Origin: a virus
Virus record (IMG/VR): IMGVR_UViG_3300037119_006827
Span: 1-48,962 of that record
Length of the DNA: 48,962 bases
Reading direction: 5' to 3' (one strand)
The translations under genes were made by a program, and so were the position numbers. The notes under the pieces are model-generated. The model was not told the DNA's origin. It worked only from the letters and a program-made list of their open reading frames with translations, and ran no database searches. Below are positions 1 to 48,962 of this stretch, one piece after another; within the stretch, counting starts at the first letter, position 1; each line of letters opens with the position of its first letter.

Positions 1-127
1 GCGAAGATTCCCGGCGCGACCAAGGCCCAGACCGTGCTCCGGCGCGCGTTCGTCACCGGCTCGCGCACCGCCGACGAGCACGGGTCGCGCGCCGCCCAGG
101 CCATCAAGAACCTGCGCGAGATGGCGC
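1..127. repeat. Terminal direct repeat, left copy
   Basis: Bases 2-127 are identical to 48837-48962. Base 1 is G where the matching base 48836 is T, which changes a Ser codon (TCG) to Ala (GCG) in the giant virion gene. The overlap shows that the window is a circular or circularly permuted unit of about 48,835 bp. The length is typical of an assembly k-mer overlap, so it need not be the physical genome end. Confidence 0.9.
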
Positions 128-2379
128 TCGGACAGGCCGAGCACGCCAGCAACATCGCCGTGCGCACGCTGCGCAACGGGCTCCACGCGGCCGCCGGCGA
201 GGACCGCAAGTTCCTGGACGAGCTGCCCGAAATCTACCGGTCCCTGGAGACCGGAGACGCCAGCGCCGTCGAGGCGATGTACCGCGCGCAGGGCCGGGAG
301 AAGGCGGCCGACGCCGTGCTCACCCTGCGCAACATGAACGCCGAGGACACCGCAGCGGTCGTGGCCGAGGGCTACCTCCCCGAGGAGTTCCTCTCCAGCA
401 CCGGCGGCAAGGGCGGCTACATGAAGCGGGTCGAGACGAAGAAGGCGGCCAAGGCCCGGCGCGACGCCACGGCCGGCACCCGCCGCGGCTCGCCCGCCCG
501 GCCCGCCTCCATGTTCAAGCAGGACGCCGTGCAGGGCTCGACCCACGCCCGGACCTCGCACGCTGGCGAGGTGCTGACCGACGAGCTACAGGCCAGCTTC
601 GCCGCCGAGCGCGGGCTGCCCGAGGGGACGAAGGTCATCGAGGACAACCCGTTCTACTCCGTGGGCGAGCACCGCACCGAGCTGGAGCACCGCCGGGCCC
701 ACGACGAGTTCATCCGCCAGGCCGAGGAGCTGACCGACGACGCCGGCCTCCCCCTCGTCACCCGCGACGCTGACCTCGCGCGCACCCACGGGTACGTGTC
801 CGTGCCGACCCCGCAGGGCCAGGTGTGGGCGCCGCCCGCCATCGCCGAGGATGTCGCCAACTTCCAGGACGTCGTGTTCAACGACGAGACCATCAAGGCG
901 TTCGGCCGGACGATGGACAAGACGATGCGCATTTGGAAGGCGCACGCCACCGTGCCGCTGGTCGGCATGGCGTTCCACTCCCGGAACGCCGAGACCAACG
1001 TCATGCTCAACTGGATCGCCGGCGTCGAGAACCCGGTGTGGTACGCGCGCTCGGCCAAGGCCCAGCTCAAGGTCGAGAAGGCGATGAAGAACCTCGGGCC
1101 CGACGTGGACTTCGAGACCGCGCTCGCCAAGAGCGGGCTCACGAAGAAGGAGCAGAACGCGGTCAAGCTCGCGATGGATCACAACGTCCTGACGTCGAGC
1201 CAGGCCAACGTCGACCTCGCCGACATCGGTGGGTCGAGCCACGCCGACCAGCTCAGCGCGAAGAGCGCAGAGCCTGGCCTCCGAGGGCGGGCAAAGCGCG
1301 CGCCGCAGAAGGCCAACTTCCTCAGCCCCGAGCACTTCGTCGGGACCAAGAGCGGCCGCTGGGTCTCCTCCGGGCTGGAGAACAACGCCCGCCTCGCCCA
1401 CTTCATGTGGGCCCTCGACAAGTACGGCGACGCCGAGATTGCCGCGCAGTCGGTCAAGAAGTACCTCTTCAACTACGCCGACCTCACCCCGTTCGAGCGC
1501 CGGGTGATGAAGCGCGCGATCCCCTTCTATACCTTCATGCGGAAGAACACCGCGCTCATGCTCACGAGCACCGCCGAGAACCCCGGCAAGATGAGCCGGT
1601 TCGCGATGGCGCAGAAGCAGCTCCAGGACGAGACCAAGGGCGGCCCCGACTTCCTCAAGGGGAATCTGATCCCCGGCTACATCACCGAGCAGGGCCAGGC
1701 CCCGTCGAAGGTGCCGGGCCTGGGCGGGCTCACCGCCTCGATCGAGTCGCCGTGGTCCGCCGCGGCCGACACCCTCGCGCCCGTCGGCGAGATTGCCGGC
1801 ATGGTGCCGGTCGCCAACCGGTTCGTGCCCGGCGAGTTCAAGGGCAAGGGCCCGGAGGAGACCGCGCTCAAGCTCCTCAACATCCCCGGCGGGCCCGTGG
1901 CCGAGGCTGCGAAGTACGTGGCCGAGCGTGCCCTGGGCAAGGACACCTTCACCGGCGGCGACGTGCGGAAGATGAACCCCCTCGGCGAGGGGCTCCGCAT
2001 CACGGACATCTTCGCCCCCTCGCCCTCGAAGGTCACCCGGCTGACCGACAAGCTGACCCAGGGCGACGTCACCGGCAAGCACACCACGCCGGCCGAGGGC
2101 GACGAGCGCACCCGCCGGCGCAGCGCCGCGGTCATCAATGCGATCTTCGGTCTGAACACCAACGCCGTCGGCCCGCAGGCCACCGAGGCGGAAATCACCC
2201 GGCGGTTCTACGAGCTGGCCGACTACATCGACGTGCGCAACAAGGACTTGCCGGCCACGCTCAAGGACGGGGTGACCCCGAACCCGAAGCGCGTGCCGAC
2301 GATCGAGGAGCTGCGCGACGCTGGCATCCTGCCCTCGGGCAAGCGGAGCGACCCGTACGGCAGCGCCTACGGGAACTAG
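1..2379 (+). CDS. Giant polyvalent virion (ejection) protein, C-terminal part
   Basis: Continuation of the gene that starts at 45317. The frame is open from base 1, so the first ATG/CTG-type codon here is not a real start. This part is mostly helical. It contains a stretch resembling a conserved segment I associate with giant phage structural polyproteins: FNYADLTPFERRVMKRAIPF, at roughly residues 1672-1691 of the joined protein, followed by a TFMRKN segment. Small-residue, amphipathic stretches further on (around window bases 1740-1930) could insert in membranes. No catalytic motif is seen in this half. It ends at a TAG inside a CTAG palindrome, which also supplies the stop of the convergent gene at 2376. 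Role inferred: internal or ejected virion protein. Confidence 0.75.
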   Translation, partial: AKIPGATKAQTVLRRAFVTGSRTADEHGSRAAQAIKNLREMALGQAEHASNIAVRTLRNGLHAAAGEDRKFLDELPEIYRSLETGDASAVEAMYRAQGREKAADAVLTLRNMNAEDTAAVVAEGYLPEEFLSSTGGKGGYMKRVETKKAAKARRDATAGTRRGSPARPASMFKQDAVQGSTHARTSHAGEVLTDELQASFAAERGLPEGTKVIEDNPFYSVGEHRTELEHRRAHDEFIRQAEELTDDAGLPLVTRDADLARTHGYVSVPTPQGQVWAPPAIAEDVANFQDVVFNDETIKAFGRTMDKTMRIWKAHATVPLVGMAFHSRNAETNVMLNWIAGVENPVWYARSAKAQLKVEKAMKNLGPDVDFETALAKSGLTKKEQNAVKLAMDHNVLTSSQANVDLADIGGSSHADQLSAKSAEPGLRGRAKRAPQKANFLSPEHFVGTKSGRWVSSGLENNARLAHFMWALDKYGDAEIAAQSVKKYLFNYADLTPFERRVMKRAIPFYTFMRKNTALMLTSTAENPGKMSRFAMAQKQLQDETKGGPDFLKGNLIPGYITEQGQAPSKVPGLGGLTASIESPWSAAADTLAPVGEIAGMVPVANRFVPGEFKGKGPEETALKLLNIPGGPVAEAAKYVAERALGKDTFTGGDVRKMNPLGEGLRITDIFAPSPSKVTRLTDKLTQGDVTGKHTTPAEGDERTRRRSAAVINAIFGLNTNAVGPQATEAEITRRFYELADYIDVRNKDLPATLKDGVTPNPKRVPTIEELRDAGILPSGKRSDPYGSAYGN

Positions 2380-2924
2380 CTCGCCTTGCGGGTGACGCGC
2401 AGCGTGCTGGTGAGGTTGACCTTGCGGTTCTTGCGGAAGGGGACCTTGCGCGTCTTGCTCGCCGTCGACTTCCGCTTGCGGCGGGCGCCCTCACCGAGCT
2501 TCTCCGTGCCCTTGGGGGCGCGCAGCTCGTAGAGGCCGGGCACGATGTCATCGAACCGGCCCGAGTCGAGGGGCTCGACCACGTTGCGGGTCATCGCTGT
2601 GGTGTTGCGGAACCGGTGGATCACCCGCGAGTCGCGGTCGAGCCATGCCCAGGTGTAGCCCTTGGACACCCACACCGCGTCGGTGTCGAGCGCGCGCTTG
2701 CAGGCGCGGGCCGCCACACACGAGCCGCCGTTGCCGGCGCACGCGTCGCGGATGTCCTTCTGCTTGATGTTCAGGGCGTAGGTGCCCTCGGCGTCGAGGA
2801 CAGTGAAGTCATCGGGCGTGAGGTAGCGCTCGCCCGCATCGTCCAGCATGTTCTGGATGATGGTTTGCGTGCGGCCCATGTGGACCGCGGGGCGAGGCTC
2901 GGTTGAAGTGGATGGAGTAGCCAT
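2376..2924 (-). CDS. Basic-tailed protein of unknown function
   Basis: 182 residues from ATG at 2924. The reading frame extends further upstream, but that part is low-complexity Ser/Pro/Arg and is not believable. An alternative ATG lies at 2879. The middle carries a Cys-containing segment (DACAGNGGSC) followed by VAARACKRAL and an aromatic stretch, YTWAWLDRD. The last 35 residues are strongly basic (RRKRKSTASKTRKVPFRKNRK), suggesting nucleic-acid or virion contact. It is the distal gene of the leftward transcript, beyond the lysis cassette, and its stop codon overlaps the convergent giant gene through CTAG. I do not recognise a named family. Similar Cys-containing actinophage proteins exist from memory, without known function. 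Confidence 0.7.
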   Translation of the reverse strand: MATPSTSTEPRPAVHMGRTQTIIQNMLDDAGERYLTPDDFTVLDAEGTYALNIKQKDIRDACAGNGGSCVAARACKRALDTDAVWVSKGYTWAWLDRDSRVIHRFRNTTAMTRNVVEPLDSGRFDDIVPGLYELRAPKGTEKLGEGARRKRKSTASKTRKVPFRKNRKVNLTSTLRVTRKAS

Positions 2925-2979
2925 AGTCGTCTCAACGATACGGCGCCCACTTCTATTCCCGAGGGCAGGAGGCAACGCC

Positions 2980-3273
2980 TCAGACAGCAGGCGGGAAGCC
3001 GTCGTCCGGCTCGACCAGCACCTTGCCCAGGGTGACGCCGGCGCGGAACTGCTCGTCCTCGCGCTGCTCGGCCTCCTTGACGGGGGTGGTGACGAACTGC
3101 CGCAGGAAGAATCCGATGAGCAGAGGGCCCCACACCTTGTAGTCGGCCACGGAGGTGTCTCCGGGCACGGTGGCGAGGAACGCGAGGACGAGCGGGGCGA
3201 TGACGACAAGCTCGCGACGGAGCACGTCGAGCACCTTGGTTGTGAGGGCAGGGGTCTCAGGCATGCGCCCCAT
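2980..3273 (-). CDS. Small membrane protein, holin or lysis-associated candidate
   Basis: 97 residues from ATG at 3273, starting one base after the stop of the metallophosphoesterase gene. A second ATG nine bases in (3264) and an in-frame upstream ATG (3294) are alternatives. A hydrophobic segment, VVIAPLVLAFLATV (about residues 24-38), is followed by a second, WGPLLIGFFL (about 48-58), and then a charged, acidic C-terminal half. Two short membrane passes near an endolysin gene fit a holin or accessory membrane lysis protein, but the 70-residue protein at 4687-4899 is an equally good holin candidate. Only one of them may do that job. Confidence 0.6.
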   Translation of the reverse strand: MGRMPETPALTTKVLDVLRRELVVIAPLVLAFLATVPGDTSVADYKVWGPLLIGFFLRQFVTTPVKEAEQREDEQFRAGVTLGKVLVEPDDGFPPAV

Positions 3274-3274
3274 G

Positions 3275-4108
3275 CTAGCGCTCGATCCAGTCATCGAAGG
3301 GGTTGGTCGGCTTGACGTACTTCATGGCGAGGAAGTCGAGGAGCGGGAGCCCCTCGTACTTCTTGCAGAGGTAGTCGAAGCTCACCTTCATGAGGTCGCC
3401 GTAGCCGTTCTCGACCTCGTGCAGCATGACGATGCCGCGCCAGTACCCGTTCCCCTGCGGGCCGAGGTACGCCTCGTCGTGGAGGTAGCCGGTGCCGCAG
3501 ACCAGGCCCATCTGCCGGCCGGCGCCGGTCGTGCGCTCGGCGTAGTCGAACACCTGCTGGTGGCCCATCACGAAGGAGTGGCCGAGGGTCTTGAGCCGGG
3601 TGGCGACGACGCCGCCGTACGCGCGCCCCGTCATGGGGTTGTAGAAGTAGTGGCTGTACGCGATGCCGTCGAGCACGAGCACGTCGAGGAAGTGGTGGAC
3701 GATCCAGTCGCGGGTGTCGAAGTCATCGAACCCGATGGCGCCCTCCAGCTTGGGGTCGCTCTCGATCGCGCGCGCGATGCGGTTCTCGTGGTTGCCCATG
3801 AGGTAGTGCTTCTCGGGGAAGTACCCGTTGTCGGCCTTGCGCGCGCGCTGGTTGTGCCACGTCGTGCTCTGGTCGAGCGCGGTGAACCCCTTGTTGCCGG
3901 CCACGATGTCGTCCTTGTAGCGCCGGCCCTCGGCCTGGAGCTTGCCCCGGTCGTAGTGGCTGAGGCTCGGCATGTCGTAGTGGTCGCCGATGTGGATGAT
4001 CTTCTCGGGCCGCTTCTCCAGCGCGTACTGGCCGATCCACTTGAGGTGGTCCGTCGGGACCCCTGGGCGGACCTGCGTGTCCGGGATGATGAGGTGCTTC
4101 ACACCCAC
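3275..4108 (-). CDS. Calcineurin-like metallophosphoesterase
   Basis: 277 residues, GTG start (a second in-frame GTG two codons on). Metal-site motifs of the calcineurin-like phosphoesterase fold appear in order: DTQ near residue 10 (Gln replaces the usual His of DxH), GDHYD near 42, GNHEN near 106, a His in AYSHYF and GHQQ near 182. The family hydrolyses phosphomonoesters or diesters, including nucleotides and nucleic acids, with two metal ions. The substrate here cannot be read from sequence. It sits within the lysis cassette between two membrane-protein genes, an unusual place for a nucleotide enzyme, though similar genes occur widely in phage genomes. Confidence 0.85.
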   Translation of the reverse strand: MGVKHLIIPDTQVRPGVPTDHLKWIGQYALEKRPEKIIHIGDHYDMPSLSHYDRGKLQAEGRRYKDDIVAGNKGFTALDQSTTWHNQRARKADNGYFPEKHYLMGNHENRIARAIESDPKLEGAIGFDDFDTRDWIVHHFLDVLVLDGIAYSHYFYNPMTGRAYGGVVATRLKTLGHSFVMGHQQVFDYAERTTGAGRQMGLVCGTGYLHDEAYLGPQGNGYWRGIVMLHEVENGYGDLMKVSFDYLCKKYEGLPLLDFLAMKYVKPTNPFDDWIER

Positions 4109-4115
4109 GTCAACG

Positions 4116-4583
4116 TCACCGGGGGGTCAACTCTTCCCGAACCTTGCGCTCGACCGCCTTGCAGTCGGGCACTGGGTTCTCCTTCTCGTAGTCGATCGCG
4201 GCCTGCTCCACGATGCCGGGCCCCTCGTCCTCGGGGGCCGAGTTGAGCCGGCGCTCCAGCGCGGCTAGATACTCGGCCGTGCGGGGGTCGGTGAGGCGGA
4301 CGTACTCGGGGAACGAGGTGAGGTCGATGCCACCGGACGAGGCGTTCGAGGCGGCCGCGATCTTGCGGAGGGTCGAGGGGAACTGCGTGCGAAACTCGGC
4401 CTGGCCCCGGCACTCGGCGACGCGCGAGGTGATGCGCTCCTCGATGAGGGCGTTGACGGTCACGGCATTGCGGCCGGCCTGGTCGCTGATGCGCGTGAGC
4501 ACGAAGCCGTTGGCGGCGAGGAAGACGCCCACGGCGAGCACGATGCTGATGGTCGTACGCCAGCGGTACCAGAACGTGGTCAC
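4116..4583 (-). CDS. Membrane-anchored protein of the lysis cassette
   Basis: 155 residues from GTG at 4583, which overlaps the TGA of the preceding 36-residue gene as GTGA. Residues about 8-28 form one N-terminal membrane segment (TTISIVLAVGVFLAANGFVL). The rest is a charged, mostly helical outer domain with two Cys (AECRGQ and PDCKAV) that could form a disulfide. One N-terminal anchor plus a helical ectodomain recalls i-spanin-like lysis proteins. Actinobacterial hosts have no classical outer membrane, so the role is open. Inferred function: envelope-associated lysis helper. Confidence 0.65.
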   Translation of the reverse strand: MTTFWYRWRTTISIVLAVGVFLAANGFVLTRISDQAGRNAVTVNALIEERITSRVAECRGQAEFRTQFPSTLRKIAAASNASSGGIDLTSFPEYVRLTDPRTAEYLAALERRLNSAPEDEGPGIVEQAAIDYEKENPVPDCKAVERKVREELTPR

Positions 4584-4690
4584 AGGAACACCGCCCAGCG
4601 GATGAGGTTGACGGTCACGCAGAACGCGATCCAGATGATCGTCGCCTTCCACCGCCACGTGAACGCCGCGCGCTCAGCCTCGGTACTCAC
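4580..4690 (-). CDS. 36-residue single-pass membrane peptide
   Basis: GTG start at 4690 overlaps the stop of the holin candidate (GTGA), and its own TGA at 4580 overlaps the next GTG (GTGA). After a short charged N-terminus (STEAERAAFTWRWK) comes one membrane helix, IIWIAFCVTVNLIRWAVFL, ending at the C-terminus. Both-sided start/stop coupling supports a real gene although it is very short. Likely a lysis-cassette accessory such as an antiholin or pinholin-like peptide; this is inference from position only. Confidence 0.6.
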   Translation of the reverse strand: MSTEAERAAFTWRWKATIIWIAFCVTVNLIRWAVFL

Positions 4691-4899
4691 GATCCGCCGT
4701 CGTCCCCGTGCTTCTGACGGCGCTCGTCCACTCGGAGCCAGACCGGGAGGCCCAGCAGGGCAGCAGCCACAAGCAACAGTGTATGACGTTCGGCACCCTC
4801 TTGGAAGAATGCCTCGTTGAGCAAGATCACCGTGCCGAGTGCCCCCAAGAAGGTGTCTCGGGTCAGCCGCTGGGCCCAGCGGGATCGGCGAGGTTCCAC
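4687..4899 (-). CDS. Putative holin
   Basis: 70 residues, GTG start four bases after the endolysin stop. There are two hydrophobic segments: FLGALGTVILLNEAFF (about 18-33) and HTLLLVAAALLGLPVWLRVD (about 39-58). A charged tail follows (DERRQKHGDDGG). The second segment, ending in a basic and acidic cluster, resembles small membrane proteins next to endolysins in actinophages. Position directly after the endolysin and the two-pass topology support a holin that forms the membrane lesion for the amidase to reach the wall. The 97-residue protein at 2980 is a rival candidate. Confidence 0.65.
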   Translation of the reverse strand: MEPRRSRWAQRLTRDTFLGALGTVILLNEAFFQEGAERHTLLLVAAALLGLPVWLRVDERRQKHGDDGGS

Positions 4900-4902
4900 G
4901 CA

Positions 4903-5631
4903 TCAGACCGTCTTGTTCGGAACGGTCGACACGATGTCCGGGTCGAAGCCCTTGCCCAGGGTGTTGATCGCGCGGTTGATCCCGTTGGTGATGTCCGCGT
5001 TCAGCTCCTTGCGGAGCTTCTCGAAGTCGTCCTTCACGATGGCATCCACGCCAGCGATGATCTTGAGGCCGTCGGCGTCGGAGTAAGGCATGCCGTCATT
5101 GTAGGCACCGGACAGAGCCGGCACGACAATCTGCTGGAACTGCTGAATGCGGCGCCGGCCGGGGCACGCCTTGGCGACCGGCGTCCAGTAGCCGGGCGTG
5201 CCGAACTGGATGTGCCAGCCGTAGCCCTCGCCGTTCCAGGAGGTGGCGAGCTGGCGCTTGATCCCCCACTCGGCGCTCGACCACGCGAGCAGGCGGGTGA
5301 TGGCCGCGACCTGCTCGGCCGACCAGGGGTCGTCGTCCCAGCGCGCGGCGCGCGCGTACTCAATGTGGTTCTCGGTCTCGACGGAGAAAGCGAAGGGGTT
5401 GGCGAGGTAGTTGGCGTCCATCCGTCGGTTGAAGTCCCCGTACTGCTCGACCGTGCCGTCGGTGCCGATCCAGAAGGTCGACTCCAGGTTGCTCGACCGC
5501 TGGAAGAACCCGTGCAGGGAGCCCACGCCGGCCTGGCTGTGCAGGATGCCGATGCGGGGGACGATCGTGGGCTGGCTCTGGTTCTCCCGGAGCGGGCGCC
5601 ACAGGGCCTCGGGGTACTGGGTCGCCGGCAC
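4903..5631 (-). CDS. Endolysin, N-acetylmuramoyl-L-alanine amidase type
   Basis: 242 residues from GTG at 5631; AGGG lies a few bases upstream, and an alternative TTG lies at 5637. The N-terminal 170 residues are an Amidase_2/PGRP-like zinc amidase: the first zinc His is in ILHSQAG (about residue 31), WIGTDGTVEQYG forms the core strand, and the second His and the Cys are in GWHIQFG and KACPGRRR (about 147 and 163). It cleaves the bond between muramic acid and the stem peptide of peptidoglycan. The C-terminal about 70 residues (DADGLKIIAG onwards) are helical and acidic, with no recognised wall-binding repeat. First gene of the lysis cassette, directly after the primase gene. Confidence 0.9.
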   Translation of the reverse strand: MPATQYPEALWRPLRENQSQPTIVPRIGILHSQAGVGSLHGFFQRSSNLESTFWIGTDGTVEQYGDFNRRMDANYLANPFAFSVETENHIEYARAARWDDDPWSAEQVAAITRLLAWSSAEWGIKRQLATSWNGEGYGWHIQFGTPGYWTPVAKACPGRRRIQQFQQIVVPALSGAYNDGMPYSDADGLKIIAGVDAIVKDDFEKLRKELNADITNGINRAINTLGKGFDPDIVSTVPNKTV

Positions 5632-5640
5632 CCCCAAACC

Positions 5641-6600
5641 CTACCCGATGAGCAGGTCGACCAGCTCGTCAGGGGGCAGGTCAGAAAGGTCGCAGCCGTC
5701 CGGCGGGCGGACGAACGAGACATCCGCCGCGTAGTTCCCGAGGGCCTCCAGCCACAGACAGGTTCCGGCCCAGCCGGCGTCGTCACCATCGAAGGCGACC
5801 AGCACCTCGCGGCCCGCGAGGGTCCACGCCTGCACCGGGTGGGCCCCCGACCCCGTAGGAATCGCCAGGACGGCCCTAGATCGATTTGAGAGGGCCGCAG
5901 AGGCCGCCCAGGCATCGGTCTCGCCCTCGCAGAGGACGACAGGGAGGGCGCGATCCGCGTCGAGCCACTCCCCGTAGAGCACGTTGGCGAACTGGCCGCG
6001 CCCCGGAGGGGACAGGGCCTTGGTCAGCGCCGTGCGGTGCTTGTAGCTCACGAGGTTGCCGGTCCGATCCCAGTAGGGGATGACCACCTCGTCGCCGCGC
6101 GTGCCCACACCCCACACGGAGCCGAGCCATACCGCATCGTCTATGCCGCGCAGCTCGCCCTGGGCGTGCTTGTGGGCGAGGAACCGGCGGACGGCGGACA
6201 GGTCGGCCACCCTGCTCTGCGCCACCACGGCGCGCGCACGGGCCGAGTCGAAGGACCGGCCGACACCCTGCGTAGGCCCGGACCAGTCGCTCGCCTCCAT
6301 CTCCGAGAGCAGGGTGAGCGCGTAGGCGCGCACGTCCCGGAACGCCGGGGTGCCCTCGGGCCAAGCGAGGCGCTGGATCAGGTCGAAGACGTCGCCCTTG
6401 GCGCCGCACGGGAAGCACCCCCACCGTTCGAGCCGCTCGCCGTACACGTCGAGGGACGGGTCGGCGTCGTCGTGGAAGGGACAGACCGCGGCCCACCTCC
6501 CATCGCCGCCGTCCTCGACCGGGATGTTGTACCGGTCGAGCACGTAGACGATGGGGAGGTGGGCCTTGATCCCCTGGGCGTCGAGCGCCCGCAGCTCCAC
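5641..6600 (-). CDS. DnaG-like DNA primase with zinc finger and TOPRIM domain
   Basis: 319 residues, GTG start four bases after the ssDNA-binding protein stop. The CHC2-type zinc finger is visible as CPFHDDADPS (Cys and His near residues 40-43) and CFPCGAKGDVFDLI (Cys near 62 and 65). The TOPRIM catalytic core follows, with VVLCEGETDAW (catalytic Glu near 226) and LVAFDGDDAG (acidic pair near 275). The protein would synthesise RNA primers for the phage fork. It is shorter than full bacterial DnaG and lacks a helicase domain; a separate SF3-type helicase is encoded at 20304. It is the last replication gene before the lysis cassette. Confidence 0.9.
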   Translation of the reverse strand: MELRALDAQGIKAHLPIVYVLDRYNIPVEDGGDGRWAAVCPFHDDADPSLDVYGERLERWGCFPCGAKGDVFDLIQRLAWPEGTPAFRDVRAYALTLLSEMEASDWSGPTQGVGRSFDSARARAVVAQSRVADLSAVRRFLAHKHAQGELRGIDDAVWLGSVWGVGTRGDEVVIPYWDRTGNLVSYKHRTALTKALSPPGRGQFANVLYGEWLDADRALPVVLCEGETDAWAASAALSNRSRAVLAIPTGSGAHPVQAWTLAGREVLVAFDGDDAGWAGTCLWLEALGNYAADVSFVRPPDGCDLSDLPPDELVDLLIG

Positions 6601-6604
6601 GAGC

Positions 6605-7210
6605 CTAGAAGGGCTCGGGGGTACCGGCCGGGGAGACCGGGACTGCGGGAGCCGGCGCGGGCGCCGGAGCCGGAGCAGCCGCCGGCTGCGGCGCGGGGAC
6701 CGGCACCTGGGCAGGGGCCGGAGCGGGGGCCGGCGCAGGTGCGGGCACCTGCGGGGCGGCCGGCGCGGCGGCGACGGCGGGAGCCGACGTGCGCACGCGC
6801 GCGTTGCTGATGTTGACGAAGGGCTTGCCGCCCTCCCGGTTCGAGGGCTTGATGACGATATCCGCCTCGAACACCCGGTTGAGGAGGGTCTCGGCGATGG
6901 CCTCCAGGGTCACGTTCGGGTCGGTGTAGTACGCCTCGGGGACGCCGAGCCCGTCGAACATGCGGAAGAGGAAGCCGGTGCCGGCCTTGTTGCCCTCGCC
7001 GAAGTTCTGGTTGACCCAGCCCTTCTCGCCGGACTTGGGGCCTTCCACGACCTCCAGGTACAGACCGAGCGTCGTGGTCTGCTTCTGGTCGTTGTTGCGG
7101 AGGTTCCACTTGAGCACCTTGAAGGTGTTGTGGCCCTCGGGCAGGGTGCCGAAGTCGACACCGCCCTCCTTCGCCTGCTTGAGCAGGTCTGCCATGCTGG
7201 TACTGGTCAC
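6605..7210 (-). CDS. Single-stranded DNA-binding-like protein with Pro-Ala tail
   Basis: 201 residues, GTG overlapping the upstream stop as GTGA. Residues about 15-140 look like the OB-type ssDNA-binding or DUF669-like phage protein family: PEGHNTFKVLKW, LYLEVVEGPKSG, VNISNARV. Residues about 145-195 are almost pure Pro-Ala-Val. The protein ends TPEPF, an acidic/aromatic tip recalling the C-terminal tip of bacterial SSB that recruits partner proteins. It lies between the Sak4-like ATPase and the primase genes, the expected setting for a protein that coats ssDNA during recombination and replication. The exact family was not verified. Confidence 0.75.
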   Translation of the reverse strand: MTSTSMADLLKQAKEGGVDFGTLPEGHNTFKVLKWNLRNNDQKQTTTLGLYLEVVEGPKSGEKGWVNQNFGEGNKAGTGFLFRMFDGLGVPEAYYTDPNVTLEAIAETLLNRVFEADIVIKPSNREGGKPFVNISNARVRTSAPAVAAAPAAPQVPAPAPAPAPAPAQVPVPAPQPAAAPAPAPAPAPAVPVSPAGTPEPF

Positions 7211-7956
7211 GCTGATTGAGCCTCCTGTGGCTGCTGGTTGATGACCCCGAGCATTTGCCCGAGGTCCGGGTTGGTGATGCGCCCCGACGGCCAGGCTTCG
7301 CTGACCTCGTGGATGTTGCTCTTCGCGGTGTAGATCGTTCCTGCGGAATCGATCACCATGTCGCGGTACCGGGCCTGGCTGGCCGGGTCCACCTGGCGGC
7401 TGAGATAGCCCACCACGTCGAATCGGTAGGGAAGCTTCTTCCCGAGCTGGCCTCGCACGTATGGCTGCAACACGTTGTCCTTGTTCTCTGTTCCCGACGC
7501 GACGTAGATCACGTCGATCGGGTTGGTCGGGTGCTTGCGCCAGTCCTTCATCGCGAGGATGTAGTCGTTCATCCGGTCGTAGATGACGCCCCAGTCACGG
7601 AGGTCAGCCTGGCCGGTGCCGCGCACGTCTTCCACGAGGCGGTCCTGCGCGTCGGTGATGCTGTCGAGGCCCACCGCCTTGAAGTAGTGCTGGCCCGAAG
7701 CGATCCACTGGGCCGCAGCGGTGAGGTCCCGCATCGTGCGCACGTCGATGACGACGGTGGTGTCCGTCGTGATCTTGTTCTCATCGATGTCGGGCGGGGG
7801 CTGGGTCGGGTCCTCCCACACGACGACGTGACCGGGCAGGTGCTCGGCGCGGCCCTCGGCGTCGAGCAGCAGGCGCGGGCCCGGTGCCGAGACGAAGAGC
7901 CACGACTTGCCGGAGCCGGCGGGGCCGTGGACGAGGAGGGTGAGACGACGGGTCAT
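7207..7956 (-). CDS. Sak4-like RecA-family ATPase (single-strand annealing or recombination)
   Basis: 249 residues, ATG overlapping the upstream nuclease stop (ATGA). Walker A is GPAGSGKS near residues 11-18. A Walker B-like strand is VGLDSITDAQDRL near 95, and a sensor-like strand is DVIYVASGTEN near 148. The compact RecA-core ATPase length, without an N-terminal DNA-binding extension, is typical of phage Sak4/AAA_24 annealing ATPases. Adjacent ssDNA-binding and Cas4/RecB-like nuclease genes form the usual phage recombination trio. Confidence 0.85.
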   Translation of the reverse strand: MTRRLTLLVHGPAGSGKSWLFVSAPGPRLLLDAEGRAEHLPGHVVVWEDPTQPPPDIDENKITTDTTVVIDVRTMRDLTAAAQWIASGQHYFKAVGLDSITDAQDRLVEDVRGTGQADLRDWGVIYDRMNDYILAMKDWRKHPTNPIDVIYVASGTENKDNVLQPYVRGQLGKKLPYRFDVVGYLSRQVDPASQARYRDMVIDSAGTIYTAKSNIHEVSEAWPSGRITNPDLGQMLGVINQQPQEAQSA

Positions 7957-8846
7957 TCGGACGGTGCCTTTCGTGGGCGGTAGTTGACGTTGAGGTAGCC
8001 CTCGGCGTCGTCCCCCTGGTCCGCCATCTGGCAGGGCATCAGGAAGTCACAGCGCCAAGAACAGTCTCGCGTCGGTGTCGGGTAGAGCACGGAGTGATGA
8101 GCATAGGGCTCAGCCTCCGCTTTCTGCACCGCCTCGACCAAGTGATTGATCGTGCCGGCGAGATGGGTGCGGTGGATCGCGCGCTGGTCGTCCGAGTACG
8201 TCACGGTGTGGCGTGCGTAGAAGGGCGGCGTCGCGCGCGCGGTCCGCTTGGACTTCTTGAGCTGCGTGTGGGCGAAGGTGCCGACCTGCTCGTAGCCGTT
8301 GGCCTCGGCGAGCCACCCGTAGGTGAGCTTCTGGTCATCGATGTCGAGGGTGGCGGGGCGCTCCAGGGAGGCCACCGTCTTCCAGTCATCGATGAGGAGC
8401 CGACCCGTCATGGTGTCGCGCGCGATCCGGTCGGGCTGCCCGGTGATGTAGACGTCATCGCCGTGGTAGTTGCCGGCGTAGGCGGTGAGCCGCTGCTCGA
8501 TGGCGAGCGTCTCGTAGCCGGCGTCAATGCCCTCCTCGGTGCGCCACTGGTCGAAGCCCTCGACCATGAGGGACGCGAGGTTGAACACGTCGTCCCACTC
8601 CTTGTGGGGCTCGGAGAGCTGGAGCTTGCCCTTCTCGAAGGCGAGCACCTCGCGCCAGTCCTCTTCGAGGTAGATCGAGCCGACCCCGAGGTGGGCGAGG
8701 GTGCCCACGTCACGCTGTCCGCTCCGAGGGCCGTCGGTCTCGGGCTCCTCCAGGCCGAAGCCGTGGATGCCGTACTTCCACCAGAAGGCGCGACGGCAGA
8801 GCTTGAACTCCTTGACGGCGCTCATCCTGTAGTAGCGATCGGTCAT
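7953..8846 (-). CDS. PD-(D/E)XK exonuclease, Cas4/RecB-like with probable Fe-S site
   Basis: 297 residues from ATG at 8846, which overlaps the preceding TGA (ATGA). Family motifs: a Cys in EFKLCRRAFWW near residue 16, GTLAHLGV, the catalytic core TGQPDRIARD then LLIDDWKT (Asp and Lys of the PD-DxK site, near 150-163), and three C-terminal Cys in DCSWRCDFLMPC. The single early Cys plus three late Cys match the iron-sulfur cluster of Cas4 and AddB-type nucleases. It likely resects DNA ends for the adjacent Sak4-like annealing system. Confidence 0.85.
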   Translation of the reverse strand: MTDRYYRMSAVKEFKLCRRAFWWKYGIHGFGLEEPETDGPRSGQRDVGTLAHLGVGSIYLEEDWREVLAFEKGKLQLSEPHKEWDDVFNLASLMVEGFDQWRTEEGIDAGYETLAIEQRLTAYAGNYHGDDVYITGQPDRIARDTMTGRLLIDDWKTVASLERPATLDIDDQKLTYGWLAEANGYEQVGTFAHTQLKKSKRTARATPPFYARHTVTYSDDQRAIHRTHLAGTINHLVEAVQKAEAEPYAHHSVLYPTPTRDCSWRCDFLMPCQMADQGDDAEGYLNVNYRPRKAPSE

Positions 8847-9046
8847 GCGCACGGCACCTCATCGACGGGGAACATCTCGACGGTGACGTCCCAGTAGTGG
8901 CCGCGGTCCCGTCGGGGCTCGCGGATGGCGAGGTTGTACGCCACGTTCCGCTCGGCGAGCATGGCCTTGGACGCCTTGCTGTAGACGCCCACGATCCAGG
9001 ACTCCTCTCCCCACTCGACGTAGGTACTGACAACGTAAGCTCTCAT
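8843..9046 (-). CDS. Small hypothetical protein
   Basis: 67 residues from ATG at 9046, overlapping the zinc-finger gene stop (ATGA), with AAAGGA as ribosome-binding site. It begins MRAYVVSTYVEWGEESWIVG and contains a helix (SKASKAMLAERNVAYNLAIR) and an aromatic-acidic strand. The alternating strand/helix pattern suggests a small alpha/beta domain, and no motif was recognised. Both ends overlap neighbouring genes, supporting translation within the replication operon. Confidence 0.7.
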   Translation of the reverse strand: MRAYVVSTYVEWGEESWIVGVYSKASKAMLAERNVAYNLAIREPRRDRGHYWDVTVEMFPVDEVPCA

Positions 9047-9201
9047 CGGCGTCCTTTCTTGGCGCGGTACTTCCGTATGTAACCGCGCCAGGCCACTCGG
9101 CATTCCCCGCACGGCTTCTCCCCGTGGCGGATATGGAGGCGGTAACCACTGGCGGTCCCGCACGACGGGCGCGCGGGCTGGACGTTGCTGTTGAGGATCA
9201 T
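9043..9201 (-). CDS. Small zinc-finger protein of a common actinophage type
   Basis: 52 residues, ATG overlapping the helicase stop (ATGA). The pattern SCGTASGYRLHIRHGEKPCG followed by ECRVAWRGYIRKYRAKKGRR gives three Cys and two His plus a basic tail. From memory this C-G-T-x-x-G-Y...H-x-R-x-G-E-x-P-C-x-x-C arrangement recurs as a very short protein in many actinophages. Probable DNA-binding role, function unknown. Confidence 0.75.
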   Translation of the reverse strand: MILNSNVQPARPSCGTASGYRLHIRHGEKPCGECRVAWRGYIRKYRAKKGRR

Positions 9202-10916
9202 CGCTGCAACTCCCGCTTGATCCACTCGGGGTCTTGGAGCACCTGCTGTGCCACCTCTTCCTTGTAGGCGCCGGAGCGGAACACGCTCTCGTCGTAGCTG
9301 TTGACGGTCACCACGTCGATGATGCTTACGTGGTCGGCCTCCTGCCCGATGCGTCGGCACCGGCCGTCGGCCTGGATGTTCTCGATCAGCTTGAAGCTCC
9401 GCTGGAGCATGAGCTGGTGGTGCGCTCGGGTGAGCGTGATGCCCTCGGACATGGCCCCGTAGGTGCCGAGCAGCACCCGGATGTTGCCGTGCTGAAACTC
9501 GGACTCGGCGATGGCGCGCGCGCCCTCATTCTGCGCCCCGGTGATGAGCCCGTGGCTGATGCCCAGGTGCTCCAGCTTGCGGGCGCACAGCTCGATCAGC
9601 CGGCGGGACACGGCGAACACCACGAGGGAGAGCGCGGGGTCGTGGTCCTCCAGCCAGTCCACGAGGGCGTCGAGCTTGGAGCTGGGCTCCTCGAAGGAGA
9701 CCAGCCGGTTCTCCTGGTCGAAGGTCGGCACGGCGCTCGACATCTGCAAGAGCCGGAGGGACTGCTGCATCGGGTCGGTGGCTGCGATCAGCCCCGAGGG
9801 CACCTTGGCGAGCATGTCCTTCTTCATGGCCTTGTACGCGCTCTCCTGCTTCCCGCTCATCTCCACCCATAGGGTCTCGTACGACACCTCGGGCAGCTCG
9901 GGCTCGATTTCCTCGATGCTCCGACGCAGCATGTACGGGCCGGTGATGCGACGCAGCTCGGCCTCGGTCCGGGGGTTGAAGGCGCGCACCTTCTCGACCT
10001 GGCGGCCCCCGGAGACGAAGGTGCTCTCGGTCAGCATGTACCGGTCCTGCGCCTTCACCCTTGAGGTGAACTCGTGGGGCAGCATGATGTTCATGAGGGA
10101 CCAGAAGCCCACGGGATCGGGGACCGGCGTCGCCGTCGTCAGCCACACCCGCTCAGCGAGGTCGGTGATCGAGCGGAGCGCGCGGGTCTGCTTGCTCTTC
10201 GGGTCCTTGGCCCGGTGCGCCTCGTCCACAATGACGGTGACGATGCCCCGGTCATTCAGGTCCCCCGGCTCCTTCTCCTTCTCGGTGCGCGCGACACTCC
10301 CATAGGGCGCGAGCTTGCTGTGGTAGCGGAGGCTCTCCCAGTTCATGATGAGCACGCCGCGCGGGTCGGCGAGCCCCTCCTCGATCGTCTTGCGGCGCTT
10401 GGTGGCCGTGCCGGACACGACGTAGGGGGTGGTGCCGGCGGCCCAGTGTTCGAGGTGCCGAGCGTGGGTCCACTTCACGGTGCGGGGGCACACGATGAGG
10501 GCGGGGAACGAGGTGTCGTCCAGGAGGGCGAGCGCCTTGGCGACCATGACGCCCTTGCCCGAGCCGGCGTCATCGAAGATGCCGCACCGGGACTTGGCGA
10601 GGAGCCACCCGACACCCGTGGTCTGGAGGGGGCGCAGGCCCTCGGTCCAGGGCGCGTCGCCCTGCCACGTGCGGAGCTGCTCGGACCACGCCTCCCAGCG
10701 CACGGCCTGCGCGCCCCACTCCCGCACGCTGTCGGTCAGCACGAGGCTGTCGCCGAACACACCACGGCAGGCGAGCGCGGTGCCCCATGCGAGGGGTCCG
10801 TGCCACCGTCCGGTGTGGTGGTTGTAGTTCAGGCCAGGCACGAGCCGGGCCATGTCATGTTCGAGGGGGCCGACGTCAAGCCACAGCTTGCCCTCGGCGC
10901 GGTCAAGAATCGGCAT
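9198..10916 (-). CDS. SNF2-type superfamily 2 DNA helicase/translocase
   Basis: 572 residues from ATG at 10916; upstream in-frame sequence is low-complexity antisense of the resolvase gene. SF2 motifs in order: Walker A-like DDAGSGKGV (Lys near residue 120), DEAH box in VIVDEAHRAKD, motif III TTATPV, a C-terminal domain with VVFAVSRRLIELC, and motif VI IQADGRCRRIGQ, the arginine-finger form typical of SNF2-like phage helicases. It probably acts in replication or recombination by remodelling or unwinding DNA, as in T4 UvsW and related phage enzymes. Its start overlaps the end of the resolvase gene by 14 bases. Confidence 0.9.
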   Translation of the reverse strand: MPILDRAEGKLWLDVGPLEHDMARLVPGLNYNHHTGRWHGPLAWGTALACRGVFGDSLVLTDSVREWGAQAVRWEAWSEQLRTWQGDAPWTEGLRPLQTTGVGWLLAKSRCGIFDDAGSGKGVMVAKALALLDDTSFPALIVCPRTVKWTHARHLEHWAAGTTPYVVSGTATKRRKTIEEGLADPRGVLIMNWESLRYHSKLAPYGSVARTEKEKEPGDLNDRGIVTVIVDEAHRAKDPKSKQTRALRSITDLAERVWLTTATPVPDPVGFWSLMNIMLPHEFTSRVKAQDRYMLTESTFVSGGRQVEKVRAFNPRTEAELRRITGPYMLRRSIEEIEPELPEVSYETLWVEMSGKQESAYKAMKKDMLAKVPSGLIAATDPMQQSLRLLQMSSAVPTFDQENRLVSFEEPSSKLDALVDWLEDHDPALSLVVFAVSRRLIELCARKLEHLGISHGLITGAQNEGARAIAESEFQHGNIRVLLGTYGAMSEGITLTRAHHQLMLQRSFKLIENIQADGRCRRIGQEADHVSIIDVVTVNSYDESVFRSGAYKEEVAQQVLQDPEWIKRELQR

Positions 10917-11409
10917 CGTTCCCCTCAACAATCTTGGTGAGCAAATCATGCCCGAGCTGGCCGGGCTTCCCGTACTTCCGCACGAGGTAGGTGAGCAGGT
11001 GGCGCGCGGCCTCGCGCGCGTGGCCGGCCTCGGTTGTGGCCTCCCACCCGAGGGCACGCAGCTTGGCATCGTCGGCGAACTTCCGCTTGGCCCTGGACTG
11101 CACCTCGAACGGCCACCCGTTGGCCTGGCACAGGCCCTCGACGTAGCCGATGATCCGCATGGCGTCGACCTGCCGGCTCTTCTTGTGGGTGTCGGCGTCG
11201 AAGTCCCAGTCCTCGATGACCACCTCGGGGATCGCGCCGGCGGACATCCACCAGCGGAGTGCCTGGTAGAACTCGTACCGCCCCTCGACCTCACCGAAGG
11301 CGAACTCCCCGCCGTCGGTGGCGAGGGTGTAGGCGGCCCAGCCCGTGGCCTTGCCGGGGTCGATGGCGAGGTAGAAGGTGGGCGGGTGCTCGGGCACGGC
11401 GACCGGCAT
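10903..11409 (-). CDS. RuvC-like Holliday-junction resolvase/nuclease
   Basis: 168 residues from ATG at 11409, overlapping the preceding stop (TGATG). RNase H-fold acidic residues are visible: LAIDPGKATGWA (first Asp near residue 16), VVIEDWDFD (Glu/Asp near 65) and AGHAREAARHLLTYL (late acidic helix, where His-Ala-x-Glu replaces the more usual Asp-Ala). Such small RuvC-like enzymes cleave branched DNA before packaging. Its position beside SNF2 helicase and polymerase genes fits this role. Confidence 0.8.
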   Translation of the reverse strand: MPVAVPEHPPTFYLAIDPGKATGWAAYTLATDGGEFAFGEVEGRYEFYQALRWWMSAGAIPEVVIEDWDFDADTHKKSRQVDAMRIIGYVEGLCQANGWPFEVQSRAKRKFADDAKLRALGWEATTEAGHAREAARHLLTYLVRKYGKPGQLGHDLLTKIVEGNDADS

Positions 11410-11597
11410 CAGCGGCACCGCTCGCTCGGCTTCTCCATGCACCAGCGGTAGTAGTCGTCGGGCATCGGGTTCGCGATCGGGAAGGCGACCGTGAGCGCGG
11501 CGACGAGGTAGGCCAGGGTGCCGGCCCACGGGTAGACGTGCTCGTTCTGGAGGACGTGCGCGAGGAACCACCAGCAGGCGGCGAGCGACGGGCCCAT
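11409..11597 (-). CDS. Small two-pass membrane protein
   Basis: 62 residues, ATG overlapping the polymerase stop (TGATG). Hydrophobic stretches LAACWWFLAHVLQ (about 5-17) and GTLAYLVAALTVAFPIA (about 28-44) are followed by a polar tail with two Cys (RWCMEKPSERCR). It has no recognised family. It is one of many tiny membrane proteins inserted between replication genes, perhaps acting on the host envelope or anchoring the replication complex. Confidence 0.65.
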   Translation of the reverse strand: MGPSLAACWWFLAHVLQNEHVYPWAGTLAYLVAALTVAFPIANPMPDDYYRWCMEKPSERCR

Positions 11598-13360
11598 CAG
11601 TATTTGTCGCCCCACGTCTGGAGGGGGCCGTCGCATCCCACGGTCATAGGGACCTTGAAGGTATCGGGCAGGGTCATGATTTCCACGGCGGTGCGGGCCA
11701 GCTCCTCGGCCCCGTCGGCGGGGAAGCTCCAGAGAATCTCGTCGTGGACAGGGACCACGAGGTACCGGTCGAGCCCGGCGGCGTGGAGTGCGACCAGCCG
11801 GTCTTTGAGCACGTCGGCGCAACTCCCCTGGATGGCGTAGTTCAACAGGGCGTAGAGCTTGTCGCCGTCGCCGTAAATCTTGCGGCCGCCGTGGCTCCAG
11901 ACGTAGGGCTTGCCCTCGTCGGCCCACCGCTCCTTCGCGACCTGCTCCATGCGCGCGGCGAACGCCGGCTCCTCGGGGAAGGCGGCCTTCATCTTCTGCA
12001 CGAAGTCCTCGATCACCTCGACGGGCAGCCCGGCGGTGAGCGCGATCTTGGCGGGGCCCGCACCGTAGAGCCCGGCGTACCGCACGTTCTTGGCGGGGTC
12101 GCGCATCACCTTGGTCACGTCCTCGATGGCTACCCCGTAGGCGAGGCTCGCGGTGAAGGCGTGCGGGTCGACGCCGGCGCTGAACGCCTCGATCATGCGG
12201 GTCGAGCCGCTGATGTGGGCGTGGTACCGAAGCTCCTGGCCGTCGTAGTCGGTGGCGTAGAGCACCTCGCCCTCGTGGTGAGGCAGGATCGCGGTGCGAA
12301 TCTGCTTGCCGCCCTCGCCCCGAGCGGGGAGCTGCTGGAGCGGCGGCCCGCTGATGGACATGCGGCCGGTGCGCGCGCCGAGCACGTTGATTGAGGGGTG
12401 AATGACACCACCGCTCTCCACGAAGGGCTGGAGGTACGCCTTGCTCCACTTGAGCAAGCGCCGGAACTCCAGGATGCGCTCGGCCATGTCGCCGGGGAAG
12501 GTGGCCTGGAGCTGGAGCAGCACCGCCTTGTCGAGCTTGACCGCACCGTTGGGGGTCCACTCGTCGGGCATCCAGCCGGCGTCCTCCAGGGCGTCGGTGA
12601 TTTGCTTGTTGCTGTTCGGGTTCTTGATGCCCTCCTCCTTGAGCCGGTCGGCCATGTCGGCCGCGCGGCTGAGCCACTGGTTGCGGAGCAGGTCGGCGTA
12701 GGTGGTATCACATCTGATACCACGCTGCTCGGCCCCGTACATCACCCACATGGCTGACATCTCGCGCTCGTAGGCCGCCCGGTACGGCTGGATGCGGGGC
12801 CACATCTCCTCCAGGTTGAGCGCGGTCATCACGGCGTCGAGCGCGCCGTACCCCCAGTAGGCGGGCTCGTTGATCGGGATGGTGTCCCAGTCCCAGCCCA
12901 TCTCGGCCTTCCGCATCTTGAGGTAGCGGTCGCCGACCACGGCCTGCTCACCCCAGCGGCGCTCGGACACCGGCTTGAGACCGTGCCGCTCGTCGGAGGC
13001 GAGGAGGTGATGCATCACCACGCCGTCGTGGCTGCGTGCCTTCGAGGGCAAGGGCAGGCCCTCGTTCTCCAGGGCGTGTGCGTCGAACTTGGCGTTCCAC
13101 CAGCCGGTGGCGACGCCGCTGTCCTGCACGTGCTGGAGCGCGGTCTCGATGACGCCGCGCCAGTCGCGCACGCCGATGGCCCAGCCCGTCTTGCCGTCGC
13201 CGAACTGCACGAGGCGGGTGAACCGTGGGGTCCACCACTTGAGCCCGGTGGTCTCGGTGTCGATGGCGAGGATCGGCCGGCGCTCCCCGAGCCACGAGAG
13301 GAACGCCTGCGCGCTGTCCACCGAGTCAACGAGGTGGAGGTCGGGGTTCAGGCCGCTCAT
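11597..13360 (-). CDS. polA-like: Family A DNA polymerase with 3'-5' exonuclease domain
   Basis: 587 residues from ATG at 13360, overlapping the upstream 54-residue gene (ATGA). The N-terminal proofreading exonuclease shows ExoI LAIDTETTGL (Asp34, Glu36), ExoII WWNAKFDAH and ExoIII YWGYGALDA. The polymerase domain has motif A YATDYDGQELRYH (DYDGQELR in place of the usual DYSQIELR), motif B in RDPAKNVRYAGLYGAGP and motif C VPVHDEI. There is no 5' nuclease domain, so it resembles compact T7-like replicative polymerases. It works with the primase, SF3 helicase and ssDNA-binding protein encoded nearby. Confidence 0.95.
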   Translation of the reverse strand: MSGLNPDLHLVDSVDSAQAFLSWLGERRPILAIDTETTGLKWWTPRFTRLVQFGDGKTGWAIGVRDWRGVIETALQHVQDSGVATGWWNAKFDAHALENEGLPLPSKARSHDGVVMHHLLASDERHGLKPVSERRWGEQAVVGDRYLKMRKAEMGWDWDTIPINEPAYWGYGALDAVMTALNLEEMWPRIQPYRAAYEREMSAMWVMYGAEQRGIRCDTTYADLLRNQWLSRAADMADRLKEEGIKNPNSNKQITDALEDAGWMPDEWTPNGAVKLDKAVLLQLQATFPGDMAERILEFRRLLKWSKAYLQPFVESGGVIHPSINVLGARTGRMSISGPPLQQLPARGEGGKQIRTAILPHHEGEVLYATDYDGQELRYHAHISGSTRMIEAFSAGVDPHAFTASLAYGVAIEDVTKVMRDPAKNVRYAGLYGAGPAKIALTAGLPVEVIEDFVQKMKAAFPEEPAFAARMEQVAKERWADEGKPYVWSHGGRKIYGDGDKLYALLNYAIQGSCADVLKDRLVALHAAGLDRYLVVPVHDEILWSFPADGAEELARTAVEIMTLPDTFKVPMTVGCDGPLQTWGDKY

Positions 13361-13521
13361 ACGGAGGTGCGGAGCTTCCGCACCCACGCCCGGTGCACCT
13401 GGGCGAGAATCCAGTAGGGCTCGGGGTCCTCGGGGCAGCCGCGCACGGTCAGCCAGGCGGCGTGCCGCTCGTAGTTCACGACCTTCTCGGCGTGCTGGCA
13501 GATGGTGAGGTGAGACTTCAC
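13357..13521 (-). CDS. Small hypothetical protein upstream of DNA polymerase
   Basis: 54 residues from GTG at 13521; its TGA overlaps the polymerase ATG (ATGA). Begins MKSHLTICQHAEKVVNYERH and contains a Cys-Pro (RGCPEDPEPYW) and a basic C-terminal helix (HRAWVRKLRTSV). The first Cys, His and second Cys could bind a metal. It is supported mainly by coupling to the polymerase and by filling an otherwise empty gap. Confidence 0.55.
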   Translation of the reverse strand: MKSHLTICQHAEKVVNYERHAAWLTVRGCPEDPEPYWILAQVHRAWVRKLRTSV

Positions 13522-13531
13522 ACGAGGCACG

Positions 13532-13723
13532 TTACTGCCCGCCGAGGAGGAAGAAGGGGGCGCTCATGCCGAGCACGAAGATCGGCACGACGAGAGCCCA
13601 CATCGCCTCGTACCAGGGTCCGAAGGGCGGCTGATCGTCCCGGAGGGACTTCCACCCGGCGTAGGCCCACAGGGGCACGAGGGCGACCTCGACAGCGAAC
13701 ATGATGTAGCCGACGGACCTCAC
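13532..13723 (-). CDS. Small two-pass membrane protein
   Basis: 63 residues from GTG at 13723, overlapping the stop of the DUF4406-DUF5664 gene (GTGA). Membrane segments are GYIMFAVEVALVPLWAYAG (about 5-23) and ALVVPIFVLGMSAPFFLLGG (about 42-61), separated by a short polar loop (KSLRDDQPPFGPWYE). No family was recognised. Confidence 0.65.
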   Translation of the reverse strand: MRSVGYIMFAVEVALVPLWAYAGWKSLRDDQPPFGPWYEAMWALVVPIFVLGMSAPFFLLGGQ

Positions 13724-14775
13724 GATTCCGTCAGCTCTGCGATGAGCTGGCTCGCAGCGCCCGGCGTGGGCCGGTCGTCCACGAGGTTGCCGGTCGCCAT
13801 CGCATCGAGGATGATCGCGCAGCACGCAGCGGCGTGGGCCACATGCGGGACGCCCGACTCGGGGTCGATGGTCTCACCGTCGAGGGCGGCCAGGAGGTGC
13901 CGGTGCGCGGCCGCGTGGTACACGGAGTACCGCACCGCCTTCTCGCGCCAGTTGTAGGCGCCGTACTTGGCGGCGCCGAGCGCCATCACCCTGCTCATGT
14001 AGAGAAGGGCGGCCGCCGGCACGAGGTCGAGCGGCGGCTTCTTGACCCCGAGCAAATCCTTGGGATTCGTGAGGTCGGCTTCCGCCGCCGGCGGGTCGGC
14101 GATGGTAACTACACCTGGCAGGGGCGGGATGCCGGCCTCGTTCTCCACGTAGCGGGAGGCGGCCGCGTTCCGGGCGTGGAACTGGAGCGCGTCGTACTTG
14201 GCGCGCAGGCTGGTGCGGAAGTCGTCCAGGAACCGCTGGTGCGCGAGCTGCTCGGGCGTGATGCCGGGCCCGTTGAGCTTCCACGCCTCGCGGGCCTCCT
14301 GCTCGACGGCGGCGCCCTGCCGGCGCGCCTCGGCGAGGATGGTGTGGCCCAGCTCGCCGCTCTGCGACGAAGGGTGCCGGAGCATGGCCTCGGTGCGCTC
14401 GTTGAGGCGGGTCTGCTCGTCGGGGCTGACCACGGGCAGGGCGTCGGGGTGCTCGGGGTCGAACTCGTAGATGCGGAGCCCGAGCGCCTGGGCGACGGTG
14501 CGCTCGGTGCGCGCGCCCTGGCTCTGCTCCCAGCCGGGCAGGAGGGCGATGGCGTCGACCTTGAGGATGGCGTGGACGTCACGGCGCATGGCCTCCTCGA
14601 CGGAGAAACCCTGCTCCTCCAGCGTCTTGTCGGGGTCGAAGCCGAGGTCCCGGTCGAGCTGCGCCGGGCTGATGACTTCGTGGCCGGCGTCTTCGAGGGT
14701 CCACTGGGCCTTGTCGAAAGCGTCGAAGTTGTAGCGGTCGTAGCCGCGCATTGGTCCTGCGATGTAGAGCTTCAC
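13720..14775 (-). CDS. DUF4406-DUF5664 fusion: predicted nucleotide deoxyribosyltransferase-like and dATP/dGTP diphosphohydrolase-like
   Basis: 351 residues, GTG start with GAGAGGA upstream. Residues about 1-105 match the DUF4406/nucleoside 2-deoxyribosyltransferase-like fold: KLYIAGPMRGYD at the N-terminus, ILKVDAIALLPGWEQSQGAR and a following Glu. Residues about 235-335 match the DUF5664/dATP-dGTP diphosphohydrolase N-terminal type: NPKDLLGVKKPPLDLVPAAA, LGAAKYGAYNWR, HRHLLAALDGE and HAAACCAII. The joining segment is helical. Both domains are familiar in phages, usually as separate genes. Inferred role: reshaping the nucleotide pool during replication. Confidence 0.8.
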   Translation of the reverse strand: MKLYIAGPMRGYDRYNFDAFDKAQWTLEDAGHEVISPAQLDRDLGFDPDKTLEEQGFSVEEAMRRDVHAILKVDAIALLPGWEQSQGARTERTVAQALGLRIYEFDPEHPDALPVVSPDEQTRLNERTEAMLRHPSSQSGELGHTILAEARRQGAAVEQEAREAWKLNGPGITPEQLAHQRFLDDFRTSLRAKYDALQFHARNAAASRYVENEAGIPPLPGVVTIADPPAAEADLTNPKDLLGVKKPPLDLVPAAALLYMSRVMALGAAKYGAYNWREKAVRYSVYHAAAHRHLLAALDGETIDPESGVPHVAHAAACCAIILDAMATGNLVDDRPTPGAASQLIAELTES

Positions 14776-14859
14776 GCTCGGGTTCCTCTCGGGTAGTAGT
14801 GGTGGGTGGGGGTTGTTAGCCGGGCCCCCGCCGGCCCCTGCTCGCGTTGCAGGGAGGTC
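14776..14859. other. Gap in the replication operon with an inverted repeat
   Basis: This gap of 84 bases is the longest break in the coupled operon. It contains a GC-rich stretch, GGGCCCCCGCCGGCCCCTG, around 14822-14840 that could fold on itself, and the ribosome-binding site of the next gene (GAGAGGA). No promoter was recognised. Confidence 0.4.
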
Positions 14860-15018
14860 TCAGACGCGCTCGGAGGGCTTCACGTACTTGACGCGACGGC
14901 CCTTGTTGAACTGGTCGATGATGGAGGGCTTGATCTGCCCCCGGACACCGACCTCGATGTTCTGCTCACGCGCCCAGGAGCGGACCTCCTTGGCGGTGGC
15001 GTACTTGGTTTCGGCCAT
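14860..15018 (-). CDS. lsr2-like: Lsr2-like DNA-binding domain protein
   Basis: 52 residues from ATG at 15018 with a strong GGAGGTG site six bases upstream. The sequence aligns by eye with the C-terminal DNA-binding domain of actinobacterial Lsr2: a helix VRSWAREQN, then IEVGVRGQIKPSIIDQFNKG. Lsr2 inserts an R-G-R tripeptide into the minor groove of AT-rich DNA; here the tripeptide is R-G-Q at residues 26-28. The N-terminal oligomerisation domain of Lsr2 is absent. Inferred role: competing with or capping host Lsr2 (xenogeneic silencer) on phage or host DNA. The gene is too short for routine ORF calling, but its ribosome-binding site and family signature are clear. Confidence 0.75.
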   Translation of the reverse strand: MAETKYATAKEVRSWAREQNIEVGVRGQIKPSIIDQFNKGRRVKYVKPSERV

Positions 15019-15030
15019 GCTTTCACCTCC

Positions 15031-15486
15031 TCACTCGGGTAGAGCGGCCTCTTCGCCGAAGACGTCGAGGACCAGAAGCTCAAATGATAGCGCGATATTC
15101 GCCATCGCGCGCGAAATGTGGATGTAGCTGTGCATGACGTCGTACGGGTCGCCGCCGCACTCGGCGAGGTCGCCGAGCAGGGCCACGATGCACGTCTGGT
15201 GCGTCCAGTAGGCGGACAGCAGGTCGCGCTTGTCGTAGAGGTCGACGCCCTGCTTCCGGTAGTCACCGGCGAGGGACGCGATCGCGATGTCGATTTCGTC
15301 GTTCTCCAGGGGGACGATCACGATGGGCGACGTCGGGCTCGTGCGCAGGTAGTTGAGCCACCCGCGCACGACCGAGATGCTGTCGAGCGTGAGGTCGCCG
15401 GCGTCGGCCGTCGGGCGCTCCAGGAACGCCTCGGGGGTGAGGGCGTCGGCGTCGAAGTCTTCGGGGACAGGAGGTAGATCGGTCAT
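15031..15486 (-). CDS. Hypothetical acidic helical protein
   Basis: 151 residues from ATG at 15486, overlapping the previous stop (ATGA); longer starts are antisense low complexity. Acidic N-terminus (PPVPEDFDADALTPEAF), then hydrophobic strand PIVIVPLENDEIDIAIASLA and a long helical region rich in aliphatic and aromatic residues. The helical pattern ISRAMANIALSFELLVLDVF suggests a bundle. Not recognised as a named family. Confidence 0.7.
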   Translation of the reverse strand: MTDLPPVPEDFDADALTPEAFLERPTADAGDLTLDSISVVRGWLNYLRTSPTSPIVIVPLENDEIDIAIASLAGDYRKQGVDLYDKRDLLSAYWTHQTCIVALLGDLAECGGDPYDVMHSYIHISRAMANIALSFELLVLDVFGEEAALPE

Positions 15487-15665
15487 GGGAGGGCGGGCCA
15501 TGCCCGCAGCACTTTCTCTAGGTCGCCGAGGAGCGAGAGCGCCTCGGAGGGGGACAGGTGGATCGCGCACTCGGCGACGTCGAGACGCACCGCCTGCCCC
15601 TGGCGCGTGACGCGCACGAGCGGGTGGTTGCTGCGAGGCGGTGCGTTCGGCGTCGTCGGGGTCAC
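15483..15665 (-). CDS. Small hypothetical protein
   Basis: 60 residues, GTG overlapping the upstream stop (GTGA) and TGA overlapping the next ATG (ATGA). Begins TPTTPNAPPRSNHPLVRV and continues with a strand-strand-helix pattern (TRQGQAVRLDVAECAIHL, SPSEALSLLGDLEKVLRAW). No motif recognised. Confidence 0.7.
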   Translation of the reverse strand: MTPTTPNAPPRSNHPLVRVTRQGQAVRLDVAECAIHLSPSEALSLLGDLEKVLRAWPALP

Positions 15666-15802
15666 GGGGTCTCGGCCTCCCTGGCGGGCGCCGGGTCGTC
15701 GTGCACGAGGGCCTCGGCGCGTGCGCGCTCGACCTCGCTCACCTTGGGGAAGGGCCCCGTCCAGGGGGTGCCTTCGGGGTACGGGTATCGGGAAGCTCTC
15801 AT
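15662..15802 (-). CDS. Small hypothetical protein
   Basis: 46 residues from ATG at 15802; TGA overlaps the next GTG. Sequence starts MRASRYPYPEGTPWTGPF, followed by a charged helix (EVERARAEALVHDDPAPARE). Short actinophage proteins with a similar Tyr-Pro-rich N-terminus are familiar, but no function is known. Confidence 0.6.
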   Translation of the reverse strand: MRASRYPYPEGTPWTGPFPKVSEVERARAEALVHDDPAPAREAETP

Positions 15803-15812
15803 GTCGGTGAGG

Positions 15813-15986
15813 TTACCCCCGTCCCAGTTCGAGCGTGGCCTCGGCGAGCGCCGAGTAGGCGCGGGACACGGCGGCGAGCACATCGGCCCGCTCGTAGTCC
15901 TCGTGGTCGGCGGCCTCGTTGGCCTTGCTCACGCAGGCGGCGGCCGAGCGCAGGTTGGTGGCCGCGCGCTCCTGGTAGTCGTTCAC
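15813..15986 (-). CDS. Small helical hypothetical protein
   Basis: 57 residues from GTG at 15986, overlapping the upstream stop (GTGA). Almost entirely alpha-helical: YQERAATNLRSAAACVSKAN then ADHEDYERADVLAAVSRAYS, like a two-helix hairpin. Ends TAA ten bases before the next gene. No family recognised. Confidence 0.65.
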   Translation of the reverse strand: MNDYQERAATNLRSAAACVSKANEAADHEDYERADVLAAVSRAYSALAEATLELGRG

Positions 15987-16378
15987 GCGTCCTCCTCGGC
16001 GGCGTAGCGCTCGTCGGTGGCCTGGTTCGCGGCGTCCTGGCGCTCGAATTCCCTGTCGAGGGCGGCGAGCACGGTGACCTTGATGGCCTGGGCCCAGGCC
16101 AGGGTGGCCTCGTTGGTGCCCTTCTCGTGGAAGAGCACGCCGGCCACGCCGTAGCCGGTGGTGCCGGGCAGGAGGGCGTTGTCGATGGCGTAGACGAGGG
16201 CGATGTCCTCGCCGCCGTCCTCGTTGGTGATGACGACGGGGAAGAGGTCGGCGTCGCCAACGACCTCGGCGTGCTGGAGCACGCTGACGAGGGTCAGCAC
16301 GGCGTCAACCGCCGGCGTCGACTCGTCGGCGTCCTTGGATGGGAAGCTCGCATGAGCTGGTATCGGGTGGGTGGTCAT
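15983..16378 (-). CDS. Hypothetical protein
   Basis: 131 residues from ATG at 16378, overlapping the kinase-like gene stop (ATGA). After a short polar N-terminus comes a helix (AVDAVLTLVSVLQHAEVV), strands LFPVVITNEDGGEDIALVY, a Gly-rich turn (LLPGTTGYGVAGVLFHEKG) and a long helix (ATLAWAQAIKVTVLAALDRE) with acidic tail. The layout suggests a compact alpha/beta domain. No family assigned. Confidence 0.7.
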   Translation of the reverse strand: MTTHPIPAHASFPSKDADESTPAVDAVLTLVSVLQHAEVVGDADLFPVVITNEDGGEDIALVYAIDNALLPGTTGYGVAGVLFHEKGTNEATLAWAQAIKVTVLAALDREFERQDAANQATDERYAAEEDA

Positions 16379-16950
16379 GATGGTCCTAACGGTTGTCGGT
16401 GGTCGGGAATTCCCGCGCTGGGACAGACCCAGTGTCCCCAATCGAGCCAGACGATCGAGCCGTCGGGTCGGGTGCGGAGCTGGTCGGGCTTGCTGTCATG
16501 CGGGGTGAAGCCGGCGGCCTCGACGGCGATCAGCCGGTCCTTGTATTCGAGGAACGAGCAGCCGGTGCGGCCCTCGCACCAGTCCTGGACGACCCAGTGG
16601 ACGTCGGTGAAGGCGTCGGGCCGGCCCGAGGGCTGGGGCGCGCGGATCACGTCGTGCTGGTACCAGCGGAGCGGCTGGAAGTGGCGCAGGAGGTTGTGCG
16701 GGAGGCGGTGCCACACATCCCACTCGCTCTCGGCCTGCGAGACCCACGAGTCGGGCGTCGAGGTCGGCGTGCTCTCGACCTTGAGGATCACCCCGTGGTC
16801 GCGCAGCAGGAACTTCCGGCGGATGCCGAGGGTGGCCGCGCTCTCGAACACGAGCTGGCCCTTGTAGTGGAGCACGAGGGTGGTTCCGAGGGAGGTGTTC
16901 GGGTCGCCGATGCGCTCGAACTTGACGCCCTCGGGATCGAGCGGGGTCAC
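16375..16950 (-). CDS. Minimal protein-kinase-fold protein
   Basis: 191 residues from GTG at 16950, which overlaps the stop of a 23-residue gene (GTGA); an upstream in-frame GTG lies at 16959. Kinase landmarks in order: GVILKVES with the ATP-binding Lys near 57; QAESEWDVWHRL with a helix-C Glu near 76; VVQDWCEG as the hinge (about 120-127); HDSKPDQL as the catalytic loop (compare HRDxKPxN, about 151-158); and IVWLDWG as the DFG equivalent (about 167-172). It ends shortly after, so the substrate-binding C-lobe is almost absent. Similar small kinase-like or aminoglycoside-phosphotransferase-like proteins occur in phages. It might phosphorylate a host protein, as T7 gp0.7 does, or be an inactive scaffold. 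Confidence 0.65.
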   Translation of the reverse strand: MTPLDPEGVKFERIGDPNTSLGTTLVLHYKGQLVFESAATLGIRRKFLLRDHGVILKVESTPTSTPDSWVSQAESEWDVWHRLPHNLLRHFQPLRWYQHDVIRAPQPSGRPDAFTDVHWVVQDWCEGRTGCSFLEYKDRLIAVEAAGFTPHDSKPDQLRTRPDGSIVWLDWGHWVCPSAGIPDHRQPLGPS

Positions 16951-17018
16951 TTGAGCCACCGCCGGACGGACCGCGCCTCGGTGCGCAGGATGCGGATGAT
17001 TTGGCAGAAGCTAATCAC
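16947..17018 (-). CDS. 23-residue basic peptide
   Basis: GTG at 17018 overlaps the previous stop (GTGA) and its TGA overlaps the kinase-like GTG (GTGA). Sequence begins VISFCQIIRILRTEARSVRR. Amphipathic and strongly basic (about six Arg or Lys). It could be a genuine micropeptide or only a translational bridge that keeps ribosomes running into the kinase-like gene. Confidence 0.45.
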   Translation of the reverse strand: MISFCQIIRILRTEARSVRRWLK

Positions 17019-17176
17019 TGGTCGGCTCCGTGCTTCCGCAGGTGGAACGAGAGGTGGCCGGCGGCCTCCTTGACCTTGTTGCCGGGGATGGTGACCTCGA
17101 ACCGCCCGCACTTACAGCGGGCGACGGTCTCGTGGGCGCTCTTGTTGTAGCGCAGGGTGTGGATGCCGTGGGTCAT
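17015..17176 (-). CDS. Small Cys/His-rich protein
   Basis: 53 residues from ATG at 17176, overlapping the metallopeptidase stop (TGATG). Cys-Lys-Cys pair in VARCKCGRFEVTIP and a later HLSFHLRKH give a possible C2H2-like metal site. The C-terminal part is a basic helix, so nucleic-acid binding is plausible. No family assigned. Confidence 0.65.
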   Translation of the reverse strand: MTHGIHTLRYNKSAHETVARCKCGRFEVTIPGNKVKEAAGHLSFHLRKHGADQ

Positions 17177-17616
17177 CAGAAGTCCAATCCGTGGTTGGTG
17201 TACGCCTCGCCGAGGCGGCGGGCGATCTTGAGGCTCTGCGTCCGGCGCACGACCCACAGGTGGGTCTGGCGGAACAGCGTGCCGTGGTCGGGTAGCTCGG
17301 GGTCGGCGAAGCCGGGGCGAGCGGTGTCGAGGAGGAGGTGCGCGACCTCGTGGGTGATCGTGGTCGAGTAGGCCGGCACGAGCAGCTCCAGGTGCGCGCT
17401 CCCGGAGGGGGCGACCTGGACGCTGGCCTGCCGGCGCCACTTCTTCCCGCCGAGGGGGCGGGTGGTGGTCTCGACGGTGAGGTTGGTGGCGATGTGGGGC
17501 GGGAGGGCCCGGAAGAGGAGGGAGAGCGCGCGGCGCTCGTTCAGCACCGTGCCGAGGGCGTCGGAGAAGACGCCCTCGGCCCGGTACAGCGCCTTGCTCT
17601 CGTTGGTGTGGCCCAT
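17176..17616 (-). CDS. Predicted zinc metallopeptidase (HExxH)
   Basis: 146 residues from ATG at 17616, overlapping the upstream stop (TGATG). The zinc site THEVAHLLLD near residue 88, with a later His in PDHGTLFRQTH, matches the HExxH...HG pattern seen in SprT/WLM-like and related small metallopeptidases. An N-terminal helical half precedes it. A basic helix (RRTQSLKIARRLGEAY) follows. Possible roles: protein processing at DNA lesions, or host protein turnover during takeover. Substrate cannot be inferred. Confidence 0.7.
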   Translation of the reverse strand: MGHTNESKALYRAEGVFSDALGTVLNERRALSLLFRALPPHIATNLTVETTTRPLGGKKWRRQASVQVAPSGSAHLELLVPAYSTTITHEVAHLLLDTARPGFADPELPDHGTLFRQTHLWVVRRTQSLKIARRLGEAYTNHGLDF

Positions 17617-17840
17617 CAGGCGGGAAGCCTAACGAGCCGGTGCACGCCCTGGAGCGGGGTGCGGAAGGTGGTGATGTGCCCGGTGTCGAGGTTGAGGGCG
17701 TAGACGTTGCCGTCGGCCACGGCCACGACGTCGAGGGACCAGGACGCCAGGGGGGCGATGCGGTCGCCGACCACGATGTCCTCCCAGTCGACGGGCTCCC
17801 ACCGGACGGTGCCGGTTTCGATGACGGGGCGCTCGCTCAT
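17616..17840 (-). CDS. Small beta-rich hypothetical protein
   Basis: 74 residues from ATG at 17840, overlapping the preceding stop (ATGA). Successive short strands (GTVRWEPVDWEDIVVGDRI, DVVAVADGNVYALNLDTG, HITTFRTP) suggest an SH3-like or small beta-barrel fold. No named family. Confidence 0.7.
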   Translation of the reverse strand: MSERPVIETGTVRWEPVDWEDIVVGDRIAPLASWSLDVVAVADGNVYALNLDTGHITTFRTPLQGVHRLVRLPA

Positions 17841-18016
17841 GCCGTCACCCCCGCAGCGGCGAGGAACCGGGCCCGGTCGAACCGGGGGTTGTCGGCGGCG
17901 AAGCCGTCGGCGACGGCCTCGACGGCGGCGTTGTAGCCGGCCTTGCCGGTGACGCTGAGCAGCGGGGTGTTCCGCTTGAGGTGCTCGGCGATCAGGATGT
18001 AGTCCTTGCGTGTCAT
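17837..18016 (-). CDS. First gene of the long leftward operon; small actinophage protein
   Basis: 59 residues from ATG at 18016 with GGAGGT upstream. Begins MTRKDYILIAEHLKRN; the C-terminal ADNPRFDRARFLAAAG is a pattern I recall from many short actinophage proteins of unknown function. It is the first gene after the TTGACA-N18-TAGTGT promoter and heads the overlapping gene chain down to the lysis cassette. Confidence 0.75.
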   Translation of the reverse strand: MTRKDYILIAEHLKRNTPLLSVTGKAGYNAAVEAVADGFAADNPRFDRARFLAAAGVTA

Positions 18017-18043
18017 GTCGACCTCCGTGGTCGGTAAATGGGT

Positions 18044-18073
18044 GAGGCCCCGGACACTAGTGCCTGGGGCCTC
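18044..18073. promoter_or_regulatory. 30-bp near-perfect palindrome over the -10 box (operator or terminator)
   Basis: GAGGCCCC (18044-18051) pairs with GGGGCCTC (18066-18073), and the centre holds the perfect palindrome CACTAGTG; 26 of 30 positions are symmetric. It contains the TAGTGT -10 box of the leftward operon. It could be a repressor operator or a terminator for the 18194-18102 gene. There is no clear T-run on the minus-strand exit side. Confidence 0.55.
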
Positions 18074-18083
18074 AGCCTGTCAA
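18047..18083 (-). promoter_or_regulatory. Promoter of the leftward replication operon
   Basis: On the minus strand, TTGACA (18083-18078) and TAGTGT (18059-18054) are separated by 18 bases. Both match the consensus of actinobacterial primary-sigma promoters. Start of transcription expected near 18047, about 30 bases before the ATG at 18016. This is the best promoter in the window and drives the longest transcription unit. Confidence 0.75.
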
Positions 18084-18101
18084 ATTGATTTGTGGACGGT
18101 G

Positions 18102-18194
18102 CTATCGGGGGCCGGCCTCCTCGGTCGCAATCCCCCACAGAATCCAGAGGATGCCGACGAGGAAGATGAGGGCGGCGAAGAGGAGCGCGATCAT
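18102..18194 (-). CDS. 30-residue single-pass membrane peptide
   Basis: ATG at 18194 overlaps the upstream stop (ATGA). MIALLFAALIFLVGILWILW is one membrane helix, followed by GIATEEAGPR. It ends at TAG before the palindrome and promoter. Supported by coupling and clear hydrophobic character. Confidence 0.55.
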   Translation of the reverse strand: MIALLFAALIFLVGILWILWGIATEEAGPR

Positions 18195-18511
18195 CGGCAG
18201 TCCCCGACGTAGGTGATCGGCGCGTCCTCGACGGGCGCGAGCCCGACCACGGTGCCGGCGTGGTTGTACCACCGGCCGTCGTGGTAGTCGGCCAGCTCGC
18301 AGCTCGGGCGGGGCCGCGGGGCCCTCGTGGGCGAGACGTAGACGAACGCCACGAGCACGAGGAGGGCGACCCAGCCGGCGAGCACGAGGGCGGCGAGGCG
18401 GACGTCCTGCCGGGCCTCCTTGGCCCGGTGCCGGCGGTTGGCCTCGGCGATGAGGCGGGCCCGCCGGCGAATCTCGTCGGCCTGGGACGGGTTGACGTGG
18501 GGCTCGGTCAC
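18191..18511 (-). CDS. Membrane-anchored small protein
   Basis: 106 residues from GTG at 18511, overlapping the preceding stop (GTGA). A basic helix (ADEIRRRARLIAEANRRHRA) is followed by one membrane segment (LAALVLAGWVALLVLVAFVYV, about 41-60, cut by a basic residue at its start). A Pro/Arg linker and a Cys-containing outer segment (SCELADYHDGRWYNH, then a Cys in the last residues) follow. Two extracellular Cys may form a disulfide. Function unknown. Confidence 0.65.
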   Translation of the reverse strand: MTEPHVNPSQADEIRRRARLIAEANRRHRAKEARQDVRLAALVLAGWVALLVLVAFVYVSPTRAPRPRPSCELADYHDGRWYNHAGTVVGLAPVEDAPITYVGDCR

Positions 18512-18759
18512 GACGGCACCGGCCAAATCTGCTCGCCGGCGACCTCGACCACGAACCGGTCACGAGCGGCCGTGCCGTCGATCAGGGTGCGGAGGAGGAA
18601 CCGGGTGGCGTCGGCCTCGTCACGGCCCTCGACCCGGACGGTGAAGCCCCAGACCTCGGGGGCCGGCTCGGGCTCGGGCGGGTTGAGTGCGCCGTCGATG
18701 GAGCGGTGCCAGCCGGCACGCTCCAGCACCTCGACGGCGAGGTCGGTCTGATCGTTCAT
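18508..18759 (-). CDS. Hypothetical protein
   Basis: 83 residues from ATG at 18759 with AAAGGAA upstream; first gene behind the TTGCGG-N17-TAGTCT promoter. Helical N-terminus (DQTDLAVEVLERAGWHR), an acidic Pro-rich loop (PPEPEPAPEV), and a strand-helix-strand end (WGFTVRVEGRDEADATRFLL). No family recognised. Confidence 0.7.
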   Translation of the reverse strand: MNDQTDLAVEVLERAGWHRSIDGALNPPEPEPAPEVWGFTVRVEGRDEADATRFLLRTLIDGTAARDRFVVEVAGEQIWPVPS

Positions 18760-18796
18760 GCGTTCCTTTCTGCCGGCCCACGGTGGGCCGGCGAGG

Positions 18797-18828
18797 GGGA
18801 GACTAATCGATATCGCCGGCCTCCGCAA
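18797..18828 (-). promoter_or_regulatory. Promoter, TTGCGG-N17-TAGTCTCCC
   Basis: Minus-strand -35 TTGCGG (18828-18823), 17-base spacer, -10 TAGTCT (18805-18800) followed by CCC. It shares the TTGCG and TAGTCTCCC elements with the promoter at 20263-20295, which suggests a common regulator or sigma preference. Confidence 0.6.
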
Positions 18829-18832
18829 ATTG

Positions 18833-18869
18833 AAGAGCCCCGGCACAACTTCCGGCGGCCGGGGCTCTT
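18833..18869 (-). terminator. Intrinsic terminator
   Basis: An 11-bp perfect stem, AAGAGCCCCGG / CCGGGGCTCTT (18833-18843 with 18859-18869), lies downstream of the 19500-18979 gene. On the minus strand the exit side reads TTCAATTTG, a modest T-rich run that also leads into the next promoter's -35 box. No gene was found between 18870 and 18978. Confidence 0.65.
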
Positions 18870-18978
18870 CGCTACATCTTGTGTTGGTTGTGGTACTGCT
18901 CGTTTCCTAACCGGTTGAGGGAGCCTCCTCTCTGTTGAGTGGCGCCGGCCCCCCGGATGGGGGCCGGTCGCCGGAGAA

Positions 18979-19500
18979 CTAGAACGGGGCCTCGGCGGGG
19001 TCGAGGAGGTCGGCCTGGCGGCGCAGCTTCCGGGCCTCATCGAGGCGCCGGTCGCGCTCGGTGCCCTGGGCCCAATCGGCGCCGCGCAGCGAGGGCGTGA
19101 CGTAGCGGGACGGGCTGACGGGCTCGCGGCCCTCATCGAGCACCCGCTCGTGGTAGATACCGGCGCAGAGCCACCCCTGCGAGTCCACGACGGGCCCGTA
19201 GGTCCACGAGGAGGGCGTGCCGTAGGTGGCCTTGAACTTGTCGGCGACCGTGGGGTCGATGTCGATGAGCGTCTGCCAGAAGCCGCGCGCGGCGTCCAGG
19301 GTGTTGTGGGTGAGGTCCGAGCCGATGCGGTCCCGAGGGCCGGTGACCTTCTCGTGGAATTCGGCGAGCTTCTGGGCGAGCTGGCCGGCGATGATCCGGC
19401 GCTCGTACCCGGTCAGCTCCAGGGCGGCCGAGGCCGGCGCGAAGACGTGCCGCTCGGCGCCGTCCTCGTTGATCGTGCTGGTGTGGTGATACAGGGTCAT
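18979..19500 (-). CDS. Hypothetical protein
   Basis: 173 residues from ATG at 19500 with GGAAGGA upstream. Begins MTLYHHTSTINEDGAERH; the middle is helical (ALELTGYERRIIAGQLAQKL, DAARGFWQTLIDIDPTVADK). An aromatic segment follows (YGTPSSWTYGPVV, GWLCAGIYHERVL) and the C-terminus is basic. It is a single-gene transcription unit bounded by hairpins on both sides. I do not recognise the family. Confidence 0.7.
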   Translation of the reverse strand: MTLYHHTSTINEDGAERHVFAPASAALELTGYERRIIAGQLAQKLAEFHEKVTGPRDRIGSDLTHNTLDAARGFWQTLIDIDPTVADKFKATYGTPSSWTYGPVVDSQGWLCAGIYHERVLDEGREPVSPSRYVTPSLRGADWAQGTERDRRLDEARKLRRQADLLDPAEAPF

Positions 19501-19547
19501 GGCTTCCTTCCGTGGCCGGCGCGTCCGGCCCTCTACTAAATAGGGAA

Positions 19548-19573
19548 GGCCCCCCGGCGGTTGCCGGGGGGCC
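19548..19573 (-). terminator. Intrinsic terminator, very stable hairpin
   Basis: A perfect 11-bp stem, GGCCCCCCGGC / GCCGGGGGGCC (19548-19558 with 19563-19573), has a four-base loop. It lies 72 bases after the stop of the zinc-ribbon gene at 19645. The minus-strand exit side reads TTCCCTATTTAG and also serves as the promoter region of the 19500 gene. Confidence 0.7.
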
Positions 19574-19644
19574 CTCTTCCTCTTCTGACGGGTTCCCTGT
19601 TCCCCTCATGGGAGGGGTGCGCCCTTGGCGCCCAGGCGTCAGGT

Positions 19645-20235
19645 CTATGGCGCCACCCCGTAGCGCTCGAAGTCGGCGAACCGCTCGGTGCGGGGATCGT
19701 AGCTCAGCTCGGCCACGACCTCGAAGAGCGGGGCCTGGTTCGGGGCGGGGAGGGTGCCGCCGGCGCCCGTGGTGTCGTCGTAGCTCAGCTCGACCACCTT
19801 GCCGTCGAGGGGCGGGAGGCCGTCGGAGGCGAGGCGCTCGTCGTACTCCCACAGGAAGTCCTCGGCCTCGTTCTCCGTCTGGAACCGCTCGATGAGCGTA
19901 CGGCGGGGCGAGACCGCGGCCCAGACTGCCGGCACGATGTAGCCGCACTCGTCGCACCCGTCGATGCCCAGGCCGTGCTCCTCGTCCTCTTCCACGATGA
20001 CGGCGCCGCAATCGCAGGTCTCGCCGCAGGGGCGATCGTGCAGGCCCGAGTAGGCGCCCAGCGGGGAGAGGCCGGCGGCCTCGTAGTCCTCGGCCGTCGG
20101 GCGGTAGTCATCGGCCGGGAGGTCGTCGGCGATGAGCTGGTGCTCGTGCGCCTCCTTGGCGATGGTCTCTGCGCAGGCGTTGCAGCAGATGAACCCGTCG
20201 CCGATGTAGCCGTAGATTCGGGTGTCGATATTCAC
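19645..20235 (-). CDS. Multi-zinc-ribbon hypothetical protein
   Basis: 196 residues from GTG at 20235 with GGAAGGA upstream. Three Cys clusters: ICCNAC near residue 17, PCGETCDC near 71 and CDECGY near 94. These suggest two zinc-ribbon-like sites. The C-terminal half is acidic (ENEAEDFLWEYDERL) with two repeats of VVELSYD / VVAELSYD. Possible protein- or RNA-contact role; no family recognised. Confidence 0.7.
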   Translation of the reverse strand: MNIDTRIYGYIGDGFICCNACAETIAKEAHEHQLIADDLPADDYRPTAEDYEAAGLSPLGAYSGLHDRPCGETCDCGAVIVEEDEEHGLGIDGCDECGYIVPAVWAAVSPRRTLIERFQTENEAEDFLWEYDERLASDGLPPLDGKVVELSYDDTTGAGGTLPAPNQAPLFEVVAELSYDPRTERFADFERYGVAP

Positions 20236-20262
20236 GTTCCGGTCCTTCCGTTGATGTGTGCC

Positions 20263-20295
20263 GGGAGACTACAGCCTAGCGGCGCGACGGCGCAA
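20263..20295 (-). promoter_or_regulatory. Promoter, TTGCGC-N18-TAGTCTCCC
   Basis: Minus-strand -35 TTGCGC (20295-20290), 18-base spacer, -10 TAGTCT (20271-20266) and then CCC. It sits just inside the end of the upstream helicase transcript and drives the 20235-19645 gene. Confidence 0.6.
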
Positions 20296-20303
20296 ATCGA
20301 ATT

Positions 20304-21665
20304 CTAGATACCGCCCTCGGCGATGCCGACGGTGGCGCGCGGGGGGAGGGCGGGGAGGGCGTCCTCGGGGGTGCCGATGCGGCAGCCGACCACGTACCAG
20401 ACGCCGCTGATGCGCTTCTCGGTGAACCCGAATTCCCGGAGCTGGGCCAGGAACTTTGTGCGGTTCAACTCTCGGCGAGGGTTGCCGTTCCACTTCTGGT
20501 AGTCCTCATAGAGGGCCGCGCGCTTTGTTCTATGGTCGGGGTCGGGGATGAGGCGTTCTTCCATGTATGCGGTCAGCTCGTAAGTGACCCGGTAGAATTC
20601 CTGCTGGGCCTCTTGGAAGGAGGGCACCACCGGGAAGTGGCGCCGCTTGAGCAGGCGGTCGAGGCCCTCCATAGCGCTGCGCAGGATGAAGGGTACGTGC
20701 TCCTCCTGCGTGAGGGCGCTGACCAGCTCGTTTAGGGGGATGCGGTGTTCGGGCGCGACGGTGTGGGCGAAGGGGAAGAGGACGAACCGCCGGCGGTAGC
20801 CATACGAGGCGTCGGCGGTGCCGAACAACTCGTTGACCGAGAAGGCGTGCTTGGCCTGGCTATAGAAGTAGAACGAGGCGCCGCGCTTGATTTCACCTCT
20901 GATCTTGTCGCCGCCGGTGAGGAGCTTCAACATGCCCGAGTCGGACAGGTACTTAGCCGGCATCTCCGACACGAAGTTGGCCGTCTTACCGAGCAAATCA
21001 GCGGCGGCGAATTGGTTGTTGGTGAGCAGGTCGAGGCTGATGTGGGTCACGTTCTTGTGGCCGAGGATGGCGGCGAGCACGTCGAGGAAGACCGATTTAC
21101 CGTTCGCGCCCTTGCCGTAGAGGAGGAAAGCGACCTGGAGGGGGTTGTGGGGATAGAGGAAATAGCCGACCACCTCCCACGCAAATGCTTGGGCCTCGGG
21201 ATCGCCGGGGAACGTGGCCTCGATGAAGCGGTGGAAGGGGGTGTGGGGGTCGACCTCGTGGTTGCGGAGGGTGTTGGTGAAGTCGTCGTCGGCGAAGGCC
21301 CAAGGGATTTGGACGGTGTGACCGCCGACCCGATCGAGGGCTTCCTGCGGGTCGGAGGGGTGCGGGTAGACCTCCTCGGGCTGGCCGGCGATGACCCACC
21401 CGTTCCAGAAGTTGACCGCGCGCTCGTGGGCGTCGGGGGCGGGCAGGGGCGGGATCGTGTCTCGAAGGTAGGTAAGGACGGCGAGGGGGTCCTCGCGCTT
21501 CCATGCCTCGGGGAGGGCCTCGGCCACGAGCCGGCGCACGTCGGCGGTGGCGTTCACCCACACCCCGTCCTCGTACTTCCAGGGCTCTTGATCGGGCCCG
21601 AGTCGGAGCTGTAGGTGCTCGGCGATGCACCGGGCGAGGGTTGGAGCTGACACCTTGTCGGTCAT
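20304..21665 (-). CDS. Primase-helicase/SF3 helicase (D5/P4 alpha C-terminal type)
   Basis: 453 residues from ATG at 21665, chosen because a TATGTT -10 box lies nine bases upstream; an in-frame ATG at 21707 is the alternative. The N-terminal region (SAPTLARCIAEHLQLRLGPD, WVNATADVRRLVAEAL) is D5_N-like. SF3 helicase motifs: Walker A YGKGANGKSVFLDVL near residue 185, motif B around HISLDLLTNNQFAAADLLGK, and LLTGGDKIRGEIKRG near 254. The C-terminus is a winged-helix-like segment (NRTKFLAQLREFGFTEKRIS). It would unwind the phage replication fork or origin, complementing the separate TOPRIM primase. Confidence 0.85.
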   Translation of the reverse strand: MTDKVSAPTLARCIAEHLQLRLGPDQEPWKYEDGVWVNATADVRRLVAEALPEAWKREDPLAVLTYLRDTIPPLPAPDAHERAVNFWNGWVIAGQPEEVYPHPSDPQEALDRVGGHTVQIPWAFADDDFTNTLRNHEVDPHTPFHRFIEATFPGDPEAQAFAWEVVGYFLYPHNPLQVAFLLYGKGANGKSVFLDVLAAILGHKNVTHISLDLLTNNQFAAADLLGKTANFVSEMPAKYLSDSGMLKLLTGGDKIRGEIKRGASFYFYSQAKHAFSVNELFGTADASYGYRRRFVLFPFAHTVAPEHRIPLNELVSALTQEEHVPFILRSAMEGLDRLLKRRHFPVVPSFQEAQQEFYRVTYELTAYMEERLIPDPDHRTKRAALYEDYQKWNGNPRRELNRTKFLAQLREFGFTEKRISGVWYVVGCRIGTPEDALPALPPRATVGIAEGGI

Positions 21666-21674
21666 GAGCAGTCC

Positions 21675-21680
21675 AACATA
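21675..21680 (-). promoter_or_regulatory. -10 box TATGTT before the SF3 helicase
   Basis: TATGTT lies nine bases before the ATG at 21665 on the minus strand and no Shine-Dalgarno sequence is present. This gives a leaderless or nearly leaderless start. Confidence 0.45.
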
Positions 21681-21716
21681 GCGCCGGCGCTCGTTGTTCC
21701 GGGGCATGCTCGGGCA

Positions 21717-21888
21717 TCTCGTGGTGCGGGTCGCGGGGTAGTCAGAAACGCGCTCTGACCTGGGCGTTGGGGTACTAGGTGTATCCGTTGTTTAGTTAAT
21801 GGTGTGTGTGTGTTATAGGGAAAGAGGAATGATGACCCGGTACACCATGCACCTGATACACCGGGGAGGGGCCCGATAGGCTCGGGGG
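21717..21888. promoter_or_regulatory. Divergent control region with repeated GGTGTA/TACACC sites
   Basis: Intergenic region between the leftward helicase and the rightward HTH gene, visibly richer in A/T than its surroundings. It contains GGTGTATC (about 21779-21786), a GT-repeat run (GGTGTGTGTGTGTTATAG) near 21800, GGTACACC near 21839 and GATACACC near 21855; the first and last form an inverted repeat. These look like operator half-sites for a repressor or activator. The TAGGCT -10 box of the HTH gene closes the region. Confidence 0.5.
21877..21882 (+). promoter_or_regulatory. -10 box TAGGCT, leaderless start of HTH gene
   Basis: TAGGCT followed by six bases (CGGGGG) and then ATG at 21889. 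Confidence 0.65.
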
Positions 21889-22386
21889 ATGAGCACTACC
21901 CAGCCCGAGACCGCCGTCGTGCCGTACGAGCGCGACTCGTACGAGGCCCGCCTGGAGGCCGCGCGCCGGGGCACCGGGAAGTTCAACGAGGAGCGCCGGA
22001 CCAAGTACCTGCAAGAGCGGCAGAAGGGGACGCCGCACTACATCGCATGCCGGCGCGCAGGGGTGTCGCCGACCACGGTCGAGCGGTACCGGACGGCCGC
22101 CGGGCCCGCATGGGGCGAGGCGGTGCGTCTGGCGCACGAGGAAGGGCTAGACCCGATCCGGGCGGTGCGTCGCGCGGCGGCGATGGAGGGCGAGCCCTGG
22201 GCGGTGCGTGCGGAGATTGGCGACGGCCGCGCGGCGCGCCCGGAGGGCGGTGCGTCCGGCGGTACGGTCAACATCGGAACCGTGGTGGTGGGCGGCGAGG
22301 CCGGCGTCGCCGGCGCTCTCGGTCAGCTCCTCGATCGGCTCCGGGAGCGCGAGCTGACGGCCGGCGCCGATGTCGACGCCGGCTGA
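21889..22386 (+). CDS. terS?: Helix-turn-helix protein, candidate small terminase subunit
   Basis: 165 residues from ATG at 21889, leaderless. A basic N-terminal helix (KFNEERRTKYLQERQKG) precedes an HTH, TPHYIACRRAGVSPTTVERY. A second helix pair follows (AGPAWGEAVRLAHEEGLDPI), then a strand-rich piece (GGTVNIGTVVVGGEA) and a final helix. HTH followed by a helical oligomerisation part resembles actinophage small terminases, but the large terminase is 6.5 kb downstream rather than adjacent, so a transcription regulator is a real alternative. Its last 240 bases are also open on the minus strand as the end of the ART-like gene. Confidence 0.6.
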   Translation: MSTTQPETAVVPYERDSYEARLEAARRGTGKFNEERRTKYLQERQKGTPHYIACRRAGVSPTTVERYRTAAGPAWGEAVRLAHEEGLDPIRAVRRAAAMEGEPWAVRAEIGDGRAARPEGGASGGTVNIGTVVVGGEAGVAGALGQLLDRLRERELTAGADVDAG

Positions 22387-22734
22387 CGCCGACGGCCCGA
22401 GGCTGAGGCGGTGCGGTGCGATAGGCCGGTAGAGCACGAGTACCGGGTCGTCGGGGCCCCATTCAGCGGAGCCGACCGAACCGTGCTCTACGGGTAGGCC
22501 GGTGATGTCGACCGTCCAGACGTCGCCGGTGCCGGTGGCGGGCGGTGCGTCCGACCATAGCCAGACGGCGCCGTTAGCGTCCGGGTCGTACTCGTCCGGG
22601 GCGGGCACGAGACCGTGCGCCCGGATGGACGCACGGACCGCGGGCGGTGCGATGTGGTAGGCGGTCGACGCCGGCGCCGTAGCGCCGTGGTCGGTCGGTA
22701 GGTAGGCGGCCGATGCGGCCGGCGCTAGGTGCAC
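22147..22734 (-). CDS. Small protein with ADP-ribosyltransferase/KptA-like N-terminal features
   Basis: 195 residues from GTG at 22734, leaderless (TATTCT six bases upstream). Residues about 25-45 read AYHIAPPAVRASIRAHGLVP, then GAVWLWSDA and PVLVLYRPIAPHRLSL. This is the pattern of small ART-like or RNA 2'-phosphotransferase-like actinophage proteins (conserved His after Tyr, helix, HGL, then an aromatic strand). The last 80 residues are Arg/Ala-rich and lie antisense to the HTH gene, so they may be a low-constraint extension. NAD-dependent activity is inference only. Confidence 0.6.
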   Translation of the reverse strand: MHLAPAASAAYLPTDHGATAPASTAYHIAPPAVRASIRAHGLVPAPDEYDPDANGAVWLWSDAPPATGTGDVWTVDITGLPVEHGSVGSAEWGPDDPVLVLYRPIAPHRLSLGPSASAGVDIGAGRQLALPEPIEELTESAGDAGLAAHHHGSDVDRTAGRTALRARRAAVANLRTHRPGLALHRRRATHRPDRV

Positions 22735-22740
22735 GGCGGA

Positions 22741-22746
22741 AGAATA
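22741..22746 (-). promoter_or_regulatory. -10 box TATTCT, leaderless start of ART-like gene
   Basis: On the minus strand TATTCT is followed by six bases (TCCGCC) and GTG at 22734. It is one of the few minus-strand examples of the spacing seen at the late genes. Confidence 0.55.
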
Positions 22747-23167
22747 CCACGGCGTAGTTACGGCCGTGTCATTTCGGCCGGCCGGCCGGCGCGCGCCGTG
22801 GTCGGCGGCCGCAATAGCGTCACTTGACGATATCGGCGGCCGGTACGGTGCGGCCGTGGTGGTCGGCGGCCGTTAGGCGTCGATTTAGGGACCGATTACG
22901 GCCGCCTAGGCATCGATACCGGCCGTGGTGGTCGACGCCGGCGCGCGGCCGTGGTCGACAACTAGAACGGCCGGCGCCGATGGCGCCGGCCGTGGTGGTC
23001 GGTACGTAGGGACGGCCGCGCGGCCGTGGTGGTCGGTCAATCGTCGGCCGTGGTGGTCGACGCCGGCGGCCGTGTCAGCTCGTGCACGGCGCGCCATCGG
23101 CCGCACCGTAGGCATCGGCCGCCGTGCCGATCAGACGCTAGGTAGGCATGGTCGGTCGGTCGCATGG
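22747..23167. repeat. Non-coding repeat array (iteron-like), CGGCCG-saturated
   Basis: About 420 bases with no convincing gene on either strand. The 15-mer CGGCCGTGGTGGTCG occurs exactly five times, starting at 22851, 22920, 22987, 23021 and 23045, all in the same orientation. Shortened versions occur near 22797 and 22945. I count about 18 CGGCCG hexamers between 22741 and 23160. TAGGGACCG (22886) and TAGGGACGG (23007) also occur. Iteron-like spacing suggests a protein-binding locus such as a replication origin or partition/regulatory site. Confidence 0.65.
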
Positions 23168-23908
23168 TCAGAAATCCTCGGTTTCTTCCGGCAGTAGATC
23201 GTTCCTACGTTGCCGGCGATGGGCGGCCGCTAGGTTGCCGGCCGCTTTCCGGTCTAGCTCGTGTCGATGGGCTAGCCATGCGATGGCTTGCAATTGGTGA
23301 GGGAGGATGCCAAACGACCGAGCTTCTGCACGGTAGGCGGCCGCTATCCATTGGTAGGCGGCCGCTCGTTCTAGGTACTTGTCTGACACGGCCGCCGATG
23401 GTGCGCCGATGCCGTAGAGCGCTATGGCTACGGCGTGCCGATCGATGGTCACGGCGCCGGCCGTGGTCGGTCGGTAGATGTTCGCAAAGAACGATCGGAC
23501 CTTACGGCCGCCGAGGATGTCGGCCGGCCGTGCGCCGTTCCGTATGGCGATGGCCTTGCGCACGTTCTCACCTAGTGCGCCGGCCGCCGTAATGGTCAGC
23601 TCATCTTCGCCGGCCGCCGTCAAACGAGCGGCCGCTACGTTGTCGACCCATCCGATTTGTGGCGAGAGTGCCGCAATGATTCCGGCGCCGGCCGCCGTGG
23701 TGATCGATGGTGATAGGTCGGCCGCTATCTCATGGGCGGCCGCATACCAACCCATACCGGCGTCAGCGTCGATATCGTCGGCCGCTAGTGCGGCCGCCGA
23801 GATATGGGCACGGAGGACGGCCGGCGCCGTAGCGCCGGCCGTCGCACGGCCGATGGCACGCTGACGGCCGCGACGGCCGCTCCCACGTGCTGGCGGAAGG
23901 AAGCTCAT
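23168..23908 (-). CDS. Actinophage HhH-GPD-like (DUF7178-type) protein
   Basis: 246 residues from ATG at 23908, overlapping the preceding stop (ATGA). A basic N-terminus (GSGRRGRQRAIGRA) is followed by a helical domain with IIAALSPQIGWVDNVAAARL, RKVRSFFANIYRP, VTIDRHAVAIAL and a long C-terminal helix pair (ILPHQLQAIAWLAHRHELDR). This order (ALSPQ...W, K-V-x-S-F-F-x-N-I, T-I-D-R-x-A) matches from memory a widespread actinophage family related to helix-hairpin-helix DNA glycosylase folds. No glycosylase activity is shown. A role in DNA base handling or modification is possible. Alanine pairs are mostly encoded as GCGGCC. Confidence 0.65.
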   Translation of the reverse strand: MSFLPPARGSGRRGRQRAIGRATAGATAPAVLRAHISAAALAADDIDADAGMGWYAAAHEIAADLSPSITTAAGAGIIAALSPQIGWVDNVAAARLTAAGEDELTITAAGALGENVRKAIAIRNGARPADILGGRKVRSFFANIYRPTTAGAVTIDRHAVAIALYGIGAPSAAVSDKYLERAAAYQWIAAAYRAEARSFGILPHQLQAIAWLAHRHELDRKAAGNLAAAHRRQRRNDLLPEETEDF

Positions 23909-24420
23909 GATTCGCCGGCCCAATCCTGAAAGCGGCCGCCGTGCGAAATCGATTCATGCGAGAGCCGACCGTTTGCCGTGGTGGTGGTGGCGCCACAAGC
24001 GGAACAAGTCCAGACGTAGGGCCGGACGGCCGGCCGTGGTGCCGGACCGTCGATGGCGGCCGGAACGTAGCTAGGCCCGATCACGTAGGTACCGCCGTCC
24101 GGCTCGGTCAGCCGGCCGCCGTCGTGCACGAGCCGGCCGATGCATTCCTGACCAAACGATTCCGCTAGTGCGATCAGCTCGCGATCTAGCGCCGGCAAAT
24201 CGGCCGCGTCGACCGTCAGCAGGATGGCGGCCGAATCCTCTTCGGTCCCTTCCCAAATGCCGCGGCCGTCGTACCGGCCGAGAACGGCGGCCGGCGCCGA
24301 TCGGTAGGCATCGGCCGCGATGGCTAGGGACTCTTTGAAGTCCAGCCAACTAACGGCGCTCATGGGCCGGCCGTCGATATTGCGGCCGATGGTCAGCAGG
24401 ATGGTTAGGTCGTTTCGCAT
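23905..24420 (-). CDS. Hypothetical protein with C-terminal zinc-finger-like motif
   Basis: 171 residues from ATG at 24420, preceded by GGAAACGAG. Region about 15-60 is helical (SWLDFKESLAIAADAYRSAP). An alpha/beta segment follows (AAILLTVDAADLPALDRELI, ALAESFGQECIGRLVHDGGR). The C-terminus has WTCSACGATTTTANGRLSH followed by another His, a C-x2-C...H-x4-H zinc-finger-like site. Function unknown. Confidence 0.65.
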   Translation of the reverse strand: MRNDLTILLTIGRNIDGRPMSAVSWLDFKESLAIAADAYRSAPAAVLGRYDGRGIWEGTEEDSAAILLTVDAADLPALDRELIALAESFGQECIGRLVHDGGRLTEPDGGTYVIGPSYVPAAIDGPAPRPAVRPYVWTCSACGATTTTANGRLSHESISHGGRFQDWAGES

Positions 24421-24422
24421 GG

Positions 24423-24799
24423 TCAGCTCGTTTCCGTGGTGGTGGTGGTGGTGGTGGACTGCCGGTAGGCACGGCGGCCGGCGCTACGTGGTCGAATCGT
24501 GCCGATGACGCGCCATGATCGGCCGTCGTACTGGTCGGCCGGCGTGACCACGTAGGCGTCAGCCGCCGTCGGCGTCAAGTAGCGCCGGCCGTACTTGGGA
24601 TGGTCGACAACGATCACGAGCGGCCGCCGAATCGACGCCGGCGCACGGCCGTGGTGGTGGTGGTGGTGGTGGTGGTGGTGGTCGGATCGATCAGCGTCCA
24701 GCGTGCGAAGTCCTGACGCCGGCGCCATGCGGCCGCCGATGAGGCGGCCGCCTCTTGGTTCCGGTCTCGCCGGCGAAGATCAGCGTACGTATCGGGCAT
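24423..24799 (-). CDS. Small gene split across two frames at a CCA repeat
   Basis: Reading starts at ATG 24799 (GGAAGGAAACCACC upstream). It gives a plausible N-terminus (MPDTYADLRRRDRNQEAAAS, then DFARWTLIDP) before a poly-Thr run from the CCA repeat, and stops at 24614. In the -1 frame, the same repeat encodes ten His and continues as RRPLVIVVDHPKYGRRYLTP, then WRVIGTIRP and a Thr-rich tail to 24423. The sensible protein therefore changes frame at the repeat. Explanations: programmed or repeat-driven -1 frameshift, a one-base sequence error, or two separate small genes. Function unknown. Confidence 0.45.
24437..24457. repeat. (TGG)7 microsatellite
   Basis: Seven perfect TGG units, read as a C-terminal Thr run (ACC codons) on the minus strand just before the stop at 24423. 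Confidence 0.9.
24652..24681. repeat. (TGG)10 microsatellite at a frame boundary
   Basis: Ten perfect TGG units directly after CGGCCG. It looks like an expansion of the CGGCCGTGGTGGT core found in the 22.85-23.06 kb array. The plausible reading frame of the surrounding minus-strand gene differs on its two sides. Confidence 0.9.
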
Positions 24800-24825
24800 G
24801 GTGGTTTCCTTCCGTGGTGGTGGTG

Positions 24826-24844
24826 ACTAGGGACCGTCCCTAGT
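24826..24844. promoter_or_regulatory. Perfect palindrome ACTAGGGAC-C-GTCCCTAGT (operator candidate)
   Basis: Nine-base arms with a one-base centre, 27 bases upstream of the ATG at 24799. A related palindrome, GGACGGTCC, lies at 25394-25402, about 29 bases upstream of the ATG at 25365. Equal placement before two starts suggests a shared repressor or activator. Confidence 0.5.
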
Positions 24845-24882
24845 GCTAGGCGGCCGGCGATGGGCCGGCCGCCGTGCACTAG

Positions 24883-25365
24883 TTACCGTCGTGGGCCGGT
24901 AGCGACTTCGATCGGCCGGTACTGGGCCGGCTCGCCGGCGTAGAAGTCGGTCGCGATGTCGACGGCGGCCGCCGTGGTGCTGTACCGCTCGAAGTGCACA
25001 TCGCCGGCGAGTAGTTCGACCACGTAGAGCGGGAGATCGGCCGCTAGGAAGACTTCGCCGGTATCGGGCACCCATACGGCCGCCGATGGGTCGAACGATG
25101 GCGCCGGCGCATCGATCAGCGTCAGGAATTCGGCCGGCCGCTCGTTCGTCCGGTAGCGGCCGTCGAAATGGTCAGCGAATCCGCCGAATTGGTGGCGGCC
25201 GTCGATTTCGACCGAGTAGGACGGCCGGCAGACGCGGCCGTCGACCGTGGTTTGCGTCACGACGATTTCGACCAGTACCGGGCCGATCACGTAGACGCCG
25301 GCCGAATTGTGGCCGGAAGAGCGGCCGATCATCTGACGCCGGCTGATCTCGGTGGTGGTTCGCAT
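24883..25365 (-). CDS. Hypothetical protein of the CGGCCG island
   Basis: 160 residues from ATG at 25365; further upstream codons in frame lie over the operator-like palindrome. Begins MRTTTEISRRQMIGRSSGHN. Beta-rich middle (YVIGPVLVEIVVTQTTVDGR, SYSVEIDGRHQFGGFADHFD) and an acidic-aromatic C-terminal part (ADLPLYVVELLAGDVHFERY). The alternating strands suggest a beta-sandwich or barrel. No known family. Confidence 0.65.
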   Translation of the reverse strand: MRTTTEISRRQMIGRSSGHNSAGVYVIGPVLVEIVVTQTTVDGRVCRPSYSVEIDGRHQFGGFADHFDGRYRTNERPAEFLTLIDAPAPSFDPSAAVWVPDTGEVFLAADLPLYVVELLAGDVHFERYSTTAAAVDIATDFYAGEPAQYRPIEVATGPRR

Positions 25366-25393
25366 GGTGGTCTCGTTTCTGTCGGGTTGGTAT

Positions 25394-25405
25394 GGACGGT
25401 CCCTA
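25394..25405. promoter_or_regulatory. GGACGGTCC palindrome with TAGGGACCGT half-site
   Basis: TATGGACGGTCCCTA on the plus strand. It shares its core with the 24826-24844 palindrome and sits in the equivalent position upstream of the 25365 start. Confidence 0.45.
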
Positions 25406-25450
25406 CCGCATGGCGGCCGGCGCACGGACGAGCCGGCCGCCTAGCGGTAG

Positions 25451-25726
25451 CTACCGGCCGGCCGTTGGGGTGATGCGGACGCTCTTGCCGACGATCCGGA
25501 ACGTTGACCCGGTGGGATCGGCGATGGCCTCGCCCTCGGTCAGCCGGCGCCGGAAGTCATCGACGCTATCGATGCGGACCGCCGGGCCGGCGCCAGCATT
25601 GTGCTGGGCCCACCGGTAGGCCAGGAGGTAGGACCCACGAGCGATGGTCACCCGCTCGTCACGAGTCGAGACCAGGAGGACGGCCGTAGATGAGTGCTGG
25701 GCTGGGGTGGTGCTGTTCGTTGTCAT
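25451..25726 (-). CDS. Small hypothetical protein, first gene of the island
   Basis: 91 residues from ATG at 25726 (in-frame GTG at 25735 possible). Begins MTTNSTTPAQHSSTAVLLVS; then ERVTIARGSYLLAYRWAQHN, DSVDDFRRRLTEGEAIADP and STFRIVGKSVRITP. Alternating strands and a helix suggest a small alpha/beta fold. It lies at the divergent junction with the late genes. No family recognised. Confidence 0.65.
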   Translation of the reverse strand: MTTNSTTPAQHSSTAVLLVSTRDERVTIARGSYLLAYRWAQHNAGAGPAVRIDSVDDFRRRLTEGEAIADPTGSTFRIVGKSVRITPTAGR

Positions 25727-25735
25727 GCGTTCCAC

Positions 25736-25993
25736 TCACCATAGAGGGCCCATGTTAGTCAACCCTAACGAGGCCGATTGTCACGAAGTTGCAACGTGAA
25801 TCACATCGATGTAGTTCGCGTCGACTGTCCACATTTCCACAGGGCGAGCCGAGGGGGGCGGCGACGGGGCGGGGCACCCCCCTTCGTGCCGGGCCCGCGC
25901 GCCCTAAGTTGGCGTCTCGCGGAGCTACAACATTTCCACCTGTAACTACCGCTGTGCGTTCCCCTCGCTCCCCCCTCCGGTACTCTGGTTCCC
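25736..25993. promoter_or_regulatory. Divergent intergenic region with DnaA-box-like sites
   Basis: 258 bases between the leftward island and the rightward late genes. CTGTCCACA and ATTTCCACA lie side by side at 25825-25841; the first has one mismatch from the actinobacterial DnaA box TTGTCCACA. The 10-mer ACATTTCCAC recurs at 25831 and 25930. A G-rich tract (GGGGGGCGGCGACGGGGCGG) follows at about 25852. TTGACT near 25763-25758 and TATGGT near 25742-25737 on the minus strand may be part of a promoter, though only 13-15 bases apart. Candidate origin or promoter region. Confidence 0.4.
25981..25986 (+). promoter_or_regulatory. -10 box TACTCT, leaderless
   Basis: TACTCT followed by seven bases (GGTTCCC) and GTG at 25994. 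Confidence 0.55.
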
Positions 25994-26065
25994 GTGAGCG
26001 TCGTCCAGGGTGTCCTGTGCATCCTCCTGCTGTGGGCTGTGATCGCCTGGTCTGCGAACCGGTGA
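25994..26065 (+). CDS. 23-residue membrane peptide
   Basis: GTG at 25994, seven bases after TACTCT. VSVVQGVLCILLLWAVIAWS then ANR and stop: essentially one membrane helix. Its start follows the same rule as the larger late genes, which supports it despite its length. Function unknown. Confidence 0.5.
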   Translation: MSVVQGVLCILLLWAVIAWSANR

Positions 26066-26068
26066 AGA

Positions 26069-26287
26069 GTGTCCCGCGGGCTACGCATTCGGATCGCTGT
26101 CCATGCCAGCGTCCTCTCGGTCTGGACCTCCCTCTCGATCTTCTGCCTGACCCCGGCTGGTTCTGGACTCGCAAACAGCGTGCCCTTCATCGCATTCGAC
26201 TCGAACTTCGCAATCGCCTACACGGCCATCAGTTCCCTAGAGGCTTTGTGGAGCGGGAGGAAGGCGGACCCGGATGACCCCGCATGA
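26069..26287 (+). CDS. Small membrane-associated protein
   Basis: 72 residues from GTG at 26069, three bases after the previous stop. Basic start (SRGLRIRIAVHAS), a hydrophobic segment (VLSVWTSLSIFCLTPAGSG), a second weaker one (IAYTAISSLEALW) and a charged end. Its end overlaps the next gene by 14 bases. Moderately convincing. Confidence 0.5.
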   Translation: MSRGLRIRIAVHASVLSVWTSLSIFCLTPAGSGLANSVPFIAFDSNFAIAYTAISSLEALWSGRKADPDDPA

Positions 26288-26510
26288 GGTGCTCGACCGC
26301 GCGTTCCCGCACGAGAGCAACCCCGACCCGCCGCTCCCGTGCCGCGATCCCAGGTGCAGCCCCGACACCTCGGCCCCTTCAACATGGGCCGCGATCCGGC
26401 CGTGCACGGACCCCGAGGGCCACCACCCGCTGAACGGCACCGACCTCCCGAACGTCCCCTATTTGCCGGGCGCGCCCGAGGCGGACACGACGGGTAGGGT
26501 GTTCTGGTGA
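26274..26510 (+). CDS. Small Pro-rich hypothetical protein
   Basis: 78 residues from ATG at 26274 with GGAGGAAGG upstream. Pro- and Asp-rich, with Cys in LPCRDPRCSPD and RPCTDPEGHH, and ending PEADTTGRVFW. The stop overlaps the next GTG (GTGA). The three Cys plus His residues might bind a metal. No family recognised. Confidence 0.6.
   Translation: MTPHEVLDRAFPHESNPDPPLPCRDPRCSPDTSAPSTWAAIRPCTDPEGHHPLNGTDLPNVPYLPGAPEADTTGRVFW
26495..26500 (+). promoter_or_regulatory. -10 box TAGGGT before the glycoside hydrolase
   Basis: TAGGGT, six bases (GTTCTG), then GTG at 26507. AGGG could also act as a weak Shine-Dalgarno, so this example alone is ambiguous. Confidence 0.55.
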
Positions 26511-27613
26511 CCTACTCGCCCGCCACCGAAGACGACCTCACCGCGCTCCGTCAGGCCGTCGCGACCCTCGAAGGTGTGCGCACGTCGTTCAGCGACATCG
26601 AGGGCAGTCTCGACCTGATCCATTCTCGGCTCTCGCAGCCGGCGCCCCCGCCTCCCCCGCCGGAACCTGCGCTACCGGCGGTGGGAGTCGTGGGTGGTTC
26701 GAGCTGGAACGGGCTCACCCCCGTGGCCCGGCAGGACGCCCTCGGACTGATGGCGCAGGCGGGCATCACCCACTTCCGGGTCGGCGTCCCCTGGTCCTCG
26801 GTTGAGCGCACGAAGGGCGTCTACGGCCTGGACCTCTACCGCACCCTGGTGCGCGAGGTCGTGCACGCGGGCCTGATCCCGGTCGCGGTCCTCGGCTACA
26901 CCCCGCCCCACTACCGCCTGCCCGGCGGCGATATGTTCTCGCAGCCCACGCCGGCGGGCATCGCGGCCTACCACGCCTTCTGCCTCGCCGTGTTCCGCGC
27001 GCTCGTGCCGCTCGGCTGCTTCCGCTACGAGGTGTGGAACGAGCCGAACCACGCCGGCCCTCCGGGCATGGCCCCCGTTAGCGCGAAGGTCCACGCCCAG
27101 CTCTGCTTCGAGGCACACACCGCTGCGGCCAACACGAGCCGCCACATCCGGCTCGTGGCCGGCGCGATCAGCCCCGCGCCGGACAAGCCGCCCTCGGCCG
27201 AGGGCGCGACGCTCTACCTCCAGAACACGCTCGCGGCCAAGCCCGGCTTCTTCGACTTCGTGGACGAGTGGTCGATCCACCCGTATCCGGGCCTGCGCGA
27301 CGGCAAGCCGAACCGCCTCCTCGACGGCTGGTTCTGGCGGCAGCAGTACGCGAGCATGCGGCCCCTCGTTCCCCAGCATGTCCCGATCAGCGCGACCGAG
27401 TGCGGCTTCTCCACGTTCGACATGACCGAGGAGCAGCAGGCGGCGGGCCTCGTGGACGCGATCCAGACGTGGCCCGAGGCGGGGCCCTTCTACATCTTCA
27501 ACTGGCGGGACTGGGGCCAGACCCCCGCGCGCGACAACCGCCAGGGCCTCGCGCGCCTCGACGGCACCCTGCGCCCCGCGTACTTCGCGGTCAAGAACCT
27601 GCTCACCGGATAA
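26507..27613 (+). CDS. Glycoside hydrolase, clan GH-A type, with N-terminal stalk
   Basis: 368 residues. Residues 1-45 form a helix (DDLTALRQAVATLEGVRTSF), then a proline linker (PAPPPPPPEPALPA), then a TIM-barrel-like domain from about 58. The acid/base motif YEVWNEPNH carries Glu179 and the nucleophile strand ISATECGFS carries Glu298. The spacing and motifs match retaining clan GH-A glycosidases (GH5/GH39-like). Late position and the stalk-plus-enzyme layout suggest a virion-attached or released depolymerase acting on host surface glycan. The substrate cannot be read. It is not the endolysin, which is separate at 4903. Confidence 0.8.
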   Translation: MTYSPATEDDLTALRQAVATLEGVRTSFSDIEGSLDLIHSRLSQPAPPPPPPEPALPAVGVVGGSSWNGLTPVARQDALGLMAQAGITHFRVGVPWSSVERTKGVYGLDLYRTLVREVVHAGLIPVAVLGYTPPHYRLPGGDMFSQPTPAGIAAYHAFCLAVFRALVPLGCFRYEVWNEPNHAGPPGMAPVSAKVHAQLCFEAHTAAANTSRHIRLVAGAISPAPDKPPSAEGATLYLQNTLAAKPGFFDFVDEWSIHPYPGLRDGKPNRLLDGWFWRQQYASMRPLVPQHVPISATECGFSTFDMTEEQQAAGLVDAIQTWPEAGPFYIFNWRDWGQTPARDNRQGLARLDGTLRPAYFAVKNLLTG

Positions 27614-27616
27614 CGT
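27611..27616 (+). promoter_or_regulatory. -10 box TAACGT overlapping the stop codon
   Basis: The TAA stop of the glycoside hydrolase is the first half of TAACGT; six bases (ACGAGC) later comes ATG 27623. No AGG/GAG element is present, so this is not a Shine-Dalgarno. Confidence 0.65.
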
Positions 27617-27622
27617 ACGAGC

Positions 27623-27754
27623 ATGGCGCTCCTCATCGGCCTCGTCTTCGTGCTCTGCTACCTGCTCACGGGGTGGACGATCTTCAACGTCCTCGCGATC
27701 ACCATGTTCCTCGTGTGGGTCCTGGCCGTGCTGTGGGACGTCTTCGTGGACTGA
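27623..27754 (+). CDS. 43-residue two-pass membrane protein
   Basis: ATG at 27623. MALLIGLVFVLCYLLTGWTI then FNVLAITMFLVWVLAVLWDV and FVD: two membrane helices with almost no loops. It lies between the glycosidase and small virion genes. It could be a late membrane protein acting with lysis or virion release. Too short for most gene finders. Confidence 0.6.
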   Translation: MALLIGLVFVLCYLLTGWTIFNVLAITMFLVWVLAVLWDVFVD

Positions 27755-27759
27755 GCTGC

Positions 27760-27765
27760 TAGCCT
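27760..27765 (+). promoter_or_regulatory. -10 box TAGCCT, leaderless
   Basis: TAGCCT, seven bases (GGCGGCC), ATG at 27773. Confidence 0.6.
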
Positions 27766-27772
27766 GGCGGCC

Positions 27773-28093
27773 ATGCCCTTCGCCGTCCGCAAGATCGCCA
27801 TTGCTGCCGACACACCCGTGCAGGTCGCTGGCCGGGACGTCGCCTCCACCACCCTCGTCAACACCAAGGCCCGCTCGCTGACGGTGAAGCTGAACTTCAT
27901 CCCGACCGCCGGCGAGGCGCTCGTCACGATCAACGACACGAGCGCCGGCGCGATCGACGGGTACCCGCTCCCGAGCACCGACGCCGACGACCCCAACGTC
28001 TTCCAGGGATCGGACGACATCAGCCTGATCGCCGACGACGCCCTGTGGCTGTACGCCACCGAGGCCGGGACGCTCTACGTCCTGGTAGTCTGA
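27773..28093 (+). CDS. Small beta-rich late protein
   Basis: 106 residues, leaderless. Begins MPFAVRKIAIAADTPVQVAG, then strands LTVKLNFIPTAGEALVTIND, DDISLIADDALWLYATEAGT and a final LYVLVV. The pattern is that of small phage beta-sandwich virion or decoration proteins. Location upstream of terL fits a structural or head-decoration role, not proven. Confidence 0.7.
   Translation: MPFAVRKIAIAADTPVQVAGRDVASTTLVNTKARSLTVKLNFIPTAGEALVTINDTSAGAIDGYPLPSTDADDPNVFQGSDDISLIADDALWLYATEAGTLYVLVV
28086..28091 (+). promoter_or_regulatory. -10 box TAGTCT overlapping the stop codon region
   Basis: TAGTCT ends within the TGA stop of the previous gene (28091-28093); seven bases later is ATG 28099. Confidence 0.6.
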
Positions 28094-28098
28094 TCCCC

Positions 28099-28287
28099 AT
28101 GCCCGCCACGAAGCCGCTCCGGCCCTCACCCTCCGCTCCCGCCAAGGAGCTTCCCGACCCGCCCGCCGCGGATGCGACTGACGACGTGATCTACGTCCTC
28201 AGCCTCACCGTCACGGGTGCCGACACCGCCGGTGGTTCGACCGCCGTCCTGTCGTGGGTCGAGAACGCTACGGACCTCACCCCGTAG
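28099..28287 (+). CDS. Small hypothetical late protein
   Basis: 62 residues, leaderless. Pro-rich N-terminus (KPLRPSPSAPAKELPDPP), then a beta hairpin (DVIYVLSLTVTGADTAGGST, AVLSWVENATDLTP). Resembles an anchor peptide plus short beta domain. No family recognised. Confidence 0.65.
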   Translation: MPATKPLRPSPSAPAKELPDPPAADATDDVIYVLSLTVTGADTAGGSTAVLSWVENATDLTP

Positions 28288-28289
28288 TC

Positions 28290-28571
28290 ATGCCGCTCTC
28301 GCAGACCGGCCCGAACACCTACGTCCTGTCCGTCGGCTCTGACGACGACACCGACGGCATCAGCATCGTCGTTGCCGGCGAGGACTTCCCTCGCGTCCAG
28401 CTCACGAGCGCAGGGGTCCTGTCGGGCGACGGCAGCGTCGCGCCCGTCGCGCCCCAGGGCGCGGTCGACCCGGCCGAGGAGACCGACGGGACCTACCTGC
28501 TCCTCGCCACGGTCACCGACGGCGTGGCGGTCTACACGCTGGTCGACTCGACCGACTACGAGAACGCCTAG
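28290..28571 (+). CDS. Small beta-rich late protein
   Basis: 93 residues from ATG at 28290, two bases after the previous stop and so probably translationally coupled; it has no correctly spaced -10 box. Strands TYVLSVGSDDDTDGISIVVA, FPRVQLTSAGVLSGDG and TYLLLATVTDGVAVYTLVDS suggest a small beta-sandwich. Structural role inferred from position. Confidence 0.7.
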   Translation: MPLSQTGPNTYVLSVGSDDDTDGISIVVAGEDFPRVQLTSAGVLSGDGSVAPVAPQGAVDPAEETDGTYLLLATVTDGVAVYTLVDSTDYENA

Positions 28572-28576
28572 GCGGG

Positions 28577-28582
28577 TAGAGT
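28577..28582 (+). promoter_or_regulatory. -10 box TAGAGT, leaderless
   Basis: TAGAGT, six bases (GCGGGC), ATG at 28589. Confidence 0.6.
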
Positions 28583-28588
28583 GCGGGC

Positions 28589-28684
28589 ATGAACCTCTCC
28601 TCCGAGCGCGGCGATACCGCGCTGACCGTCATCGTGGTCGTGCTCGCGGTGATCCTCCTGCTCGTGGTTGTCGGCGTCATCTGA
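28589..28684 (+). CDS. 31-residue membrane peptide
   Basis: ATG at 28589, six bases after TAGAGT. MNLSSERGDTALTVIVVVLA then VILLLVVVGVI: one C-terminal membrane helix. Too short for routine gene finding. Its leaderless signal and clean hydrophobicity support it. Confidence 0.55.
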   Translation: MNLSSERGDTALTVIVVVLAVILLLVVVGVI

Positions 28685-28957
28685 CATCGGCTACCATTCC
28701 AGTCCTCAGAGACCGCGAAGTGCGGCTTCGGCCAATCGACCCGGTGTCTGACAGCGTGACCCTTTCTCTCAGGTTTAGGACTCGTCAGCTTGAAATTGAC
28801 GAGGGCGACAGCGGCTCAGCCGCCTAGCATCGAGACCAGGCAGATCGGCGAACCGAGTCCTCGGCCCCATCAAGGCGTGCGGAAAGCTTCCTCTTCGGAG
28901 GTCGCGACTACGGCTCCAGCGATGGGGCCGTTCTCGTTGTAGCCTGAGCGCCTACCC
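28685..28957 (+). ncRNA. Structured non-coding gap upstream of terL (candidate RNA or packaging site)
   Basis: 273 bases with no convincing gene. Several self-complementary elements are visible. CTCGTCA/TGACGAG pair at 28781-28787 with 28797-28803. GCGGC/GCCGC pair at 28811-28815 with 28819-28823. A 10-bp perfect stem, CGGCCCCATC/GATGGGGCCG, is at 28862-28871 with 28921-28930. Inside it lies a CCTC-TTCG-GAGG hairpin (28890-28901). Another GGC-TTCG-GCC hairpin is near 28724-28733. Two UUCG tetraloops and a long enclosing stem suggest a folded RNA. Alternatives are a terL leader, a cis-acting packaging site, or DNA-level binding sites. A TAGCCT box at 28940 lies 12 bases before the terL ATG. 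Confidence 0.4.
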
Positions 28958-30745
28958 ATGACCGTCCTGCCTACCGCCGCGGAGCTAGAGCGCCTCCTCA
29001 AGATCGCCTCCCCCGAGGAGCAGGCCGAGCTGACGAAGCTGCTCGACCTCCAGCTCTCCCTCGACTCCCCGCTCGCCTACGCGATGCGCGTCTCCCCGAT
29101 GACGCAGCCCTTCGCGCACACCGTCCTCCTCGACAAGTACCTCGTCGCGCTCATAGACCATGCGCTATATCACCGCGATTCCGAGGCGTCACGACTCCGG
29201 GACGATCTCCCCGAGGGCATCTCGGACGTGGCGGTGTTCGTGCGGAACGAGGAGGAGGACGACGGCTCGGGCCGGTTCGAGCACCCGGTCACGGGCGAGG
29301 AGTGCGTCTACAACCTCGCCATCTCCATGCCGCCCCAGCACGGCAAGAGCTACATGGTCTCCGAGCACCTGCCCGCGTGGTACATGACGAAGTACCCCGA
29401 GCGGAACTGCGCGATCATCTCCTACGAGGAGACGTTCGCGACGTCGTGGTCCTCGAAGGTGAAGACGATCATCGAGGACCACCCCGAGTACGGGATCGAG
29501 CTTGATCCGTCGACCAAGGCGAAGGGCCTGTGGAAGAACACGATCGGCGGCGGGATGATGGCGGCCGGCGTCGGCGGCCCCTTGACCGGCCGCTCGCTCC
29601 ACCTCACCATCATGGACGACCTCATCAAGAACGCCGAGGAGGCGCTCTCCGACGCGAAGATCAAGGGGACCCAGGACTGGTGGCTCTCGACCTGCAAGAC
29701 GCGTAACCAGTCGCCCCGCCAGTGGCCCGGCCAGGAGCCGCAGGCCGGCGTGCGCCTGCTCATGCACACCCGGTGGTCGAAGAACGACCTCATCGGCTTC
29801 ACGCAGCGGACCGAGGACGCCGAGTGGTTCTACCTCAACCTGCCGGCGCTGAGCGAGGGCACCAACCGGGACCATCTCCCCGAGGGCCACCAGCCGGACC
29901 CGCTCGGCCGGCCCAAGGGGAACGCCCTCGCGCCGATGCTGCACAGCAAGGCGGTCCTGGAGCGGCTGCGCGACTCGGGCGACCCCGACGATCCCGACAG
30001 CGGCGGCGAGTTCTGGTTCAGCGCTATGTATCAGGGGTACCCGACGGTCGAGGGCTCGGGCATCTTCTCGGACCCCTATTTCTACTACAAGCGCGCGGGC
30101 AACAAGTTCTCCTTCGCCGACGGGTACACCTGCTACTACGAGGACTTGCGCCATTTCGCGTCGACCGACCTCGCGATTTCGACCAAGACGCGCGCGGACT
30201 GGACCGTGTTCATGGAGTGCGGCCAGGCGCCCGACGGCCGGCTCGTCGTCGTGGACGTGTACCGATTCCGCCTCGAAGCACCCGACCACGAGCCCCGCCT
30301 TCGAGAGTGGCTGAGCCAGCGCGCCAGCATGATGTTCGTCTGCATCGAGGACAAGACGTTCGGCTCGGCGCTGCTCCAGTCGGTCAACCGGAAGGGTGGC
30401 TTCATCCCGCGCCCGATGAAGGCCGACGTCGACAAGATCACGCGCGCGATCCCGGCCGGCCAGGCCATCCGCAACGAGCGGGTCTGGTGGGCGACCCCGA
30501 ACCAGGCGGACTGGGTGCGGTGGATGGAGGCCGAGATGAGCGCCTTCCCCACGGTTGGCGTCCACGACGACATCATCGACTCTCTGGCCTACGCCGTGCA
30601 GGCGTGGCTCACCCTCGGGCAGCGCCACCCCGGCAGCGCCGACCTCGACCAGAGCATGGAAGCCAAGGTCCGGCGCGACCTCGCCAAGCGCCTCAAGAAG
30701 CGGCAGAAGGGGCGCCCTCGGCATCCCATGCTCGGCCGCCTCTAG
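28958..30745 (+). CDS. terL: Terminase large subunit
   Basis: 595 residues. ATPase motifs: Walker A SMPPQHGKSY (about 124-133) and Walker B LTIMDDLI (about 218). Coupling-type segment LLMHTRWSKNDLIG follows. The C-terminal nuclease has STDLAIS (Asp near 404), an acidic strand FVCIEDKTFG and VHDDIIDSLAYAV (Asp pair near 536). It pumps DNA into the procapsid through the portal and cuts concatemers. The N-terminal 40 residues form a helical extension. The small subunit is not adjacent; the HTH gene at 21889 is the only candidate seen. Confidence 0.95.
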   Translation: MTVLPTAAELERLLKIASPEEQAELTKLLDLQLSLDSPLAYAMRVSPMTQPFAHTVLLDKYLVALIDHALYHRDSEASRLRDDLPEGISDVAVFVRNEEEDDGSGRFEHPVTGEECVYNLAISMPPQHGKSYMVSEHLPAWYMTKYPERNCAIISYEETFATSWSSKVKTIIEDHPEYGIELDPSTKAKGLWKNTIGGGMMAAGVGGPLTGRSLHLTIMDDLIKNAEEALSDAKIKGTQDWWLSTCKTRNQSPRQWPGQEPQAGVRLLMHTRWSKNDLIGFTQRTEDAEWFYLNLPALSEGTNRDHLPEGHQPDPLGRPKGNALAPMLHSKAVLERLRDSGDPDDPDSGGEFWFSAMYQGYPTVEGSGIFSDPYFYYKRAGNKFSFADGYTCYYEDLRHFASTDLAISTKTRADWTVFMECGQAPDGRLVVVDVYRFRLEAPDHEPRLREWLSQRASMMFVCIEDKTFGSALLQSVNRKGGFIPRPMKADVDKITRAIPAGQAIRNERVWWATPNQADWVRWMEAEMSAFPTVGVHDDIIDSLAYAVQAWLTLGQRHPGSADLDQSMEAKVRRDLAKRLKKRQKGRPRHPMLGRL

Positions 30746-30748
30746 ACT
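30743..30748 (+). promoter_or_regulatory. -10 box TAGACT made from the terL stop codon
   Basis: TAG stop of terL plus ACT; six bases (GCCCCT) then GTG 30755. No Shine-Dalgarno. Confidence 0.7.
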
Positions 30749-30754
30749 GCCCCT

Positions 30755-32536
30755 GTGCCTGTCCTCACCGCCAACTTCCCCGTCGGGACCACAGGCACCA
30801 TCGACTTCGTTTGCCCGTTCTACCTCTTCGACAGCGACGGCAACGAGATTCAGGCCCCCTTCACCGAGCAGATGGTGGTCAACGGGACCGTCGAGACGGT
30901 CACGCTGCTGAGCGGCGTCGACCCCGACGTGGTGCCCAACCCGTGGTCCTACACGGTCAAGATCAACCTGAATGGCGCCAACGAGTTCATCGCCTACGTC
31001 GAAATGCCGCTGACGGACGCCGATTTCATGGACGTGTTCAACCCGACCCAGCCGAGCACGCCCGAGTATTACGTCCTCAAGAGCGACTACCTCGCGCATG
31101 TGGACGAGGGTGGGCCCGGCGGCGGCGCCACGCAGGAGGACATAGACGATGCGATATCTGCCCACGAGGCCGAGGCGAACCCGCACCCCGTGTACCTGAC
31201 CCAAGCCGAAGCCGACGCGCTCTACGAGGACACCGGCGCGGTCGCGGCCCACGAGGCGGCGGGCAACCCGCACCCCGTGTACGAGACCAGCACCGAGGTC
31301 GACGCCAAGATCACCACCCACAGCGGGGCCACCGACCCGCACGGGGACCGGGCGTTCGCCACCGCCGCCGTCGGGGTCGAGACCACCGCGCGCATCGCCG
31401 ACGTGGACGCCGAGGAGACCCGCGCCCTCGCGGCCGAGGCGCTCAAGGCGAACATCGCCAGCCCCACCTTCACGGGCAACCCGCAGGCCCCGACCCCCAC
31501 CGGCGGCGACAACGACACCTCGATCGCGACCACGGCGTTCGTCCAGGCCGCGATCACCACGGCGGTGAACGCGCTCATCGACGGGGCGCCCGGCGCCCTC
31601 GACACCCTGAACGAGCTGGCAGCCGCTCTGAACGACGATGCCAGCTTCCACGCCACTGTGACCACGGCTTTGTCCGCCAAGATCAACGCCTCGATCCTCA
31701 CCAACGACGGCGACATGCTGACCCGCGTGGCCGGCGCCGTCGTGCGCATCACGCGCGCCTCCCTCGCCGCCGACACCGCCTGGTCGAGCGTCTACGAGAC
31801 CATCGCCAACGTCGCGCTCAAGGCCAACATCGCGAGCCCGACGTTCACCGGCACGCCGGCCGCGCCCACCGCCGCCCAGGGCACGAACACGACCCAGCTC
31901 GCCACCACCGCCTACGTCCAGACCGAGGCCGGGCTGCTCGTGCCCAAGAGCCTCGCCGACGCCAAGGGCGACCTCATCATCGCCACCGGCAGCGACACGT
32001 TCGCCAAGCACACGGTCGGCGCCAACGGCACCTTCCTCGTCGCCAACTCGGCGAACAGCGACGGGTGGGAGAACCGCGTCCTCGCCTACACCGACCTGCC
32101 CGTCTTGCCGAAGGGCACGATGTCGGTCGGCACCAAGGTCGTGTCGAACACCACCGACACGATCATGGGCCTCACGGCCGACACGAACCCCGGCGTCACG
32201 GTCAGCCAGACCCACGCCTTCCACTCGGACAGCACGAACCGCTCCCGCATGACGATCCCCTCCGGGCTCGACGGCGACTACCTCTGCTTCTTCGCCTTCA
32301 ACCTCGGCGGCACCGATTCGGGCGGCTCCCGGCGTGCTCGGCTCCTCAAGAACGGGTCCACGCTGGCGACTCTCCTCTCGCCCGACGCACCCGCCGCCAT
32401 CGCCGCCATCGAGACAACGGCCTACTACGCCGTCGGTCTCGCGGCCGGTGACTACCTGGAGGTCCAGGTGTACCAGGACAGCGGCGGCGCCCTCAACTTC
32501 ACCATGTCCTCCTTCACCATCATCAGGTTCCCCTAG
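30755..32536 (+). CDS. Tail fibre with virion-anchor N-terminal domain
   Basis: 593 residues, leaderless GTG. Residues 1-105 form a beta domain (TGTIDFVCPFYLFDSDGNEI, WSYTVKINLNGANEFIAYVE) that also occurs in the next gene. The shaft has the common fibre repeat NPHPVYLTQAEADALYEDTG and two copies of an NIASPTFTG / ATTAFVQ-type fibre repeat (about residues 232-270 and 350-385). The C-terminal about 150 residues (RSRMTIPSGLDGDYLCFFAF onwards) form a C1q-like beta tip. Together: an adhesin that recognises the host surface. Confidence 0.85.
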   Translation: MPVLTANFPVGTTGTIDFVCPFYLFDSDGNEIQAPFTEQMVVNGTVETVTLLSGVDPDVVPNPWSYTVKINLNGANEFIAYVEMPLTDADFMDVFNPTQPSTPEYYVLKSDYLAHVDEGGPGGGATQEDIDDAISAHEAEANPHPVYLTQAEADALYEDTGAVAAHEAAGNPHPVYETSTEVDAKITTHSGATDPHGDRAFATAAVGVETTARIADVDAEETRALAAEALKANIASPTFTGNPQAPTPTGGDNDTSIATTAFVQAAITTAVNALIDGAPGALDTLNELAAALNDDASFHATVTTALSAKINASILTNDGDMLTRVAGAVVRITRASLAADTAWSSVYETIANVALKANIASPTFTGTPAAPTAAQGTNTTQLATTAYVQTEAGLLVPKSLADAKGDLIIATGSDTFAKHTVGANGTFLVANSANSDGWENRVLAYTDLPVLPKGTMSVGTKVVSNTTDTIMGLTADTNPGVTVSQTHAFHSDSTNRSRMTIPSGLDGDYLCFFAFNLGGTDSGGSRRARLLKNGSTLATLLSPDAPAAIAAIETTAYYAVGLAAGDYLEVQVYQDSGGALNFTMSSFTIIRFP

Positions 32537-32539
32537 GAT
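32534..32539 (+). promoter_or_regulatory. -10 box TAGGAT made from the fibre stop codon
   Basis: TAG stop plus GAT; six bases (GGCACG), GTG 32546. AGGA could also serve as a Shine-Dalgarno here. Confidence 0.6.
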
Positions 32540-32545
32540 GGCACG

Positions 32546-33376
32546 GTGACCTCGTACAACGTGACCGCCGAGTTTGGCGCAGGCTCGGCCGGATCGGTGA
32601 CCTTCCGCCGGAAGGTCTGGCTCAACGACAACGGGGCCCTGATCCCGCCGGCGGACGTCACCGCGACCCTCGCGGGCAGCCCGCCCGGCTTCGTCCAGTC
32701 CTTGCGCGCGACCAACGAGACGGGGGTCAGCCCCGAAGACTGGAGCTACGAGGTCATCGTCAGCCTCACCGGCCACGACGACCTCGTGGGCTCGATGTTC
32801 CTCACCGCCCACGCCGACCTCGTGGACGTGTTCCAGTACGTGGCCGTCGACACCGGCGAGTTCTACGCCACCAAGGGCGAGCTGTCGGCCTTCGAGGCTG
32901 AGGTCGCGTCTGGTTCTGCCTCCCAGGCGGCCCTCGACGCCGAGGAGTCCGCAAGAATCTCCGCCGATAGCGGCCTTTCTGCAAGCATCTCCGCCGAGAC
33001 CACCGCCCGCGCCGCCGCTGATACGACCATCGCGGGCACCGTCACGACGGAGGCCGCCTCCCGCGCCTCGGCCGACAGCGCGCTCGACACCCGCCTCGAC
33101 GCCGAGGAGGCCGCGACCATCGCCCACGACGGTCGGCTCGACGCGCTGGAGCTTCTGCCCGAGCTGCCCGACCCCGACGGCGAGACCGACGGTGACGTCC
33201 TCACCATCGACACCGACGGCTGGATCGTCGCGCCCCCGGCGGGTGGCGGCACCGGCCGGGTCATCAACTCCGACTCTGACCCCGGAGACACCATCTACAT
33301 CGGCATCACGGAGCCGACCGATCCACCGTTCGACCTTGAGGTCGGCGACTTGTGGATCGATACCACGCCGGCATGA
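32546..33376 (+). CDS. Second tail-fibre/connector protein with the same anchor domain
   Basis: 276 residues. Residues about 1-110 (SAGSVTFRRKVWLNDNGALI, WSYEVIVSLTGHDDLVGSMF, LVDVFQYV) align by eye with the N-terminal domain of the 30755 fibre, so the two are paralogous anchors. A trimeric-coil-like shaft rich in Ala and Ser follows (ARISADSGLSASISAETTAR, ASRASADSALDTRLDAEEAA). A C-terminal segment ends in VGDLWIDT, a common phage fibre ending. The stop overlaps the next ATG (ATGA), linking it to the lectin-like protein. Confidence 0.8.
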   Translation: MTSYNVTAEFGAGSAGSVTFRRKVWLNDNGALIPPADVTATLAGSPPGFVQSLRATNETGVSPEDWSYEVIVSLTGHDDLVGSMFLTAHADLVDVFQYVAVDTGEFYATKGELSAFEAEVASGSASQAALDAEESARISADSGLSASISAETTARAAADTTIAGTVTTEAASRASADSALDTRLDAEEAATIAHDGRLDALELLPELPDPDGETDGDVLTIDTDGWIVAPPAGGGTGRVINSDSDPGDTIYIGITEPTDPPFDLEVGDLWIDTTPA

Positions 33377-34044
33377 GCCTCGCAGGGACTGTCTACGTGT
33401 GGGATGGCGCCGACTGGGTGCTGACCGTCGGCTCCGGCGACGGCGGTGGCGGCCCACCGACCGGCGGCCCCGAGGACGGCGGGTACGGCGACGAGCCCGA
33501 GCAGATCAACAAGTACCTGTTCACGGGCGGCACCACCACCGGCTGGGACGTGGTTGAGACCTGGAGCAACATCGCGGACTACCAACGGGCGGTCGGCTCC
33601 GGCTCCGGCTTCACGGTCATGGAGCGCGCCCAGGACGCCGCCTGCGTCTACGCCGAGACGGACGTCTACATGAACCACACCAGCACCGAGTGGGTCTGCC
33701 TCCGGATCAACCACCCCAACGGGTCCTCGATCGCGTCGTCCAACGCCGACGGCATCCTCATGCGCGGCAACGGCGAAATCCTGATCCCCTGGTCGGGCGG
33801 CTCCGACGCCTCGCTCGGCGCCGGGCACCTCTCGGGCAACGCCCCTCAGACCACGACTGACCGGGTGGCGCTCGGCATCCACGACGTCGGCGGTGGCATC
33901 GTCCAGGCGTACGTCAACCGGGTGCTCCGCCGCACCTACACGGGCTGCACGAACCGCACCGTCGACCAAATCGCCATCGGCGTCTGGAACGGTGGCGACG
34001 GCCGCTTCCATCAGGTGCGTGAATACAACGCGCTTCCCTTCTAG
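33373..34044 (+). CDS. Lectin-like receptor-binding tip protein
   Basis: 223 residues from ATG at 33373 (ATGA with the preceding stop). Short N-terminal piece (SLAGTVYVWDGADWVLTVGS), then a Gly-rich linker (SGDGGGGPPTGGPEDGGYGD), then a concanavalin/LamG-like beta domain: EWVCLRINHPNGSSIASSNA, RVALGIHDVGGGIVQAYVNR, TVDQIAIGVWNGGDGRFHQV. It is probably the distal adhesin that works with the 276-residue shaft protein. Ligand not deducible. Confidence 0.7.
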   Translation: MSLAGTVYVWDGADWVLTVGSGDGGGGPPTGGPEDGGYGDEPEQINKYLFTGGTTTGWDVVETWSNIADYQRAVGSGSGFTVMERAQDAACVYAETDVYMNHTSTEWVCLRINHPNGSSIASSNADGILMRGNGEILIPWSGGSDASLGAGHLSGNAPQTTTDRVALGIHDVGGGIVQAYVNRVLRRTYTGCTNRTVDQIAIGVWNGGDGRFHQVREYNALPF

Positions 34045-34047
34045 ACT
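34042..34047 (+). promoter_or_regulatory. -10 box TAGACT with a leadered start
   Basis: The TAG is the stop of the previous gene. Unlike most late starts, the next GTG is 24 bases away and has its own Shine-Dalgarno (GAGGAG). The leader contains CTACCCGAG, shared with the scaffold gene leader. Confidence 0.5.
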
Positions 34048-34071
34048 GAGGCGGCCTACCCGAGGAGCATC

Positions 34072-34491
34072 GTGTTCACTGAAATCCAGGACTTCACACC
34101 GCAGAACCAAGCGGGCGCGAAGTGTACGTTCTGCGGGCAGCACGCCCGCGACATGGAGGACGGCCGGCGCGCGCGCACGTTCCGCACCCCGACCCACATC
34201 CACATGGAGGGCTGGATCGAGGTCTGCGAGCGCTGCATCCGGGAGCTGGCCGTCAAGATCGGCATGATCCCGGTCGCCGAGGCCGAGGAGCTGGAGGCCA
34301 TGCACGAGCACGAGGCCGAGCGCGCCGAGAAGCTCCTGCACGACCTGGAGGACTGTCGCGCCTCGGTGCGCAGCCTGGCCGCCGAGGTCGGGCGCAAGGA
34401 AGACGACCGCGCCGCCGAGCTGGACCGCACCTACAAGCGCGGCTACGAAGAGGGCAAGACCGAGACCGAACTGGCCCTCGCCGATGCGTAA
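34072..34491 (+). CDS. Zinc-ribbon plus coiled-coil protein
   Basis: 139 residues from GTG at 34072 with GAGGAG upstream. CTFCGQHARDMEDGRRAR and CERCIRELAVKIG give a four-Cys zinc site (about residues 18-53). The rest is a charged coiled coil (AEELEAMHEHEAERAEKLLH, ELDRTYKRGYEEGKTETELA). Located between the fibre and portal genes. It could be an assembly factor or regulator; no family recognised. Confidence 0.7.
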   Translation: MFTEIQDFTPQNQAGAKCTFCGQHARDMEDGRRARTFRTPTHIHMEGWIEVCERCIRELAVKIGMIPVAEAEELEAMHEHEAERAEKLLHDLEDCRASVRSLAAEVGRKEDDRAAELDRTYKRGYEEGKTETELALADA

Positions 34492-34690
34492 GGGTCAGAT
34501 CATCGAGCAGCTCCTCCTCGCCCTGGCGGACGAGCGCGAGGAGCGGAAGCTCCTCATCAACGCCCTGATGTCCAAGAACAGCGGGGACTTCCTCGCCCGC
34601 CAGCAGGCCACGGCGCCCAAGCCGGTGATGCCGCTCTCGTCCGTCCCCGATGAGGTGCTCAAGGAGAAGCCGCGCGCAATGGGCATCTAG
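34484..34690 (+). CDS. Small hypothetical protein
   Basis: 68 residues from ATG at 34484, overlapping the previous gene by eight bases. Helical and charged: KGQIIEQLLLALADEREERK then LLINALMSKNSGDFLARQQA. No family recognised. Confidence 0.65.
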   Translation: MRKGQIIEQLLLALADEREERKLLINALMSKNSGDFLARQQATAPKPVMPLSSVPDEVLKEKPRAMGI

Positions 34691-34694
34691 GGTA

Positions 34695-34700
34695 TAGGCT
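34695..34700 (+). promoter_or_regulatory. -10 box TAGGCT before HNH gene
   Basis: TAGGCT, six bases (AAAGAC), ATG 34707. A further TAGGGT at 34688 overlaps the previous stop codon. Confidence 0.65.
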
Positions 34701-34706
34701 AAAGAC

Positions 34707-35063
34707 ATGGCCTACCTAGACCCCGAGAAAGCACGCGAGGCGCGCAAGCGCTACGCCAAGACGGAGAAGGGCCGGGCCGCCCAGCGCCGGTACAACCAGC
34801 GCCGCAAGGAGCGCCAGGCGCAGCTCGTCAGCCAGGCCAACGCGCGCCGGCGTGCTCGCGCGATCGAGGCCCTCGGAGGTGCGTGCACCGAGTGCGGGAC
34901 CTGTGAGGAGCTGCGCATCCACCACACGCACGGCGGGGGTACCGAGGACCGCCGGCGCCGGTCGATGTCCACGATCCTGCTCGCGATCATCGACGGCGAG
35001 CCGGGGTTCGAGCTGCTCTGCGAGCCTCACCACCGGCAACACCACCACGGTCCGCTAACCTAA
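34707..35063 (+). CDS. HNH-type endonuclease
   Basis: 118 residues, leaderless. A basic helix (EARKRYAKTEKGRAAQRRYN) leads to an HNH/beta-beta-alpha-metal fold: CTECGTCEELRIHHTHGGG (Cys pair and His-His) and LLCEPHHRQHH (Cys, His). The usual central Asn is not obvious. HNH proteins encoded beside packaging genes often assist terminase cleavage. Here it lies directly before the portal gene, which supports that role. A homing nuclease is less likely because of its short length and its integration into the operon. Confidence 0.75.
   Translation: MAYLDPEKAREARKRYAKTEKGRAAQRRYNQRRKERQAQLVSQANARRRARAIEALGGACTECGTCEELRIHHTHGGGTEDRRRRSMSTILLAIIDGEPGFELLCEPHHRQHHHGPLT
35056..35061 (+). promoter_or_regulatory. 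-10 box TAACCT sharing its last T with the stop codon
   Basis: TAACCT at 35056-35061, whose final T begins the TAA stop of the HNH gene; six bases (AACGAC), GTG 35068. Confidence 0.65.
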
Positions 35064-35067
35064 CGAC

Positions 35068-37197
35068 GTGGCATCAGACAAGCGGCAGGGCCCTCAAGAC
35101 GAGCAGACTGCCCATGACGCAAATCCCGAGCGACCGTTCGACGCTGGGAAGGTCCGTGCCCTGTACGAGGATGCAATTCGGTACCAGCGGAAGGCCGCGC
35201 AGGAGTATTATTTGAACCACGCGTTCCTGGAGGGCCATCAATGGCTCTGGTTCGACACGCACACCCGCTCGATCGCCGAGCTGCCCCGTGACGACGATCG
35301 CGTCCAGGCCACCATGAACCGGCTGGCCCACAGCACGCGGTCCATAATGAGTAAGTATACTCAAAGGGAGCTGTCCTTCGAGGTGATGCCCGACGCCGGC
35401 ACCGACGCCGCCATGACCGGCGCCAAGATCGCCGAGGCCGTGGTCGAGGGCGTCCGCAAGAGCCACGACTGGGAGGCCAAGCGCGAGATTCTCGGGCGCG
35501 CGGCTTGGAAGGGCGGCACCTCCGTCATCGCCGTGGACTGGGACATCAACGCCGGCATGCCGCTGTTCGACGGCGGGCTCACCGCCGACGACCCCGAGCA
35601 GGTCGCGGCCATCACCTACGAGGGCGACAGCGTGGAGACCGTGCTCTCGATCGCCGAGGTCGCGTTCCAGCCCGGCGTCAAGAACGCCGAGACCGCGACG
35701 TGGTGGATCAAGGCCCAGGCCCTCCCGCCCTCGGACGTCAAGGGCATGTTCAGCCTCGACAAGCTCCCGCCCGCCGACGCCACCGCGGGGCTGACCCCGT
35801 TCCAGACGAAGCTCATGGCCTCGCATCACGCCGAGGGCAGCGAAGAGCAGCCGGACCTCACGCTCGTGCTCACCTACTACGAGCGCCCGAACCCCTCGAA
35901 CAAGGAGGGCCGGGTCGCTGTCGTCGTCAACAACAAGTTCGTGGAGGGCTCGAACAAGCCGTGGCCCTTCCCCTGGACCGACCGCCTGAACTTCGCGGTC
36001 CACCGGGAGACCCCGAGCGAGACCACCTCGCTCGGCACCACGATCCTGAGCCAGTCGCGCTACTCCCAGGTCGCCTTCAACCACGCCTGGTCGAACTACC
36101 TGGAGCACCTCAAGAACGCCGGCAACGCGCGTCTGATGATCGACGCCGCGAGCCTCGACCTCATCGACTCGCTTACCGACCTCCCCGGCGAAATCATCCC
36201 CGTGCCCACGGGGATCGAGCGCCCCGCCTGGCTCCAGCCGGCGCCCATCGCCGACGCCCTGATCCGCCTGATCGAGGAGTTGCGCAACGAGATTGACGAC
36301 CAGCTCGGCATCCACGACGTCTCGCGCGGTACCGCCCCCGTCAACATCGAGTCGGGCTACGGGCTCTCGATCCTCGCCGAGCAGGACAACAGCCCCGTCG
36401 GTCGCATGGTCAAGGACAGCGCGCAGGCGTGGGAGAAGATCGCGAGCATGGTCCTCAAGCTCTACGAGGACAACACGCAGCACAACCGGACCACGACCGT
36501 GAAGCAGGACCGGTACGGGCCCAAGACGGTCGAGTGGTCCGGCGACAGCTTCGCCGGCCAGACCGACGTGTCGATCCCGCTCGACGCCATCCTCCCGCGC
36601 AGCCGCGCGGCGCAGATGGCCGTGGCCGAGAAGTTCGTGCAGATGGGCCTCGTGCAGGACATCGAGACCGCGGCCATGATGGCCGAGCTGCCGGGCCAGA
36701 AGGACCTGATCGCGGCCGTCAACCCCGACCTGAACCGCGCGCGCAACGAGAACTTCAAGCTGAGCCAGGGCCGGCCGGCCCTGATCGCCCCGTTCGACAA
36801 CGACGAGGTGCACATCCGGGCCCACGAGTCCGAGATGAAGAACATGGAGTGGGACGACGCCCCGCAGGAAATCAAGGATATGTTCCTCCAGCACGTTCAG
36901 CAGCACCTCATGCAGGCGGCCGAGAAGTCGGGCAAGGCGCAGGCCAAGGCCCAGGTCTCCCCCGTCCTGGCCGCCTCGCCGGACATCTCCGGCGTCCCGA
37001 CGATCCCCGCCGAGGCTCTGCCCCAGGGCTCGATGGTCGACGCGGGCCCGCTGGCGAGCGCGCCCTCGCCGGCCGACCCCGGCGTCGCGCCCCCCGACGA
37101 GGGCATGGGCCCCGACGAGGGCCTGGGCATAGGCGCCGGCCCGCAGCCGCCGCAGCCCTCGCAGGCCCCTGGCGCGATGGCGATGCCCCCGCAGTAG
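35068..37197 (+). CDS. Portal protein (P22/podovirus type)
   Basis: 709 residues, leaderless GTG. N-terminal helical region with YYLNHAFLEGHQWLWFDTHT and VQATMNRLAHSTRSIMSKYT, typical of large podovirus portals. Central wing/stem segments include VAFNHAWSNYLEHLKNAGNA and IEELRNEIDDQLGIHDVSRG. The last 70 residues are Pro/Gly/Asp-rich (DEGMGPDEGLGIGAGPQPPQ), probably flexible. It forms the dodecameric ring through which terminase packages DNA. Followed by scaffold and capsid genes as in other podoviruses. Confidence 0.9.
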   Translation: MASDKRQGPQDEQTAHDANPERPFDAGKVRALYEDAIRYQRKAAQEYYLNHAFLEGHQWLWFDTHTRSIAELPRDDDRVQATMNRLAHSTRSIMSKYTQRELSFEVMPDAGTDAAMTGAKIAEAVVEGVRKSHDWEAKREILGRAAWKGGTSVIAVDWDINAGMPLFDGGLTADDPEQVAAITYEGDSVETVLSIAEVAFQPGVKNAETATWWIKAQALPPSDVKGMFSLDKLPPADATAGLTPFQTKLMASHHAEGSEEQPDLTLVLTYYERPNPSNKEGRVAVVVNNKFVEGSNKPWPFPWTDRLNFAVHRETPSETTSLGTTILSQSRYSQVAFNHAWSNYLEHLKNAGNARLMIDAASLDLIDSLTDLPGEIIPVPTGIERPAWLQPAPIADALIRLIEELRNEIDDQLGIHDVSRGTAPVNIESGYGLSILAEQDNSPVGRMVKDSAQAWEKIASMVLKLYEDNTQHNRTTTVKQDRYGPKTVEWSGDSFAGQTDVSIPLDAILPRSRAAQMAVAEKFVQMGLVQDIETAAMMAELPGQKDLIAAVNPDLNRARNENFKLSQGRPALIAPFDNDEVHIRAHESEMKNMEWDDAPQEIKDMFLQHVQQHLMQAAEKSGKAQAKAQVSPVLAASPDISGVPTIPAEALPQGSMVDAGPLASAPSPADPGVAPPDEGMGPDEGLGIGAGPQPPQPSQAPGAMAMPPQ

Positions 37198-37200
37198 CAT
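37195..37200 (+). promoter_or_regulatory. -10 box TAGCAT with a leadered start
   Basis: The portal stop TAG is the first half of TAGCAT. The scaffold GTG at 37234 lies 33 bases on, behind a GAGAGGA Shine-Dalgarno and a CTACCCGAG leader element. Confidence 0.5.
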
Positions 37201-37233
37201 GATTCCACTACCCCTACCCGAGAGGACTACCCC

Positions 37234-38124
37234 GTGAGCATGACCGAGCCGGCAGCCGAGGCTGCCGACACCCCCGAGGGCAGCAATGCCCTGTCGTGGC
37301 CGACCGCCGACGACATCGGCGCCGAGGAGGCCGAGACCAGTGAGCCAGAGGCCACCGAGCCCGAAGCCGCTGACGAGCCCACCGAGGAGACCACCGAGGA
37401 GGCTCCCACCGAGGAGACCACCGAGGAGCCCCCGGCCGTCGAGACCTTCGACCGGCCATACGTGGAGAAGCTCCGTGAGGAGGCCGCCGAGTACCGGGTC
37501 CGGGCCAAGGAGTTCAACGAGGCGTTCGAGGGCTACGACGACGACACGCGCGCGAAGTTCCTCGACATGGCGCGCGGGCTCAACGACGAGTCCCGGCACG
37601 TCGAGGTCGCCAACGAGTTCGTCGCCATCGGCAAGCGGGTGCTGGAGGCATACGGCGTCGATGTCAGCAACCTCGGCGAGGTGGACCCGAACCGGCCGCT
37701 GACGCTCAAGGAGCTGGAGGCCCGCGAGGCGAAGCAGGCCGAGGACCGCGCGGCCCAGGAGTCGATCGCCCGGATCGCCAAGGAGGTCGAGGAGCTGGGC
37801 TACGCCGCGGGCTCCCCGGACCACTACGCCCTCCTGCGCGTCGCGCACGACGATCCCGACGGGGACCTCAAGAAGGCCCACGAGCGGCTCCAGGCCAGCA
37901 CCGTCGAGAAGGCCAAGGCGCTCCTCGCGAGCGACGACGGCGCCGAGCTGCGCAAGGGCGTCATCGAGGAGTTCATCAAGGCCGTGAAGGAGAAGCAGGC
38001 CACCCACCTGCCGACCACGCCGGCCACCGGCGTCGCGCCGGCCGACCCCGGCGACGAGCCCGTCACCGACTTCTCCCAGACCCGCGAGCGCATGGATCAG
38101 TGGCTCGCGGACCGAGAGGCGTAG
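37234..38124 (+). CDS. Scaffolding protein
   Basis: 296 residues from GTG at 37234 (ATG two codons on is possible). The N-terminal about 70 residues are extremely acidic, with Thr-Glu repeats (EETTEEAPTEETTEEPP). The middle is helical and charged (RPYVEKLREEAAEYRVRAKE, KELEAREAKQAEDRAAQESI), ending in a short polar tail (SQTRERMDQWLADREA). Acidic helical proteins between portal and capsid genes are the scaffolds that guide capsid assembly and are then removed. Confidence 0.85.
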   Translation: MSMTEPAAEAADTPEGSNALSWPTADDIGAEEAETSEPEATEPEAADEPTEETTEEAPTEETTEEPPAVETFDRPYVEKLREEAAEYRVRAKEFNEAFEGYDDDTRAKFLDMARGLNDESRHVEVANEFVAIGKRVLEAYGVDVSNLGEVDPNRPLTLKELEAREAKQAEDRAAQESIARIAKEVEELGYAAGSPDHYALLRVAHDDPDGDLKKAHERLQASTVEKAKALLASDDGAELRKGVIEEFIKAVKEKQATHLPTTPATGVAPADPGDEPVTDFSQTRERMDQWLADREA

Positions 38125-38148
38125 ACCTCCTCGCTACCTGGAGGACCG

Positions 38149-38183
38149 GAGCCCCCGTGCAAGTGAACCTTGTGCGGGGGCTC
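38149..38183 (+). terminator. Hairpin after the scaffold gene
   Basis: GAGCCCCCG (38149-38157) pairs with CGGGGGCTC (38175-38183), with CAAG/CTTG also able to pair in the loop. TTCAACG follows. It may set relative levels of scaffold and capsid transcripts. Confidence 0.6.
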
Positions 38184-38373
38184 TTCAACGTCCGAGGTTG
38201 CATCCTTGTTCCCGAGTGGGCAAGATAGATAGCGCGAAGCCAGAACGAGGGCCTGGAGCCCTCAAGAGCAGGAGTCCTGGAGACGAAGCTCACGCGGCAG
38301 CAGCACCCCGCAGTCTCCATACGAGCACGGCAATCCCGCCGCGCTCCTCCTCTGCTCATGAAAGGGCAAACCA
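38184..38373 (+). promoter_or_regulatory. Leader/promoter region of the major capsid gene
   Basis: 190 bases without a gene between the hairpin and the capsid start. TTGCAT (about 38199) and AAGATA (about 38222) could be a promoter with 17-18-base spacing. The long leader ends in GAAAGGGCAAACCA before the GTG at 38374, one of the few late starts with a clear Shine-Dalgarno. No other structure is convincing. Confidence 0.4.
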
Positions 38374-39582
38374 GTGGCAATCACCGGCCTCAACCTGTCG
38401 GCAGCGTCCGCCGCGCTCAAGGACGTGTACCTCCCGGTCGTTCGCGACCAGCTCAACCGCTCGAACTGGCTCCTCAGCCAGATCGAGAAGAACACCACGG
38501 ACTTCGAGGGCAACCGCGCCGTCCTGTCCCTGCACGTCGGTCGCAACACCGGCATCGGCTTCCGCGCTGACGGCGCGGACCTCCCGACCGCCGGCAAGCA
38601 GGCCCGTACGACCTCCTACGTGAGCATGCGCTACTCGTACGGTCGCATCGAGGTCACCGGCCCGACCATCAAGACGATGAAGTCCAACAAGGGCAGCTTC
38701 GTCCGCGCGGTCGACTCCGAGATGAAGGGCGTGGTCAACGACCTCAAGCGGGACTGGTCCCGCGTGCTCTTCGGCACCGGCGATGGCGTCATCACCGCCA
38801 CCGGCGTCACCTCGGCCAGCACGACCGTCACGGTCCCCCTGGCCTCCGACGCTGCGCTGCGCTCGCTCGAAGAGGGTGCGGTCATCGACATCGGTACGGT
38901 CGCTTCGCCGACCGCCATCGCGTCGGCCCGCACCGTGGTCTCCGTCGACAAGGCGGCCAAGACCCTCGTCATCTCCGGCGCGGCCGTCACCACGGCCACG
39001 ACCGACCGCATCTTCCGGTCGGGCTCCGGCGGTGAGGGCATCGAGGCCGTCGGCCTCCAGGACATCGTGTCCCAGGCCGACGACAACTTCCAGGGCGTCG
39101 ACACGGGGAACTACCCCCTGTGGCGTGCCGGCTCGGTCGTGGACGCCAACCAGGCGACCCTGACCGACACCCTCCTGGAGGAGTCGCTGGACGAAATCGA
39201 TGTGGTCTCGGGCGAGTTCCCGGACATCATCGTGACCACCCACGGCGTCATCCGCAACTACGCGGCTTCCCTCAAGGACAACAAGCGGTTCACCAACACC
39301 GTGTCCCTCAAGGGCGGCTTCAAGGCGGTGTCGATCGACACCCCCGCGGGTGCGATCAACCTGATGCGGGACCGCGACGTCCCCAACGGGTTCGCCTTCA
39401 TCCTCAACACCAGCCACCTCAGCCTCTTCGTGCTGAGCGACTGGGAGTGGATGGACGATGACGGTGCCATCCTCAGCCGGGTGAGCAACAAGGACGCCTA
39501 CGAGGCGACCTTCTACAAGTACGCCAACCTGGCGACGGATCAGCGCAACACCCACGGGCTGATCTACGACCTGGCCGACTGA
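38374..39582 (+). CDS. Major capsid protein, HK97 fold
   Basis: 402 residues from GTG at 38374. Typical features: a short helical N-terminus (LKDVYLPVVRDQLNRSNWLL), TTSYVSMRYSYGRIEVTGPT in the early P-domain region, and VVNDLKRDWSRVLFGTGDGV in the long spine helix. A beta-rich A domain (TTVTVPLASDAALRSLEEGA) is followed by SLFVLSDWEWMDDDGAILSR near the C-terminus. No separate protease domain is seen. Bounded by hairpins on both sides, consistent with a highly expressed, separately transcribed gene. Confidence 0.9.
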   Translation: MAITGLNLSAASAALKDVYLPVVRDQLNRSNWLLSQIEKNTTDFEGNRAVLSLHVGRNTGIGFRADGADLPTAGKQARTTSYVSMRYSYGRIEVTGPTIKTMKSNKGSFVRAVDSEMKGVVNDLKRDWSRVLFGTGDGVITATGVTSASTTVTVPLASDAALRSLEEGAVIDIGTVASPTAIASARTVVSVDKAAKTLVISGAAVTTATTDRIFRSGSGGEGIEAVGLQDIVSQADDNFQGVDTGNYPLWRAGSVVDANQATLTDTLLEESLDEIDVVSGEFPDIIVTTHGVIRNYAASLKDNKRFTNTVSLKGGFKAVSIDTPAGAINLMRDRDVPNGFAFILNTSHLSLFVLSDWEWMDDDGAILSRVSNKDAYEATFYKYANLATDQRNTHGLIYDLAD

Positions 39583-39623
39583 TCCTCGGTCACCCCATCG
39601 CTCGGGTAGGGGCGAAACGAGAG

Positions 39624-39647
39624 GAGCCCCCGGTACGCCGGGGGCTC
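39624..39647 (+). terminator. Intrinsic terminator after the capsid gene
   Basis: A 10-bp perfect stem, GAGCCCCCGG/CCGGGGGCTC, with loop TACG, followed by TTCACGTT. It lies 41 bases after the capsid stop. The next gene's -10 box starts eight bases later. Confidence 0.75.
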
Positions 39648-39654
39648 TTCACGT

Positions 39655-39660
39655 TATGCT
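39655..39660 (+). promoter_or_regulatory. -10 box TATGCT directly after the terminator
   Basis: TATGCT, six bases (GTACGG), GTG 39667. Contains no Shine-Dalgarno-like bases, so it is one of the cleanest leaderless starts. Confidence 0.7.
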
Positions 39661-39666
39661 GTACGG

Positions 39667-40104
39667 GTGCCTGATTTCGTCCTACCCGAGACCACCCGAT
39701 GGGGCGCGCGCCGCTTCATCGATCCCGCCATCCACGAGGTGCTCAAGCTCGTGCAGGAGGGCGACGCGACCGTAGGCTGGACCGGTGACAGCCGCCTCGG
39801 CTTCTACATGGACACCGACGGGCCCTACGCAGGGCGATGGGCGCTAGTCCGGTTCCCCGAGGACGGCAGCCCCGAGCGAATCATCGCTCGGGCCAAGCCC
39901 GGCGTGGACATCCGTACCCTTCCGGCACACCTGGCCTACCACGACACGCGCCGAAGGGGCGCCCTCGCCGACCTGGAGGCCGAGGCGGCGAAGGCCGAGA
40001 AGGCGACGGCTGACGCCGAGCGGGAGAACATCGGCGAGGCCGTGGACACCTGGCTCTCGCGGGCGACCAGGCACGCCGGCCCAGCTCCGCAGCGTGCGAG
40101 CTAG
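39667..40104 (+). CDS. Hypothetical late protein
   Basis: 145 residues, leaderless GTG. An N-terminal alpha/beta part (FIDPAIHEVLKLVQEGDATV, GWTGDSRLGFYMDTDGPYAG, WALVRFPEDG) is followed by a charged helix (ALADLEAEAAKAEKATADAE) and a basic tail. Located between capsid and adaptor genes; perhaps a head-completion factor. No family recognised. Confidence 0.7.
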   Translation: MPDFVLPETTRWGARRFIDPAIHEVLKLVQEGDATVGWTGDSRLGFYMDTDGPYAGRWALVRFPEDGSPERIIARAKPGVDIRTLPAHLAYHDTRRRGALADLEAEAAKAEKATADAERENIGEAVDTWLSRATRHAGPAPQRAS

Positions 40105-40107
40105 GCT
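40102..40107 (+). promoter_or_regulatory. -10 box TAGGCT made from the stop codon
   Basis: TAG stop plus GCT; six bases (GTCTCC), GTG 40114. Confidence 0.65.
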
Positions 40108-40113
40108 GTCTCC

Positions 40114-40764
40114 GTGAGTCAAACGCTGGCAGACGTGTGGGACGCAGCCCTTCTGCGGCTGGGCCTCCCCGAGGATGACGGCTACTGGTCGCAGGAGTTC
40201 AAGCGCCTGGCGGTGTCGACCTCCCAGCGCGAGGTGGCGTCGCGCGTCGACTGGCCCGAGCTGGCCGTCGAGACCACGTTCACCGTGTCGGGCGACCCGC
40301 CCTACGACCTGCCCGCGGATGAGAACTTCCTGCGCCTCCAGTGGGTGTCGGTCGATGGCACCGGCGGCGCGCTCCTGATCCCCAAGCAGCGGCGCGACAC
40401 GCTCATGTACGACGAGACCGAGCCCTCCGAGGCCGGCTCCCGCTACTACAGCCTCGTGTCCGATGGGGTCGGGCAGCTCGCCCTCTGGATCAGCCCTCGG
40501 CCGGCCGACGACGAGGTGGTCCGCCTCGCCTACATGCGCAAGCCGGCCGCGATCAACAACGACACCGACGAGTTGCAGGTCGCCGACCACATGGTCGAGG
40601 CCATCGTGCTCCGCACCATGTACCACGCCGCGATCCGCAAGGGCGACCTCGACCGCGCGCGCGAGGTGAGCGGCGAGTTCGAGCAGCAGATGAAGACCCT
40701 GAACGACGAGGTGCTCACGAGTCGGGGCCCGCTGCGCCCACGGGTGCGCCAGGACGGCATCTGA
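40114..40764 (+). CDS. Head-tail adaptor (T7 gp11/P22 gp4-like)
   Basis: 216 residues. N-terminal helices (SQTLADVWDAALLRLGLPED, FKRLAVSTSQREVASRVDWP) precede a strand-rich part (LAVETTFTVSGDPPYDLPAD, NFLRLQWVSVDGTGGALLIP). A helix with AYMRKPAAINNDTDELQVAD and a C-terminal helix follow. This helix-sheet-helix layout, and its position before the nozzle gene, match podovirus adaptors that close the portal. The stop overlaps the next ATG (TGATG). Confidence 0.8.
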   Translation: MSQTLADVWDAALLRLGLPEDDGYWSQEFKRLAVSTSQREVASRVDWPELAVETTFTVSGDPPYDLPADENFLRLQWVSVDGTGGALLIPKQRRDTLMYDETEPSEAGSRYYSLVSDGVGQLALWISPRPADDEVVRLAYMRKPAAINNDTDELQVADHMVEAIVLRTMYHAAIRKGDLDRAREVSGEFEQQMKTLNDEVLTSRGPLRPRVRQDGI

Positions 40765-42365
40765 TGCCGCAGCAGAACAAGCCCCACGATCGCGTGGTCT
40801 ACGAGGACTTCTCCCTCGGGGACTACGGGGTCCAGCACCCGCGCCAGGCCAAGACGGGCTCCTTCCACGGCATCAACGTGGTGAAGTACCGGGACGGCAC
40901 GCTCGGCCCCCGCAACGGGCTCGTGCTCCAGCCGCTCTCGGGCAGCGGCTACGTCAACGGCGCGCTCAACATGCTCTACTTCGGCGTCGAGCACGAGCTG
41001 GCGACGCCCCGGATGGTCTACGGCCAGGACGTGACGCCCCGCTGGTTCGAGGTCGAGGACATGACCTCGCAGAACCCCGGCCACTTCACCGGGCCCTCGG
41101 GCACCCCGGACCCGTTCGTCTTCGGCTCCGAGCCGAGCAACGGCAAGGTCGCCGTGCTGGAGCGCCTCGGGTTCAATATGTTCTGGTCGCCCCTGGCCGA
41201 CAACACCTACCTCGTGGACGCTCTGTCCGACGAGGTGACCACCCTGTCGGGCACCAACCAGTCCTTCGGCGCTCACGACATCATCGAGTACCTCGATCAG
41301 GTCTACCTCGTGGGCATCGGTGACGGCGCCTCGGGCCGCGGGCATAAGGTGGTCTACTCGGACCACGCGGACCCGACGACCTGGCCGGACGAGAACATCT
41401 TTCTCGTCGGCTACGCCTGGGTCCTGAGCCACGGGCTCCGCATGCTCAACGGGCTCATCATGACGTCGCAGGACGAGCGCTGGTACCTGCTCCAGGGCAC
41501 GCCCGAGGAGGGCTCCCTGCGGAACGTGGCCTCGGGCCGGGGCCCCGCGCTCAACAGCCACAACGGCGTGCTGGTCTACAAGGACCGCGCGTACTACATC
41601 GCCACCGGCGCGCCGGGCGGCGCCTACCCCTGTACCTTCGACGGGCAGGACAACGACACGACCAGCCTCGCTCACCTCCGAGGGCACCTCGACGGTGGCG
41701 AGAACATCGGCGCGCTGCTCTGCGAGGCCGATGGCGACATGCTCTTCGTGGACGACGATGCCAACGCTCTGTGGTTCCACGAGGGAGTGTGGACCCGTCA
41801 CGACTACGAGCTGGCCGTCGGCGAGTGGTGCTCCTCGTATGACGACCAGAAGTTCTACCTGACGGTCGACGGCGACGACACGCACAAGCCGGCCTTCTAC
41901 CGCTCGATGTTCAACCTCGACCGGCCGCCGATCAAGGACAGCCTGTGGGAGTCGCCCGGTGACGGCAGCGACACGCCGGTCGACGCCTGGGTCGAATTCC
42001 CCGAGCTGTGGCAGCCGGACGGCTCGACCATGCGCCCCATGACCGTGACCGTCGAGTTCACCAGCTACGACCAGAACGTGACCGCCGTGCCGAACCTCGG
42101 CCTGGAGGTCGACGTGATCGACCGGTTCAGCCAGTTCGGCGGGGAGCTGTCGACGCAGACCATCACCGCGCCGGCGTGGAACGAGACCACGGCCGAGGTC
42201 GCGATCGCGAGCACGGAGGACGGCGTGCGCCGGCGCCACATCTTCCGCCTCCCCGTGGCCCACTTCGGTGCCGCCCTCCAGGTCCGGCTGACGGACATCG
42301 TGGGTGTGAAGATCGAGCGCGTCGTGCTTGACTTCGAGCTTGCGGAGCAGCTCGACCGTGCCTAG
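40764..42365 (+). CDS. Tail nozzle/hub protein (T7 gp12-like beta-propeller)
   Basis: 533 residues from ATG at 40764 (TGATG overlap). Opens with YEDFSLGDYGVQHPRQAKTG and VVKYRDGTLGPRNGLVLQPL, typical of podovirus nozzle proteins, then repeated Trp/Tyr-rich blades: YLDQVYLVGIGDGASGRGHK, NGLIMTSQDERWYLLQGTPE, GVLVYKDRAYYIATGAPGGA. A jelly-roll-like C-terminal domain follows (DAWVEFPELWQPDGSTMRPM). It forms the distal tail channel below the adaptor. Confidence 0.85.
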   Translation: MPQQNKPHDRVVYEDFSLGDYGVQHPRQAKTGSFHGINVVKYRDGTLGPRNGLVLQPLSGSGYVNGALNMLYFGVEHELATPRMVYGQDVTPRWFEVEDMTSQNPGHFTGPSGTPDPFVFGSEPSNGKVAVLERLGFNMFWSPLADNTYLVDALSDEVTTLSGTNQSFGAHDIIEYLDQVYLVGIGDGASGRGHKVVYSDHADPTTWPDENIFLVGYAWVLSHGLRMLNGLIMTSQDERWYLLQGTPEEGSLRNVASGRGPALNSHNGVLVYKDRAYYIATGAPGGAYPCTFDGQDNDTTSLAHLRGHLDGGENIGALLCEADGDMLFVDDDANALWFHEGVWTRHDYELAVGEWCSSYDDQKFYLTVDGDDTHKPAFYRSMFNLDRPPIKDSLWESPGDGSDTPVDAWVEFPELWQPDGSTMRPMTVTVEFTSYDQNVTAVPNLGLEVDVIDRFSQFGGELSTQTITAPAWNETTAEVAIASTEDGVRRRHIFRLPVAHFGAALQVRLTDIVGVKIERVVLDFELAEQLDRA

Positions 42366-42966
42366 AGACCTGTGCTTCGAGTACCGCGCCCGCCAGAAGG
42401 ACATCCCGTGGGAGGACCCGGTGGCCGCGCGCCGCATCCTGGAGCAGCGCGACCGTGAGCTGGAGGACTTCCTGACCGAGCTGTGCAACCGCTCCGGCGG
42501 CAGCTCGGAGGCCGGCGCCCGCTTCCAGGTGAACGCCGGCGACAACGACTTCACCGGCTCCCTCCAGGCGATCAACTGGGACCCCGGCCCCGTGGCCTGG
42601 TCGCTCGACTACGACACGTTCTTCGAGGTCGAGAGCGGCAACAAGGACCGCGCCCTCATCCACACGCCCGGCTTCTATACGGCCACCGCCACGATCTACA
42701 CCCCGCAGGGCGACACCATGTGGGGCCGGGGTATCGCCATCACAGCCGACGCCGGCGGCGAGTCCGGGTTCAGCTACGGCGTGGCCGGCGAGACGATCGT
42801 CAGTGGCGCCGAGTCCTCGATCACCGTGTTCTCCTCATTCGCGATGGAGGCGGGCGACTACTTCCGGTTCCAGGTCGAGGGCGTGGCCGCCGACACGTTC
42901 GAGGCGTTCCTGACCATCGAGTACGTGGCCCCCTACGGGGGCACGTTCGTCGCTTCGTGCGCGTGA
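42358..42966 (+). CDS. Minor virion protein with C-terminal beta domain
   Basis: 202 residues from GTG at 42358, overlapping the nozzle stop by eight bases. The N-terminal 45 residues are helical and charged (ARRILEQRDRELEDFLTELC). Residues 60-200 form a C1q/TNF-like beta-sandwich pattern (VAWSLDYDTFFEVESGNKDR, GDYFRFQVEGVAADTFEAFL). Probably a short tail or head spike. The stop overlaps the next GTG (GTGA). Confidence 0.7.
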   Translation: MPRDLCFEYRARQKDIPWEDPVAARRILEQRDRELEDFLTELCNRSGGSSEAGARFQVNAGDNDFTGSLQAINWDPGPVAWSLDYDTFFEVESGNKDRALIHTPGFYTATATIYTPQGDTMWGRGIAITADAGGESGFSYGVAGETIVSGAESSITVFSSFAMEAGDYFRFQVEGVAADTFEAFLTIEYVAPYGGTFVASCA

Positions 42967-43472
42967 TCCACCGGGCGTGGGAGGGCGAGAAGCCCGGTTG
43001 GGTCCGGTGGACCGAGCGTGCGGTAGCTACCGTACACCGGGCACCCGTGCGCACCGTGGCCCTGTGCCCGCTCCTGCCGGGCTCAACACCCGCGCGCCGG
43101 TCCAACATCCACCGGCTGGAGGTGCTGCTCCTGGAGGGCGGGCTGTGGCTCGACTGCGACCTCGTGCCCCTGGCGAACCTGCTGACCCTGCACGACGAGC
43201 CCTGGATGGGGTACCAGAACGGGAAGCTCCGGCCAGGGATCGCCTTCTTCCCCGAGGGCAATCATCCCCTCGTGGCCGAGGCCCTCGACCGCGCGATCGA
43301 GTCCCCGGACCGGCCCCTGGCCGACCACATCGCTGCCTGCAAGCCGAGCTTCGTGCGCCCCGAGCCCCGTGTCCTGCCCCATGACTCGGAAGGAAACTGG
43401 GTCCTCAGGAATGGAATGGAACCCCTCGCTGTTCACCTATGGTTCTCATCGAGCCGGCTCGGGCTAGGCTAG
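42963..43472 (+). CDS. Glycosyltransferase-like protein (DXD sugar-transferase family)
   Basis: 169 residues from GTG at 42963 (GTGA overlap; GTG at 42957 also in frame). The segment SNIHRLEVLLLEGGLWLDCD followed by LVPLANLL matches the DXD region of the Gly_transf_sug/capsular-type glycosyltransferases (compare R...L...GG-x-Y-x-D-x-D, here LDCD). YQNGKLRPGIAFFPEGNHPL continues the fold. It is short for an independent enzyme and sits among virion genes. It may glycosylate virion or host-surface components, or be a degenerate relic. Confidence 0.65.
   Translation: MIHRAWEGEKPGWVRWTERAVATVHRAPVRTVALCPLLPGSTPARRSNIHRLEVLLLEGGLWLDCDLVPLANLLTLHDEPWMGYQNGKLRPGIAFFPEGNHPLVAEALDRAIESPDRPLADHIAACKPSFVRPEPRVLPHDSEGNWVLRNGMEPLAVHLWFSSSRLGLG
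43465..43470 (+). promoter_or_regulatory. -10 box TAGGCT, leaderless
   Basis: TAGGCT at 43465-43470, whose final T is the first base of the preceding TAG stop; seven bases (AGGCGCC), GTG 43478. Confidence 0.6.
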
Positions 43473-43477
43473 GCGCC

Positions 43478-44082
43478 GTGCCTATCAACCTCGATCCTGT
43501 CGCTTCGCAGGACCCCGAGTACCTCGCCTTCATGCGTGGAGCCGGGTACAGCGAGGCCGAGGTGCTCGCTGAGCTTGCCCGCAAGCAGGGCTCCCTCCAG
43601 CGCCAGTTGGAGCGCAGCGCCCCCCGCTTCGCCGACGAGCTGCGCACCGCCGAGCAGGGCGTCGAGCAGGACTTCACCAACCGGGGCCTCTACCGCTCCG
43701 GCGCGCGCATGTCCAAGCAGGTCGACGTCGGCAACGTGGTCCGCCGGAACGAGCAGGAGTTCCGGTTCGGCATCGCCGACCAGCAGGGCGACATGAACAG
43801 CGCCGCCATGCGCGACCTCGCTGACCAGCGCCGGCAGGCCGCCGACTACGCGCTCCGCTCCCGGCAGCTCATCGCCGAGGAGAACGCCAACAACCAGCCC
43901 GCCAACATGCCCACGAGCCACAACCTCGGCCCCGAGCCGGGCGGCGGTGGTGGTGGCTACCCCGGAGCCCCCAAGCCCCCACAGCGCACCAACCAGCAGA
44001 ACCGGACCTACAACGCGTTCCGCCGGCGCGCCCTCGGCGGTAAGGTCAGCCCGACCAGCACACGCGGACCGAGCGCGTACTG

Positions 44083-44083
<1 letters not shown>
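43478..44083 (+). CDS. Internal virion protein, helical
   Basis: 201 residues from GTG at 43478. Helical first two thirds (YSEAEVLAELARKQGSLQRQ, RFADELRTAEQGVEQDFTNR, AMRDLADQRRQAADYALRSR). Then a Gly-rich turn (GPEPGGGGGGYPGAPKPP) and a basic C-terminus (RTYNAFRRRALGGKVSPTST). It is the first of three consecutive internal-type genes before the genome closure. The stop overlaps the next ATG (TGATG). Confidence 0.7.
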
Positions 44084-45306
<1,223 letters not shown>

Positions 45307-45316
45307 CCTGTAAAGC

Positions 45317-48300
45317 GTGGCACCCCCGTCCTCGTTCTTCGGCACGTCCTCCTCCAGCAGCGGTGGCGGCGGGGCCAGCAGCTTCTTCACGGCCGGCAAC
45401 GCCGGGGCGAGCAACGCCTACAGCACGCCCTACAACGCGCCGGCCACCGACGAGTCGACCGCGATCAAGCAGCAGCTCGCCGCCGTCGCGCGCCTCGCCA
45501 ACAGCAACCGCGAGGAAGACAAGGAGATGGCGCGCAAGTACCTGGAGGACAACCAGCAGCTCTACACGGACGACGAGCTGGCCGAGTACGGGCTCCAGAA
45601 GCCCGGCCACGACGACCGGTCCCTGTGGGAGAAGGCCAAGGGCTCGGCGATGGGTGCCGTCCAGGGCGCGATGGGCGTCATCAGCCGCCCCCAGCAGTTC
45701 ATGGCCCACGCCCTGAACACCCTCGGCACCGGCGTGGCCGGCGCCGTCGAGGTCGCCCAGGGCGACGTGAAGGCCGGCGACTTCTTCGGCGGCATGAAGG
45801 AGATGACCGAGGACACCTTCGGCTCGCTCGCCGACATCAAGGGCAAGAACGACATCAACACCCGCGAGATGCTGAACCTCGACAAGGGCGCCGGCGGCTC
45901 CGGCTGGGTCGGCGACTACCTCATCGGCGGGCTCGACATGGCCGGCATGATCGCCACCGACCCCCTCTCGTGGATGGGTGCCGGCGGCACCGCCGGCGCT
46001 CGTGCCGCGGGCATGAAGACGGTGGAGCGGGCTGCGTCCCAGGGGCTCGTGCGGGCCGAGCTGCCCCAGCTCCTGCGCGCCGAGGGCCGCCAGGCGGTCA
46101 CGGCTGCCGAGGAGAAGGTGCTCCGTGACCTCGCACGCCAGACGGCCGAAGAGGCTGGGGCCGGCACGCGCGGCCGCCTCGCCACCTGGGCCCTCCGGGG
46201 CGACCAGAAGACGGGCGGGGTATTTACCCGCTGGAAGGAGGGCGCCATCCACGACGTCGCCACCGGGGCCAAGGAGCAGGGCCGGCTCAGCTCGCGCTAC
46301 TGGTCGCCCACGGGGCTCGTGGACGAGAGCGGCAAGGCCCTGTCCGGCGGCGCCCGCATCGGCGAGAAGAACATCGACGCCATCCTCGCGGGTGGTCAGC
46401 GCGGCTTCAAGTTTGGCGGCCAGACCCTCGTCGGGGCCGACAAGTACCGGGGCCCACTGGAGGCTCGCGGCATCCTCAACAGCCGGCCCCTCGTGGAGAA
46501 CACCGCCAAGACGGCGGCCGAGGTCAGCCATGCCGACACGCTCACGCAGATGGAGAAGCTCCAGCAGCGGATGGCCGAGGTCGAGGAGAGCAAGACCGCG
46601 TGGGCGTCGAAGTCCAGCGAGCGCCTGCCCGGCGCCGAGGAGGAGCTGGCCCGCCTCACCGAGGAGTACCAGGGGCTCGCCGCCAAGCTCATCGACGCCG
46701 ACCCCGAGGTCTACAACCCGGCGCAGATGGTGGACAACCCTGAACTGGCGAAGGCCAGCCAGGAGCAGATGCGCCACGAGCACAAGCTCAAGCAGATCGA
46801 GGCCGAGCAGGCCAAGCTGGACGAGGCCGACAAGGCTGTCGACGCACAGCGCGCCGACCTCCAGAAGCAGATCGAGAACCTCCAGGCGACGCGCGAGAAC
46901 CTCTACGCCGACCCCAAGTTCAACGCCTCCGGCCCTCGGGTCCTGGAGGATGCGAGCGCCAACCTCGAAGCGCAGATGGACAACCTGCGCAACCAGCTCG
47001 ATGAGCTGGACGCCAACGACGACTACGCCGACCGGATGGCCGACCTGTCCGAGCAGTACGAGCAGACCGCTCGCCTGGCCGACGAGGCCGCCACCACGCC
47101 GAAGAAGGTGTACCAGGAGGGTTCGATGTCCCCGAACCCCGAGCTGGACGTGCGCGCCAAGATTCCGGCCGAGCCCGAGGTCGAGGCCGAATTCTTCCCC
47201 GGCGAGCCCGTCAACCCCGACGCCAAGAACATCACCGCCCAGGCGCCCAGCGGCCGGCCGCTCGGCACCGTCGACTACTACGTGGACGACAACGGTGTCG
47301 TGCAGATCGACAGCATCCGGGTCATCGGCGAGCGCAAGGGCGTCGGTCGACGGCTCATCGCCGAGGTCGAGAAGGCCACCGGCCAGCCCGCCGGAAAGTT
47401 CGGTCCGGGGGATCAGGTCGAGGAGGGCGCCGAAGGATTCTGGAAGGCCGTCACCGGGCAGGACGTGGACCCTGTGACCCGCCAGCCGATCCCCGGCAAG
47501 GGCCCGGACCCCTTCATGGAGGGCGACAAGCCGTTCTTCCACGGGACCCCCGACGGGTTCGACGGCGAGCTGCGCGGTGGAATTGACGACCCGAACACGC
47601 TCGGGTTCGACAACGACGCCGGCCCCGGAATCTACACGGCCGACCAGGAGGGAGTCGCCAACGAATTCTCCCGGCTCATGGGGGACCGGGCCACGAACCC
47701 GCAGACCAACACCGTCCACTGGAAGGGCGACCACCCGCCGCAGTTCCTCGACATGCGCGCCGGGCCCGAGACCATCCCCGAGGATGCGATCGCGCACCTG
47801 CGCCAGTGGTTCGCGGCCCGCGGCGCGGAGCTGCCCCCGTTCGAGGAGGGCCGCTTCGCCGGCGCCAACGAGGGCACCGCCTTCGACTGGTTCCAGTCGG
47901 TCAAGCGCGAGGCGCGCACGCTCGCCGGCGACGACGCCGAGCAGCTTGACGAGCTGGCTCGCGGGTTCAGCAAGAAGATCGAGGACGCCGGATTCGACGG
48001 CATCGAGCACGAGGGTCTCGCCGTCGCTATGGGCGACGAGTCGAACACGCACCGCATCATCTTCCGCTCGGAGAACATCGAGAGCCGTCCCGCCTACAAG
48101 CGGGCGATGGACAAGAGCCCCGAGGCGAAGGCCCCGCCTAAGCCCAAGGCTCCCAAGGCGCCCAAGGGCCCGCAGCCCCAGAAGATTTCGGTGCAGATGC
48201 GCGGCGGCTCCGGCTGGGACGCGCGCCGGTTCCAGCTCGAAGCTGAGCTGCCCCCCGTCCCCGAGGGCCACACGCGTATCTTCAAGTCCGCCTCGGGCGG

Positions 48301-48962
48301 CGGCGCCGACGGCCGTGGCTACTGGGCCGAGGAGCCCCTCGGTGGATACGGCGACGAGCTGTATTACTCCGACGTGCCGACCGACGACCTGGCCCAGTAC
48401 CGCGGTTCCGAGAACGGGGCCGAGGGCCAGTACGTCTTCGCGGGCGACAACCGTGCGCCCAACCCCAAGCGGATCAAGCCCGGCGACAACACGGGCGCCA
48501 CCTCGCCCGCCGCCAAGGTGCTCGGCCCCGCCAAGGAGGCCGCCCCGCCTGCGGCCGCGCCTGCCGGCGCTCCCGCCCCCGCCACCAAGCCCACGCCCGC
48601 CACCCGCAAGAGCCTCGCCGCCCAGACCCAAGAGGCCGAGCGCGCCATGCTCAAGGCCGAGCGCGAGGTCAAGCGCCTCCGTGAGAAGGTCGGGGTCACC
48701 GCCGAGAAGGTGACCGCGCGCGCCGAGGCCAAGGCCAAGCGGCTCGCCGCCCGCCACGCCGAGCTGGAGGCCAAGGCCGCCAAGCTTGGGGACCGCATCC
48801 CCAAGATGCCCGCGCAGGTCGAGGACTTCATCCCCTCGAAGATTCCCGGCGCGACCAAGGCCCAGACCGTGCTCCGGCGCGCGTTCGTCACCGGCTCGCG
48901 CACCGCCGACGAGCACGGGTCGCGCGCCGCCCAGGCCATCAAGAACCTGCGCGAGATGGCGC
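45317..48962 (+). CDS. Giant polyvalent virion (ejection) protein, N-terminal 1215 residues
   Basis: GTG start, seven bases after a TAGCCT -10 box whose TAG is the stop of the preceding gene. It runs off the window and continues at base 1; joined length is 1965 residues. Visible regions in order: Ser/Gly-rich head; small-residue helices with possible membrane-inserting stretches (about 112-235); long charged coiled coil (about 395-600); a GNAT acetyltransferase-like core with the acetyl-CoA loop RKGVGRRL (about 650-690); an ADP-ribosyltransferase-like domain beginning FFHGT (about 739) and continuing with GPGIYTAD to about 925; a Pro/Lys/Ala linker; a further Gly/Tyr-rich domain (about 950-1040); a second Pro/Ala linker and another coiled coil. 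As the last and largest late gene after the internal virion proteins, it is inferred to be an ejected, multi-enzyme virion protein. The GNAT and ART assignments are by motif only. Confidence 0.75.
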   Translation, partial: MAPPSSFFGTSSSSSGGGGASSFFTAGNAGASNAYSTPYNAPATDESTAIKQQLAAVARLANSNREEDKEMARKYLEDNQQLYTDDELAEYGLQKPGHDDRSLWEKAKGSAMGAVQGAMGVISRPQQFMAHALNTLGTGVAGAVEVAQGDVKAGDFFGGMKEMTEDTFGSLADIKGKNDINTREMLNLDKGAGGSGWVGDYLIGGLDMAGMIATDPLSWMGAGGTAGARAAGMKTVERAASQGLVRAELPQLLRAEGRQAVTAAEEKVLRDLARQTAEEAGAGTRGRLATWALRGDQKTGGVFTRWKEGAIHDVATGAKEQGRLSSRYWSPTGLVDESGKALSGGARIGEKNIDAILAGGQRGFKFGGQTLVGADKYRGPLEARGILNSRPLVENTAKTAAEVSHADTLTQMEKLQQRMAEVEESKTAWASKSSERLPGAEEELARLTEEYQGLAAKLIDADPEVYNPAQMVDNPELAKASQEQMRHEHKLKQIEAEQAKLDEADKAVDAQRADLQKQIENLQATRENLYADPKFNASGPRVLEDASANLEAQMDNLRNQLDELDANDDYADRMADLSEQYEQTARLADEAATTPKKVYQEGSMSPNPELDVRAKIPAEPEVEAEFFPGEPVNPDAKNITAQAPSGRPLGTVDYYVDDNGVVQIDSIRVIGERKGVGRRLIAEVEKATGQPAGKFGPGDQVEEGAEGFWKAVTGQDVDPVTRQPIPGKGPDPFMEGDKPFFHGTPDGFDGELRGGIDDPNTLGFDNDAGPGIYTADQEGVANEFSRLMGDRATNPQTNTVHWKGDHPPQFLDMRAGPETIPEDAIAHLRQWFAARGAELPPFEEGRFAGANEGTAFDWFQSVKREARTLAGDDAEQLDELARGFSKKIEDAGFDGIEHEGLAVAMGDESNTHRIIFRSENIESRPAYKRAMDKSPEAKAPPKPKAPKAPKGPQPQKISVQMRGGSGWDARRFQLEAELPPVPEGHTRIFKSASGGGADGRGYWAEEPLGGYGDELYYSDVPTDDLAQYRGSENGAEGQYVFAGDNRAPNPKRIKPGDNTGATSPAAKVLGPAKEAAPPAAAPAGAPAPATKPTPATRKSLAAQTQEAERAMLKAEREVKRLREKVGVTAEKVTARAEAKAKRLAARHAELEAKAAKLGDRIPKMPAQVEDFIPSKIPGATKAQTVLRRAFVTGSRTADEHGSRAAQAIKNLREMA
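48836..48962. repeat. Terminal direct repeat, right copy
   Basis: Right copy of the overlap with 1-127: 126 identical bases plus one mismatch at the outer edge. Both copies read in the same frame of one open reading frame, so joining the ends rebuilds a single uninterrupted gene. Confidence 0.9.

Follow-up and report, generated by a model that had tools for sequence, protein, structure and literature searches.

A candidate ejection protein of a podovirus-like phage with predicted GNAT and ADP-ribosyltransferase domains, the latter in an exchanged interval

The window analysed here is a stretch of viral DNA of 48,962 nucleotides, covering the full 48,962 bases of the IMG/VR record IMGVR_UViG_3300037119_006827. 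It ends within a long open reading frame, whose product had been taken in a preliminary description for a polyvalent virion protein with GNAT-like and ADP-ribosyltransferase (ART)-like domains, through which host proteins would be modified ahead of all phage gene expression. The question raised by this locus is whether the two domains are there, and whether the protein is likely to deliver them into the host.

The ORF starts with GTG and is open at the right end of the window (45317-48961, plus strand, 1,215 amino acids). Window bases 2-127 are an exact copy of bases 48837-48962 (126 bases; in the 127-base overlap only the first base is mismatched). The reading frame is unbroken across the overlap and continues to a stop codon at 2379, which makes a total of 1,965 amino acids, as originally proposed. 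The motifs that had been named, RKGVGRRL, FFHGT and GPGIYTAD, are found at residues 673, 740 and 769, respectively, and LTPFERRVMKRAIPF is located at residue 1668 (window 1483). The terminal overlap is compatible with a circular or circularly permuted genome, and we take it as probably complete, with circular permutation. The record is listed in IMG/VR as linear despite the 126-base exact terminal overlap.

45317..48962, plus strand: putative ejection protein, first 1,215 of 1,965 residues; GTG start, exits the window at the right end
1..2379, plus strand: the same 1,965-aa ORF, remainder to the stop codon, joined by the in-frame repeat

The rightward gene block contains a terminase (28958-30745) and a tail fibre; portal, scaffold and capsid; an SU10-type adaptor; and then a series of unassigned genes, at the end of which stands the large protein. 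The latter had been described as the last structural gene, and indeed it closes the head/tail block after the adaptor. The presence of the SU10-type adaptor and the fact that no tape-measure gene was identified suggest a podovirus-type particle. The two genes upstream of the large ORF are candidates for further internal proteins by position only; both have counterparts in the record of the nearest relative of the large protein, the 1,824-aa large protein of IMGVR_UViG_3300037119_006958 (below, L003). The gene directly upstream encodes a long glycine run (about 18 residues).

35068..37197, plus strand: portal protein (phrog_156, E = 1.3e-24)
38374..39582, plus strand: major capsid protein (phrog_14242, E = 1.8e-93)
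40114..40764, plus strand: SU10-type head-tail adaptor (PF24175, E = 1e-18)
43439..44083, plus strand: 214-aa gene, possible third internal protein (L003 identity 68%)
44083..45306, plus strand: 407-aa gene directly upstream of the large ORF, probable second internal or ejection protein (L003 identity 58%)

The host is probably actinobacterial, judging from the GC content of the large gene (about 70%) and from its relatives. The C-terminal part of the protein resembles two large proteins, one of Cellulosimicrobium phage DS1 (30% identity, about 100 residues) and one of Podoviridae ctEqG8 (26%, about 400 residues), whose genome has annotated WhiB genes. Along the conserved N-terminal and C-terminal parts of the window protein, here called the chassis, no sequence similarity to a proven ejection protein was found. 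LPD38 was considered as the identity of the C-terminus and rejected: searches, one of which lacked a positive control, gave no match, and hhalign against an LPD38 region likewise found no similarity.

556..1704, plus strand: C-terminal chassis, residues 1359-1741, including LTPFERRVMKRAIPFYTF; common to DS1 and ctEqG8 by sequence match

Scans of the whole protein against Pfam, NCBIfam and PHROGs produced merely weak matches of the coiled-coil type, and tblastn of the first 1,215 residues against phages produced no match. The GNAT and ART domains were detected only when isolated segments were scanned.

A GNAT acetyl-CoA loop had been placed at approximately residues 650-690, and a GNAT fold is predicted for residues 634-726. 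The core of the AlphaFold2 model has pLDDT 84-91. The best PDB match is tubulin acetyltransferase (Z 7.4); GCN5 and AcrVA5, an anti-CRISPR protein, are also matched (Z 6.4 and 6.3, respectively). These Z values are middling by the own note of the structure-search tool, and the Foldseek probabilities of up to 1.00 come with E of only about 0.02. Nevertheless, the predicted fold is convincing because the match list is uniform: essentially all listed PDB matches are GNATs. The Pfam matches of the isolated segment are weak (PF00583, E = 0.029; PanZ, E = 0.019), and the PF00583 score of 15.1 bits does not reach the cut-off of 20.7.

47216..47494, plus strand: minimal GNAT-like fold, with three strands followed by a helix and then by another, short helix, residues 634-726; AlphaFold2 model and PDB matches
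47333..47356, plus strand: acetyl-CoA-type loop RKGVGRRL, residues 673-680; motif and alignment with L003

The region is kept in L003 (64% identity over residues 634-726), including the GNAT core and the GxG glycines. The acetyl-CoA loop reads ERKGVG in the window protein and RGEGHG in L003. Compared to the motif Q/RxxGxG/A, the L003 loop fits, whereas the window loop starts with E. As the domain is truncated and has E in place of Q/R in the loop, the GNAT may be minimal or weakened, and possibly inactive.

The candidate ART domain follows directly. Residues H742, Y773 and D894 align with the histidine in strand 1, the tyrosine in strand 2 and the aspartate near strand 5 of the family, and correspond to the H-Y-D residue set given for polyvalent ARTs (PMC5512222). 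The triad and the surrounding motifs are retained at an identity of just 17-27%, approximately, to other family members.

47519..48094, plus strand: ART (ART-PolyVal-like) domain, residues 735-926; profiles and predicted structure
47540..47542, plus strand: H742 of the triad (FFHGT), aligned to the conserved H of ART-PolyVal domains
47633..47635, plus strand: Y773 of the triad (GPGIY), aligned
47996..47998, plus strand: D894 of the triad (GFDGI), invariant in A5 and A6

A comparison with profiles of polyvalent ART families had been proposed as a check. The Pfam profile PF18760 (ART-PolyVal) matches the isolated segment with E = 0.01 over profile positions 7-132 of 140, with a score of 17 bits, below the cut-off of 31.2 bits, and a six-frame search of the window with the same profile gave no match, so that the assignment is not based on that search. 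Since the score is below the gathering cut-off, we call the domain ART-PolyVal-like and do not assign it to PF18760. On the other hand, our own profile does recognize it. This profile was built from 37 proteins encoded in 45 viral DNA stretches with a high-GC HGT...G-x-Y-F pattern, the window being excluded; all six of these proteins that were scanned against Pfam carry PF18760 far above the cut-off. The window protein is found with E = 6e-5, whereas the best of 200 shuffled sequences reaches 0.95 and the best among the other ORFs of the window 3.7, and the alignment covers HGT, GPGIY, GFDGI and IIFRSENIES. Comparison with 20 of the profile ART domains by hhalign yielded 92.7%, for the C-terminal part. 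With a narrower first seed profile, made from 10 ART domains, the window could not be told apart from shuffles, which limits the sequence evidence, and pairwise searches for ART relatives in viral_contigs and phages found none. Two tandem ART-PolyVal domains occur in a phage protein at L012 2655-3632, and more than one also in L024, L033 and L043.

The structure prediction agrees with this assignment, in line with the ART-like module proposed at about residues 739-925. The model of residues 735-926 alone is of moderate quality (pTM 0.72, mean pLDDT 71, some loops below 50). It was built with the 20 profile ART domains in the alignment, and the structure search is thus only partly independent of the sequence evidence. 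All PDB matches with Z of 3.7 or above are ARTs or ART-like. By far the best one is 9k3a_B, residues 1418-1600 (Z 11.3, 165 residues aligned, rmsd 3.6), which is also the top Foldseek match (E = 0.014, probability 0.97). It is followed, with Z from 6.1 to 3.7, by MbcT, the anti-CRISPR protein 6kyf, RES toxins, diphtheria toxin, tankyrases and PARPs. Both predicted folds and a triad of histidine, tyrosine and an acidic residue, on which the preliminary description had made its proposal depend, were therefore found. With GNAT and ART folds predicted in one 1,965-aa ORF among virion genes, the protein is, according to the models, a polyvalent virion protein, and the modelled ART module may have ADP-ribosyltransferase activity.

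Comparison with L003 shows that the two modules behave differently. The proteins are 65% identical over residues 37-725 of the window protein and 75% identical over residues 1096-1951. The interval in between is exchanged: L003 retains the GNAT and has no ART, carrying instead about 220 unrelated residues (L003 10077-10700, EKLYRVVSNEEWAEAQRTGKL...). This replacement segment has no similarity to the ART profile and belongs to no Pfam or PHROGs family, and a DNA pattern search for it found no match. The large proteins of DS1 and ctEqG8, included in the same test set as the window, also gave no match with the ART profile. L004 encodes the same protein as L003 over the available stretch. Downstream of the ART, the exchanged interval of the window protein contains the GHTRIFKSASGGGADGRGYWAEEPLGGYGDELYYSDVPTDDL segment (residues 957-1070, window positions about 48185-48526), and residues 957-1070, approximately, have no family match.

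47507..48601, plus strand: exchanged interval, approximately residues 731-1095; unrelated sequence at the same place in L003

Because L003 carries an unrelated segment at this place and the ART profile is silent in DS1 and ctEqG8, the ART is, by sequence comparison, an exchangeable cassette on a conserved chassis. One possibility is that the actinophage podovirus-type ejection proteins form a family of delivery vehicles in which the effector at one position can be exchanged, close relatives keeping the chassis and the minimal GNAT and swapping the neighbouring module, so that each phage would deliver its own early protein-modifying enzyme. However, this generalization is tentative, as only one other lineage is known.

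The same data bear on the possibility that both folds are real but have decayed, or have been repurposed as structural or binding spacers devoid of enzyme activity. The minimal GNAT with its deviating loop, the ART score below the Pfam cut-off, and the fact that L003 manages without this ART would all agree with that. However, the full H-Y-D triad and its flanking motifs persist at such low identity, and L003 retains the GNAT core with its glycines; we consider such a loss of activity rather unlikely.

The best structural match provides a link to ejection. The PDB entry 9k3a is the pre-ejectosome of cyanophage A4; a paper on cyanopodophage A4 (PNAS 2025) is cited in PMC12810830. The product of ORF27 of Anabaena phage A-4L (YP_009042797.1, 1,717 amino acids) contains LYHGT...GSGTYF at about residue 1425, within the range 1418-1600. 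It is ranked first by the ART profile (E = 0.0036; among the 200 shuffles of the test set the best had 0.25). Since the residue numbers and the motif agree, ORF27 is apparently the chain in 9k3a. Thus an ART-like domain of a podovirus ejection protein already has a deposited structure. In L058 (20116-25269) this ORF, with its ART-like domain at approximately residues 1418-1600, is annotated as 'tail protein'. Like the candidate ejection protein of the window, ORF27 is very large and has an ART-like domain, here with the motifs YHGT and GSGTYF, and it apparently belongs to a podovirus ejection complex. However, its ART is near the C-terminus, the host is a cyanobacterium, and no GNAT was identified in it. 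No sequence similarity between ORF27 and the window protein was detectable along the chassis.

Gene order, the SU10-type adaptor and the ART match in a solved pre-ejectosome all point to a podovirus-type ejection protein, the role originally suggested. The location of the gene in the structural block would also suit a tail or head component that remains in the virion, or a protein acting late in the cell. Against this, no large gene follows it in the podovirus-like block, and its ART matches a domain residing within a solved pre-ejectosome; permanent retention or late action therefore seems unlikely. It is very unlikely that the modules serve in counter-defence or superinfection exclusion, acting on host defence or on competing phages, and not in general host takeover: exchange between close relatives would fit an arms race, the PDB match ranked third for the ART model is 6kyf (Z 5.7) and AcrVA5 is among the GNAT matches, but the Z values are no higher than for other ARTs and GNATs, and a shared fold reveals no target.

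On balance, this is probably a large ejection protein, packaged and ejected, of a podovirus-like phage that infects high-GC bacteria, probably actinobacteria, and its GNAT and ART modules would modify host targets early. The conserved N-terminal and C-terminal parts would form the ejection-protein chassis, and the inserts in the middle would be the minimal GNAT, kept in the relative, and the exchangeable polyvalent ART of the H-Y-D type. The protein would be packaged in the capsid and exit together with the DNA. In the cytoplasm, early in infection, the ART module would ADP-ribosylate host targets using NAD+, and the GNAT module, if active, would acylate its targets from acyl-CoA.

For each component of such a system there is a precedent, namely T4 Alt, the polyvalent ARTs next to GNATs, the ART fusions of Microbacterium phages, and the ART-like ejectosome domain of cyanophage A4. 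Iyer et al. 2017 (PMC5512222) described polyvalent ARTs that are injected or virion-associated, in some cases with a GNAT nearby, and in one family a GNAT typically adjoins the ART (PMC5512222). These adjacent pairs come from gammaproteobacterial phages and prophages and from one uncultured Mediterranean phage (PMC5512222). The window domain resembles ART-PolyVal (PF18760)/Tox-ART-HYD2 in the H-Y-D triad, the order of motifs and the virion-associated multidomain setting, but it has no usual WFGxSKVVDxxGxP lead-in and contains a long insertion before the last strands. In Microbacterium phages Percival, Goodman and Johann (PMC7302621), an ART is also fused to a predicted actinobacteriophage virion protein. 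However, there it is a VIP2-type ART on a MuF-like minor capsid protein of siphoviruses, not an H-Y-D ART on an ejection chassis. Alt of phage T4 is an ART that is injected and acts on host proteins as infection begins, but it belongs to another ART clade and is a stand-alone head protein of a myovirus. Thus the novelty implied by the preliminary description is partial. The injected ART, also beside a GNAT, and its occurrence in an ejectosome were anticipated by PMC5512222 and 9k3a, whereas it is new that GNAT and ART are combined on a putative ejection chassis of the actinophage type and that the cassette is exchanged. The lack of the ART cassette in the closest relative goes beyond the preliminary description.

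If this reading is true, podovirus-type actinophages would use their ejection proteins to deliver enzymes that depend on NAD+, and perhaps also on acyl-CoA, as infection begins. The exchange of these enzymes in one slot would provide a defined place to seek new effectors. The theme of T4 Alt and the polyvalent proteins would then also include the ejectosome, in phages that infect high-GC Gram-positive bacteria.
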